From Cheiracanthium punctorium (lineage: Eukaryota; Arthropoda; Arachnida; Araneae; Cheiracanthiidae), in NCBI GenBank assembly GCA_038373885.1, contig JAWZYV010013021.1:107213-171212 (forward strand): 64,000 nt of DNA, given 5' to 3'. A model generated the notes under the pieces. That model was not told the DNA's origin. It made no database searches and worked only from the letters and a program-made list of their open reading frames with translations. A program made the translations under genes and the position numbers. Below, in pieces: positions 1 to 64,000 of this stretch (position 1 is its first letter; each line of letters begins with the position of its first letter).

Positions 1-333
1 TAAGCAATGCTTTTAATTATGAAATACACTGTCAAATATATCACACTTTCACTGAGTCTATATAATGTATTCAAATGAATTTATTTCAATAATTTAATTT
101 ATCTTTTGCGTCACGCTATCCAAAAGGGCAAGTAAAATTTACGTAAATATTTAGTTAGCGTCATAGTAACCAAAATAAGTGAAATGTATATGAAAATTTT
201 GCTTGCCCTTTTGGATAGCGTGACGCAAAAGATAAATTAAATTATTGAAATAAATTCATTTGAATACATTATATAGACTCAGTGAAAGTGTGATATATTT
301 GAGAGTGTATTTCATAATTAAAAGCATTGGTTA
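1..333. repeat. Foldback MITE with ~140-bp inverted arms
   Basis: Positions 1-142 and about 193-333 are near-perfect reverse complements around a spacer of about 50 bp, so one strand could fold into a long hairpin. The ends read TAAGCAATGC and GCATTGGTTA, compatible with a TA target duplication as in Tc1/mariner-type MITEs, but the left end lies at the window edge and may be incomplete. No coding capacity is visible. Confidence 0.85.
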
Positions 334-760
334 AATGCGTAAATCTTTTTTAGAAAATAAAACGAAAGTAACTGTAATGGAATTTAAAAACAAATCTTTA
401 AAATTCCCAGCAGGGCGTCACTCAAAATTTGATATCATTATTTTTAAGACCCATATTTAAAATTCATAGAGCTATAAACTAAAATGCTGCGTCACAAATT
501 TTTAACCAGTTAAGGGTTTTTGCATGGGGTCATAATTTACTTCTACAACAACATTATAGGAAGCATGCTTGAAGGGAAAAAAAAAGTTTTCCATTATTTA
601 AAAATCAACCAATACCAATATTCATATAAAGTAAGGGTTTTATGAATGATGTACTACAAATATGAAATTATAAACAAAAACAAACGAACAGACAAAATCT
701 AAGGGGAATAATAATACATTGTTATGTGACAGCACTTCAATTTGCTGCACTGTAGTTATT
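334..760. other. Non-coding, nothing recognised
   Basis: AT-rich sequence without an ORF, a clear repeat or an RNA motif that I can identify. Confidence 0.5.
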
Positions 761-1215
761 TCTCCGTACTCATTGCATCCATAATTGAACGATATTATGC
801 ATGCTCAGCGAAAAATAAAACTCGCCTGCTTCGCGAGTTACGGCCAACTGAGGGAAAACGGATTGCCGTAGTTTGATGATTTTTCTGCCGTGGATGATTT
901 TCTGAGCATGCGCACTAAGACCGTGTCGTATCTCTACGAAGTTCAGTATCTCTAGTAGAAACTAGTAGAAAACCGCTGGCTGACGTGGTGTCCAATCAGG
1001 GACCGTTTCGTCCATTCGGAGTTTTTGCATAGCGGTTTCACTCACCGTAACACTAACGTTACACGTCATAGGACAGTACTGCGCATGCGCCCGTATAAAG
1101 TTTACGGTATCTGAACTACTAACAAAAAGAGAGTTTTTGCATAACGTTTTTGCTCCCGAAGCATTTATCAGATTATATTCTTCTTTTCTTTCAGTATTGC
1201 CATCTGGTGGCAAAA
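761..1215. promoter_or_regulatory. CpG-richer segment with NRF1-like palindrome
   Basis: This stretch is richer in C, G and CpG than its flanks. It contains TGCGCATGCGC near 1080-1090, which matches the NRF1 palindrome, a related GAGCATGCGCAC near 904-915, and CCATCTGGTGGC near 1200 (one mismatch from a CTCF core on the minus strand). A 13-bp phrase, GAGTTTTTGCATA, occurs twice (about 1019 and 1132). An 83-codon minus-strand ORF (962-1213) resembles nothing I know. It may be a host promoter or a GC-rich repeat. Confidence 0.25.
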
Positions 1216-2180
1216 TAATTAATTTTTATGCGGTTTTTTCTCTTGAAAATTTCTCCCATAATTGCATCGCAACACTTTTAGAAATTATTGTATGAAATAT
1301 TAAGCAACATGAATTTAAAGAATTAATGAAATCCTCAGAAAATAGTTACAAACAAATTAAAGCATAATTTGTTATTTTAAGCAAATGAAAAATTAAAATA
1401 CAAATTTCTTATTTGTTTATTTTTGCACGTATTTTTCTTTTTGAATTTTTTGTGTATTTGGACAGTTTAGATAAATAAGGTTGAATATTTCACGAAATTA
1501 GTTTTTAAAAATAATTAAAATCCCCATAAACTATTTTTTTTCAAATGCAGTACGAATCCAAGTATTTTTTGCTATTGTATATTATAAATATTTTTTTTTT
1601 TTGTATTTTATAAATACATATTAAAATACTCTGTTTTTCGAATTTTTGTGATATTTTGGTGCAATAGTGGACCCTCAAGATATATTTCAAAAATTTTGAA
1701 ATTCTGTATTTTTCTTCTCCACTATAAAACACAACTTTTGGTCGCTATTGGATTTTGAAATTTAAAAAAAAATTTTTTTCACTGCACCCTAATACAGGTT
1801 CAGTTACATGAAGAACTAACAGTCGCAATTGTGTGACTCCATTTTTTTTTTTTTTTTTTTTAAATCCTCTTACTGACTCAACATGATTAGAAAGTGAGAA
1901 GAAAACCGTCCACAACGATCTTTCTGTAATGGAAGATGTTGCCATGATGTAAACTTATTAAATGAAGTATTTGTTAGCTGTTTTTCAAAGAATGAATTAA
2001 TGACTTTTTAAAATATTTTTATGTTTACTCTACTTCTAAATACCACCAGTAGATAAAAGATTTTAAAGCATTCCTGAAAGTCTAAAATAGTACTCAAAGG
2101 CAATTATTTTGGCAACAATCATAGAAAAGTTAATCTACAGTTGGACATTAATTTTTTTTAACGTATTTTAAGAAAAAGGT
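1216..2180. other. AT-rich non-coding with poly-T runs
   Basis: Homopolymer A/T tracts (a long T run at about 1843-1861) and no convincing gene. The short minus-strand ORFs here are AT-rich chance frames. Confidence 0.5.
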
Positions 2181-2364
2181 CCCACCGGTGGCATAGCATT
2201 AGCGCTTTGAACTGGGAGACTGAAGGTGCCTGGTTCGAAACCAGGTCGCGTCCGTCGGCCTAACCGTTCGGAGTTTTCCGAGTTTTTTTCCGAAACTTCG
2301 TGTGAATGCGGGTTAGGATCCCTTAGAAAGTCTAGGCCTAGATCCCTCGAGCCTTTTTTTTTTT
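2181..2364 (+). repeat. tRNA-derived SINE, copy 1
   Basis: The segment has a pol III A-box-like TGGCATAGCATTAGCG and a perfect B box GGTTCGAAACC (2232-2242). A body follows containing CTAACCGTTCGGA and GGGTTAGGATCCC, and it ends in a T-rich tail. Two more copies sharing the same body lie at about 23912-24082 (minus) and 43687-43830 (plus). The tRNA-like head plus an unrelated shared body defines a SINE family rather than a tRNA gene. Confidence 0.75.
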
Positions 2365-2410
2365 ACATTTTTGAAAAAAGAAATCTGCCATTTGCAAGAT
2401 ATTTGAGTTA

Positions 2411-2411
<1 letters not shown>

Positions 2412-2446
<35 letters not shown>
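2412..2446. repeat. (TA)n microsatellite
   Basis: Uninterrupted alternating TA followed by a T run, just downstream of the SINE. Confidence 0.95.
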
Positions 2447-2453
<7 letters not shown>

Positions 2454-3826
2454 TTCAGGTGACCCTTTTATAAAATGAATAAACTACATCCCATTCAAAT
2501 ATGTCAAATACAATGTTTTATACAAGATTTCAATATTCTGCAAAAAAAGGCAAACAAACTTTTCTCTTTGATAGTATGAAAGTAATGCATTCTCAAAAAT
2601 TTTTTTTGATGTTAAGAATTTAATTTTTTGTACTGGCATGATTTTTACATTTTAACAACAAATGTTTAATCAAGAGTACCCTAAACGAAAATTGAGCACT
2701 TCAATTACTAGAATTTCTCAATAACTAGCTCTAACTACGCATGCAATATTTTATTATATTTTTAAATTATAAAGCATAACGAAAAAAGTAACTTTTTAAT
2801 TTTGCTCATTTTATTAAAATAAATAAATAATTGTTTAATCTAAACATTATTTACCGTGATAAAAAAAAGACACCATAAATAAATATACATGTGTATACAT
2901 TATTTCTTTTTTCAAATTGAAAATCAAATTTTAAGTTTCTACACTCTGTATAAAGCTTATTGTGACGAACACAAATTTATCAAAAATAAAATAACCATCT
3001 CTTTCTTTCAGAATTCGTAAACAGACAAGTAGCAAAAAAGAACTGTTTTTGCAGAAGATCGTAGAGAAAAAAATTTCCCTTTTCTCTCTCCCCCCACAGT
3101 CATAAAAGTGTCAAAACGTCCCCCCAGTAAGAAACCCCTTTTATTTTTACGCCCACTCTGCGGGGGTCCGCTTCGCTCACCAGAGGTCGCTCGTTTCCCA
3201 TCTAAGCAGGGATTTTTTGCGAATGCCACCTTAAGGTCCAGATTTCTGGCCTACCGTGAAGCTGTATTTCTAACGGTCGGAAGTTTTGAGTGATTTTCTC
3301 CAGATGTAATGTGAAAGTGTAGAACCTCTGTAAAATGTCTAAACTACATCCTTACGAATATACCAATCATGCAATTTTGCCTTAACACAATACATACCCA
3401 TACTAATTAATTATGTAGTTTTTTATTCTTAAATACTTTTTTAAATTATGCAAAAGTATTGAATCCAGGTTTAACCTTGTAAAATGATAAGCCTGTGTAG
3501 CATTTTAATTTCGTTGAAGGTAAGGTCACAGGGTACAAAGGAAATTCTTAATATCTGTAAGCAAGTGGTATAAACAGGTTAAATCTGGTTTCAAGAAGGG
3601 ATGGAGGAAGTGAGAAAGAAGGACATTTGAGAATTTCTTTCGTATGTCATCATCATCATATACAAATGATGCATACAGAATTATATTAGTGACAGCGAGT
3701 TTGGTACTGCAGAGCAATATAAATTCAGAATTAGAGCAATAAAAATTTCTTAGTGTTGTATGTCAAGGCTCGTATATGCAAAGCTCTCAAGGTATGTCCC
3801 TCGTCTAAGCTTTGACTATAATTCTA
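2447..3826. other. Non-coding; one GC-richer patch at ~3100-3290
   Basis: Mostly AT-rich sequence. A patch near 3100-3290 has higher GC and ORFs on both strands that mirror each other, with no recognisable protein. It may be a fragment of an unidentified repeat. Confidence 0.4.
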
Positions 3827-3994
3827 CTAGCTGAAGTACCCGTTCTTCGCACGGGAATGAATGGACTTTTTGATATTAAGATTTGTTGCGATTACTATTT
3901 ATTGTGATAAAGAGATATAGCAAAATGAACATCGCGTTATATTGTGTTCAATAATCATGCATACCGAATTTCAATGCAATCATTTGTACGGTGC

Positions 3995-4745
3995 AGAAGG
4001 CGATGCGGCGTAGCGCAATCTAGTGGTGAGTTTTAGTAAAACGGATACGGCGAAAATATTCTTCGCATTCAGATATCGATGTATACGAATTTTCTTGACG
4101 ATCAGCTGTATAGTCCTGAAGTTCATGTGCTGACGCGACATCCAGTGTTAAGTTATAGGAAAATGGATCGCGCCGAACTCTTACCCGTGTTCAAATATCT
4201 ATGTATACCTATTTTCATAGCGATCAATTGCACAGTCAAGAAGTGATACACTGCAGGGCCATCTAGTGGTTAATTAAAGTAATGATTTGCTACAGCGCCG
4301 TCAAGTGGAGAGTTATAGCAAAATGGATAACGCCAAAATATTCTCATTGTTCGAATAGCTGTGTATACTGATTTTCATTGCGACCGTTTGAATGGTCAAG
4401 AATTTGGCCTGCTGCACGTCATCTAGTGGCGAGTTAAAATAATAATGCATTGCAGTGCCATCTAGTGGTGAGTAGCATCAAAAGGAACACAGTTAGAATA
4501 TATTCTTCGTGCTCAAATGTGCAAGTATAAAAAATTTTATGCCGAACGGTCGAACGGTATAGAAGTTGATGCGTTGCAACGCCATTTAGCGGCAAGTTAC
4601 AGCAAAATGGATAGTGAAAAATATTCTCCGTGTTCTAATATCCGCGTGTACCAAATTTCATCGAAATTGGTTGGACGATATTCGCATAGCAAACGGCTAA
4701 ACGGAATAGAATTCGACGTTCTGCTGCGCCACCTAGTGGCAAGGT
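3995..4745. repeat. Degenerate ~120-160-bp repeats carrying CTCF-like cores
   Basis: Inside the Helitron, units of roughly 120-160 bp recur, each with a GTATAC...TTTCAT...GCGAYC block and a core like GCCATCTAGTGG. Cores sit at about 4014-4026, 4138-4147, 4258-4270, 4295-4308, 4418-4429, 4455-4468, 4580-4592 and 4726-4739. On the minus strand the last reads CCACTAGGTGGCGC and that at 4455 reads CCACTAGATGGCAC; both fit the CTCF consensus CCASYAGRKGGCRS fully, and the others differ by one to several bases. Whether a protein binds is unknown. Confidence 0.6.
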
Positions 4746-5279
4746 AGAGGAAAATGAATAGCATAAAAACCTTCTCCATGATAAAAGACTTAGGTGAACC
4801 AAATTTCATGGTGATCAGTGAAACGGTGCTGGAGGTTTTCAACCTCATACACACATACCAACATTCATTTTTATCTATAACCAGTGTTATTATATATACC
4901 AGTCTAAAATAAAATCCAGTTTCAAATCTAAGCCTCGCCAAAGTGCCAACATACGCCATTTTGCATTTTAGTTTTTTCAGGGAATCATTCGAAGCATTGA
5001 CTTAGCATCAATCAAAATGGGAAATGGTTCGACCGCCAAGCAGTAAAGCAGGCATTTATTTGAAAAGTGGAATCCCTTAATACAGCCGCATTTTTTAAAT
5101 GATCAACTATAACGTGTTTTATTTATCGTTACCTCTGTACTGATTCCCCCAAGTTAAATCAATGTACTCAATAGGCGAGAATTCTGAAGCTAGATCGCTT
5201 GAAATGCTCTAATAACTGCATTATTTCTGCACGGATAATTAAAATTTAATGCTGTATTCTAATAAAACCTATATACTTG

Positions 5280-6512
5280 TTTTCAAAAATGCTATTTCCT
5301 TAAGCTCTCAGAAAACTGCGCCAAAAAGCCTAAAACTGTGCAAACCGCTAGAACTCACTTTCTCAAAATCGACCCATTAACCATTTTATTTTTCGCCAAA
5401 CTAAAAAAAATTACATATTAGTCTCTGAAATCTCACTCTATACTTATTGTTTTGTGTATAAAACACTTCATTCCTGCTCTCATTTCTTATGCGCACACGA
5501 TATTATAATAAAAAAAATAACCTTACAAATATAAACTAAAGAAAAATCATTATTATTCTTTTATTTTTACTTTAAGAATTTAAAACATTTTATTCGGCAA
5601 AATCGCCACACATGGCAACCACGATGCTTATTTCACACTTTTTTGACTACATGGGTTACAAGTACGGAAAGCTTTCTGCGTTTAGAACATAAAAAATCTC
5701 TTAAATTCCGGGAACGGGTGGACTTTCAAAGTTTTAAAGTGTGGACTATCATTTATTCTATATTATTTTACATATCTCTGCAAAATTTCAGGCTGACACG
5801 TCCATTTTTGTGGATTTGTATACTACCCAAATCCACAAACTGAAGAACAGAATTTCATTTTTATTTATAAGATAACCTACGCTTGTTTTTAAAAATACCC
5901 TCTCATCAAATTGCGCCAAGCGCTAGAATCATAGGAAATCTGTAACACTTTCAGATTTTAAATACGCACTAAAGTGCTATATATTAGAAGCGTATTATAA
6001 TCCATGGGTCTTCCCTATTTTCGTTCCTTCTTTCATTAAGTTGGAAAGTATATCATTATTCATGAGTGTTATTAAACAAAACTAAAATTGATATTTCTAA
6101 CATCTTTTTTCTGGATGTAATACATTAGAAATAGATGGAGAAAAGATGATCAGAAAAACGCACAATTCCAACTAAAAACTTATTCTCAAGTGTAATCATA
6201 ACCTAAACAGCAGACGATTAAATTACAATAAATAGCGCCAAGCGTTAGAATTCTCCTGAAAATCGCACATCAACCCCTTTTATTTTTCGCCAAATTAAAA
6301 AGTTGCACATTTATTTTCGGAAAATTTCCAAATTCTATTTTTCTTTTGAGTATAAATCATTTCATTCCTGCTCTGATTTCGCATGCACACGATATTTTAA
6401 TTAAAAAATAGCCTTTCAAATAATCCAAACAAAAAAATCGGTATTCTTTTATTTTTAATTCAAGAGTCTGAATAATTTAATAAACTTGCCAAAAATGGCA
6501 ACCTAGATATGC
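5280..6512. repeat. Internal direct repeats of the Helitron
   Basis: About 280 bp at 5340-5620 recurs at about 6235-6510: both contain the GCGCTAGAA or GCGTTAGAA phrase, a TTTTATTTTTCGCCAAA phrase, CATTTCATTCCTGCTCT-type sequence and end at GGCAACC. A shorter third copy starts near 5880. This suggests internal tandem amplification within the element. Confidence 0.6.
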
Positions 6513-6869
6513 TCAAACCTCGCTCTTTCCACTGCGGGGTTACAATTGCGAAATGGCGGGAACAAAAATGATAATTTTGCGACACGTTTTTTATCGATAT
6601 CTCCTAAAATAATTCGAATTTCGAAAAAATCGCTTCGAGGTGTGTCGAGACCCGTCTTGGAGAATTTCCGTACAAAATTCGGTAGGTCTACGATCACCCG
6701 GTTCGGAGCTACGCGAGACACAGACAGACAAACGGACGGTTTGCACATTGCTTTATTTATATAGATTAAATATCTTTTTTTTAATTGAAAAATTGTGACA
6801 TTTAACAAAAAAAAATATTGGAAGTCAAGTTTTACTTGTCATCAAAATTAACTTAAAGGTAATGCTGGC

Positions 6870-6871
<2 letters not shown>

Positions 6872-6908
<37 letters not shown>
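6872..6908. repeat. (TA)n microsatellite
   Basis: Perfect alternating AT dinucleotide tract between the Helitron and the Myb/SANT-like fragment. Confidence 0.95.
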
Positions 6909-7184
6909 TCACTCGTAATAATGTGTGAGCCTGATTTTCCATTTCAGCCAAACAACAACTTGCGCTTCTTTTTTCATATACTTATACTTCGTTCTCAATT
7001 GTTTCGCTGTTCTTTTGGACACGCCGGGAACAGCATTAATATTGTTTTCTAAATTAGCCCAAGCTTTCTCTTTTTTCGCATTGAAAATCACGTTAGTTTT
7101 CTTGCACTCAATAATGTCTTTATATTTGTCTACTAAATTAGACAAAGCTTCAATTTCTAAAATTGAGAAATTTTTCGTAGCCAT
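6909..7184 (-). CDS. Myb/SANT-like DNA-binding domain fragment
   Basis: A 91-codon frame starts at ATG 7184 (MATKNFSILEIEALSNLV). Hydrophobic and charged residues alternate, followed by IECKKTNVIFNAKKEKAWANL and GVSKRTAKQLRTKYKYMKK. This is the layout I know from the trihelix/Myb_DNA-bind_5 domain of NAIF1-like and Harbinger-associated proteins (three helices, conserved Trp and basic third helix). The last 15 or so residues look unrelated, so the domain may end at an exon border or a truncation. No transposase is found beside it, so it could be a host gene exon or a transposon remnant. Assignment is by pattern only. Confidence 0.5.
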   Translation of the reverse strand: MATKNFSILEIEALSNLVDKYKDIIECKKTNVIFNAKKEKAWANLENNINAVPGVSKRTAKQLRTKYKYMKKEAQVVVWLKWKIRLTHYYE

Positions 7185-7717
7185 AACTCAAAAAATAACA
7201 AACAGACCGACAGAGAAATAAAAAAACAAAATATTAAATGAAAGGACTATGATATAAACAATAAACGGAAAAAGAGTAACTGTCAACGAATAAAAATCAA
7301 CAATATAAAGAAAGACAGCTAAAATATGTTAATAAAACAGCAATCAAAAGATGGAATTCCTAACAAATTATGGCGCCGATGAACAAATCTGTCCATGAGC
7401 AGAGACCATGTGCTTGCTTACAAACAAAAACCATGTGATATATTCCGACCAATCAGAGCGAGTTTTACTTTCCAACCCCTGGAAAGCAAAGCTCGCCATC
7501 CGCTGTGGTGAATACCATCCGAAATTTACTCCCAGATAATCCGAGGGGGAAAACTGGACAACTCCTACTTAAGCTCACGTTGAACTCGCTCTTGAGAATA
7601 TGGCTATAACACAAAAATTCAATAAGTAGTAAAAATAAATAAATATTTACTGGACTGAAAGAATTAATTACCAGCATTGATGTATTTAAAAACAGAGTGA
7701 GCGGGGGGAAAAAAAAG
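7185..7717. other. Non-coding, possible 5' flank of the Myb/SANT-like ORF
   Basis: AT-rich sequence containing ATGGCGCCGATG near 7370. I see no TATA box in a useful position and no other gene. Confidence 0.35.
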
Positions 7718-7792
7718 CCGCTAGCGCAGCACAAGATTCGAACCCGGATCCCCTGAGTAGAAGACCACCGTTCTAACCATTACACCACGGCG
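7718..7792 (-). pseudogene. tRNA-like sequence (pseudo-tRNA or SINE head)
   Basis: On the minus strand there is an A-box-like TGGTGTAATGGTTAGAAC, a B box GGTTCGAATC and, just downstream, an eight-T run that could stop pol III. The acceptor and anticodon arms do not pair properly (only about four or five terminal pairs form), so this is not a functional tRNA. It is most likely a decayed tRNA or the head of a SINE. Confidence 0.5.
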
Positions 7793-8346
7793 ATCAATCT
7801 GATTCGCGCGTAACTTATATTTAAAGTTTTGGTGAAGTAGTTCGAAAATTAATATTAATTTTTCTCGACTGTTTTTGAGTATTGCGTCTTAGTATTTTAC
7901 ACGTAGTATATTCACAGGTATACTACCATTGTGCCAAAGATCATTGAAATCCGTTTCCCCGAGGCCGGGCCTCCTCCTTGGTAGTTTTGTTTCTACCATT
8001 AAACAATTCTTTGTGTTTAACGAAGTTTTAGTTTTAATATATTTATGTAAAACTTTGGAGAGCTGATTTAAGCATTAACTGAATATTTAAAGCATTAACA
8101 TGTGCAATTTATGCACAGTTTCTATTGATAGACGATGAGAAAATATCTATAATATCTCTTGACGCATGAATAAAAACTCTTTATTTTCGTTGAGGGAAAT
8201 CGCATTTTTTAATAGTTCCGTTTTCGAAGATTGGTTACAAGATCGTCCGAATTTTCACATACTTTTTCAGTTTATCTTGTAATACTAAGAAAAGGTATAC
8301 TTTAGAATTTGTTAAAAAAATAAAATAAATAAATAGCTACTTTTAC

Positions 8347-8508
8347 CTGTTTCACCCATTCTTTTTCTGACTGTGTAATTACTTCACAATATGTATTCCC
8401 CATCATAGCAATCAGCATGTTCAAGAGAAGAATAGGGGTAAATACCATAAATATGGCAAACACCAGTTGAGTCAGCTTTTGGTAGTATGTTTCTCTAAAT
8501 TCTTCGTA
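8347..8508 (-). CDS. TRPV-family channel exon (S6 segment)
   Basis: The minus strand has an acceptor (TTATTATGCAG) at 8509, 54 codons, then a donor (CAG|GTAAAA) at 8346; the exon is 162 bp, phase 0 to phase 0. It encodes a hydrophobic segment with [14 protein letters not shown] followed by QSEKEWVKQ. This is the S6 and proximal TRP-helix region of TRPV channels, closest in my recollection to arthropod Nanchung/Inactive, the mechanosensory chordotonal-organ channels. Flanking exons are not recognisable, so the introns must be long and filled with repeats. Only one exon is seen, so nan cannot be separated from iav. Confidence 0.85.
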
Positions 8509-8879
8509 CTGCATAATAAAGAAAACATTTGATTAATTCAAGTGTTTAGACTAATATGAATTTCAGCAATATCAAAAAACAATTAACAGATAGAAAACAA
8601 TGAACATAGTGTGAAACTCTTCCTAAATGAAAACTTATACATTGCCTTCCCAACAAATTGACATTTCTTTTGAATTCTCGATATTTTAATTTAAATAATG
8701 AAAAGATTTTTGTATAGGATGGACTTATTACTTTTGAGAAAGGTTCTTATTCTAGGCTCTGTTCTATGTATCATGAAGTTCTCTTCTCACAAAATCAGCC
8801 AGTTGTACTTGCAATAGTAAATATTTATTTTAAATCACATAACTTCTCTAGAAAAGTGAGCGCGTCGTATATAACACTG

Positions 8880-9766
8880 TGTTTCGAATTTTCGGGGCAA
8901 CCCGCTATTCTGGGGTTTAAAATAGTTTTAAATTCGCATTCTACGAGTTAAATTTAGCATTTTGTTGCATCAAAATCGGTTAACTAGAACGCGAGATATA
9001 AAGTTTTGGGTTTCCTCCATTGATTAATATAGAGTTTTCTAGAATCTCGAGAAATATTGCTCGTTGGCCTTTGCTAACATCACTTTTGAACACTTATGTT
9101 TGGCGGCAGATTTGGCAATATTTCGACAAAAAGGGGCCAGCTTGTCGACATTTCGGACATTTAGTGCGATTTTCTCTATGGGGCTCGTAAAGTTGGTTTT
9201 TCTGCATTAAAATCACATAATAGCCTAATATTACTCTATTACCCTTATATTACGAAATCAAAATCAAGTTTGTTCTACAACATTCCGCGGATAGTTTTCC
9301 CTAAAAGCTTATTGTTGCTTCTGCGTCACCTATAAATACAGGCATGACAGACCCCCAATTCAGTGTTCATCGAGCTTCAGATGAGTTAGTACGCTGCATT
9401 GCTCTGCGACTTGCGCAATAGTTTGTTTCCTTTTAAAGCCTTATTTTTAATGCTGTGTGAAAATTCTTCACTGCTGAGACTTAAGGGACTGTTTACGATT
9501 TCCCTCGTAAGTTTCCACTGAGTTTTTGCCTGTGGAAGTGGTTTTTTTTGTGAGCAATACAGCACTTGCGAAATCTTCTGTTTTGAGCGGATTGTTATGA
9601 GCAAGTTACCGACTGATTATGCTTATGAATTTTGCACAGCTGATTGTTCGAAAAAGTTCTAGAAGCAATAAAGTTCGTGTTTCATCCTGTCAAGTGGACT
9701 CCACTAGGACTTTAGAACGAGTGGACTTTAGAGCGACGAACCCAGGAAACAGAGTTTTCTGCAACA
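8880..9766 (+). mobile_element. Diverged solo Gypsy LTR
   Basis: This segment begins TGTTTCGAATTTTCGGGG and ends CTGCAACA, and aligns along its length with the reverse complement of the 911-934-bp LTRs of the Gypsy element at 48143-55124. It keeps the promoter layout: TATAAATA at 9331-9338, an initiator-like TTCAGTG about 25-30 bp later (9359-9365), and a polyadenylation signal AATAAA near 9668. No internal sequence is attached and no target duplication is visible, so it is an old solo LTR. Confidence 0.82.
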
Positions 9767-10608
9767 ATAGTTTTCATATCCAACGATACGATATGCTTTC
9801 AGTCAATAAATCATAAAATACTTTCTGAAATTTAATTTAGCAAACCAAAATAATTCAAGGCACTTTATGAGGAATGTTAGAATAAAATTAATAAACATGA
9901 TTTTTGGCACATGTGGACGAGTAATTGAACAAATAGTTTAGTTATTTGATAGGATGGAACTTGTTTCCAAAACTTATCACATCTGCAGTAATATTCTATT
10001 AGATGAATAGCAGAGTTTTAGACTGTAGTAGTGTCAGAATAATAGAGACATTAAAAATAGAGTTCTTTTATTAACAACTAAAAACATATTACCATAACGT
10101 TAGCGTTAACAGCTGCAGTAATCATTCACTATCCGCCACAGAAACAAGATCGCACATCTTTATATATAATGCATCGGAAAAGAATTTTCATAAATTTGCA
10201 TAAGACACTGAATACGTGATACAAGTATTTTCCATTTACTTTCACCAGTTAGACAAGTTTCTGATGTCTTGTCAACAGAAAATGAAAACATAAAGGTCAG
10301 AAACTAGTCTATTACCCGAAAACCCTTTTCGGCCATCCAAATCCAGAGCTCCGGAGAAGGATTAACGTGAGAAATTTGGCCAATCATAGCTAACAGTATT
10401 GCGAATTGATCAACAGATTCTCTCATATTTTATTATGGAAATTTATAGATTATCATGCTCCGATATGAATATAAGTAACCCCCCCCCCAGCCGAATAAAA
10501 TGAATGCATTGGATTTTTGTTCAGCTATTTCATAAGACGCTTTTTGACACTGTCCGAGTATGCGCGTTTTCTCTATTCTAGTTCACTCATAGTTCGCTGG
10601 TCAAATGA
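9767..10608. other. Non-coding, nothing recognised
   Basis: AT-rich sequence with a C9 tract near 10480-10490 and no convincing gene. Confidence 0.5.
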
Positions 10609-10895
10609 TTAACCCATTTGTGCCCAGATATTTTTGCGACTTTCTTCGATTTTTGCTAATACCAGCAATAATAGATAAATTTCTGATGTCATCTTCTTGA
10701 ACAAGTCACGATTTCTTTTAAAATTATTTTTATAAAAATTGAAATGCCAACATCCTACTTGTTCAAGTTAAAATATTTTGTGAGTTTGAGGTTCAATACT
10801 CGTGAATAAAGGATAGGAAAAATAAATAACGTTTTCGACTGATAGTGAAAATGCCGTCCCAAAAAAGGGACACTAGGTAGGCACAAATGGGTTAA
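10609..10895 (-). repeat. TTAA-flanked MITE, copy 1
   Basis: The element is bounded by TTAA on both sides. Its terminal inverted repeat CCCATTTGTGCC and, near one end, the hairpin-forming GTCCCTTTTTTGGGAC-like block recur in five copies here. TTAA duplication with CCC-starting ends points to a piggyBac-mobilised MITE. It lies just upstream of the BEL 5' LTR. Confidence 0.82.
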
Positions 10896-10931
10896 CGAGA
10901 AAAACCTGTCTCTAAGCGTGCATGGCAGTAG

Positions 10932-11324
10932 TGTTGAAAATGCGTTATCATTATTAACATTATTTGGTTTTTCTTGAGATGGCAACGTTATCCACAAAAT
11001 ATGAATTTAAGTATCTTGTTTTGCCGATGGCAACCAGTTGTAAAATTCTATACTCTGATGTATTTGTGAAGATTTCCGTTGGGAAATAAGTTTTTAATTA
11101 AAAGTGATTTTAAGAATTCTAACGTTTGTATTATTGAATCTGAATCGTTAGATTGTCACTAGTATTTGTTTTAAAATAGAATTATTACTGCCGTGGTGGT
11201 ATTTGAGGACTATACAAATGCCAAACGCGTTTTAGATAAACGACTTGGTGCAGTGATTAATTTTGACGTCCGCTTATTAGAAAGCTGGGTTGGTATTTTG
11301 ACTAACTCTTGATACGCTTTAACA
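10932..11324 (+). repeat. 5' LTR of the BEL/Pao element
   Basis: It matches the 3' LTR at 22176-22568 over its whole length with a modest number of substitutions, so the insertion is not recent. Boundaries were set by TG...CA and by where the two copies stop matching. Confidence 0.9.
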
Positions 11325-11329
11325 TTTTT

Positions 11330-11347
11330 TGGCGACCTAGCGACAGG
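11330..11347 (+). promoter_or_regulatory. tRNA primer-binding site of the BEL element
   Basis: TGGCGACCTAGCGACAGG begins five bases after the 5' LTR. TGG complements the CCA tail of a tRNA, so this is the expected primer-binding site; the tRNA identity was not determined. Confidence 0.65.
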
Positions 11348-11367
11348 ACATTTGTGAAAAAAGAATA

Positions 11368-13660
11368 ATGTTTCAAGCTGTGAAAGGTTTCAAGAAAGAG
11401 AATTTGAAGTTCGTTGCAAAGGAAATTGGCGAAACTGTTCCGCAAAGCATTACAGTATCTGGTTTGAAAAAACTAATTCTTGATAGCGATGAATATAAAA
11501 CCGATCCAGTTTTTGTTCAAGATCTTTTAAGTACAGCGGATCGGAAGTTAAAAGAACAAAAGCAAAAAGAGAAATTGGACTATGAAAAGGCGACTGAAAA
11601 AGAAAAAATGGATCTTGGAAAAAGAAAAATTAGATTTTGAAAAAGCTAAATTAGAGCAGGATCTTGAAAGAGCTAAATTAGAACAAGATCTTGAGAAAGC
11701 GAGATTGGATCACGAATTAGAGTTGGCGAAAATTCAAGCACAGAATCAAGGATATCAAGGTGAGCCAATTACTTTTAATCTTAATTCCGAAGCGAGTAAC
11801 GCGAAACGGAAATTTACTTTACTCAGATTAGAATTTATACAATTTAGCGATGATATTAAAGACTGGCTACCCTTTTGGAGCCAATTTGAACAGATTCACA
11901 AAGATGAAGAAATCGCCTCTGAGGATAAATTTCAGTATTTGATACAAGCCACAGTTGTTGGTTCTCGTGCGAGAGAAGTAGTCGAGAGTTTTCCGCCAAC
12001 TGGCGCCAACTATGAAAAGGCTATTGAGAGTTTAAAATCGCGCTTTGGTAGAGAAGATATTTTAGTCGAAGTGTACGTTAGAGAGCTACTGAAATTAATT
12101 ATTTCTGTACAAACAAAAGAGAAGTTTTCGTTAACATTTTTATATGATAAACTAGAATCTTATTTACGCGCTTTAGAAACATTAGGTGTCACTACATATG
12201 TAAATGCTGCCATATTATATCCGATGGTTGAATCTTGTTTTCCCGCTGAATTTTTGAAAGCTTGGAATCGCAGTAACACTTCCAGTTCTAAATACGATGC
12301 TATAGAGCGACTTAAAAATTTAATGGAATTTCTTAAAACCGAGGTAGAAGGGGAAGAGAGAATTAGTTTAGCTGTAGCTGGTTTTGGCTTAGCAAAGAGC
12401 CAAGATAATAAACCGTTTAAGAAAAAGTCTCATGTTTCAGAACAGTTAAGGAATAAAGTACCGACAGATGCAGGTTTATTGACAACTACTTCGACTGCAG
12501 AAGTTAAGAAATCTTGCATTTTCTGTGAGGGAAAACACATGAGTTCAGAATGCTTTTCAGCACAAAAAATGAGTCTTTCAGAAAAGCAGAAAATTGTGAA
12601 AGATAATTGCTGTTGTTTCGCCTGTTTGGCAGCTGGTCATACAGTTAAAAGATGTCAAGATATTTTAAGATGTCTGGTTTGCTCTAAGAAACATGTTCCA
12701 TTAATGTGTGATACCCTCCAGCCACAACATAAACCTCCTCAAAAGAAAGATGAAGGACAAGCTGTTGAAAAGGAAGTTAACATGTCTAACTTTAGTAAAC
12801 GCAGTCCAAAGGTTTTCCTCCAAACTCTGAAAGCTAAGTTAATATCTGAAGAAAAAGAAAGAACTGTACGATTACTACTGGATTCGGCGTCACATAAATC
12901 TTACATTTTGAAAAGTGTCGCCAAGGAAATGAATTATATACCTTTTCGCCAAGAAAGACTAGTGCATTCCCTTTCTGGTGGCATTTCGTCCAAAGAGATT
13001 ATACACGACTGCTGCAAAGTAAGATTGAGAAATCTGTATGAAAACTTTAGCTGCAATTTTGAAGTCATGGTTCAAGTACAAATTTGTGAAAATATTCAAT
13101 CAGTTTGCCCAGGTTCTTGGATTCGAGAGTTAGAAGAAAGTAATATGACTTTGACTGGTGTTAGCGTCAAAAACGAAGCAATTGATGTCCTTGTCGGTGC
13201 TGACATCTTGGGTAAGCTGCTAACTGATGGGATAAAGACATTATCATCTGGTCTTGTGGCAGTTGAAACACACCTTGGCTGGACTTTGATGGGAAAAGTA
13301 CCACAAGCAGTGATTTCAAATGATGACTTGGCGATGGCGGTGATATCAATGTATGTGAATGAAGCTGACATCTCTAGCTTGTGGAAATTGAATTTATTGG
13401 GCATTACTGATCCTATCGAAAAGAAGTCCAAATCAGAAATTGATTCTCAAACAAAGGAGCATTTTTTAGAAACTGTAACGGTCAACAGTGATGGTAGATA
13501 TGAAGTATGCTTGCCTTGGGCTGATGATAATTCACCTTTACCTGATAATTTGAATTTGGCGAAAAAACGGCTGGATTATACTACTTCAAAACTAAAAGGC
13601 ATGAACTTGTATCAAGAATATGAAAATGTATTTTTAAATTGGCTCAATGAACTATTATAG
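11368..13660 (+). pseudogene. BEL gag-protease and start of RT
   Basis: The start codon is 43 bp after the LTR. The frame opens with MFQAVKGFKKENLKFV and a charged coiled coil of repeated KLEQDLE units; a frameshift near 11600-11640 moves it into a 692-codon frame. That frame holds a gag-like domain, a Cys/His knuckle region (about 12515-12710, with CIFCEGKHMSSEC and CCCFACLAAGHTVKRC) and an aspartic protease motif LLLDSASHKSYI (about 12872-12907). Next is the linker into reverse transcriptase. The frame stops at 13660, while the RT start continues in another frame to about 13835. The retroviral-type role would be capsid assembly and polyprotein cleavage in the cytoplasm. Confidence 0.85.
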
Positions 13661-13839
13661 AAGAAGTACCACGATCTGAAATTCATAATTATGGAAATTA
13701 TCTACCTCATCTACCAGTGATAAAGTCTAGCAGCACTACAACATCAATTCGTCCAGTTTTCGATGCCTCAGCTAGATTACCAAATTATCCGTCATTAAAT
13801 CAATGTTTGCAATGTGGTCCTAACCTGCCAATCTCATTT

Positions 13840-13905
13840 TAGATTCTTAAAACTGTCATAGCTGCATACGCATCTTGGCTTCCTATCACCCCTTGGCTGC
13901 ATACG
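13840..13905 (-). pseudogene. Inverted BEL RNase H fragments
   Basis: Positions 13843-13886 are the reverse complement of 17275-17322, the beginning of the BEL RNase H region. A second partial copy of the same phrase (TTGGCTGCATACG) abuts the hAT insertion and resumes after it at 16448. Part of the element was therefore duplicated and inverted before the hAT landed. Confidence 0.75.
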
Positions 13906-16447
13906 TAGGGATGGACGCGAGACGCGAGAATTCTCGCATTGTCTCGCGTTCTCGCATTGTCTCGCGAGACGAGACAGGCATTCTTTTTGCGAGACGAGAC
14001 AGAAAATATTTTGCGGGACGAGACGCGAGACGAGACAGAGTCTTGTCTCGCGCGAGATTTCTCGCGAGAATTCTCGCATTTTTTCCCGTCTCGCATAAAT
14101 ACGATCCGAAAAGCGACAATTTGCCTGAAGGCTCTACCGTTTAACTTGCGTCTCCTTCGTTTTCGGTCCTGGTATACTATCAGCACTCTACAATACGCAC
14201 AAACACGTAACATTTAAAATTAGAACAGACGAGAGATATACAAAACACACAAAGGAGAGGATAAAGCAAGAGGCGGAAAAAAAAGAAAACAGAAGAGTTG
14301 AAAGAAAAATAATAAGTAAATAGGAAAGGCGGTACGGTATGTTCAAATCTGACCACTTTTAGACGGGGCCCGGGGCATTAAGTTTGGGGCCCCCCTTACC
14401 ATCCCCTTTTTTACGCATTAAGCCCCTTTACTGAGCCCCCCTTTTTTAAGCATTTTAACCCAGTTTTGACCGCTGTTGTACTCGAAAATTGCATTTCAGT
14501 TAACTGTAGTTTTTGTACTTTAATCAAATCGTATTTTTCACCCCAAAAAAATATCTCTAACTTGATCTAGTGATAGACAATTAGGTAATACCTATATTAT
14601 AGAGGAAACTCAGTTTTTTCCCCACAATTACTATTTCAGTACATATGAATTTATAATTTAGATAATCGGGATATATATGGGCCCCCTTTTTCTTCAGGGG
14701 CACCGGACTACCGCCCCCCCTTGCCCCTGTGATAATCGAGTTTCGGGTATATCAGAGAGAGATTAGAAGTAGAGCAACTTGCATTCGCATTGATGCTTAG
14801 TTTGAGTAGGTTGAAATATGGTTGAATATCCTTGATTGAAATATCCTTGTACCGATATTATCCTCAAACTTTCTCGCACGTTGCGGCGTGCGTAGGGGGG
14901 GGGGCGCCCACCCTGGTAACAACTTTCTAGGGGCGGTTAAATCCTTATTGTTGGCTTCTTTTAAAGAGATTAAAATGACATTTTTTATTCTTATATATTA
15001 ATATCGGACGGAAAGAAATGCAAGCAATTTTTTAAAAAACTATTTCTCTTTTCGTTTATATTATCATGTTTTCCCTTCCTTCGGCTTGCAAAACTTTCAT
15101 AATTTTTTTTCCTCCCCATCATTTTATCTTGCAGTTGGGTTCCTATTCTAAAATTATCTTCGCCTGTTAGATGTCTTTTCATTTTTTTAAAAAGTCCACA
15201 CTGAATATACATTAGGGGGATTATGGTTTAATTTTTCTGTAAACAGGGCGACCATAACGACTGTAGTACTATCGCTAAAAATTATTGTGGAAAAGTACAA
15301 ACGGATAGTCGTCAACAAATTAACTGTTCAGTAATTTAAAATATAAACAAAAAATAAGACGTCTATTAACCAACTGAGACACTACAATGAAATCTAAAAA
15401 TGCACACACGGTAATGTTATTGGAAATATTAGGCAAATAATTATAATTATCGTTAATATAATCTTGTTTTCATTAATATAAAAATTACACATATTTTAGA
15501 GACTTGAAATTGGCGTTAAAGTAAATAGTAGAGATTTAATAAAGACTAAAAGTGTTCTGTTTATAATTTTTCAAGGGTTATCTAACAACCAACTGAACGA
15601 TAAGTAATTCTAATTTGCGTTAATATATCCCGCAGTAATTTCAACAGAGGAGATTACTTGAACTTAAAAAAAAAAATCTGTTTTGTCTCATGCAGATATG
15701 ATTTTAGTAAAATATTCGCTACTTCTCGTATGAAGAGCGGGTGCGCAGCTATTTTAAAACAAACGGTTGTCCATTTCATGTAGTGTCTGAGGTATTTAAT
15801 GCTACAACTTGAACAGTATGATGTAGAACTACAGTATGATGTAGAAATAACACATTTTGAAAGTCGGGAGTTCTCTGCAAACCGCTAAGCTTTTCACTTT
15901 TCTGATCGCGAATGACACTGACGTAGTTTTTTGAGTCATTATATTGCAATGACGCCAGGTTAATACTCATGACGCAAACTTTACATCAAGAGTCAAATAA
16001 TTTTGCTTTTATTTTAGATTCCACATCACTGGAATTAATTGAAATTACTCATGTTAGGAAAATTTTCGTTTACTACAGTGCGAAGAACGGGCGTGCAGCT
16101 AGTAAATAAAAATAAATACTATATTTTCGGTGTGACATTATATATACGGATTAAATCTCAATTTCTTTTACTTCAAATGCCGATATATGCTGATATAGTT
16201 ATTAATATATCTACTAATGTGGCTATATGTAAGTAATTGTTATTATTAATATTAATTTTCAATAAAATCCCAATAATAAGTTCGTATAAAATGGTAACGA
16301 AATCGCAGTCCTTAATTTTGCGAGACTCGCGAGACCTCTCGCGTCTCGCGCGAGACGAGACAGCAATTTCTTTGCGAGACGAGACAGAGGTTTACCACTG
16401 CGAGACGAGACGAGACAGCCCCGATTCTCGTCTCGCGTCCATCCTTA
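13906..16447. mobile_element. hAT-like element without transposase, inside BEL
   Basis: The ends are TAGGGATGGACGCGAG on the left and its near inverse CTCGCGTCCATCCTTA on the right, flanked by an exact 8-bp duplication TGCATACG (13898-13905 and 16448-16455). Eight-base duplications and Ac-like TAGGGATG termini identify hAT. Both subterminal regions (13914-14098 and 16318-16446) are dense in GCGAGACGAGACA-type motifs in both orientations, the usual place for hAT transposase binding. No transposase ORF remains, and ORFs through the subterminal motifs are low-complexity artefacts. The interior holds GGGCCCC-rich sequence and a Helitron 3' end. Confidence 0.88.
15725..16102 (+). mobile_element. 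Helitron 3' end fragment (copy b)
   Basis: About 330 bp match the last third of the Helitron at 31708-32877, beginning at GTCCATTTCATGTAGTGTC and ending with GTGCGAAGAACGGGCGTGCAGCTAG-type sequence before a T. Near 15730-15752 there is an additional, degenerate copy of the same terminal motif (GAAGAGCGGGTGCGCAGCTA). No 5' TC end was found upstream, so this copy is truncated. Confidence 0.8.
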
Positions 16448-16481
16448 TGCATACGCATCTTGGCATCCATTTGGCCTAACC

Positions 16482-17318
16482 TGCCAAATTCCAAATCTTC
16501 TTCTGCGTTTTAGAGAGAGAGAGTTTGGCTTGATAGCAGAAATTAGAAAAGCGTTTTGTCAAATAAGTATTCGCCAAGAAGACAGAGAATTTCTTCGTTT
16601 CTTATAGTGGGAAAACATTGAGGAAAAGAAACTTAAGGTTTTCCGCCATGCCAGAGTAGTGTTTGGTATAAATTGCAGCCCTTTCCTTTTGGCCTCAGTC
16701 ATTGAATACCACATTAAAAACAGTGACGAGTACGATGAGATATTTAAGAAAAGGCTAGCTGAAAGTTTTTACGTTGATAACGTGGTCACCAGTGTTGAAA
16801 GTAAAGTGGAATTATGAAAATTCATCCATGATTCCACCACGCTAATTTCTAAAGGATGTTTTGAACTAAGAGAATGGGGATATTCTGGTGATTGCGATTT
16901 TTCAAATCAGAAGAAAGAGACACATGTTCTAGGTTTGATTTGGAACTAAGAATTTGATACTTTGAAAATAGATATGAGCTGGATAGTTGATTTCAACATC
17001 GAGAAGGTGACTAAACGTGGGATGCTTTCTTCAGTGCACAAAGTGTTTGATCCATTTGGATTCGTCTCACCAGTCATGCTATGTCCGAAGATAATGTTAC
17101 AGAAAGCATGGAAGAAAGGAATCAGCTGGGATGAAGATATCAGTTGCGAACTACAAGCAGAATTTTTGCGATGGTTTCAAGATCTGAAACTATTGAGAGA
17201 CATTGAAATTCCAAGATGGATTCAAATCACTGAAGAAAATAGAAGTAAATGCACCATTCATACTTTTGTTGATGGAAGCCAAGATGCGTATGCAGCTATG
17301 ACAGTTTTAAGAATCTAA
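16482..17318 (+). pseudogene. BEL reverse transcriptase and start of RNase H
   Basis: After the hAT element, BEL coding resumes near 16482. Visible pieces are AEIRKAFCQISIRQEDREF (fingers/palm), FYVDNVVTS (the catalytic box; YVDN is usual in this clade and I do not count it as damage), KVFDPFGFVSPVMLCPK and HTFVDGSQDAYA at the start of RNase H. In-frame stops occur near 16605, 16815 and 16948, and the frame ends at 17318. Role in the intact element: copying genomic RNA to DNA in the particle. Confidence 0.85.
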
Positions 17319-17341
17319 AATGAGGATAAGATTGAAACGAT

Positions 17342-19700
17342 CCTTCTATACTCCAGTTCAACTTAACCTGACAGTACGTGGAAGGCTATGCCTTGTGTTC
17401 TTCCGACCTTACAATATAGTTCGTCCGTATATGTATTACTTTTTATGTGAAATTCGTCTGTAAAGGGGAAAAAACATGTTTATATAATAAAAGCGTGCTC
17501 AATAATTTAATATATCGCCTTTATATAAATGAAAATGTGTTTATTGTGTCAACGCTTTGCTATCCAATAGTGTCAAAGCAAGTTTTGGCGGAATTTTTAA
17601 GGAGCGAAGATCGTAGCAACCCTCCCCCACGCCAGAACGGGAAAATCCATTACACATTCTCCGTTCTTTACTTCTTTTCTTCCTTATATCCGCTTTCGCA
17701 CGTCGGTAATAATGGCTACTGCTCCTGTATTGGATGATTATATTACGTTCCAACCACATAAGGCTGGAACACCACTTAGAAGTTCCGAAGGGCCCAATTA
17801 TGACCAACAGGGGCCCCGGCATTGATGAATTTGGGGGCCCCCATCTATGAAATTAGTTTTCTTTTTCATAAAATTTTGACATAAAAAAGAATATTTCATA
17901 ACAACATTTGAAATTTGGGCCCCTTTCGAACCGGGGGCCCTGGGCAGAGTCCCGATTTGCCAATGCGATAATAAGGCTCTGCATTCGGGCCCTATCCCTT
18001 TCTTTTAATTATTACAATTTTTTTTTAAATTTTGATACCTTACATTATATTAAATAAACATATAAATCAGGACTAAAACATATTCATTGCTTGTTTTACT
18101 ATGTTCATAAGACAAAAAACTAAATTTTCATGAAATAATATTTTGGTATATTACACTGGAATATTTGTAATTTTTTTAATTAAAAGATTAAAACTAAAAA
18201 ACAAAAAGGGCCGTGACCCAGTTGGCCCGTGCGTTAATCGGGCCCTTTTCTTTACCCCTCCCCACCCATCCTTCGTAGTCATTTTACAGAAGATAATTCT
18301 TCTTTTAAAATTGTCATCTTTCAGTGACTCCCATCCCCCCGTTGCCGGCAGTGACGTCTCCTCGCGGTTAATTTTAACTTCGGGGGTAACTTTAAACTCG
18401 GGGTTTTGAAAAATGTAAGATCCCTGTGACCATCTTTGAAAGGAACAAAAAGTTCAAGCAGTGTAGGGGTCGGTGCAGACGAAAACTGGGTCCGTTTTGC
18501 GGCCCTTTCACAACGCAATCAATTGAAACGGCCCTTCATTCGCATTTTACCTTGTATTTTAATCTGTTTTATCAATTATTTTAACCAAAAAAGTGACTTA
18601 TTAAAAATTGTCATAAAAATTCACAAAAATGGTGCCCTAGAAAAAATTTCTGGATCGGCCCCTGAGTTGTATATGTAAAGTGATGAGAAGGGGATATCAG
18701 GATTAACCTGTTCACTCCCATCGTTTGCAAAGATACTACGATGAAGATTTTATTCAGTGCCCAGCGTTATTTCTCATCCTGCTGTCTTTGAATGCAGTCA
18801 GTTTGTATGTGAAGATCTGGTTTGAGAAACAACACTGGCAAAGAATTTAAAAAAAAATACCGTTGTGTTTTTATAACGATGAGAGCGAGCAAGTTCGACT
18901 GGGTTTCTGATCCGCTGGCCGGATCAAAAGCCCGCCCCTTCCGCCCGCGGGCCGGAGGTTGCCCATATGTATTTTAAAGTCTAATTTATGATGCACGTAA
19001 TTTAGTTACCAGAACACTGCCTTTCATCTTAGTGAGATAGCGGTAGGGTCGACCATTCTCAATTCCTTTTAATTTTTCTTTTCTCAGCACAATACAGTGC
19101 TTTGAACGCCTTATTTGTCTCAAGAAGCATATTTTACTGGCACATCGATTTCTGTTTCAATATTGCCACATTCGGGGGAAAGAAAGGAAAAAGCATTACG
19201 AGTTTCACAATCCAGTCATTTAAATTAGAGGATTTGTTCTTTGTTTTTCTTTCTCACTTTCTTTTTTGACTGGACTTGCACTGCAATAGAAAACGCCGAA
19301 AAAATAGCAATTGTTTAAACTATTTTATATTTAAAAAAGAATATGTATATTAATCTGTAAGCACACGCATCCCAGTCACATTTTTGCTTTGAAAAGAAAA
19401 AAAAAAGAGACATTTCTCAGAACAATTCTGACCTCCGCGTACCTTTCAGGGGAAGGTCAAGAAGGGGTGATTGAAGGAATGTCCTTCCTTTCTTATCACC
19501 CCTAAATACTCCCACACGTGTACGTACTAGAGCAGCATTAGTACGAAGGACGGGCAATAGATCGCCAAATAGGGAAATTAGTCAAAGAGTACAAGGGAGG
19601 AAGACCAGAAAGCGCGCACGAATACTTGACAAACGGCGCAATAAGGCACTCGTACCTTTCCACGCACTGTCAGGTTAAGTTGAACTGGAGTATAGCTTCT
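17342..19700. other. 2.3-kb insertion bounded by an inverted ~45-bp BEL repeat
   Basis: 17342-17388 and 19655-19700 are reverse complements of each other and both are BEL RNase H sequence. Between them is non-BEL DNA with no credible gene: GGGGCCCC-containing stretches (17800-18000), AT-rich parts, and at about 18905-18966 a GC-rich palindromic phrase (CCCGCGGGCCGGAGGTTGCC) resembling hAT termini seen on the minus strand. I could not define clean ends or a target duplication. It may be several nested remnants plus a foldback rearrangement. Confidence 0.5.
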
Positions 19701-22005
19701 AAGTCTAGAGTTGGGACATTAAGAGGTGCCACTATTCCAAGAATGGAACTCCTTGCGGCAGTGATAGGAGCCAGATTGACGAATTCCATCGTTGAAGCTT
19801 TGAAATGGGAAACTATACAAAGATATTTCTGGAGTGATTCCACCACTGTGCTGGCATGGATATTGAGAGAAGAAAACTGGTCTGTCTTTGTACGTAACCG
19901 TGTTAGAGATTCGATATCTGAGGGATCCCTTATCTTGGAGGCATGTGCCTGGAGAGAAGAATCCAGCAGATTTACCATCTAGAGGATGTAAGGCAAAACA
20001 TCTTATTTCTTCCAAATGGTGGGAGGGTCCTCAGTGGATGAAAGAAACAACAGAATATAGTCATCTAGTGAATTCCTCTGATCATAATTGGAACGAAGAA
20101 GAGATTAAAATGGAAAAATCTAGGAGTAGATGCACTTTGTTTACTAATCAAATCAATAATAAGAGCGATTGGTATTATAAATATTTTTCAAGCTATGAAA
20201 GCATTGTCCGCTTAATTGGGTGGATTCTTCGCTTTAAACATAATTGTTCAAATCCAAAGGATAGGAAACTGGTTGAATTGACAGCGGAAGAATTCGAAAA
20301 AGCTGAAATAAAAATAATACATATGATTCAGGAAGAATTGTTTACTTCCGGAAGTGATGGTCAGCTTAAAACTCTTCAAGTTTTTAAAGATGAGCAAGGC
20401 ATTTTTCGACTGAAAACAAAAATAAGTTATCGAAAAGATAGTGAAGATTTCCTAAAACCCGCAGTACTTCCAGGAACTCATGAAGTAGTGAAGCGATTAA
20501 TCTACAATGCTCACGTTAAGAACTGCCATGTTGCAGTGCAGATGCTTTTGAATATCCTTAGAAAAAAGTATTGGAATTTGCATTGAAGGAAAACTGTAAA
20601 AAGAGTGTTAGCTAACTGTATTATTTGTAAAAGATTTAGCTCCAAAAATATAGAAACTATAACTCCCCACTTCCTGAAAATCGTGTGAAAGATGCAGCAG
20701 TTTTCCAAATTACCGGCGTAGACATGGCTGGTCTGCTATTTCTGAAAAACAACAAGAAAGGATGGGTACTGATTTTTACGTGTGCCGTGTATAGAGCAGT
20801 TCATTTTGAACTAGTTGCTTCAGCTTTAACGGCTGCTTTCCTGATGGCATTTAGAAGATTCGTGGCTTGCAGAGGAAGATGCTCAACTGTATATTGTGAC
20901 AATGGCTGCAATTTTGTCGGAGCTGCTAATTCATTAAAACATTTGGATTGGGATCGTATTCAAAAGCATGGAGCTGTGAATGCTATTGAATGGAAGTTCA
21001 ACCCGCCTACAGCTTCCTGGTGGGGTGGCTGGTGGGAAAGACTGATCAGAGTAATGAAAGATCTACTAAAAAGAGTGTTAGGAAGAGCAAGTTTAAATTA
21101 TGAAGAAATGACAACTGTTTTGGCAGACTATGAAAGTGTCATTAACCCATTTATGCCTAGCGTCCCTTTTTTGGGACGGCATTTTCGCTATTAGTCGAAA
21201 ACGTTATTTATTTTTCCTAGCCTTTATTCATGAGTATTGAGCCTGAACTCTACAAAATATTTTAACATGACCAAGTAGTATGTTGATATTTCAATTTTTA
21301 TGCATAATGATTTTAAAACAAATCATCCCTTGTTCAAAAAGTTGACATCAGAAATTTATCTATTATTTCTGCTATCAGTAAAAATCGAAGAAAGTCGCAA
21401 AAATATCCAGGCACAAATGGGTTAATTCTAGGCCTCTGACATACATCACAGAAGATGAAGCCATTAAACCTATATCGCCGTCATTGTTCCTTCAGGACAT
21501 TCAAGAATACAAGCTTCCGGATGCTGATGCTGTCGATCAGAAATCACTCACAAAAAGAATCAAATACAAACAATCGCTACTCAAGAATTTGAGAAACCGA
21601 TTTAGATCAGAGTACTTAGGAGTACTTATCCAACGAGGAAGCAGAAAACATTCAAGTAATACCATTTCTGTTGGTGATATTGTCTTGCTGGGATCTGACA
21701 ATAAGAAACGAATCAACTGGCCTTTAGGACGCATATCTGAACTTATTCCAGGAAAAGATGGAAAAGTTAGGCTCGTGAGAATTCAAACTTCACATCAAGA
21801 ATTACTTCGCCCAATTCAAAGAATATATCCGTTAGAGGTAACATCCTCTAGCAGCGTGTCTGCTCCAATGATACCTAACGATTTAAAGAAGTCAAACGTC
21901 ATCTCCGAAACCTCTGACGTAACTCCAGATCGTATTTCTGACGGTGAGATGAAGTTTAGTCGATATGGAAGAAAGATTAAAGTGCCAGAAAGACTAAACC
22001 TGTAA
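19656..22005 (+). pseudogene. BEL RNase H tail, integrase and C-terminal domain
   Basis: The RNase H/linker region contains IPRMELLAAVIGARL and ends with a frameshift near 19950. A zinc-binding stretch follows (about 20583-20640, LANCIICKRF) after a TGA stop at 20584. The integrase core has GVDMAGLL, VYCDNGCNFVGAAN and SWWGGWWERLIRV, supplying the three acidic positions. A TTAA MITE splits the core at 21142-21425. Coding then resumes and ends with a C-terminal domain containing VGDIVLLGSDNKKRINWPLG. The intact enzyme would insert cDNA into nuclear DNA; this one cannot. Confidence 0.85.
21142..21425 (+). repeat. TTAA-flanked MITE, copy 2 (inside BEL integrase)
   Basis: Same family as the copy at 10609-10895, in the opposite orientation. 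It interrupts the BEL integrase codons; removing it with one TTAA restores the flanking reading frame locus, which confirms its boundaries. Confidence 0.88.
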
Positions 22006-22175
22006 ACTTTATGAGCTAACTGAACCTTTTTTTTTGAAAGTCTATTTATTTTTGTTTTCATTTTTGAAATTTAATTGAAGAATTGTACAATGTTGTCATC
22101 ATTAACTTCCCATGTTTTGATTTGTGTTTGAAGTTTCATGTTTTGATTATTATGTATAATCAAAAGGTGAGAGGA

Positions 22176-22568
22176 TGTTGAAAATGCATTATCATTATTA
22201 ACATTATTTGGTTTTTCTTGAGATGGAAACGTTATTCACAAAATATGAATTTAAGTATCTTGTTTTGCCGATGGCAACCAGTTGTAAAATTCTATACTCT
22301 GATGTGTTTGTGAATATTTCCGTTGGGAAATAAGTTTTTAATTAAAAGTGATTTTAAGAATTCTAACGTTTGTTTTATTGAATCTGAATCGTTAGATTGC
22401 CACTAGTATTTGTTTTAAAATAGAATTATTACTGCCGTGGTGGTATTTGATGACTATACAAATGCCAAACGCGTTTTAGATAAACGACTTGGTGCAGTGA
22501 TTAATTTTGGCGTCCGCTTACTAGAAAGCTGGGTTGGTATTTTGACTAACTCGTGATACGCTTTAACA
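22176..22568 (+). repeat. 3' LTR of the BEL/Pao element
   Basis: It pairs with 10932-11324 and is preceded by a short purine run AAAAGGTGAGAGGA that could be the polypurine tract. Downstream sequence shows no target duplication matching the left flank. Confidence 0.9.
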
Positions 22569-22684
22569 TTTTCGATTTTTCCACTGAGCTTTTCGTTTCA
22601 CTGTCTTATCTATCTTATATTTATTACATATGGTTCTGAGTAAGTGGTAACGAAACCGATGTCACGCTCGTAGCGTCCATCCTA

Positions 22685-22968
22685 TTAACCCATTTATGCC
22701 TAATGTCCCTTTTTTGGGACGGCATTTTCGCTATTAGTCGAAAACGTTATTTATTTTTCCTAGCCTTTATTCATGAGTATTGAGCCTCAACTCTACAAAA
22801 TATTTTAACATGACCAAGTAGGATGTTGATATTTCGATTTTTATGCATAATGATTTTAAAAGAAATCATCCCTTGTTCAAGAAGTTGACATCAGAAATTT
22901 ATCTATTATTTCTGATATCAGTAAAAATCGAAGAAAGTCGCAAAAATATTCAGGCACAAATGGGTTAA
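22685..22968 (+). repeat. TTAA-flanked MITE, copy 3
   Basis: TTAA on both sides, CCCATTTATGCC at the left end and GGCACAAATGGG at the right. Immediately downstream begins GGGTGCTCGTAGCGTCC, the terminus of the neighbouring TTAA element. Confidence 0.88.
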
Positions 22969-23113
22969 GGGTGCTCGTAGCGTCCATCCTATTAAGGGTG
23001 CTCGTAGCGTCCATCTTCCCCGCCACCTGTTTTCACCCCAGTAATAATTGAAAAGAAAAAAATAAAAGGCAAATACGACTAATTGTAGACCTACTTGTGC
23101 CCAGATTTTGTGA

Positions 23114-23392
23114 CCCATTTGTGCCCAGATATTTTTGCGACTTTTCCCGATTTTTGCTAATCTAGCAAATAACAGATAAATTTCTGATGTCAACTTCTTG
23201 AAAAGGGATGATGTCTTTTAAAATCATTACGTATAAAAATTGAAATGTCAGCATTCTATTTGGTCATGTAGAAATATTTTGTGGAATTGAGGTTCAATAC
23301 GCGTGAATAAAGGTTAGGAAAAATAAATAAAGTTTTCGACTAATAGTGAAAATGCCGTCCCAAAAAAGGGACGCCAGGCATAAATGGGTTAA
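23114..23392 (-). repeat. TTAA MITE, copy 4 (left TTAA lost)
   Basis: Same MITE family, reversed, inserted in the left arm of the larger TTAA element. The right side keeps TTAA; the left reads GTGA, so it has been mutated or the copy was rearranged. Confidence 0.82.
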
Positions 23393-23911
23393 GTAGTGGC
23401 CATTTTAGTCCACAAAATCGTAGATTTGATTGCTACGGTATGAGAAAAGCTCCTACAATAAAGCAGCCGTTTTTGAAGACATTTCAATATTTTTAAGACG
23501 AGTAAATTATTATTATTTTAAGCATTTTTTAATTATTTCATAGATATTTCCTTTTGAATGAAACATTGAAAATCAAGAAAATAAACCGTTCTATTTCTTA
23601 AGTATTACGATAAAGATGCTCAAAGGTTAAAAAAAAAATCCTAAGTTTAGAAAATAATAATATAAGAAAAAAAAACCTTCTTTAGCAAAAAAACTGAGTG
23701 ACCTTTCAGAAAAAATTTCTCTACTGCAGATATTCTGCAATACAAACCATAAAGGGGCTACATAATGAGAATTAACCACTTTCTCTCTCTCTCTCTTTCT
23801 GAGCACATTAAATTTCTTGTTTCATTCGTTTATCTTTAATTTCTGTTCGTAGTTCAGCACCAGAAACTATTTTAAATTAAATGTGGTGGTACGGCCAATT
23901 ATCTAGACCGA

Positions 23912-24082
23912 GGGGGGGGTGAATTGCCTTCCGTGGGGGACTTTCTAAGGGATCTTAACCCGTATTTACCCGAAGTTTCGGAGAAAACGACGGTAAACTC
24001 CGAACGGTTAGGATGGCGGAAGCGACCTGGTTTTGAACCAAGCTCCTTCCGTCTTCCAGCTGAGAGCACAAACGCGTTCAAC
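23912..24082 (-). repeat. tRNA-derived SINE, copy 2
   Basis: On the minus strand it has a B box GGTTCAAAACC (24029-24039) and shares CTAACCGTTCGGAGTTTACC and the downstream GGGTTAAGATCCCTTAGAAA-like body with copy 1. The A-box region (GTGCTCTCAGCTGGAAGAC) has diverged. Confidence 0.72.
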
Positions 24083-24308
24083 AACTCAAAAACTATTTAA
24101 ATAGAAAATATAATTTAAATCCTGTTATGGCACAGCTCCGAGCAATTTCATTAAAAAAATAGTAGCAATGAAATCTACGATTTTGTGGACTAAAATGACC
24201 GCTACTAAAGTAGATCTATGTTTAGTCGGATTTCCCTTTTTATTTTTTCTTTTCAATTATTACTGGGGTGAAAACAGGTAGATGAGAAGATGGACGCTAC
24301 GAGCACCC

Positions 24309-24593
24309 TTAACCCATTTATGCCTAGTGTCCCTTTTTTGGGACGGCATTTTCACTACCAGTCGAAAACGTTATTTATTTTTCCTATCCTTTATTCACGA
24401 GTATTGAACCTCAAACCCACAAAATATTTTAACTTGAACAAGTAGGATGTTGACATTTCAATTTTTTATACAAAATAATTTTAAAAGAAATCGTGCCTTG
24501 TTCAAGAAGATGACATCAGAAATTTATCTATTATTGCTGGTATTAGCAAAAATCGAAGAAAGCCGCAAAAATATCTGGGCACAAATGGGTTAA
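24309..24593 (+). repeat. TTAA-flanked MITE, copy 5
   Basis: Begins at the TTAA that ends the larger TIR element, so the two share a target site. The right end is GGGCACAAATGGG then TTAA, followed by another fragment of the GTAGCGTCC terminus family in inverse orientation. Confidence 0.88.
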
Positions 24594-24678
24594 TGGGATG
24601 GACGCTATGAGCACGACCGCTACCAAGCACGGAAGTAGATGGGAGTGACGGGCACGAGAAAAGCGGCGCGGTGGCTTT

Positions 24679-24763
24679 GATGGATGAGAGGGCGTGGTTG
24701 ACACTGATGGATGAGAGGGCGTGGTTGACATTGACGGATGAGTGAGCGTGGTTTGTGACGTCA
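24679..24763. repeat. 27-bp tandem repeat ending at a CRE palindrome
   Basis: Three copies of a 27-bp unit (GATGGATGAGAGGGCGTGG...) start at 24679, 24706 and 24733. The last runs into TGACGTCA (24756-24763), a perfect cAMP-response-element palindrome. Local GC is high. Either a fragment of regulatory DNA or part of a repeat. Confidence 0.6.
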
Positions 24764-24794
24764 CGAGTCGAGTTGAAATGTTTTAAGCTGGATG

Positions 24795-25330
24795 TTGAGC
24801 TGTTTTTTGCTTGATATCGAGTCTGCTAGATATTTTTGGTTTCGTTTTCAATTTTTTTTGTTATTTTATGATTGGCAACACTTTACGAGTTTCGGAATCG
24901 GTTTTTTTTCGGATTCCGATTTTTTTTTCTGAGAATACCGGACGATTCTCGGTCGTTATTGGTCGAAAAGTTTCTTTTGTGGGAATGGCAACGGATGGGT
25001 TGAGTTGTTTTTGAGCTGTATGTCGAGTCTGCCACAAGTTTAAGTTACGAAATCGGACTGAAATTTTTCCGATTTTTTTCTTAAAATATTGGACGAGTGC
25101 CACCAGTCATTGGTTGAAAAGTTTCTTTTTCCAGGAATTGCAACGGATCAGTTGAGTTGTTTCGGAGCTTGCTGTTGAGTCTGCTAATTTAGGTTTCGGA
25201 ATTGGACTTTGAAAATATTATCTTAACTAAAATTAAGGTTAAACGCAACGTTAAAGGTAACCGATTGCGATATAATTTACAAAAGTGCGTTGGCAACACT
25301 GTCTAAATTCAGTCTGAGTCTTACCTGATC
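24795..25330. repeat. Degenerate ~150-200-bp repeats
   Basis: The phrase GTTGAG(C/T)TGTTT...GAGTCTGC recurs at about 24795, 25000 and 25150, each followed by a segment containing a TTTCGGAAT-like or ACGAAATCGG-like phrase and AAAAGTTTCTTTT. No coding sequence is seen. Confidence 0.5.
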
Positions 25331-25389
25331 GGTGTAGCACGTGCGTAAGTTTTTTTAATAGAATTTTTGTCTTTTAAGCGTTAAACTTT

Positions 25390-25963
25390 ATGATGGAATA
25401 CAGTAATAATAATTTATGTTTTAGATATTTTAAACTGTTCGACGATCAAAAAGCCTGGAAGTATTTTAGGGCTTTAGAAAAGGGAATTATTTATTTAGAT
25501 AAAAAACGCACGGAATTAAATCTACGGCAGGCGGTATACTATTCCACATAAGCTGGCAGCTTTCGGAGATTTTGGACTTTCATATACTTTTAGCGGCATG
25601 AGAATAAGCGCAAGATGCTGGACCCCATTGCTGTTAAAAATCAACAAAGAAGTAGAGGACGAAACTGGTGAACATTTTAATTTTGTGTTAATTAATCGCT
25701 GTGAGAATGGTAAAGACAGAATTTCTCCGCACAAGGATAATGAGAAAGAACTTAATCCTAAAGCACCAATTGCATCTATATCGCTGGGGCAAAAGCGAAC
25801 TTTTTTATTCATCAGAAAAGGTTATGAAACTAAGAAAATTGTTCTGTAAATTGGCAGTTTATTGTTGATGAACCACCCAACAAATAATTTTTGGCATCAT
25901 TCACAACCGAAATGCAAAGCTCTGTTACCCATAATAAATTTAACATCCAGGCAAATGAAATAA
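25390..25963 (+). pseudogene. ALKBH2-like 2OG-Fe(II) dioxygenase, broken
   Basis: It starts at ATGATGGAATAC and is intronless. After a one-base frameshift near 25520 the frame reads FGDFGLSYTFSGMRISARCW and then FNFVLINRCENGKDRISPHK. The HxD iron ligands are in SPHKDNE, a further segment is APIASISLGQKRTFLF, and the distal His is in NHPTNNFWHHS. These match the AlkB family, nearest ALKBH2, which removes alkyl adducts from DNA bases. A stop at about 25847 separates the two iron-binding halves, and the usual Arg of the 2OG-binding strand appears changed (LLPIINLTSR). It is either a retrocopy of a host gene or cargo of the adjacent Polinton; position alone does not decide. Confidence 0.75.
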
Positions 25964-26505
25964 TAAGTTATTTAATGCAAACACTTAATTTCCTATTAAC
26001 CTAAATTCTGTAAATCATAATTTTGAAAAAAGAAAATAATTAAATGAAAAAAGCGATTTTAATATGTGTACTTGATTGAGCTCATTATATATAAGACTTG
26101 AATTTTAATCGATTTTCATTACAGAAAAACACTAATAACAATAATAATAATAATTGCATAAGGAATTCTTTACGCGCATGTTGTAATATTTCTCTGTTAA
26201 CGAAGTGAGAAAATTCTCGAAGATGTTTACGGAGGAACGTTATTGCTTCAGTAAGTAAGACGACGTGTTTCGTTATTAGTGTAGCAACCGTTGGTGGAAA
26301 AGGAATTTCTAAGGGGATTAACAGTCTCAGGAGACTTAGGGGGAGAAGCACCTATTGATACGTCAGAGTGGATACTTTCACCAGCTCTTACACGTGTTGG
26401 GAACCTGTTTAGGAAAGGGTATTACAACTTTTAAGCATTAATTTCACACAGCGCGACTCAGTTTCTGAAATTTCCTTTTCCCCGCAACGCTCGTTGTCGT
26501 GTCAG
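25964..26505. other. Gap between ALKBH2-like remnant and Polinton genes
   Basis: Mostly AT-rich; includes an (AATAAT) tract near 26135-26155. No gene seen, and no terminal inverted repeat matching the right side of the Polinton could be found by eye. Confidence 0.4.
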
Positions 26506-26513
26506 CCTTAGTA

Positions 26514-26527
26514 GTATATATATATAA
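26514..26527 (+). promoter_or_regulatory. TATA-like stretch before the first Polinton ORF
   Basis: TATATATATATAA lies about 40 bp upstream of ATG 26562, at the end of a GC-richer segment. It could be a promoter or simply a dinucleotide run. Confidence 0.3.
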
Positions 26528-26561
26528 TTCAAGGTAATATTTATTCATTTAATTTACAATT

Positions 26562-26831
26562 ATGGAGAATCTCACTGGTAGTCAATTACAATTTATGGAC
26601 GATTTGCCACAATTTTCTTCTATTTATTTCAATGGGTATTCTGTAGAGCAGTTAGACGCTCCAGAAAAGTCGTTGCCTGTTATGCCTACGCCTTCTCCGC
26701 TGAATGTGTCAGTGACACTTCCGGAAACATCCCCTCGGTCTTTAGACTTCGACCTATTAAGCCAAGAAGACTTGGCCTTTCTTGATCAGTTAGTCGAGAA
26801 GGATAAAACCATTGAATTTAATGGTTACTAA
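26562..26831 (+). pseudogene. Duplicated acidic N-terminal module (Polinton)
   Basis: A 90-codon frame (MENLTGSQLQFMDDLPQF start) contains PTPSPLNVSVTLPETSPRSL and LSQEDLAFLDQLVEKD. The same module recurs 188 bp downstream at the start of the zinc-finger frame, so this copy arose by local duplication. The stop at 26829 and loss of frame separate it from the rest. Function is unknown; the acidic amphipathic segment is the kind found in interaction or activation motifs. Confidence 0.55.
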
Positions 26832-26860
26832 ACGTCACAGTTGTTTGATCCAGAGAAGTC

Positions 26861-27439
26861 TTGCATTTTATGCCCACGCCTTCTCCGATGAATGTGCCAG
26901 CGACACCACCGGAAACTTCCCCTCAGTCTTTATACTTCGACCTATTGAGCCAAGAAGACTTGGAATTTCTGGATCAATTAGTCGAGCAGGATGAAGCCAT
27001 AGAATTTAATGGTTACACCACATCACAGCTGTTTGATCCCGAAGCCAGTATACCAACTTTCGAAGTCCCGATGGATGTTGTGGAAGAAGCACCTGCTCAT
27101 ATGGAAGGAGCCGGATTGATAAAGAGTGTTCTCGAGGCAGCTACGAGTTCAAAGGCTGTGAAAGAACCCACACCACCGCCCAAAACATCTAAACGACACG
27201 TTTGCAATGCCTGCGGTAAAACGCTTTCCAGAAAACGGGATCTGAAAAAGCACGTGAAGACAGTTCACGAAAAATCAAAGGAGCACACTTGTGTCATATG
27301 CAAAGAGAGTTTCGTAAGAAATGACATTTTGCTGCGTCACATGCGAACTCATGAAAGAAAGCGCTCTAGAGAAATTACTTCCCAGGATCCACCAACGAAA
27401 AGACCTGAACCCGAATCTACCCGAATTTCAGTCTTCTAA
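26861..27439 (+). pseudogene. C2H2 zinc-finger N-terminal part of Polinton PolB
   Basis: The frame opens with the second copy of the acidic module (LSQEDLEFLDQLVEQD). It then has two C2H2 fingers: CNACGKTLSRKRDLKKHVKT (about 27202-27265) and CVICKESFVRNDILLRHMRT (about 27292-27350). A frameshift before 27439 leads into the next frame, where the polymerase N-terminal region continues. C2H2 fingers in front of protein-primed PolB are common in arthropod Polintons as I know them. It probably belongs to the same polypeptide as the polymerase and would bind DNA; a separate regulator is the alternative. Confidence 0.65.
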
Positions 27440-30400
27440 GCCGGAATTAGAATCCTCTCATCCGGAATTGCAGCAGACGGAAGAAGCTTTCAACGGACTA
27501 ATGGAAACTTTCCGATTCGACAATACCGAAAAGTTTAAGGACATAAAGTCATTCTTAAAAGATATAGAACCTCGAGTAATACGAGGACTGAGTAAAGCGA
27601 TTTCTACCATGGAGATCAAAACGAACTTTCGCCTTCTTTGTCGGTATCAAAAAACATCTAACGAAGAAACGGTCGAAGAAATTAAATGCTTCAAAACCAA
27701 AAATGAAATGGTTCTTTCTTCGCATGATTTATCCGAACTCTACTCGCGAGTATGCGAAAAACTAAAAAAAGAAGCTTCCGAATTTGAAGGAAAAGATTAT
27801 GGATGGAGGTTAATCGAAGTTAATTATTTAGAATTCAAGACTAACAGGTCCTTTAAGAGCCGATAATTATATTCCTCTCCCTAAAAAAATTAAAAGAAAA
27901 CAAGCGGTGGTAAATGTTAAGAATTCCGTTAAGATGTGTTTCAAATGGGCGGTGCTTTCAGCTTTACAACCCCTCTAGTGATCACGTTGACAGAGCTTCA
28001 AATTATACAGCGTATTCAAACACGCGGAATTTCACAGATATTTCGTTTCCAGTGCAGATATCGGACATCACCAACTTTGAAAACATGAACCGTATATCTG
28101 TAAATGTGTTCTACTTGAACAACCAGTGTCAAGAATGTCCTCTGCGAATTAGCTCGAATAAATTTCCGCAATTTGTTGATCATCTGTATCTAAAAAATCA
28201 AAATATAAACCATTACGCATGGATCAAGGACTTGTCTCGACTGGTATCTTCCCAAATTTCAAAAAGCAAGTCGAAGAAATTTGTATGTCGTCGCTGCATG
28301 AATTCATTCGGAACACTCTAGCTACTCACCAAGAACGAAATATTATGCTCTGAACACGATGCCGCTTTAGCGAAAATGCCATCTGAAGATGGAAACATGC
28401 TGAAATTGAACAACGTGAAACATCAGCAGATGATTCCGTTCGTGATAGTGGCGGACTTTGAAGCCCTCACAAAAAATTGATAATTACGAACCCAGTGGTA
28501 GTTCGTCTTATAGCATGGTGTACCAAAAAGACAAGGCAATTTGTTTTTATTATTATATAATTTACGAGAATGGTCTCTAAAAACCCCCTGTGGTTTATCG
28601 AGGTGAAGATGCGCCGCAGTTTTTCATGAAAATGCTAGTCGATGAAACGAAGGAAATTGAAAGCATGTACAAGAGTACAAAACCTATGGAAATTCTTAGG
28701 GGAGAAAAAAGCGAAATCACGAAGCCTCCTCCACTTGCTATATCTGCGGGGGTGGTTTTTCAAAGGAAAACGGGAATGTCGCGGAGCACAACTACTTGAC
28801 GGGTGAATACAGAGGAGCTGCATGTAACAGCTGCAATTCGAAGTTTAAGCTCCCACATTTCATTCCCGCGTTATTCCATGATTTGTCTGGGTACGACTCG
28901 CACTTTACAGTTAAAGAATTGGGATTTGACAAAAAACAGATATCTGTTATTGCAGAAAATGAAGCGAAATACATATTGTTCAGCAAAACAATCGGAAAAA
29001 CTCAAATTAGATTCGTGGACAGTTTTAGGTTCATGTCTTCAAGCTTGGAATCGTTAGCGAAATACCTAGACGCTAATGAATTTAAGTACATGAAAAAGTT
29101 TTTTCCACCCTCCAAAGTAGAACTTTTGCTTCGGAAAGGAGTGTTTCCGTACGATTACATGGATAGCAAACAGAAATTAGAAGAGACCACACTCCCACCT
29201 AAGGAGTTTTACAGCATTTTAAACGAATCAGAAATTTCCGATGAGGATTACGAGCATGCTGTTACGGTCTGGAAGCAATTCGATTTTAAAAATTTAGGAG
29301 AATATATGGTACAGTACGTGAAAACCGATGTTTTACTTTTGGACGATGTTCTCCAAGCTTTCAGAAAAAAATGCTTCGAAACGTACGGGTTAGAAATGGC
29401 GTGTTATTACACATCTCCGGGTATTTCCTGGGATGCCATGCTGAAACATACAAAAATTGACATCGAGCTTTTGACGGATTACGAAAAGTTGCTGTTTATA
29501 GAACGAGGCATTCGAGGAGGCGTTTCGCAGTGCAACTATAAATACACTCGTGCCAACTACAAATTTATGTCCGATTTCTATCGCCATAAAACGGAATCGT
29601 TCCTTATTTATCTAGATTCCAATAATTTATATGGCTGGGCAATGTGTCTATCGCTTCCTCTAAATTATTTCCAGTGGTGTTCCGTCGATATTGATGTACA
29701 GAATATTCCGGACGATGCCGGAAAGGGTTACATTCTCGAAGTAGACCTGGTTTATCCCACTCATCTCCATGAAAAACACAATGAATGCCCGTTAGCTCCC
29801 GCAAGTGAAATCCCCCAGGTTGTAAAGAAAAGACTCATGCTGACATTACAAGATAAAAAAAGATATGTGGTGCATTACAGAAACCTCAAAATCTACATGA
29901 AGCATGGATTACAAATCGAGCGCGTACACAGAGTGTTACAGTTTACGCAGAAACCCTTTTTAAAACCCTATATCGAGCACAACACCAATCTTAGAAAAGC
30001 GGAAAAGAACAATTTTGAAAAAAAACTTTTATAAGTTAATGAATAACAGCGTGTTTGGCAAATGCATGGAAGACGAGAGAAGAAGGAAAGACATACGACT
30101 GTGCTATAATAGTCGAAGCGCTGAAAAGTTAATAGCGGAACCCAATTTTCCGGAGAGAACAATTTTTTCTCCCTCCCTAGCTGCTATACATATGCAGAAA
30201 AATGAAGTCCTTTTCAAAAAACCGATATCGATAGGCATGGCTATTCTAGACGTCTCGAAGACATTAATGTATTCATTCTATTATGAATTCATGATGCCCT
30301 CTTACAACCGAAAATTTAAGTTACTGTACACTGATACCGACTCCTTCATATTTAAAATTGACACTCACGATTTATATGACGATATAAAACACAACATAGA

Positions 30401-30812
30401 AAAGTTTGATATGTCGGACTACAGAGAAAATAATCCGTATTCAATACCTCGAGTGAATAAAAAGACAGTAGGTCTGATGAAAGACGAGTGCAATGGCTCT
30501 ATTATGACAGAATTTGCGAGATTACGAAGCAAAGTGTACAGCTTCAAACTCATGAATGATGATAAAACCTCAAAAAAAAATTAAAGGGGGTAAAAAGAGC
30601 AGCTCTCCAAAAAAGAATTCATTTCGAAGGCTACAAAGAATGACTAATGCAACGAAGTGAAAAAATGACCTGTATGCGTATTGTAAGAAGCATCAAGCAT
30701 GAGATATTTAGTTGTAAAGTAAATAAATTAGCGCTTTCGTCTCACGACTAGATTTATCTGTGAGGACGGTATATCCACATTGGCTTGGGGCCATTTTAAA
30801 ATACCACTGTAA
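27370..30812 (+). pseudogene. Protein-primed DNA polymerase B (pPolB) of the Polinton
   Basis: The coding region passes through at least six frames. The N-terminal region contains MNRISVNVFYLNNQ and HYAWIKDLSRL. The exonuclease motif VIVADFEAL lies near 28441. Polymerase motif A is LDSNNLYGWAM near 29611, motif B KLMNNSVFGKCMED near 30033, and motif C LLYTDTDSFIF near 30323. The C-terminus reads EDGISTLAWGHFKI and ends at a TAA at 30810-30812. Breaks occur near 27430, 27860, 28320, 28480-28590, 28795, 30020 and 30584. An intact enzyme would replicate the element using a terminal protein as primer. The motif residues themselves are intact, so decay is by indels. Confidence 0.9.
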
Positions 30813-31707
30813 GTTAATACATATAAATATATATATATATATATGTAATAAATGTTTTTCCTTTTATTAAAAAAATTCATAAAAATGTAAAGAAAAAATT
30901 AAAAATTTTAAAAATAAGAAAAAAAAAAACCATTTCTAACTCCGCCATTGCCGGTCCACAGCCCGGATGTGAAAGGAAGATGGTAAATGACCACTTATTA
31001 AGAGTTAAAATGAATCTTGCTAACGGTGAATTGCCGCAACACCCTTATTTGTGAAATGTTTTTTTTTCTGTTGATGCTTAATATTTTATAGCTAATGAAT
31101 AGTGAATTAAAAATTTTATTTGTTTATTATAAGTTAGGTGTATTTTTAAACTAATTTATTAATATAATTTCTTGCGTAGATTATTAAATTTAGTTTCCTT
31201 TAAATAACCTCCCATTCGGCATTCCCCACGTTCTTTGTAGTTGGAGCAAAAATCTTTTTCTCAATCAGTGAAATATAACTTCCATTACTAAACACTTTTT
31301 CACCGTGAACGAGATGTTCCTTTCTTGGAAGTTGGCATGCTTAGGATTTTATTCTCTTAACTTTACACACACAGAACCTTGGTTTATTTCTTCACACCTC
31401 TCATTAAAGTTGAGATGTGAGGAAACGTTCCCGGGTTCTCCATGTTTGCACCCCTCCACTCATCTGTATTCGAATTCGCTACAGAAGCAAAAGAATTGAT
31501 ATGCTAATTGCTGTCGACTTAACCATTGGACTACAATCCTTCGTGTCTGAATGGTATAAAATTGATTTATGAATGGGGGAAGAAGGTGGGGGGATCTTTT
31601 GTATAAAAGCGAAAATGTACAGGGTTCGATTTTATTTATTAGAATGATTTTGACTAGTGAAGAAGCGCAAGCGATTAATGAGTGATGATACGTGATGAGT
31701 GGGCGAA
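30813..31707. other. Polinton spacer, no gene seen
   Basis: AT-rich sequence with a short (TA)n near 30828-30845 and A-rich tracts. No conserved ORF. It ends where a Helitron begins. Confidence 0.45.
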
Positions 31708-32877
31708 TCTATATAATAAAACAGAGTGTAAACTGTCCGTTTGTCTGTCTGTCTGTCTGTGTGTGTCTCGCGTAGCTCCGAAACGGGTGATCGTAGACCT
31801 ACCAAATTTTGTACGGAAATTCTCCAAGACGGGTCTCGACACACCTCGAAGCGATTTTTTTCGAAATTCGAATTAGAAAATGTTTTATTTTATGTTCTGT
31901 CCGATTTTTAGCGATTTTTCTTGCGTAATACATAATTACGACGGTAATTGCGCTCGCAAGAAAACGATATTTACATCATCGTATAGAGGAGAAAATTTTC
32001 TTTTAAAAAACTATTTGTTCGGACTGTGTAACATAATTTGCAGAATTTTGGGAATTTTTCAAATAAAATTAAATTTGACGCTGACTTTCGAAAAATATTT
32101 TTAAAACTGCTGCATCTTGAATTCTATCTGTCATAACTTTTTTATATTTGAGCAAAAGACGGAACACACAATTCGCCCACTTTTAAAAGAAGAACGGGGA
32201 AAAAATATAAATTAGGAGAATTTTTACGAATTTTTAAGTAAAGAAGGATTTTCATTTCAGTAGTACCTGCTTATGAGTTTCGGTTTGATATCTTGCGGTT
32301 TGGTTGTCATGGATACAGTAACAATGATTAAAATTGCCAGTTGAAAAAAATAAATAAAAATGGGTCCCGCGAGCAGACGATTTCTTTGCTTGGCTCGATT
32401 TCCTTTTACAAATACTGGATTTATTTGTGAGAAGAAAAATTAAACTGCATAATCTAGAAAAACAATTTTAAAGCCTTTATAAATAGCGCAGTCTTATCTC
32501 TTATCTCTTTTCTTTTTGTAAAGGGTTGCAAGAGCGGGTGACGCATTTTTAAAATTAAAAAAAAAATGTCCATTTCATGTAGTGTCTGAGGTATTTAATG
32601 CTAAAACGTGAACCTAAAAGACAGCATGTCTGAGGAAATAAGACATTTTGAAAGTGAGAAGTTCACTGTGCAAACGGTCCATTTTCACTTTTTTGATACC
32701 GAATGACGTTGACATAGTTTTTTTTTGTGTGTGTGTCATTATATTGCAATGATCTCAGGTTTATTACATATATGACGCAAATTTTAAGTCAAGAGTGAAA
32801 TAATTTTGCTTTTTCTAGATTCCATATCACTGGAAATTTTTCGTTTCCTACCGTGCGAAGAACGGGCACGCAGCTAG
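31708..32877 (+). mobile_element. Non-autonomous Helitron (copy c), inside the Polinton
   Basis: It starts TCTATATAATAAAACAG after an A and ends GCAGCTAG before a T. The 3' hairpin is CGTGC-GAAGAACGG-GCACG. A (TGTC)n stretch near 31742-31762 and the following TAGCTCCGAAACGGGTGA block are shared with copy a (3827-6765), and the last ~330 bp with copy b (15725-16102). At 1170 bp it lacks any Rep/helicase gene. It separates the polymerase and integrase genes of the Polinton. Confidence 0.88.
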
Positions 32878-32908
32878 TGAAAATTAATATAACAATCGTA
32901 TTGTAATG

Positions 32909-33952
32909 GAGAAAACGTATCAAGATCCGAACCACGAGGCAAGTTTTGGTGGTTTAAATGCTTTGTACCGTTCTGCTCGAGGAAGAGTAAGCAAACCGCA
33001 GATACAGAAATAGCTACAAGGCGTGGATGCGTACACGCTTCACAAACCGGCCCGAAGGAAATTCCCTACAAATCGTGCGATTGTCCTTTCAAAGGATCAT
33101 CAGTGGCAAGCTAATCTTGTGGACCTATCTAGTTTAAAGCAATACAATGACGAATACAAATATCTATTAAATTGTATCGATATTCTAAGTAAGTACAACT
33201 GGTCGGTTCTGCTTAAAACGAAACGTGGGGAAGATATCGTAAAGGCCTTTGAATCTATATTTTTAGAACTCAAGCCGCTCATTTTGCAGGCTGAACAAGG
33301 TACTGAATTTATAAATGCAAAATTTCAGTCCTTTTTAAAACGACACAACGTACGATTTTTCACAACGTGTAATAATACGAAAGCATCTATTGTAGAAAGA
33401 TTTAATCGTTCTTTGAAAACAAAAATGTGGAAATATTTTACAAAAAATCGCACTTATCGGTACTCGGATGTTTTAGAACAACTCATGCATAATTATAATC
33501 ATACTTACCACTCGAGTATCAAACGAGCGCCCGCAGAAGTGACAGAGTCTAACGAGCCGGATGTGTGGTTTACCTTATACGGTGGTATGAAAAATGCAAA
33601 GGAAAAGCCTTGTGTTTTTAAAGTGGGAGATACAGTACGTGTATCCGAGCATAAATTGACCTTTGAGAAAGGATATGAAACCAACTGTTCCGAAGAATTG
33701 TTTATCGTGACAGAATACGTACCGAGAGACATCCCTGTTTATCGGATCAAGGACTTAATGGACGAACCTATTATGGGAACGTTTTACCCGCAAGAACTTC
33801 AAAAAGTACAACCCAAGGAGAAATTTAATGTAGAAAAAATATTGAGAAACCGAACTAAACAAGGTCAATTAGAATACTTTGTGTCATTTAGAGGTTATCC
33901 TAAAAAGTTTAATCAGTCGATTCCATCCGAAGATTTGTTTCGGTATAAATAA
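32909..33952 (+). pseudogene. Polinton integrase with chromodomain
   Basis: The start is at ATG 32909 (MEKTYQDPNHEASFGGLNAL). An in-frame TAG occurs near 33012, then 309 codons are open. The retroviral-type core shows the first acid in NLVDLSSL, the position of the second in QAEQGTEFINAKF and the third in ASIVERFNRSLKTKMWKYFT. At the second position the usual Asp appears as Glu. A C-terminal chromodomain (EKILRNRTKQGQLEYFVSFR) follows. Role: insertion of the element with 6-bp duplications, perhaps guided by the chromodomain to histone marks. The stop and the substitution suggest it is inactive. Confidence 0.9.
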
Positions 33953-33984
33953 AGGAATTTTCAAATAAAAAAATCATTTGCCAC

Positions 33985-34717
33985 GATGTCCTTCTACCTA
34001 ACACTTCCGAGCGATAGCTCTATAAATTATTTTCCAGAGAATAAAATTTTCCATTTTATCACCCGTTTACCAGTTCCCATCGAAAGGGGAATGGGAAGTT
34101 GGCTTAACAGAATTTATGTACCCACATACCTGGTACAATGTGAATCCTCAAAATAATTTGATCGGATTTGATTTGGGCGACGGAAAAGTACTCGGCAGAC
34201 GTGTACCACCTGGATTTTATGACTCAGTTTTCGACGTTTTAGATGCCATTCGCATTAAAGACATTGAAAATAAAATATCTTTTTAATCCTATAACGAAAC
34301 GCGTTCGTATTGTAGTGAAAAATAAAGCGAGAGTCATTCTAGAAGACGGTTTATCTCAACTGTTAGGTTTCGATCCCTGCGAAATTCAAACTTTTGAAGA
34401 AAACATAGAAACAACGGAAGAAAGCCCCTACGCTGCAGATCTTTGCGCTCATTATCGGGTGCTGATGGTGTATTCAGACATTGTAGAACCTCAAATAGTA
34501 GGTGATGTGTTAGCACCTCTGTTGCGTATCATTAATGTGACCGGGAGAGACGGCGAAATAATTAATTCAGTTTGATCGACCGCATTACTTACCCATTAGC
34601 AGAAAAACAATTGATACTCTCGAAATCGTTTTAAGGATCCACACTGGCGAATTAGCACCATTCGAACGTGGGCGTTCATACGTGAAACTTCATTTTAGGC
34701 AGAAATATCTCTCCTAG
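33985..34717 (+). pseudogene. Polinton minor capsid (penton-like) protein
   Basis: The start MSFYLTLPSDSSINYFPEN is typical of the minor capsid protein of arthropod Polintons as I recall it. A frameshift near 34090 moves coding to a frame with GLTEFMYPHTWYNVNPQNN. Another near 34240 joins the 110-codon frame with ITKRVRIVVKNKARVIL and AHYRVLMVYSDIVEPQIVGD. A last shift near 34573 gives RPHYLPISRKTIDTLEIV, and it ends at TAG 34715. It would form the vertices of a putative virion next to the major capsid protein encoded downstream. Three frameshifts make it non-functional. Confidence 0.75.
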
Positions 34718-34719
34718 AA

Positions 34720-35135
34720 ATGCATGTGCCTTACCAGTGCTGTCAAAAATCCTTTACGGGTTATTACACGCATCAAACAGGCAGCGGACTTAACTTTTAC
34801 CAAGGCGCTCCATTTCGAAAAGGATATAGATTTGGTGGACTATTTCGCTCTTTCTTTAGAGCGGCAGTACCGTTGTTTAAGTTGGGAGCCAAAGCTGTAG
34901 GTAAGCAACTATTTCATAGCGGAGTAGATATATTGAATGATTTGTCTAAGGGAGAGGACATTAAATGGCTGCAAGACGGCGAATGAAAGAAGCTGGTAAA
35001 CAACTGACCGATAAAGCGGCTGCTAAAGTCGAAACAATGATCGGATCTGGACGTAATAAAAAGAGGAAGCTGTCTGCGAAGAGCCTCAGTCGGCGTAGAG
35101 CCAAGAGAGTGAAAGGAAGCGATATTTTTGCCTAA
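34720..35135 (+). pseudogene. Small basic virion-core-like protein (Polinton)
   Basis: The frame starts MHVPYQCCQKSFTGYYTHQT and continues with GSGLNFYQGAPFRKGYRFGG and an amphipathic segment (FRSFFRAAVPLFKLGAKAVG). A frameshift at about 34985 leads to a lysine/arginine-rich tail (RNKKRKLSAKSLSRRRAKRV) ending at TAA 35133. A glycine-rich head, hydrophobic middle and very basic tail resemble the small core/PX-type proteins encoded between the capsid genes of Polintons and adenovirus-like agents. Homology is inferred from pattern and position. Confidence 0.6.
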
Positions 35136-35137
35136 TC

Positions 35138-36421
35138 ATGTTTCGATTAATTCATAAAGACTCGGTAGCACGTGCTAAATCCGAGTTGGACTTGTTCATT
35201 CTCCCTGGAACACAGACGCAATAGAAAAGGGAATTTTCACGGAATATCATCCAATTGCTAACATTCGGGATGGAGGACCGGTTGAATTTAACATTCCGGG
35301 ATCAACAGAGGAATACATAGACCTCTCATCTACCCACATCTACGTAAAAGCAAAAATTGTGAAATCGGATAGTGAGGATCTGGAGGAAAAGGATGATGTG
35401 GCTCCGGTTAATTTATTTCTTTAAGCACTTTTTTCACAAGTAGATGCTAGTTTGAATGAACGCCTGATCTCAACATCTAACAATACTTACCCGTATCGAG
35501 CTTACGTAGAGACATTACTGAATTACGGCGAAGACGCAAAAAAATCAATATTTACCTGTGAATGCTTTTACAAGGATACAAATTTAGAACAGGCATCTTC
35601 CAAGGCTACACCAACGTAAATGAAGGACTCAAGAAATGTTATGAACTAACGTCCAAGAGTAAAAGCGTGGAGATGATTGGAGAATTACAATGCGACATTT
35701 TTCAGCAAAGTAGACTTTTATTGAATATGGTCGATGTGAAAATAAAAATGACTCTAAGCAAACCCAACTTTTGTTTAATGACCCCTTCAAATGGGGAATA
35801 TAAAGTGATATTAGAACACGCATCGATCTTTGTTAGAAAAGCAAGAGTGAGCACAGGTGTCTCACTGGGCAATGCAAAAGCCCTGGAAAAAACTTTTCCA
35901 AAATATCCGATTGATCGTGTGATGTGCAAGGTATATTCCGTCTCAGCAGGCAGTTGGTCTTTTTTACAAGACAATGTGTTTTTGGGTGTCATGCCCAAAC
36001 GTGTGGTCGTGGGATGCTTGGATAACGCCGCAGTGAGCGGGTAGTATAATCTGAAACCGTTTTTAATTGACCACCACAAAGTGAAATTTTTAAGTATTTA
36101 TGTGGACAGACAACCTGTTAATAGCAAACCTCTTTAATTAAATTTTGCGAATGGCAGTTACATACGTGCTTATCATCGACTATTCCAAAGCTTTAATCAA
36201 GATAAGGGTATATTTTTAACTCGGGAAGAGTTTGTGAAAGGTCATACGTTATACGCTTTTGATTTTATGCGATGGTCCCATTTCAGCTTACAACATCAAG
36301 ACTGGAAATTAAATTTGCCGAAGCTCTGAGAAAGACCCTATCAGTACTCATTTATGCTGAATTTTAAAACGTGATGGAAATTTCAAAATCACGTCACGTG
36401 TTATGTGACTATCCTAATTAG
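35138..36421 (+). pseudogene. Polinton major capsid protein (double jelly roll)
   Basis: The start MFRLIHKDSVARAKSELDLF is followed by frameshifts near 35210 and 35420-35560, then a 160-codon frame (RLLLNMVDVKIKMTLSKPNF; SVSAGSWSFLQDNVFLGVMP). A stop near 36042 precedes further coding (KFLSIYVDRQPVNSKPL; NGSYIRAYHRLFQSF) to about 36421, with more stops. The KSELDLF start, the YVDRQP-like strand and the position between minor capsid and protease fit the Polinton major capsid protein, which would assemble the icosahedral shell. At least four disablements. Confidence 0.78.
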
Positions 36422-36426
36422 GAAGA

Positions 36427-36837
36427 ATGAATACAGTTTAACTGAGACAAGTGCTTTCTAAAGATGCGTATACTAAAAAATACTTTTTAGGCGTATATGC
36501 AAATGATCAATTACCTGAAAAATTCACGAAGTATCCCTCTTTTATCGTCGTCAATGTTGATCCGACGGGGGCTAGAGGTTCCCACTGGCTATCAATCTAC
36601 GTAGAATCACCTAATTCAGTAGTGTTTTTCGACTCGTATGGCAATGCACCAAGTTTTTGTACAGGTCCCATATTCAGTTTTATATCCATATATGCCAATA
36701 TAGACTTTAACCCAATGACTTTGCAAAGTGACATTACAGCTGTTTGCGGACAATATTGTGTGTATTACTTGTATTGCAAATGTAAAGGTCTTCTAAAACA
36801 AATTGTTTCTCCCTTTGTTACCAAAAGCATATTGTAA
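36427..36837 (+). pseudogene. Adenain-like cysteine protease (Polinton)
   Basis: The start is at ATG 36427, with a TAA at the fifth codon. The body shows the His of GARGSHWLSIYVES, the acid region VVFFDSYGN and the active-site Cys in AVCGQYCVYYLYCK, in the order of adenovirus-type C5/ULP proteases. The frame stops at 36837, but a neighbouring frame continues with RVYNFVAKRFNFSVIF, so the C-terminus is frameshifted. The enzyme would mature capsid precursors. The catalytic residues themselves are preserved. Confidence 0.85.
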
Positions 36838-36945
36838 TGACAAGCGTGTGTATAATTTTGTGGCGAAACGATTTAATTTCAGTGTGATTTTTTATCAACA
36901 AAGACTATTTAAACCGTATACAATGGGTGTGTGTCTTCATTCACG

Positions 36946-37558
36946 ATGGAATTTCCAAAGTTACAAGTCCCATTTACCGCGGTTATCTCGGGACCAACTC
37001 AAAGTGGAAAATCTCATTTTATTAAAGATCTAATTAGATTCAAGCGGGAAATGTTTTCGGTTGTGCCCGACAAAATCATTTACCTTCATGCCATTTATCA
37101 ACCTTTATTCGATGAAATTGAAAATGCGGTATTCGTGGAGGGTTTCCGCCCATTTATCGCGAGTACCTAAGAAATAACACATTGTTTATTGTAGACGATC
37201 TAATGCATGAATGCGGGGGCAGTAAAAACTTATCCCAACTTTTTACAAGAGGTTCGCATCACTTAAATATAAGTGTTATTTTTATAACGCAAAATTTTTT
37301 TCACCGAGGAAGTGAAATCCGAGAAATAACGTTGAACGCTCATTATCTTCTATTATTTAAGAATCGAAGAGATATGAGTCAAACCACTCATCTAGGTAAA
37401 CTGTTTCCCAGACATGTCAAATTTTTCAAGAAGTATATGAAGATGCTACCAAGGAACCTTACACGTATCTGTTCATCGATTTATGCCCTGAAACAGATGA
37501 AAAATGCGTTTGCGCACAAAAATATTACCTAATCAAACGCAGTATGTGTATCAGTTAA
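36946..37558 (+). pseudogene. Packaging ATPase, FtsK/HerA type (Polinton)
   Basis: From ATG 36946 (MEFPKLQVPFTAVISGPTQS) the P-loop GPTQSGKS is near residue 16. A frameshift at about 37150 leads to the Walker B strand NTLFIVDDLMHE and to SVIFITQNFFHRG, the usual sensor region. A second shift near 37440 gives the C-terminal phrase ATKEPYTYLFIDLCPETDEK, ending at TAA 37556. It belongs to the A32-like packaging ATPases that would pump element DNA into the capsid. It lies directly after the protease, as in other Polintons. Confidence 0.88.
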
Positions 37559-37610
37559 AACATATTTAAACAGAGCTCGCATAATTTCTAGTTTAGTTAG
37601 CATCTCGTGA

Positions 37611-37923
37611 GTGGCGAAAGAGGACCTTAAACAATTGGAACTCCTAAAGATTTGCCCTAACAAGTTACGAAAAAGTCTTTTAAAAAAGATCCCGCACTCT
37701 TGTCTCCGATTAATTTGTAATTGTTGTCATAACTTGCTGAAAGGAAACATTCCACTTTCGACTCATCAAAACAGATCTTTAAAAATCATAAGAATACGTT
37801 GCAAAAATTAGCTGCAAAATCTCCATTGTATGTTAAACGCAAGCTCATCGTTCAAGAAGGAGGTTTTTTAAATGTACTGATACCCGTTGCATTGTCAGTA
37901 CTTACAAGTCTCATATCCCGTTA
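37611..37923 (+). pseudogene. Conserved small Polinton protein, frameshifted
   Basis: Coding appears to start near 37611 without a clear ATG (EDLKQLELLKICPNKLRKSL). A frameshift near 37775 leads to KSPLYVKRKLIVQEGGFLNV, then a hydrophobic tail (LIPVALSVLTSLIS) and a stop at 37921. I recognise this layout (basic helices, LIVQEGGF-type phrase, membrane-like C-terminus) as a gene commonly found in arthropod Polintons; its function is unknown to me. Confidence 0.55.
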
Positions 37924-37941
37924 ATAATACCTACTAAATAA

Positions 37942-39249
37942 TGGAATATGCGAAAAAATATACGCTCGTACCTGAAGCAGGGTGCGAATTGACGGGGGGG
38001 ATGCCGGGGATTGTCCCCGGCTGATGAGTGTAATATCCCTGGCTAGAGAAATATTAATTGATCCCTGCCGGGGACACTTAATCCCCTGCTGGAGAAATGT
38101 TAAAATTAATCTCTGTACTTACAATTTAACAGTACCTAACGATTTTAAGTATTGAGAATAGAAATTCTTTTGTTTACTATACAAAGGAGCAAGTTACAAA
38201 CATCCCTTGAAATAGATATATACATGCCTGATGCCACCTCTCATTCTGCAACTGGGGTCAGGTTTCAAATTAAGACTGCGAAATGAATGAACAAGCGCTG
38301 CTCTGACGCGAGCCGAATTTGAGGGTAGAAAAAGAATCGACATAGGCAGGAATATATGTGCATAGAAAATCGGGGGTCGACTTTTGTTTGAATTTAAGTC
38401 CCTTCCCAGTTATGTTGGTGACTACATTTGTCATGTAATACCTAATATATTATGCGAGTGGAGCAGTTTACGCCTTCCCTCCTTTTTTTTTCCTTTCAAA
38501 TGTCCCCTCCTGAAGAATGTTTTCTTCGAAATGTCCCCTCCTGGAAAAAAGGTTCAATTCGCACCCTGACCTGAAGAGGTCTTAAATAAACATATTCCGA
38601 ATCCTCAGCAGCTGAGCAATTTTGATAAGTAAATGATGCAAATTTTAAACAGCAATTTAAACGAGCATGACAAAGTCAAGCGTTATTATTCACTTCTAAG
38701 AAAAAAAAACTGGACCTGGAAAATTATAATTCCTCATGGAACAATGTACAAGAATATATTTTACCTGCGCATGAAGAAATTAAAAATGCGAAGGAAGAAC
38801 CACGGGAACAAATCATCAGAAACGATTAAGACGATATTATTTTGAACTCTGTACCGATGGCGATGAAGAAAAGTAAAAACGGTAGTAGATTGAAAAGAAA
38901 TACCAATACAATTCGGTGGAATGAGAAGGGTCAGCTGATGTATATGAATGAACCCATAGCATCTCAAATGTCTCAGAACTATTAAATATGATTTTTAATC
39001 CTCGTCGAAAAACGGATGTTAACGGTAAAGACCCTTTTTAAAGGCTCTGGAAGACCTGCACATACCGAAGCACTTCATAATAAATAAACAAGTACTTCGT
39101 AAAAGTATGGCTGTGAACCAGCCAGAGACATCACCATCTGTGAAAAGCAAGTCTCCTAAACTTGTAAAACATTTTAGTCGTTCTAAGAAACGCTCACTTA
39201 ATGTAAATTGGGAAACTGTATTGAAAATAAAGAAATTGAATGAACTTTG
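37942..39249 (+). pseudogene. Conserved Polinton protein split by a hAT MITE
   Basis: Coding starts MEYAKKYTLVPE at 37942 and is cut after 12 codons by the hAT MITE (37978-38568). It resumes with LNKHIPNPQQLSNFDK, a stop, then ILNSNLNEHDKVKRYYSLL. Later pieces, TIRWNEKGQLMYMNEPIASQ and a basic tail, end at 39249. Several frames are used. The same combination of start, charged middle and WNEKG phrase is familiar from arthropod Polinton-linked genes; function unknown. Confidence 0.55.
37978..38568. mobile_element. hAT MITE with perfect 8-bp TSD
   Basis: The ends are CAGGGTGCGAATTGAC and GTTCAATTCGCACCCTG (inverted), flanked by the exact duplication ACCTGAAG (37970-37977, 38569-38576). An 8-bp duplication with CAGGG termini defines a hAT element; at 591 bp without an ORF it is non-autonomous. 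The interior has GGGGACA-type repeats near 38010-38100 and 38505-38550. Confidence 0.95.
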
Positions 39250-39892
39250 ATTGTCCGTCTTATTATTATTACTATTATTACTCTTATTATACCATTTAAT
39301 ACCGCTTATAAAACTTATATACATATACATATAACATAAAATAACAACGAAAGAAAAAAAAAACCAGGCACAATATATTAAAACAATATTTTTTTAAATA
39401 TTCAAAACAATCTTAAAGGGTTAGGATCTGAATTTACACATAAGTCAATAGCAGTTTTAATTATATTAGACATATTCAATGATTTACCAAAACGATCATT
39501 TGTATAATTACATATTTCGTTGTTTCTTTCAACGTATTCTCTAACAAAGTTGTTTAGATCAACGTCGATACATCCAGCATATTAAAGAATTTTTTTTTCT
39601 TGCACTTTAACCTTTGACTTCAAATATATAAATTAATAAATAAATATCGAAATATAAATTAAATACATGTAAATTTATGTGTTTGAATATAGTTAAATAG
39701 CTAGCTACCTTAATATTTTAACTCTTTAATTAATTTAAATTAATTTCACCTAAGAATGAGCACTTCAAAAGAAAAATTATACAAACAAAGAAAAGCACTG
39801 TATAAGCAAAGAAAAATATATTTATTTAATTAAAACATACGTACAGGATTTGGATCAGATTGTTTAATACATTTTTTCACATTCTTTACATT
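39250..39892. other. Polinton 3' spacer, no gene seen
   Basis: AT-rich intergenic sequence between convergent genes, with ATT/ACT trinucleotide runs near 39265-39290. Both neighbouring genes would end here, so polyadenylation signals are expected; AATAAA-type strings are too frequent in this AT-rich DNA to assign. Confidence 0.4.
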
Positions 39893-40852
39893 TTACATTT
39901 CTTTTGCAGTCTGAATCACCTTCTGTATATCTATACGTTTAACAAAATGTGGATTTATATAAGTAATAATGTTTTTATTCCTCTCAACAAAGTCACTAGT
40001 CAATTGTTCTAAGTTTATAGAAAGAAGAGCTCCTTCACCATAACGTTCCATCAATTGTCCGAAATTCCATGTCATGCATTCGTGACCGAGTTGATTGTCG
40101 CACACAGTTGTACACTCAGTACATTTTAATAGTCTTCGAATGCAGTCTCCTATATTCTCGCACAAAAGTTCTATCATCGAAATTGTTAAAACTAATTCCG
40201 CATCTGAATTGTCACTCTGCTGCTCGATGTTTTCAAGTGTTTGATGTTCCGCCAGTCTCTCAACTACTGGAATAGCATGTTTAGCCGCCTCTTTTTGTAA
40301 CAAGTTTCGAAAAATCTTTTCAAACTGAATTTTAACTGCTTCAGCCGTAATTTCTTTACGAATTTCTTGCAGCTTTCTCCATTCAACTTTATTCAGAATG
40401 CAAATAGTAGGTAGAAACACACGAAGAAAGTCCTTTTGTTGAACGTAACGTTGAAGAGTGATGTGGTCTCGATCTTCAATCACGACTGTAGATAGCATAA
40501 CACTCTCTTCTATAATTATTGATTCATCCAGTCGGCAAGGAAAATACAACTGCTCTAATTTCCTTCACAAAGATTCCCAAAGCATTGGAGATAATGTAAA
40601 ACCATCTTTGGTAGCCACAAATCTTCCACGTGGGTTTTTCAAAAATTTTCTGACGTGAACACGTGGAACGTCAGAAAAGTCAGACACTACAACATAATTA
40701 TTACCTCCTAGATGAAAATTACGCGGCGGATTGTCTTTACGTTCATTAACAGGCACAGGACCGGCCTTCTGTTTGAAGTGGCCCGGTTGCAAAAATTTTA
40801 CGGGGGCCCCAAACATTATAGATGCTAAAAATTCATTAATTAATACACCCAT
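39893..40852 (-). pseudogene. PC4-like ssDNA-binding protein at the Polinton end
   Basis: Two minus-strand frames (40565-40852 and 39893-40549) are in the same phase, separated by a single TGA at 40565-40567. The first holds NYVVVSDFSDVPRVHVRKFL and NPRGRFVATKDGFTLSPMLW, which looks like the transcriptional coactivator p15/PC4 fold (beta strands, basic loop, W near the end). The second is a helical region with Cys pairs (LLKCTECTTVCDNQ). Its first 25 or so residues overlap GGGGCCCC sequence and may not be original. PC4-like proteins bind single-stranded DNA, plausible for an element replicated by protein priming. Confidence 0.6.
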
Positions 40853-41415
40853 TTATAAAGCAAACATTAAGAATGAACTGAAATACCACTAATAACACTT
40901 TAATGGTCGTGGTAATTAGGGTTGAACGCCGGCTCTAAGGTAGCTGGCGCCCTGGAGAAGATAATTTTTGGCGCCCTTTTTAAATAAATCTAACTCGTTT
41001 ATGACGATCCTTATTTAAGAAGAACCCAGATTGAATGAGGAAATCGGAAATACTTGGTTGGTACAATGTTACGTTTATGGGAGTATAACTCGCTTTTAAC
41101 AAGTAAAACCTGAAACTTGACATATTTTCGTATTCGAATAATTGATATGATTATCTATCTATCTAATAGTTTTATCAATCTATCAATCAATCTAATAGTT
41201 TAACTTGATCTATCAATCTTGACATATTTTCGTATTTAATAAAACTTGATATTTAATTATTAGATATAAGTATTAATCTTGACATTATTTAACTTGACAT
41301 ATTTTCGTATATATAACATGTGTAGATAGCGTAGAATACAGTTTTCAAATTGTGCACATGGCTTAATTTCTGAGTTTAATTACATCATTCCTGTAATGTT
41401 TTACAATGATATTTT
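40853..41415. other. Non-coding with (ATCT)n and GGCGCC phrases
   Basis: Contains two GGCGCCCT phrases near 40948 and 40973, tetranucleotide ATCT runs near 41150-41215, and repeated CTTGACATATTTTCGTAT phrases (41117, 41219, 41292). No gene seen. Confidence 0.5.
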
Positions 41416-41511
41416 AATATTTGTTAGTGTATGCCTGTACAGGCAGTAATATTTGTTAGTGTATGCCTGTACAGGCAGTAATATTTGTTAGTGTATGCCT
41501 GTTAATACTAG
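41416..41511. repeat. 32-bp tandem repeat with a 12-bp palindrome
   Basis: Three copies start at 41416, 41448 and 41480. The unit begins AATATTTGTTAGTG and contains the perfect palindrome GCCTGTACAGGC in the first two; the third copy is truncated within it. The units are identical where complete, so the amplification is recent. Confidence 0.95.
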
Positions 41512-41819
41512 GTTTATTTTGAAGATGCATAATAAAGCAAGATTATTTTAATTGCTGTTTACTTTGCTAGTTAAGTCTAATGTATTATGCTGCTCAATTA
41601 TACTGAATGTTCTCTCTTATTAATATAAAATAAACTAATATTACATTAAACTAAAATAAATACAGCAGATCTTTTTTTTATATTTTTTTTTGGCCAGTGT
41701 TCTAAAAATCTGATTTTCCTAGTTCTTCTAGTAGTTTTCTTCACTGATGAGAAACACATACCTGCTTATATATTTATGTGTATTTATATATACATATATA
41801 TGTGTGTGTGCGCAAGGCG

Positions 41820-42068
41820 TCCCGGCAAGTCGCCGGGAATACAGCGCCTCTAGCGGCCAATCACAGAAACACATTAAGCAAAACGTTTTGCAGCAATTAG
41901 GTGCTTGTTTGAAGCGTTAATATTAGAATAGTGTTAAGTACGAACTTTAATTAAGAAAAATAAGAGCTATAAGTGCCTTTAGATTTAAGGCAAATAATTA
42001 AAGTTAAGTTATACAGCATTCAGTTATAATAAAGAAAAACCACAACCACATGTCATGGAACCTTTAAG
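41820..42068 (+). promoter_or_regulatory. Possible host promoter and first exon
   Basis: A GC-richer stretch with a CCAAT box (GGCCAATCA, near 41857) precedes about 190 bp of leader-like sequence. The ATG at 42055 sits in CACATGTCATGGAACC and is followed by CTTTAAG|GTAAGG, a strong splice donor at 42068/42069. This would encode MEPL before an intron. An upstream overlapping ATG at 42050 gives only five codons. The downstream exon is not identifiable, and the region could belong to a transposon. Evidence is limited to these signals. Confidence 0.35.
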
Positions 42069-43386
42069 GTAAGGTTTACAGTTACTTTTCCTAACAAGAA
42101 TGAACATTTTTAACAGGAGTGTTTGTCAGCATTTACAGATTAGAAAATTCAGTCTGTAATAAAATTGTTTTTACAAGTTAAAAATGTGAAGGGTGATTAT
42201 CTTTTTTATTTTAAAAGCTGACACGTAAGTTTTGAAAAAAAAAATGTTCGTATTGATCTGGAGAAACAATTAGATTTACGTATATTTCTTGCTTTAGAAA
42301 AGTTCATGAATTTCAGAGCTTTGGTTATTTAGTAATGGTGAATTCAAGGACTCCTGTGATTTTGAAAATTTTGAACACGAGCAGTTAGAGAAATCAAACA
42401 AGCTATCATAAAAACAATAATCTAAATTGCTGAAACATAACAATAAATTGGAAACATTACATTGAATCTACACAAAAATGCAAATGTCTGCCGAAGTTAA
42501 ATGGGGCATTTTTTGGTGTGACAGAGGCAATTATTTTTACACTGTCGAATGAATCTACTGATTTGTATTTTCCATATGTTTACATGTGTGTAAATGACTA
42601 TATAAAAGCTGAATTTCTCCCAAAAGGATTAAGAAAAAGTTCTTATCACTTTTATCTTTTTATTTTTTTCACATTCCTGTCCTCATGTCTATTTATATAC
42701 TGTAAATTGATAATTTTTGAAAAATAAAATTAACTTGAAGTCTGTTCACTTTCTTTCGTTCAGTATTTTTTTTTTTCAGGAGAAGGGGAGGGGATGCTTT
42801 ATTATTTTTCCAGCAGTGTTTTTAGCTGAAATACATTATACATAATGCTGTGCATTTTGCAAACGAACATCGTAATTGACGGTAAAATTTCTTATAAAAA
42901 AATACAATAGCAAAAACTACTATAAAAATGCATTTACAGTGTTTTGCAATGGTTAGGGGATATTTTCCTTCTAACATGTTTACTTAATTATCAAACGATT
43001 TGTTCGTATAACATAATAAAACAAATCTAATCTACCAATTACGTATTAAAAATACGTAAATCAAATAAAATCAAAGAAAAAAAATATTTGATTAAAAAAA
43101 GCTGTATGATAAAGCTCTAACGCTACAAAAATTAAACGTTTGCAGTTAAAAACATCCAACGCCTTTTAATCAGAGACTGCTTGGAAACTTTTCAGCGAAG
43201 TTCCTCTCGGCGCTCGCGGGAGAGAGGAGAAAATGTTTACCTAGTGGGTGTGACGCCACAAATAAGCGCCGCGGCCTTCCTCTCTAGGGGCGTTGGTCAT
43301 ACGGGCATTAAATGCGGCAACCAGAATTTTTAATGTTTTCACAATAGTTTTTAACTCTCATGATGGTAATGTTGCAGAATTGGGTG
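42069..43386. other. Non-coding; possible intron
   Basis: AT-rich without a convincing ORF. A GC-richer patch at about 43200-43300 (CTCGGCGCTCGCGGGAGAG...) is unexplained. Confidence 0.4.
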
Positions 43387-43966
43387 TAAGGTAAACCGGG
43401 GGAAGACGCCACACTTAAGGAATTTTCGATTAAATACATTGGAAATTGAAGTAACAAGATCATGAAAAAAATACACTGTATTTTTCAATATTTAATTGGT
43501 CACATATGCAAGATAATTCTCTTCTTATCATCAAAATAAATAAGAAATTTAATGTTAAAGAAAGTCGTTTAATTGTAGCATCTTCCCCCATATATATGGG
43601 GAAGATGCCAGCAGTTATGTTAAGATGCAACAACACCACAGTAAATAAGAAAATAAGACACGCATTGCAAAATTAAATGTGGATTAGCCCGACCAGTCGC
43701 CTAGTGCATAGCGCTTTGACCTGGGAGGCGGAAGGTGCCTGTTTCAAACCCGGGTCGCGTCCGCTGACCTAACCGTTCGGAATTTTCCGTGGTTTCCTCC
43801 AAAACATAGCGTAAATACGGGTTAGGACTATAAATTCACAAGCCACAAACAATGTCGGACCAGACTCTTCACACAAGTGGCTCAGTATTGTCATCTATCG
43901 ACGCATAAAAATTTTATTCCCGAACTTGCGTCTTCTCCAACTGGCAACTTCCCCCGAATTACCTTA
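43387..43966. mobile_element. TIR element with GGGGGAAG ends, hosting a SINE
   Basis: The left end TAAGGTAAACCGGGGGAAG and right end CTTCCCCCGAATTACCTTA are inverted copies. An internal palindrome-like CATCTTCCCCCATATATATGG... sits near 43580-43610. A SINE is inserted at 43687-43830. No transposase. Ends with TA next to the repeat suggest a Tc1/mariner or pogo-type MITE. Confidence 0.65.
43687..43830 (+). repeat. tRNA-derived SINE, copy 3
   Basis: It has an A-box-like TAGTGCATAGCGC, a B-box-like GTTTCAAACCC and the shared body CTAACCGTTCGGAATTTTCC with GGGTTAGGAC. It lacks the 3' part seen in copy 1. Confidence 0.72.
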
Positions 43967-44096
43967 TACACTAGAAAGAAAATATTAGTAAATTTACATA
44001 GGTTAAAGAAAGAAGGGATGGTTGGGCTTCATCTGACTAGCGGACATACCAGTTGACATTTTTTTAGGGGGGGGGGGAGTTATGCCCTAACAAAAA

Positions 44097-44627
44097 CCTT
44101 ATTACACGAAGAAAATTTCGGACGATTTGGTAGGTGCAACCAGTTGCGGAAACCTCTTTCCTGGAAATTTCCCACGGTTACCTAGGGAACTGTCAACTCC
44201 AACTTTTTCGTTCAGAGGCGAAAATATTGCTGGATGCTGGAATGCCAGCTAATCCTAGTGCTTACTCTTTCTTCGTTACAAGAGGGCACAAGACTCAGCG
44301 ATATCGATCGTAGTGATGAGCGAAGAAAAAATGTCTTTCAAATGGAATAGCGATATGGAAATAGATCTGATTAAAAGCAAATGTGAAATTCCACTGTATG
44401 GAACCTTCGAGATGAGATCTTAAGTATTTAAAAAGGTTCCTGAGAGGCGATATGTTACCTATAATTACATGCTCTAGACATCGCCAATTCGGCGAATCTC
44501 AGGCGTTTGTGAGAACAGCTGAGTTTGTTTATTATGGCAACCCTGCTTGCTCATCGACTTGGCGGAACGAGTTTCGGCAACTGGATGCAGCACTCAAATC
44601 GCCCGAAATTTTCTTCGTGTAATAAGG
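44097..44627. repeat. 531-bp MITE with ~50-bp inverted ends
   Basis: The left end starts CCTTATTACACGAAGAAAAT and the right end is its inverse (44577-44627), with similarity continuing into the GCAACTGG/CCAGTTGC block. No ORF and no clear target duplication, so the superfamily is unknown. Confidence 0.8.
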
Positions 44628-44745
44628 CCTGAAGAATGTTTTACTTTAAAATGCTCTTTAGTCACTTTACAGAGCATGTTTTAAGAGATTATCACAAGGT
44701 GGCACTAAGGCTATGAGCTAAGCCTATTACACACATGGAAAAACA

Positions 44746-46417
44746 TAGGGGAAGGTTCCCCAAAACGGGATAGGCGGGCAAAACGGGATATTGAGCCTCG
44801 GAGCTTGACTGGCGGTGCTATTTCGTGGGAGACAGGCTAAACTGGTTCCCGACCGCCATGACAGCATTCTCAGTTGATCTCTCAACGCTAGCCACGTGTT
44901 TCGCAAAGAAATATTTTTTCAAAGTTTTCAAGCGAGATTTTTACTTACTTTGTACTTTTTTCGACTGCAGAACAACTATCCTTGTGCTTCTCCGTCCTTC
45001 GGAACGATTCCGGTAAGTACCGTATTTTGTTCATAGCTGTTTTAACAACAATTTCATGTATTTAAATATTGCTGGTGAGTGACGGTTCAGGGGTCAGCCA
45101 TTTATGTTGTCAAAAGCCTCACGGTCGGGCAAAACGGGACACTTTTGGTGTGCCCAAAACGGGATACAATTTTGATGTGTCCCGTTTTACCCGGCCATTT
45201 TCATTATGTTTTGGCAATGTGTTTAAGTTATTTTAATTGAAATAAGTAATGAATTAAAATATGTATAATCAATTACAACATCTGCAACATAACGAGGCCA
45301 GATCCGAAGGATCTTCAAGTTCAGTCATAGCATCTAAGAGTTTGCAGTCATCACAACCACTAGAGACAGTATTGAATGAATCACCTAGTGATGGGGGCAC
45401 CGATAACACTGGCACAAACGCAGGACTTATCCAACCGTCCACTTCAACAGGAAACAAAGGACTTGGGCTATACTATCGTCCTTCACTGACATCACCCACA
45501 CCTATATCACCCAAAGAACTTCTACCTCCACCACGAGTGATTGGACCAAGACCTCAAAATAAACACGATAGGAGAAGAGGGAAAACTGCAATTATAACAG
45601 GAAGCCCATATAAACTTGAGTTGGAAGAAGAAGAGCGTGAAAAAAAGGAACGAGAAAGAACTCAAAAGCTGAAAAAAAGGACTGCCAAAACAAGTCTCTT
45701 GAATGTTCCGAAGACAAAACAAACGAGACGTAAAAGAAAACCAAGAAGGGATGTAGATAAAGTTAAAAAATGCAGATAAAGTTAAAAAATGTTACTCTGA
45801 ACCTGAAAAAAAACCACAATCATCATTTGTAAAAATCGAAGATAATGGACCTAACATAAGAAAACCTAAAAAAAAAAAAAAAAAAATCATCAGTTAGCCA
45901 AGAATGGACGTCGTCGTCTTCAGAAGATGAAGCATGTATTTTTTGCAACGCTCTGTATCCTGAATCGAAATCTGGAGAAGGCTGGGTACAGTGCTTGAGC
46001 TGCCAGGGATGGGCCCACGAAGCCTGTTCCAAAGCAGAAGAAGAAGACGACACATTTTATGCGATTTCTGTCTTATGTAATTTTTCAAATTTACAATTAA
46101 AAAGTGTCTTTCTATAAAAACGCAGCCTATTTTTGTTCTAAAAACTAAATCAAAAGTAAAATCAGCAAAAACTTAATAACATACAAATCCCTATCCCGTT
46201 TTACCCACCCTTGGTAGGGTAAAACGGGATCGTGTAAGACTTTGCGAAACCAGTATTTTTCACATAAATATTATTGAACAAATGTGACAAAGGTATTTTA
46301 AGTAGTTGAAAAGATGTATACTTTTAAATGACGTCTAATTTTGGGATGTACCTTGTATACAATAAGAAATAAAGCGAAGAATAGATAAGCTATCCCGTTT
46401 TGGGGTACTTTCCCCTA
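44746..46417 (+). mobile_element. Pogo-like TIR element, internally deleted
   Basis: The ends TAGGGGAAGGTTCCCC and its near inverse at 46390-46417, followed on the inside by AAAACGGGATAG, have TA at both outer edges as in Tc1/mariner/pogo elements. At least six AAAACGGGA or TCCCGTTTT motifs lie in the first 450 and last 230 bp. A leader exon-like segment ends in a donor (CCG|GTAAGTACC) at about 45013. The ORF downstream (45261 on) is a C-terminal part only, so the DDE domain has been lost. Confidence 0.75.
45261..46082 (+). pseudogene. Pogo/Tigger-type transposase C-terminus with PHD-like finger
   Basis: 172 codons open with serine/threonine-rich sequence, then SPKELLPPPRVIGPRP and a basic stretch KHDRRRGKTAIITGSPYKLE with long acidic/basic helices. 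A 19-bp tandem duplication at about 45754-45790 shifts the frame. In the next frame a Cys/His finger follows: CIFCNALYPESKSGEGWVQC, CQGWAHEAC, then after another frameshift CDFCL. This order (charged linker, then C4HC3-like finger) is what I know from the tails of arthropod pogo/Tigger-like transposases. The catalytic domain is absent, so it is a remnant. Confidence 0.6.
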
Positions 46418-46849
46418 CGTGTCAAATTTCCCTCTTTTCGCGTTAAGTGTCAAACCACATTTAAAACTTATGCAATAACTTTACTAGCTCTTACAATTGG
46501 TTTAAAATACGTACCTTTATACATTCTATTAAAAAGAAGCTATTAGTTAAGTATTTTACTATTTCCACTAATCTTAACTTTACGGGACATTTTTCACAAC
46601 TATTCTTCGATCTCATTGTTGCACGAGCTACTGCACTAACCGTAAGTTTGACTAACAACAATAAATCTTCTAATTCTAACTTAATAGTTACCTTCTCAAA
46701 TCCTGCAATAAAGAACTTTAACTCCAATACAATATTATCTGTTAATAACATTTACTTTCCCATAAAAAAATGTAAATATTAAAAAGTTCTTTAAATATCC
46801 CCTACCTCTTGGTAGGAAAATATTTAACTTTAACTCTTTTTCTAAAACG

Positions 46850-48090
46850 TTTAATTCATTAGGTACATCACCCTGTATATGCCATGACAATCAATATAGG
46901 AACTTCATTAACCGGGATTATGGACACATTATTACTGGGGACCTTTCTATCATAGAAGATATACAATTACAAAAACTCATGCTGAAGGGCACTAAACACA
47001 GAATACCATCAAAACTCTCCCTATGTGGCATTGTAACTGAATTTACATATTATTTACATTGCTACATATATAATACTACCTTAAAATTCAACACTCCTTT
47101 ATAAGCCTTCAATACTTGGAAAGTGAAAGTATTTTCCATCTTTAAGCACAATATTGCTAAATATATTAAACACAGATCTCCTGTCAACAGTCATTTTCAT
47201 ACTCAAATAGACTTTATAAAGCAGCATTTCATAATTACTTATGTAGATAAATCTTCCAATAATTATGCATTTATATGTAAACAGTTATACCATACTTTGT
47301 TAGTCTCTTCAATTGTAAATAACAGTATCTACTCTCCTACTAATCTATCTACTCTAGGCTGAAATAAAAAAATTCTGGCTTTCTATAAACATCACAACCT
47401 ACAACATATACTATCCTTGCATTGTACTAATCCCTAAATTTCATAAATCTCCTTTAAAGTTTAGAACAGTTACAATGGGATGTAGTACATATAGTACTGT
47501 AGCAAGTAAACGTTTATTAAAGATACTGTCTGTTATGCATGATTATTATATAAATCGTGATGATTACTCTATAGGAAATAGTTTTGATCTACGCAGTACA
47601 TTATGCAATATTAATAATATTACCTCTTTATATACATATGATTTTAAAGATTTATTTAACAATATTCCCCTTGACGACCTCTACAATGTAATTAATGAAA
47701 TATTTGAAACTTGTGTTAATAATATTATGCGTCCATCCCATGTTAATGTAACTTACTTCAATTATCTATCTAAATTTATTATTTATAATAGTTATATTTT
47801 ACATAACAATAAAATATATCTACACTATAGACTACACTAAAGACTTCCTAATCTCTAAATCTACACTAAAGACTACACTAATACACCCATCATTCTTAAA
47901 CGATATATAGATGATATATTACTAGTAAATCCTACTAACAATAATTACATTATCTTCCCAATAAAATATCCTTCTGCTCTAAAATTAATTAAAAATGCTA
48001 TGCTTAACAATCCTGTTAGTTTTTTAGATCTAAGTATCTCTATCACTCCAAAAGAAAAGATTTTAATTTTAAAGTAAAAAGCTTTACTCA
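46850..48090 (+). pseudogene. Reverse-transcriptase remnant (Penelope-like?)
   Basis: Pieces in several frames in order: TSPCICHDNQYRNFINRDYG with GHIITGDLSII (about 46865-46955), IITYVDKSSNNYAFICKQLY (about 47230-47290), LYTYDFKDLFNNIPLDDLYN (about 47625-47685), and RYIDDILLVN (about 47900-47930) with SFLDLSI after it. The YIDD box and the preceding YDFKDLF strand are palm motifs of a reverse transcriptase. The arrangement resembles RTs I associate with Penelope-like or related elements, not LTR or LINE types, but the clade is not settled. A stretch between the last two pieces is missing, and several stops occur. A Gypsy element begins 50 bp downstream. Confidence 0.6.
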
Positions 48091-48142
48091 TTTTTCATCC
48101 TGCTTACATCCCCCCCCCCCCAGCGATTTTAATATATAATAG

Positions 48143-49076
48143 TGTTGCGGAATTACTCTTACTCCTGGGGTTCGTCGTTCTAAAGTCCAGTTGGTGTATA
48201 AAGTTCAAGTAAAAAGTCTCTTGTCAGGATGGAACACAAACTTTATTGCTTCTAGAACTTCGTAGAACAATCAGCTGTACACAATTCACAAGCACAATCT
48301 AGCAGTAACGTGCTTTTAACAATCCGCTTGGGTCAGAAGCTCTAACAAATGCTGTATTTCTCACACAAAATAAGTCACTTTCACAGGCAAAAATTCTGTG
48401 AAAATATACGAGAAATAACACTAACAGTCTCTCAAGACTCAGTGATGAAAAATGTACACACAGAACTTAAATTCAAAGCTTCATGAACAGCGCGAAACAC
48501 AGCTTTCTTCACAAAGCAAGCGCACTCTCACTGACAGCTCTTCACACATTGAGCGTTCAACTCGCACTGAACTTTCGGGGCAATGCGCGGTTCTATATAT
48601 ATCCGAGGCAGAAGCTGCGAGCAGCTTCCAGAAGTCAATTTCTCGAGGATTCTACATAAAGCGTGAATTTTGATTATGTCATAGAAGATAAATGTTAGGT
48701 TATGCGGTTTTAATGCAGGAAAAACAACTTCCAGGCCCCATTGGGAAAAACGCGCCAAATGACCAAAAAGTCGCCAAGCTTGGCGGCATTTGGCGAAATA
48801 TCGCCAAGCTTGGCGGCATTTGGCGAAATATCGCCAAATTTGGCGCCAAAAATAAGTCCTCAAAAGTGAAGAGATCTAAGCTCTAGGACTAATATTTCTC
48901 GAGATTTCTAGAACCTCCATTGAAAAACAATGGCAAACCGAAACCTCCATATCTCCGGTTCTAATTGGCCGATTTTGATGCAATAAAAAGCAAAATTTAT
49001 CTATTTGAAGCGTAGAATACGAATTTTAAACCATTTTAAGCCACAGAGCAGCGGGTTGCCCCGAAAATTCGTAACA
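48143..49076 (-). repeat. 3' LTR of the Gypsy element
   Basis: Bounded by TGTT...AACA. Near 48745-48845 a GCCAAGCTTGGCGGCATTTG unit is present in one more copy than in the other LTR. The minus-strand promoter layout is a TATATATA box (about 48593-48602) with an initiator-like TTCAGTG downstream (near 48570) and AATAAA near 48242. Confidence 0.95.
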
Positions 49077-49091
49077 TTGCCCCCCTTCCCA
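49077..49091 (-). promoter_or_regulatory. Polypurine tract of the Gypsy element
   Basis: On the minus strand GGGAAGGGGGGCAA lies directly against the 3' LTR, where plus-strand DNA synthesis would be primed. Confidence 0.75.
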
Positions 49092-49652
49092 AGGACTGCA
49101 CGTCCCGGGCAGTGCAATCCCTAGTTAGGAGGTCACACAAGTACCTACACTGTTTAACACTTAACAAGATCTTAACAACATAATTCAAGCAAGTAATTAA
49201 TAGCACAATAAGCAAATACACATTAATAAATAAATAATCAACATAATAAATAATTACACTGTAATAAATCATAAACATAATAAACAAATACGCATTAATG
49301 AAAACTAATATATTACAAATATGTACACTAAACATGGAGTAAGTAGTGAGTGAAAGAGAGTTGAGGAAAGAGGAAGAGAAGGGAAAGACAGGAAAGAAAT
49401 GAGAGATGAAAGAAAAGAGGAATTACGCTATAGTGACCATGGTCTGAGCTAATTACAACCGCGGTAGATGGCTAGCCGATCGTAATGTACAACTCTTGGC
49501 TTCGAGTTTGGTGACTTACGAATCCGTACGATGACGTCATTCAGCCGGTTTAGGACTGTGTAAGGACCGTCCCACGGCGATTGCAGCTTGGGAGACAGGC
49601 CTTTCCGTCGAGTAGGATTCCGTAGCCAAACTTTGTCACCTGCTTTGAACTC
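49092..49652 (-). other. Gypsy 3' region between integrase and LTR
   Basis: The part next to pol (49500-49650) reads as the end of the integrase protein in a shifted frame (a stop at about 49652 interrupts it). The remainder is AT-rich, with a G/A-rich stretch on the plus strand at about 49340-49420. No envelope-like ORF is present. Confidence 0.55.
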
Positions 49653-51028
49653 CTATCCCGTAGCCTTCGTGTCGTAGCGAGTCTTCATCTTTTCCGTGTT
49701 CAGGTTGATCCGCTCCCGAGCAAAATGATGCACATCTTCAAACCGTGCCCGAAGGTTTTCCACGTACTCTTCTGGCGATGAAGGCGCATCTGGAGGGCGG
49801 CCGAGCACTAGATCGGCGGGAAGACGAAGATCTCTGCCGAACAGCATCTGGGAAGGTGTGAAGCCAGTAGTCTCATGGACGGCGCTCCCATAGGCCAGCA
49901 GGTAGAGGGGGAGTTTCTTGTCCCAGTCCTCTTGATTCCTAGATACCAGAAGCGAGAGGTTGTTTAAAATTGTGCGATTGAACCTCTTCACCATGCCGTC
50001 GGATTGTGGGTGTAAAGGCGTAGTCTGGGTTTTGTCCATTCCGAGAAGTTGGCATAGTCCTTTAAAGACTGCAGAGGTAAAGTTCGTTCCTTGGTCGGAA
50101 TGAAGTTGCAGAGGGGTTCCATATCTGGAAATCCATTCTTGCACCAGTACCTCTGCTACGGTCGTAGCTTCTTGATCGGGAATAGGAAACGCTTCGGGCC
50201 GTTTAGAGAAGTAGTCAATGACAACTAGGATGCATTTGTTGCCATCCGAAGTTCGCAGAAGAGGTCCCAGGATGTCGAGGGCAATCCTCTCAAAAGGCGC
50301 TCCTACATTATAACGATGTAGTCTTCCACGGCTTCGTTTCTTCGGGCCTTTACGGGCGGCACAGACGTCACAAGCTTGACACCACTTTTCGACGTCGCCT
50401 CGAGCCCTAACCCAGTAGAAGCGCTCGCGAACTTTATGCAGGGTCTTCATTACGCCAAAATGGCCTCCAGTGTAGCCATTATGAAGTTCTTCTAGAACCT
50501 TCGGAATCCTCGAACGAAGGAGTACTAACTGCCATCGGAGCATCTTGCCATCGTCCGACTCCCATTTACGATACAGGACTCCATTCCTCAGGCGAAGCGA
50601 ATCCCATAAAGCCCAGTACTGTTTCGTTGCCGGACTGCAAGATGATATTTCTTGCCAGCTGGGCTTATTGCCGGACTTTTCCATAAATTCCACAATTGGT
50701 TTGATGTCGCTATCTGCTAATTGGTCCGCCCGAACATTTTCCTCACTCCAGGGATCTTGAGATGCTGCCGATGATGTAACTTGGCGGACAACGGGATGTT
50801 TCAGATGGTAATTTTTCTCCGCCCTGGAGCAATAGCGACAACTCTCTATGCAGGGCCTTCTCGACAAAGCATCTGCATTTCCATGAGATGCTTCTTTCCG
50901 ATGACGTATCTCGATGTAGTATTCTTGTAATCGCTGTATCCACCTGACTATTTGGCCCTCTGGATTCTTGAAATTTAGAAGTCAGGTTAAAGAGGCATGG
51001 TCCGTTCGGAGCAGGAACTTTCGGCCGT
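49653..51028 (-). pseudogene. Gypsy RNase H remainder and integrase
   Basis: The 404-codon frame starts at 50867 just after the RNase H end. The H2C2 zinc domain has His in GGHFGVMKTLHKVRERFYWV and Cys in CQACDVCAARKGPKK. The core has FERIALDILGPLLRTSDGNK (first Asp), LHSDQGTNFTSAVF (second) and a Glu-equivalent position in SDGMVKRFNRTILNN, where Lys replaces the usual Glu. Upstream, 50868-51028 encodes the RNase H tail with stops. The Lys substitution at the third catalytic position, if confirmed, would abolish strand transfer. Confidence 0.85.
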
Positions 51029-52897
51029 TCAGGTAATGATGGAAGTGCTCCACGGCCTTAATGATAGCAAGAAGTTCCTTTCTCGTAACAGGATAAATGG
51101 CTTGTCAGGGCGAGGATACGACAGGATCGGCGAAGATGTTAAAGCCGTTTTCAGTTCGTTGAATGCGTCCTCACATTCCTCAGACCATAGAAATTTCTGT
51201 CCAGTCTCGGTCAATTTGTAAAGAGGTCTTGCAATTTGAGAAAAACCCTTCACGAATTTTCGATAGTAAGTACACAGACCGAGAAAACTTCGTAAGTCAT
51301 GGATATTCTCCGGACGACTCCAGTTCTTGACTGCGGACGTCTTTCCGGGATCAGTTCGGACTCCGTGGGCGGATATTATATGCCCGAGGTAACGTACTTC
51401 CCGTTGAAACAAATTGCACTTCGACGGACTTAGTTTCAAGTTTGCCTCTTTTAATTTCTGCAGTACCTTTCGAATGTTCTCGAGATGCTCTTCGAAAGTC
51501 TTTCCGACGATGATGATATCGTCCAAATAAACGAGACATGCTTCGTAGGAAAGTCCTCTCAACACTGTCTCCATCAGAGGCTCGAATGTAGCCAGTGCGT
51601 TGCAGAGTCCAAAAGGCATAACCTTGAACTGCCACAATCCTTGTCCCGTGGTGAACGCAGTCTTTTCACGGTCATCGGGATGGATTTCTACTTGCCAGTA
51701 GCCATTCTTGAGATCCAGAGTGGAGAACAATTCATTTCCCGATAAAGTGTCCAATGTGTCGTCTATCCTGGGAAGAGGGTAGCTGTCTTTCTTGGTAATG
51801 TCATTCAGACGTCTGTAGTCAACGCAGAACCGGGTGGAACCACCTTTCTTTCGGACCAAAACAATCGGCGAGGCCCAGGGAGTAGTCGATGGCTCGATGA
51901 CGTCATCACGCTGCATCTCCTCTAAAAGTCTGTTCACCTCTTCTTGCTTAGCAAACGGCAGCCGCCTAGGATGTTGCTTGATGGGAGAATGGCTGCTTGT
52001 GTCTATTCTTTGTTGCGTTAACCTCGTACGGCCAAAGTCACCGGAAGTACGAGAGAAGAGGTCTTCAAATTCAGCTATTACTTTCTCTGCAGCGCTTCTC
52101 TGTTCTGCCGTTAACTCCACGTCTTGTAATAATTCCTTCGTCAGGCACTCGGAAGATTTAGCTGTCGTTTGGCTGATGTTCTTATTAATGCAGGTAACAG
52201 GAGTGCATGTCGCCAACACTTCATTTTTCTTTATCACCTTCGACTTGTCCGTCACATTTGCTATTCTAACTGGAATTTCTGTTCTCGACAAGTCCACAAG
52301 TGTTGCTCCCACAAGTACTCCTCTGACGGAATCACTATTGTTTGGGTGTTCGATTAATCCAAAACGGAATTTATTGCTTTCTTTTACTGTACCAGAAATT
52401 ATTGAATCAGTTCTGGGAGGTAGAGTGATATCAGTCTGGGCTATTATTTACTGAACAGGCAAAACAGTTTCATTTCTAATATCGAACGCAGCTATTTCTT
52501 CTGAGTCTGAACGAAGTTCATTATTCTTAAAGTCCAAATTAAATTTGTGCGATTTTAAAAAGTCGAGTCCGAGAATAAAAGAGTCCGTAATATTGGCGAC
52601 ATATACCACATGGTCGTATCTGGCATTTCCAAACGTGATTTCTACTTGTGCTTTTCCGCCCCCTTCGATCTTGTCACCTGTCACAGTCTGGAGGGTCAGC
52701 GAGGGCGGAGTCCAGAAAATCTTCAAGTTTAATTTCTTGGCCAGATCCGTCCTTATGATGGTTACGTTCGCTCCAGTATCAATCACCATGTGGCATGGGG
52801 AACCATTAACGTATCTAAGTACGAAGAGTCCATTACTGCCGCCATTCACTGATGAAATCTGCATGACTTTTAGGTGGGGCTTTTGACTATCTGGCAA
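51029..52897 (-). pseudogene. Gypsy protease and reverse transcriptase
   Basis: The protease frame (52448-52897) has the active site MVIDTGANVTIIR and FILGLDFLKSHKF. A single TAA at about 52445 separates it from the in-phase 427-codon RT frame (51029-52312). RT motifs include FCVDYRRLNDITKKDSYPLP, FSTLDLKNGYWQVEIHPDDR, MPFGLCNALATF and the catalytic box CLVYLDDIIIVG. The start of RNase H follows, but after YPRPDKPFIL the frame jumps to sequence that normally lies later. The first catalytic part of RNase H therefore seems deleted, with a frameshift. Confidence 0.9.
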
Positions 52898-52923
52898 CCT
52901 CCGCCCCGCGAGATGGCCACCTC

Positions 52924-54164
52924 CTAGTTTCCCTCTTTCATGTTTTTAGAGTTCTCTTGCTGGTCATGAGACTTTCGACCACAATGCTTTTGTACACGGC
53001 CTTCGACGCCACACTTCCAGCATTTCACTTTCTTTGGGCTATCTCTCGTTCTATCGGATCTTAATTTTCGTTCTATGAGATCTTCAATTCTCTTCAGCCT
53101 GTTCTCGACGCTCTCTGTGTCTTTGTCAGCTCCCTCTTGGACCGTGACAGCTCTAACGGCATGCCGATCTTTCCTGGCGGCCCGTTGAGCTGCTTCTAGC
53201 TTCATTGCGAAGACGAGAGCAGATTTCAAATCCTGATAATCCTCCAACATAAGTGACTTTTGGGTTTCTGTATCACGGATGGCTTCAATAAAATGACGCA
53301 CCGCCATTTCTTCTCGGACATTATCAAGGTGGTCCATGTAGGCCAGATGACGCAGCCTATCTATGTCCGAAGCCAGCTCTTGCAGGGTCTCGACAGATCT
53401 CTGCATCCTTGACTTAAGTTGGATTATACTATATTCTTTCTGGCACTTCTCTCCGAATTTCATCTCCAGGGCACTTGCAAGTGCGTCAAAATCTCCTATC
53501 TTTGTCACCCCGATGGTTTGTAGTACATTAATTGCGTCTCCGATAAGGGAAGCGGCCAGTTGGGCCGCTTTCTCGGACTCGCTCCAACCATTGGCTTTGG
53601 CGACGATCAAGAATTGGGTCTTGTAAGCTTCCCAGGGAGTCTTTCCATCATAGGTCGTTAGTTTCACTGTTGGGCGGCGTGACGACAACTTGATGTTTTC
53701 AGGTAATTTTCCCATCTTCACTAGAGAGTCAAGTTTTTCCTCAATTTTATTCTCAAATTCTTCACGCAACTCTTTCACGTTTCTTGCTTGGCTTTCTTCT
53801 AGTATCGACATTCTCTTCTCCATATTTTCTTGATTTGTCTTTTTTTTTCCTCCAGTCCGGATTTCATCTCGTCGTGTGCGGCTCTTAATTCTTCCAGTCC
53901 GGTCGTCACATCGTCGTGTGCGGCTCTTAACTCGTCCAATCCGGTTTTCAGTTCATTGTGCGCTGTCTTTAACTCGTCCAATCCGGATTTCATCTCGCCT
54001 TGTGCAGCTTTAATCTCATCTTGTCCGGCTTTCATCTCTTCTTTTATCTCATCTTGTCCAGCTTTCATCTCTTTTTTTATCTCATCTTGTCCGGATTTCA
54101 TTTCTTGCATCATATTCATGAGCTTTTGAAGTTGTTCTTCCATTTTTTGTCTAGTCAAAACCAT
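52924..54164 (-). pseudogene. Gypsy gag with repeat coiled coil and knuckle
   Basis: The start codon at 54164 (MVLTRQKMEEQLQKLMNMMQ) opens a coiled coil of about ten GQDEIKKEMKA-like 11-residue units, encoded by a tandem repeat. A frameshift in a T8 run near 53840 leads to the 299-codon capsid-like frame ending at 52924. Near its end a zinc knuckle CWKCGVEGRVQKHC has Arg where the usual His of CCHC stands. Gag would form the particle and bind RNA; the frameshift separates coiled coil and capsid. Confidence 0.85.
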
Positions 54165-54195
54165 AAACTGGAAAATTAAAGTCCTTCTTTAGAAT

Positions 54196-54213
54196 CCCAC
54201 TTCTGATACCAAA
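54196..54213 (-). promoter_or_regulatory. tRNA primer-binding site of the Gypsy element
   Basis: On the minus strand, right after the 5' LTR, the sequence TTTGGTATCAGAAGTGGG contains TGG, complementary to a tRNA CCA end, followed by a candidate 15-base match. The tRNA was not identified. Confidence 0.6.
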
Positions 54214-55124
54214 TGTTGCGGAATTACTCTGCTACTCCTGGGGTTCGTCGTTCTAAAGTCCAGTTGGTGTATAAAGTTCAAGTAAAAAGTCTCTTGTGAC
54301 GATGGAACACAAACTTTATTGCTTCTAGAACTTCGTAGAACAATCAGCTGTACACAATTCACAAGCACAATCTAGCAGTAACGTGCTTTTAACAATCCGC
54401 TTGGGTCAGAAGGTCTCACAAATGCTGTATTTCTCACACAAAATAAGTCACTTTCACAGGCAAAAATTCAGTGAAAATATACGAGAAATAACACTAACAG
54501 TCTCTCAAGACTCAGCGATGGTAAATGTACACACAGCACTTAAATTCAAAGCTTCACGAACAGTGCGAAACACAGCTTTCTTCACAAAGCAAGCGCACTC
54601 TCATCTCACTGACAGCTCTTCACACATTGAGCGTTCAACTCGCACTGAACTTTCGGGGCAATGCGCGGTTCTATATATATCCGAGGCAGAAGCTGCGAGC
54701 AGCTTCCAGAAGTCAATTTCTCGAGAATTCTACATAAACCGTGAATTTTGATTATGTCATAGAAGATAAATGTTAGGTTATGCGGTTTTAATGCAGGAAA
54801 AACAACTTCCAGGCCCCATTGGGAAAAACGCGCCAAATGACCAAAAAGTCGCCAAGCTTGGCGACTTTTGGCGAAATATCGCCAAATTTGGCGCCCAAAA
54901 TAAGTCCTCAAAAGTGAAGAGATCTAAGCTCTAGGACTAATATTTCTCGAGATTTCTAGAACCTCCATTGAAAAACAATGGCAAACCGAAACCTCCATAT
55001 CTCCGGTTCTAATTGGCCGATTTTGATGCAACAAAGAGCAAAATTTATCTATTTGAAGCGTAGAATACTAATTTTAAACTATTTTAAGCCACAGAGCAGC
55101 GGGTTGCCCCGAAAATTCGTAACA
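54214..55124 (-). repeat. 5' LTR of the Gypsy element
   Basis: Bounded by TGTT...AACA. The minus-strand promoter has TATATATA near 54673-54680 and TTCAGTG about 25-30 bp downstream, with AATAAA near 54312. Small ORFs inside the LTR are not genes. Confidence 0.95.
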
Positions 55125-57060
55125 ATAGTTTTAGACATTGATGTTTTGTAGAGCTAATAAAAAAATTTCCTTTTTTATTAGATGTTTATAAATAAAATTT
55201 CTTTACTCTAGATTCGTGCTAGTAATGTTTTACTTGTTATTTTATTCAAGATGATCTTATTTGCATTATTTTTATTCCAGATTTTCTATTACATTACTGT
55301 TTTGTGTTTATATTTTTTAAGTAAATATTGCTGGTATAGTTTTTTAAAAATTATTTCTTATAAGCTCTCTTATGTCTCACATTTTATTACATGAATGTCA
55401 TACTATAGTAATTTAGTGACTGGCAATAAAGGATCTAATAATATGAATCTTTGTGCCCGGTGCGAGAGTTTTTATGATGATAAGGAATCTCTTGGATCGA
55501 AAGCCTGTTACTTGTCATCAACTAATCTTACACATCAATGGCCTACACTTAAGTTTATTAAATGCTTATCTTCACGGCCGGCCACAAGGGGTTGCTGCGG
55601 ATGCAAAGCACCTGGGTCCCGGCTTCAGAAGGGCCCCCAAATCAAAAGTAGCTCTATATAATTTATCAATCTTATATTTTATAGAATACAGCGAGAAATT
55701 TCAAAGATTTCATTAAATTATATAAGTTGAATGAAAGCATTGCTACTCGGCATCTTCAAAAGTTAAAACATCATTAAAAAGAAATCCTTTTCTACTGGGT
55801 TTAATAGGATATACCATATCACTTCTCCACTTCTCTTTCACTTTTTGGCCTTTTTTCAAAGGAGGGAAAAAAACATTTGGACCCCAGGTCTGGAGAGGTA
55901 GCGATGCACTGCACAGCACTCTTTCCCTTTTTGTGTGTTTCTAACGCTAAAGGTTTCCTGTGAAACCTGGGAACGGAATTTAATATGACCTAGACATCAT
56001 TATCGAAATCTTGGGAGAAAACTAGTATGGAAGACAAAGAAAGAGGTCTGGCAGAGTCTGTCTCCAGTGTAAGGCCTGCAGACACCCCTCATGGAGGCCC
56101 CCTTTCGTTCTGATATAAGCATTTGCATCACACATACTTCAAACATGGTCTTTTGATTATATTGATCATACGTGTGTACGTATGTGTGATGCAAACACAT
56201 TTCTACTGTAAGTAACAGCGTTGTTTTATAATTTTCGGGCCCCTCATTCAACGAGGGCCCGACTAACTGCCCTGTTTGATCTTGATTTAGTCAGGCTCGG
56301 GGTTCTTGGATTGGTTGTAGGCTTTTATGCATTCGGGTCTCAATAATGCGAACACTCATAAAAAAATAATTTTTTGTTCGAGTTAAATTAGTTCATGTTA
56401 CCTAAACTACAAACATAGTAAATCAAAAACACCTCTTAACAGTACACTTCACACTTCAATCTGCTCTCTTCTGAACTTTACATGATATTCGCTGTAGATT
56501 TGTATGAAATGTATATGTAAATGAATTGTTCACCCTGATACTATAAAATGAATCCATTATAGCCATTATTTTAATTTACATTTAAGCAATATTAGCTAAA
56601 GGAATTTTGATTGTAAAGTTCTCAAAAGTTATACCTTAAACTGGGTTCTAAAAATTTTTATTTTAAGAAAATTCTTCTTAGATTTAAGATTACATTAAAA
56701 AAAATCATAAAACGGTATAAAAGGGAATGAGGTGTTTCGGACGGCCATGGGCTACTCTGCATACTGTATACTTCCAAATCAGGCCACTGTTCTTGGAAAA
56801 GTTGTCTGAATGGCAATTTTCAAAAGAGATAAATACAAAATACACTAATGTACCTCTGTTTACGCCCTTTTGGACGCCCACTTGTTTCTCACATACTTTT
56901 TTAAATTCATCCCCCCCCTCCTCTTATCTTCCAAAATTACAAACCCATTCAATATTGTGCACTTTTTTCCGTCATTCGATAAAATCATCTCACGCACAAA
57001 CCGTTTTCAGCGCCTTGCTGAATTAATTGTCTGACATGCAAAGTAGAGTGTATCACGATT
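55125..57060. other. Repeat remnants, no gene seen
   Basis: AT-rich sequence with GGGCCC-type phrases near 55575-55640, 56080-56105 and 56238-56275. These recall the GC-rich phrases at 14370-14400 and 17805-17945 and may come from a common decayed element. Small ORFs show no known domain. Confidence 0.4.
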
Positions 57061-57062
57061 TA

Positions 57063-57133
<71 letters not shown>

Positions 57134-57149
57134 ATATATACATATATAC

Positions 57150-57185
<36 letters not shown>

Positions 57186-57186
57186 C
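57061..57186. repeat. (TA)n-(GA)n compound microsatellite
   Basis: More than 60 bp of TA repeats, a short TGTG interruption, then about 35 bp of GA repeats. Confidence 0.97.
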
Positions 57187-57292
57187 AATTCAAGCTGATA
57201 AAATAATGTCACTATAACCACATATTAACAAACAAACAAAAAAAAATGTTGAAATTGAAAAATATTTAGGTCTCCTGGAATGAGCCTGTAGT

Positions 57293-57656
57293 TAACAGTT
57301 TTTTAGTCAAAACGACGATTTAAAATTTTTATTTTTTTAAATAAAGTATACATAAAGCAAAAATATGTATTAAAGTAAAAAAATGGACAGTTTCAGATGA
57401 AATCTATCAATGAAAAATGTATTTAAATAATTTGATTTAAATCGGGGATGCGCAACCTCTGCCCTACGGGCTATTACTAGTCATGACACCTTGTTCCATT
57501 CATCTGCCAATCCATTTGCATGCTGAAAAACACAACAGAATCCATAAATTCAATTTTCACGAAAAGGAATTAATTGTGAAAATGTAATTCTTTCAGATTT
57601 GTTTTAATGGCCATAAATATGGCATCAGAAAATTTCGGTTATAATTAATTGACTTT
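57293..57656 (+). repeat. Direct repeat A (partner of 58502-58866)
   Basis: 364 bp nearly identical to 58502-58866. Both contain GGGATGCRCAACCTCTGCCC, reminiscent of a hAT terminus. The two copies flank 845 bp of unrelated sequence. Confidence 0.9.
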
Positions 57657-58498
57657 CCGGCGCAAGGTATTAATTTTTTAAAAATATAATGGAAAAGCAC
57701 AATGAATGTGATCAATTGGATGTCTAGACACAGATTTTGCAGTCAAAAAAATTTTAAACTTACCTCCTTCCCTGGGGGATTGTGTCCTCTCTTGATGACA
57801 CCGCCCGTCTAGAGCAATTGTTGCGTAAGAAGCTGGTCAGAGGTTATAATGTAAATTCCTTATGACAGTAGCAGTAATTATGAATATTTTAGGTCTATAA
57901 ACATTTTTATTAATGTTCTAAGTAAATTAAATCATTTAAAATATGCAAAATCGGAAATTATATATATTTACTAGAAAATTCTAAACTCAAACAAATATAT
58001 ATGAATAATCCAGAACCCAGAAGATAAATAAACATAATTCCCCCTCACAAAATCAGCATTCCACCCTTCTCTTCAAATTATCAAGTTACAATTCCCCCTA
58101 GCACATTCTCAACATCCAACACTCCCTGCAAAGTATCAAGCAATACCTTTCAAATGCAGCGCCGCTAAAGCGAGGCTGACTGAATAGATGTTCTAAGCGG
58201 GCGGTGTCATCATATGGGGACACTTTCAGAACAGCCATGTTGATACGTTCGTTAATTAATTTGGATCCTGTACAAAATTATAAATTAAAACCTCAATGAT
58301 ATTGGAAGAAAATGATTGAGTAGTTTTGTTATAATGTCAATTCTTAAGAACTAAAAAAAAATTCCATTTTTGGGGCAAGAAACTGAAAGAGAAGTAATTC
58401 TTGCAATTGAAGCAATTGGTTGGTTTTTAAAGCGGAAAGTTTTTTTGTAAGAAAATTTTGAAATTGGTGTCCTTTTTCGTGACCACCGCGCCGGAAAG
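57653..58498. mobile_element. Insert bounded by CTTTCCGGCGC / GCGCCGGAAAG
   Basis: Perfect 11-bp inverted ends (57653-57663 and 58488-58498) bracket the region between the two direct repeats. Inside lies a second inverted pair, GTGTCCTCTCTTGATGACAC (57782 on) and its near inverse ending at 58223, about 32 bp each, bounding a ~440-bp unit. A nested pair of small TIR elements is the simplest reading; target duplications were not clear. Confidence 0.55.
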
Positions 58499-58501
58499 GA
58501 A

Positions 58502-58866
58502 TAACAGTTTCTTAGCCAAAACGATGATTTAAAATTTTTATTTTTTTAAGTAAAGTATGCATAAAGCAAAAATATGTATTAAAGTGAAAAAATGGACAGT
58601 TTCAGATGAAATCTACCAATGAAAAATGAATTTAAATAATTTGATTTAAATCAGGGATGCACAACCTCTGCCCTACGGGCTATTACTAGCTCATGACACC
58701 TTGTTCCATTCATCTGCCAATCCAGTTGCATGCTGAAAAACACAACAGAATCCATAAATTCAATTTTCACGAAAAGGAATTAATTGTGAAAATGTAATTC
58801 TTTCAGATATGTTTTAATGGCCATAAATATGGCAGCAGAAAATTTCAGTTATAATTAATTGACTTT
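58502..58866 (+). repeat. Direct repeat B (partner of 57293-57656)
   Basis: The second copy, with few substitutions, so the duplication is relatively recent. Confidence 0.9.
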
Positions 58867-59529
58867 TATGAATATGTGCCATCCTATTATCAAGAAATTT
58901 TATTTGATAGTTGTGAGATTCCACAGTATTGTCATGCCCACAATAAATTCGATTGGTCATAACTACAAAAAAATCGAGTTCGGTGAACAATTTTTCTTTT
59001 TTTTTTTTTTTGTAAACAATGTAGCATACCTACTATTAACAGAATTATTCATCTGATCTAAATGTTTAATTTAGTTATCATATACCGAACTTGTGGCGAC
59101 GACACAAACAATCATAGTACTGTGGGATTACACAATTTCCTTGCCTATGTGTGCCACCATATTTTCAAGAACTTAATTTGTAAAATTAAGAGAAAATTAT
59201 AATTAAAAATTTGGAATTGTGTCATTACATCCATCAAGTTGTCTTTAATATTTTGTTTTTCAAACTATATTAGTTAAAAGAGCGCAATACTTGACTTTTG
59301 ATACATAACATTTGAATTTCTAAGGCCCACAAGCTGAAAGAGGTTGTGCAAAAAATAATTATTATTGCATGCGAATAAGATATCGTTACAGCTTTATTCT
59401 TGAAAGCTTTTTTTTTTAAATTTGTAAAGTAAGTCAGTATATAACCAGTCAATTTCACTATGCTTCCAAAATCATCCAATCGGGACAAAATTATTTTATT
59501 TGCATACAAAAGCAATATTTCATTTAAAG
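58867..59529. other. AT-rich, nothing recognised
   Basis: Contains T-rich runs (58998-59011) and short chance ORFs only. Confidence 0.5.
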
Positions 59530-59866
59530 CATCGTTCCTCAACTTGCGGTACGCGACCCCCCGGGGGGAGCAGAACGTTTTCAGGGGGGTGGGCGAGAAA
59601 AACTAAAGAGCAAGTAGTGATGCATGTTTTTAAAAAAAATCATCTTATTTATTCTCGTTTTTAAATGTAATTTGAGAAATAAAAAATCTATCCATTTTTG
59701 CTTAAAATCAAACTTTACTGATAACATTATTTTGTAGAAAATTTGACTAAATGTTCATTGTTTAAGATTAAAAACTGAATGTATGCTGAAAAATGTGAGG
59801 GGGAAGACGCCATCCCAAGTTAGCCATTGTTGGGGGGGAGCAATGCTAAAAGGTTGAGAACCGCTG
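59530..59866. mobile_element. 337-bp hAT MITE with 8-bp TSD
   Basis: The ends CATCGTTCCTCAAC and GTTGAGAACCGCTG are imperfect inverted copies of a typical hAT terminus. The exact duplication ATTTAAAG flanks it (59522-59529 and 59867-59874). No ORF. Confidence 0.9.
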
Positions 59867-60141
59867 ATTTAAAGGTTTATACTACTGACAACTAGATACG
59901 GTGTCCAAAATTCTGTAATTCGACTTAAAGGGCACGAGTATTCATCGAGTGCCCCCCCCCCCTTTTTACACACACACAAAGATAAACTTTCGTTGCAAAC
60001 GTTGCCTGGGTGCATTACGTGTTAAAGGAATAACATGTCTAAAAATTATTGTCTGCTTCGCTTCCCACCGTTGCATAGCGCGAGTGCAGCAAATTTCCTC
60101 CTGTGTCCATCATTGTTTACCGTCATCGTTACTCCTACTGA

Positions 60142-63100
60142 TAGTCCAGTCATCTTAGTAGTTTAACCTCGGAATTTGAGATACCCAGCTATAAACTTGT
60201 ATACACTTTTATTTTGACATCCTAAAACTTGTCTCAAAACCTGCATATCGTAGGGTGCCCGCGTCTGTCAAAATTTAAGGTCAAAGGTCACAAAAATCGA
60301 CTTTTTCCACATTTTTCGCAAATATCTCGTTTTCTATGGATTTTACGCTATTTGTATGCATTACCAATATTGTAGAGGATAAAATTCTCTACAACTTTTG
60401 TACCAAAAGTTTTTTTATACGTTGAACCGTTTACGAGATAGAGGGCAGTGAGCGCGCAGTGTTGAACTATGTAGAGTACCATTTAAGGTCAACCGGTAGT
60501 CCCGATCAAAAACACGCTTCATAAAGTTTATAAATTATTGATAAATGTATACTTACAAGTAATTTTAATTTTTTTGTAAATATTACATTATAATTAATAA
60601 CTTTTTTCATTACGTATTTATTTTTAATTAAGTATCAGTTTATTTAATCACACTTACCTGCTCGTGTACTTTTCAAAATATTAAGGGAAATACTTAAATT
60701 ATACTTTAATTTTAATCAAAGTTATACTAATTACTTAAATAAATAAAAAAAGAAAAGAAATAAATTTTTAATTAATGCTTTCAGTAAAAAAGTATCATTC
60801 CATACATTTATGACTGTCAAAATTAAAACAATTGAATAATAATTATAAGAACTAAAAGTTCTAATTTTAATTTTCTTTTTTTTCATCATCATCGTCTTCC
60901 GGTTGCTGCAGAATTTCAGCTTCCTCTTCACTATCTTCAAAGACATTTGTCTCTTCCATTATTTCAGGGTCAAAGGTTCCATCTTCATTGGCAAACTCTG
61001 ATATGGCAAAGCATTGAGACAAGCTTGCCCATTACACTGGCCACAAGCTACAGAGCAATGCAATCCCGATTTCCTACATCCACATCGCGAACCACAACCA
61101 TTTTTGCAGTTGCAGAATATTGTGTTTAGCAATTCCTTTGGAGCAGCTGTTAAAATTGTCGCGATAGGTTCCAGGAATTCGTTACACATTGTCCAACCCA
61201 TTCCTGGGGTTCCAAATCATGCCATAACCAAGTTTGAACTTGATAATAAACAAGATTAAAATGTTGATGAGCTGCTGCACTTGGAATATTTGATAACTGC
61301 ACAGGTTTATTTAGTTTTGTTGACTTGACATACTGGGCGTAACGAAGGTGATCGATACTGTCCACAGATTTTGGAGCATTATAGACTGCCAACAAGGTTT
61401 TCATTCCATTCTCAAATAATCTTTGTACCGGACAGTTTTCTTCTTCAAATGCTGCAGCAAGTTGAGTCAAATTCGGCAGTTTCTCAAATGTTTTTAAAAA
61501 AGTTTATTTTCCCTTTTTTAAAGAGCGCAGAAGTTGTGTCACATCCACTTAATGCGTGCAGAAACAAAATGTGTCTTTTAGAATTAGGATATTTATCGAA
61601 GCTTTTGGAGGAGTATATTTAAGTTTTTACATTCCTTTTGCCAACTTTTTTAAAGAAAATTTCTTGTTGGTAGGATAGAGTACGCCCAATTAAAATGATA
61701 CCTAAGTAAATCTATATCTTCTCCTATCATAACTTTTTCATGTTTCGATTCTTCAATAGCTGTTTCAATGATAAGAATATCCGCATCATCTCTGGCCTGT
61801 TTTGTAGAGATATATTAACAGCTATAATTTCTCAATAAGCATATTAATTAGCTTCTCTTTATTACTTCGATTTGATAGGAATTTTTCTTGGCTAATTGGT
61901 ACAACCATTGTATTGTCGAAACAAACGTCGCATGTTTTTGAAAGTGCAGCAGTCCTCATCTGCTCCATTGCTTTTATGTTTTTACTGTAGTCTGAATATC
62001 CATCGAATACAACAAAAATTTTAGAACCATAATGCGTTTGTAAATATTTTACGTATTTATCTAAAATAATAGAAAAAGTATCTTCTCTACTCCATACAAC
62101 TCGATGTAGAAGAAATCCACCATCAATAATGAACGTTACATTATTTTCTTGGAGATCAAAATCGATAGGTGTCATATTGCCATACAACGACGATTTTGTA
62201 GTTTTTCCCATGCCATCATTATCAAATAGTGCTGTTGGATAAGGGCTCAATTCATATTGAAGATATTCTTCAAGATTACTTTCAGATTGCTTGCTCACAG
62301 TTATTCTTTGGAAGAGTAATAATGGATCTACTGAAATTTTATTATCATTAATTTTTACAGATTTATTACCAAGATATGAATCAAATGATCAAAAAATGAA
62401 TCATGTTTACCAAGATATTAATCAAAACTAATGGAGTAACGTCACGGAAAGGCGCTGCCTAAGAAAGACAGTTTTAGTTGTTTTGTTTTCGATTCTCTTA
62501 AGCCAATATTCGTTTTATATATATAAGTTGTAATTCGCTATCCTTTATTCATCACCAATTAAATGGTATAAAGATTATGAGGGCTGTTTTCCTTTCGTCT
62601 GAGTCAAATTGATCATTTGAGAAGAGATGAGTACAGTTTTCATTATTATAGACGTAATTCAAAGCCTTTTAATCCGTAGAAATATTCTTTATTCGGTAGT
62701 CAACACGTATAATTCCCAGGTATAATTTTTAACGTTATGAAAGAATTTAAAAGCTTACGGTTTTTAAAGAAGATGTGCTAAATTATTTTCTACTTAAAAT
62801 GTAATTAGTGTAAATGATAATATAATTAAAATGTAGTTAAAGTATTTCCCTTAATATTTTTTTTAATTATATGAATAGGTTATAAGTGTTATTGAATAGA
62901 TAGATTACTAATTAATGAAAAAAGTTATTAATTATAATGTAATATTTACATAAAAATTAAAATTATTTATAAGTATACATTTATCAATAATTTATAAACT
63001 TTATGAAGCGTGTTTTTGATCGGGACTACCGGTTGACCTTAAATGGTACTCTACATAGTTCAACACTGCGCGCTCACTGCCCTCTATCTCGTAAACGGTT

Positions 63101-63392
63101 CAACGTATAAAAAAACTTTTGGTACAAAAGTTGTAGAGAATTTTATCCTCTACAATATTGGTAATGCATACAAATAGCGTAAACACCATAGAAAACGAGA
63201 TATTTGCGAAAAATGTGGAAAAAATCGATTTTTGTGACCTTTGACCTTAAATTTTGACAGACGCGGACACCCTACCATATGCAGGTTTTGAGACAAGTTT
63301 TAGGATGTCAAAATAAAAGTGTATACAAGTTTATAGCTGGGTATCTCAAATTCCGAGATTCTTGCCCTATTTTGACTAAGATGACTGGACTA
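60142..63392. mobile_element. 3.25-kb element with ~580-bp TIRs and a nuclease-like gene
   Basis: 60142-60720 and about 62820-63392 are long inverted repeats, highly similar over at least 400 bp. The outermost shared phrase is TAGTCCAGTCATCTTAGT; a TA at each edge may be the target duplication. The left arm lacks a short stretch near its end that the right arm has. The interior carries one minus-strand gene (60867-62298) resembling a PIN/FEN-type nuclease with a CXC-like cysteine cluster. No DDE, tyrosine recombinase, Rep or RT motif is visible, so the mobilisation mechanism is unclear. Confidence 0.8.
60867..62298 (-). pseudogene. PIN/FEN-like nuclease with CXC-type C-terminus
   Basis: The start is ATG 62298 (MSKQSESNLEEYLQYELSPY). 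An Asp-containing strand VTFIIDGGFLLHRVVWSRED and KIFVVFDGYSDYSKNIKAME recall the N-terminal acid cluster of PIN/FEN-type nucleases. After a break near 61820, RDDADILIIETAIEES and MIGEDIDLL give further acidic residues, and later HALSGCDTTSALFKKGK. The frame 61150-61470 follows, then the Cys cluster FCNCKNGCGSRCGCRKSGLH with further Cys (near 61030-61130) and an acidic tail (FEDSEEEAEILQQPEDDDDE) ending at 60867. Frameshifts lie near 61820, 61690, 61500, 61190 and 60960. I recall similar ORFs scattered in arthropod genomes, without a named superfamily. The nuclease role is inferred. Confidence 0.65.
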
Positions 63393-64000
63393 TGAGGCCC
63401 ACCGCTGACGAGTGATCTAAGAAAAACCTGTACACACGACAAATGTGCACTAGGGTGGATCGAAAAATATTTTTTTTCGAAATATTTATCACCTGAGGTC
63501 TCAAAAGTTGTAAATTGATACAAATAAGACATGTTTAAAATTTGAATGTTCTACGACAACGTCTTGGGGTTGCGCATCGAGATTGAAATTTAGAAATTTT
63601 TGATAAATGACTTTTTTAAAAAATCGGCCAAAAAATTATTTTCCGAATTATTAGGCTCCGGAGGTTTTAGAAGTTTTATATTGTTATGAATAAGACGTAT
63701 ACAAAATCTGAAGGGGCTGTGACAATTTCTAGGAGTTGTACATCAAGCTTGAAATCTATACATATCTGAAAATTGTGTGTTTTCTGACAGAAATATGTAG
63801 AAAGCAAAAATTATATTTTTAATGAATTAATCCCGTTGAAAAGTAGCGAGTAACGTTCGCAGCTCTTCTCTAGTACAATGACAATCGTTACTACATTACC
63901 CAGGACCCACCTCATTGATTTGCCTGTGATCCGAGTCCTGCCCGTTCCAGCCCAAGCATCCAATTATTGGAGCATGCGGTTTAATGAATAATGATAGGAT
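63393..64000. repeat. Degenerate ~165-190-bp repeat units
   Basis: Two units (about 63470-63625 and 63640-63790) share the order: GAATTATTAGGCTC-like or ATTTATCACCTGAGGTC-like start, AAGTTGTAAATTGATAC-like middle, ATAAGACRTRT, then GACAAC/GACAATTTC and a GTTGCGCATCGAG-like end. It probably belongs to another, unidentified element (AGGGTGGATCGAAAAATATT near 63452). No gene seen. Confidence 0.4.

Follow-up and report, generated by a model that had tools for sequence, protein, structure and literature searches.

A nuclease-bearing inverted-repeat element in the spider Cheiracanthium punctorium is most probably an internally deleted, Academ-like DNA transposon

Among described DNA transposons, the group closest to the element reported here is AcademX, compared by description rather than by Academ sequence; the AcademX nuclease is of the XPG type. 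In the part of the published account available to us (PMC10045372), the AcademX lineage of Academ is marked by a nuclease and by target site duplications (TSDs) of 3 or 4 bp, and the AcademH lineage by a helicase and TSDs of 9 or 10 bp. Accessory nucleases are known in Kolobok lineages, according to the accessible portion of a second paper (PMC9587614), and TSDs of 7-8 bp are reported for members of KDZ (Kyakuja-Dileera-Zisupton) in what is available of a third (PMC12730594).

Here we analyse an element at positions 60142-63392 of a 64,000-nucleotide stretch of the C. punctorium genome (hereafter the window), put forward in an original prediction as the best local candidate for an undescribed system. 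That candidacy is not upheld: the element belongs, with a probability of roughly 0.9, to a cut-and-paste DNA transposon family, as a decayed and non-autonomous copy whose internal deletion removed the transposase half of its gene, the nuclease being the surviving tail of a transposase. It represents no new way of transposing, and a candidate class of transposase-free transposons is removed.

The element is 3,251 bp long, its coordinates were confirmed exactly, and TGA stands on each flank (Table 1). The inverted ends, first estimated at about 580 bp, are real and measure about 593 bp: core arms of 457 nt (60165-60621 and 62904-63360) are 97% complementary, an outer arm pair (60138-60159 and 63375-63396) is 95% complementary, and in a gapped alignment of the two terminal inverted repeats (TIRs) 559 positions are identical, 34 are mismatched and 37 fall in gaps. 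The element ends read 5'-TAGTCCAGT, and other copies show self-matches at element positions 1-593 and 2660-3251.

Table 1. Features of the element, in window coordinates
Feature	Position	Strand	Basis or remark
TSD TGA, left copy, 3 bp	60139..60141		flank comparison
Left TIR	60142..60734		begins 5'-TAGTCCAGTCATCTTAG; arm alignments
Broken gene remnant (P0001 residues 145-650; C-terminal part of DDE + FEN + CXC protein)	60870..62367	-	protein alignment
Acidic C-terminal tail	60870..61000	-	
Nine-cysteine CXC cluster	61019..61114	-	UniRef names relatives Tesmin/TSO1-like CXC
Nuclease piece, acidic motifs DxD and GEDIDLL	61653..61814	-	
4-bp frame-shifting insertion directly after GEDIDLL	61701..61704	-	11/11 copies of deletion type
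FEN/XPG-like nuclease domain, first part (IIDGG, VVFDG)	61825..62367	-	
Internal-deletion junction, ~260 bp filler	62372..62634		versus longer copies L029/L031
Right TIR	62801..63392		ends CTGGACTA-3'; arm alignments
TSD TGA, right copy, 3 bp	63393..63395		flank comparison

The host assembly (G000; 2.53 Gb in 15,171 contigs) contains at least 40 matches to the first 419 bp of the element, at 92-100% identity (40 scored of 168 candidates, the window's own two arms included), an abundance far above chance. Internal parts of the element occur in 19 of 20 fetched loci and are mostly 91-97% identical. Copies with the same ends exist elsewhere, and in all 11 uninterrupted gene copies of the window type the reading frame is shifted. 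The search of the genome with the TIR and the alignment of copies, proposed along with the prediction, fixed the ends exactly and revealed identical 3-bp flanks, varied in sequence, in 14 of the 19 elements for which the two ends could be compared (those of 18 loci and that of the window; L015 and L016, with only one end available, were left out) and non-identical flanks in five. A 3-bp TSD falls within the AcademX range and differs from the 7-8 bp of KDZ members; the KDZ model of Pfam matched none of 43 relatives at E<=0.1, a search that KDZ could still escape.

Two further observations concern the copies themselves. One locus (L015, 1135-1616) holds a solitary end arm of the family within a 9.5-kb stretch that lacks the internal part; it may be a truncated copy or, alternatively, a short derivative. 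Five others are interrupted by inserts (L019 3372-6270, L022 4526-5777, L023 4544-6468, L026 2439-3909 and L028 3208-6679) with inverted-repeat-like ends (CAGTGATGYCGCT, CAGTRAAAYCT, CACTCATGTCC and others), and these are probably other DNA transposons nested in the element.

The coding region lies on the minus strand and carries every motif attributed to it (VTFIIDGG, FVVFDGYSD, GEDIDLL and GCDTTS), as well as the cysteine cluster, of nine residues, and the acidic tail, but it does not form one continuous reading frame: alignment to the relative P0001 reveals five frame shifts and two stops. Read through these, the remnant is 72% identical to P0001 across 98% of a 428-aa query. None of the five open pieces of the window copy matched a Pfam family at E<=1. 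The sole PDB sequence match to the 188-aa piece was a malic enzyme (E 0.32), which we took as chance.

The assignment as a PIN/FEN-like nuclease with a cysteine cluster is borne out by the relatives. The nuclease part of the gene has a FEN/EXO1/XPG-like fold of the PIN type, its clustered acidic residues are highly conserved across relatives, and the best of 43 relatives matched Pfam XPG_N at 4.3e-5. Identity to FEN1, EXO1 and XPG (Rad2) is just 13-18% in the matches shown, and, unlike those enzymes, this nuclease sits in a transposon protein and is followed by a CXC cluster. The nine cysteines are conserved among relatives, several UniRef matches being named Tesmin/TSO1-like CXC domain proteins; the Pfam CXC model gave no match in the window pieces or the relatives searched. 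The gene is predicted to encode a FEN/EXO1/XPG-like nuclease with a CXC cluster. A CXC domain in a transposon of this kind is undescribed in the open papers searched, most subscription papers and Repbase Reports lying outside reach.

Named relatives are mostly from arthropods (moths, beetles, ants, wasps, aphids and spiders), with some from coral and mollusc. Three of them (P0233, P0008 and P0001), whose sources are moths (Diatraea, Eumeta) and an ENA contig, are 79-81% identical to window positions 61825-62367, an identity that might reflect horizontal transfer.

The claim that the window copy contains no known transposase holds: none of three DDE-region queries matched the window by tblastn, and DDE sequence is absent both from the element and from all 20 TIR loci that were fetched. 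The remnant begins at P0001 residue 145, downstream of the catalytic D, D and E, all three of which are absent. The missing half is found in close relatives. P0233, annotated in Diatraea saccharalis and 81% identical to the 188-aa piece across 174 residues, extends upstream of the nuclease match through a DDE region; among 285 returned proteins, a sample picked by similarity and no census, the DDE part occurs in 76, the nuclease part in 223 and the two together in 40. The DDE half of full-length relatives is modelled with an RNase H fold (pLDDT 86, pTM 0.87), and D84/D87, D250 and E492 are conserved in it, the choice of catalytic residue between D84 and D87 being one that we infer. Foldseek returned no match to this model at E<=0.001, so that the DDE fold call comes from a second structural look (VIA), in which the first 18 rows were DDE transposases or RAG1 and the best was P element transposase. 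Sequence identity of the DDE half to the P element, Transib/RAG1 and hAT (Hermes) transposases is about 10%, and to our knowledge none of these has a FEN domain.

The joining of a DDE-like core to an XPG/FEN-family nuclease in relatives, together with the 3-bp TSDs, makes the family AcademX-like, although the window copy differs from AcademX in keeping the nuclease part alone, with no transposase core; membership in Academ itself we consider likely. The same biology could instead belong to an undescribed DDE-FEN-CXC superfamily nearer the P element or another group. That P element transposase is the best structural match speaks for such a placement, as do the comparison with Academ through its description rather than its sequences and literature searches for Academ with XPG that yielded no usable paper; but transposase plus nuclease plus TSDs of 3-4 bp is what the available part of the AcademX description gives (PMC10045372), and both are found here, which leaves a position outside Academ rather unlikely. 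More doubtful still is an elaborated form, in which the full-length elements would constitute an undescribed superfamily whose protein permanently unites a P-element-like DDE core, a flap nuclease of the FEN/EXO1 type and a CXC domain, processing of transposon ends or the donor break by the nuclease would be integral to transposition, and deletion derivatives like that in the window would recur at a few breakpoints.

Another possibility is that the nuclease was a separate accessory ORF of a two-gene transposon from which the DDE gene has been deleted, an arrangement for which the accessory nucleases of Kolobok lineages, as given in the accessible part of that account (PMC9587614), offer a precedent. 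It is improbable in view of the 40 returned proteins that hold both parts in one chain, and of a diverged relative in the host genome (L030/L032, contig C4018) whose 1,049-aa open frame spans both halves. This relative contains in-frame stops. Its ends start TAGCCCAGT / TAGTCCAGT, and its arms align over about 220 bp with 173 identities and a score of 155, whereas none of 200 shuffles scored above 33; for that alignment the pair starting TAGYCCAGT with TTT flanks was kept from 19 candidate end pairs in L032, five of the other 18 falling within the kept TIR. The TTT TSD alone is weak evidence because the flank is T-rich.

The internal deletion is shared by the copies of the window type. All 11 uninterrupted gene copies (the window and ten loci) start at P0001 residue 145, a shared 5' truncation; this count and that of frame shifts omit the insertion-interrupted L014, L018, L019, L022, L023 and L025-L028, together with L015. 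In a genome-wide search with P0001 (68 scored of 2,640 candidates), the 83 match rows include 14 that begin at residue 143-144 and 14 more that begin exactly at 114, and from these clusters we recognise two recurrent deletion types. The longer copies L029 and L031 share the TIRs of the window type but have about 740 coding bp in place of its filler; their coding starts at the equivalent of P0140 residue 580, with the conserved-E region kept and the first two conserved Asp absent, and their residue-144 start in the P0001 alignment is an artefact, the regions having been pre-cut to the window-matching part. Used as a DNA query, the additional 741 bp of L031 gave, among 40 of 123 candidates that were scored, two full-length matches, C8574 (L031 itself) and C6870 at 90%, along with a partial match of 144 bases in C5342, related families at about 70-75% and a few short matches at 85-94%.

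The 4-bp insertion found throughout the deletion type is not in L029 or L031. Polymorphic sites are spread evenly across codon positions (22, 26 and 22 sites, with 175 codons compared per position), and the coding region of the window type is without codon constraint. Given the frame shift in all 11 copies and this even polymorphism, the gene was dead before the window type multiplied, and some other factor therefore moved it. Of the proposed nuclease-based class of transposon the nuclease stands, but a nuclease acting as transposase is very improbable: the lack of DDE sequence in the element and 20 fetched loci and the strong conservation of the acidic residues in relatives might have favoured it, but the gene was frame-shifted already when the family spread and is free of codon constraint, one 5' truncation is common to all 11 copies, and of the 21 returned proteins that reach 1,000 aa and include the nuclease part, a similarity-chosen sample, 19 have the DDE part as well.

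For an internally deleted member of a DDE transposon family, we envisage the following course. The autonomous ancestor would have encoded one large protein in which a cysteine-rich N terminus was combined with a DDE core of RNase H fold, a FEN/EXO1/XPG-like nuclease and a CXC cluster. The window type lost everything up to P0001 residue 144, the entire catalytic DDE core included, and its founder gained the 4-bp frame shift and then multiplied. Most likely, mobilisation took place in trans: a full-length DDE transposase made elsewhere would have bound the TAGTCCAGT ends and moved the derivatives by cut-and-paste, with insertion at a 3-bp stagger. In the full-length protein the DDE core would cut and join the ends, the nuclease, on the model of FEN/EXO1 enzymes, might trim flaps or end intermediates, and the CXC cluster may bind DNA or metal.

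Such a derivative resembles the internally deleted, non-autonomous transposons of the Ac/Ds type in its intact ends, its common filler-bearing internal deletion and its many copies, but unlike them it retains a big piece of the gene and so looks like a one-gene element. It illustrates a trap in transposon annotation, whereby a family that has lost its interior but kept a conserved accessory domain can be mistaken for a new type of one-gene element. The full-length relatives are of modest interest, their combination of a DDE core with a FEN/EXO1-like nuclease raising the question of end or donor-site processing.

The window holds remnants of other elements. At 28700-30584 and 33014-33952 are matches to a protein-primed-type DNA polymerase B (DNA_pol_B_2, 5.7e-16), to Endonuclease_7 and to an integrase core with chromodomain (rve, 7.9e-07, under the Pfam cut-off), whose order and spacing suggest a decayed element that we presume to be Polinton/Maverick-like. 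A DUF1759 ORF (2.1e-20) followed by integrase-like ORFs, at 11552-13660 and 19867-22005, apparently belongs to a BEL/Pao element that other sequence interrupts. On the minus strand at 49653-53952, ORFs for reverse transcriptase (1.8e-36), RNase H, H2C2 and integrase form what we take, by gene order, to be a Gypsy-like LTR element.
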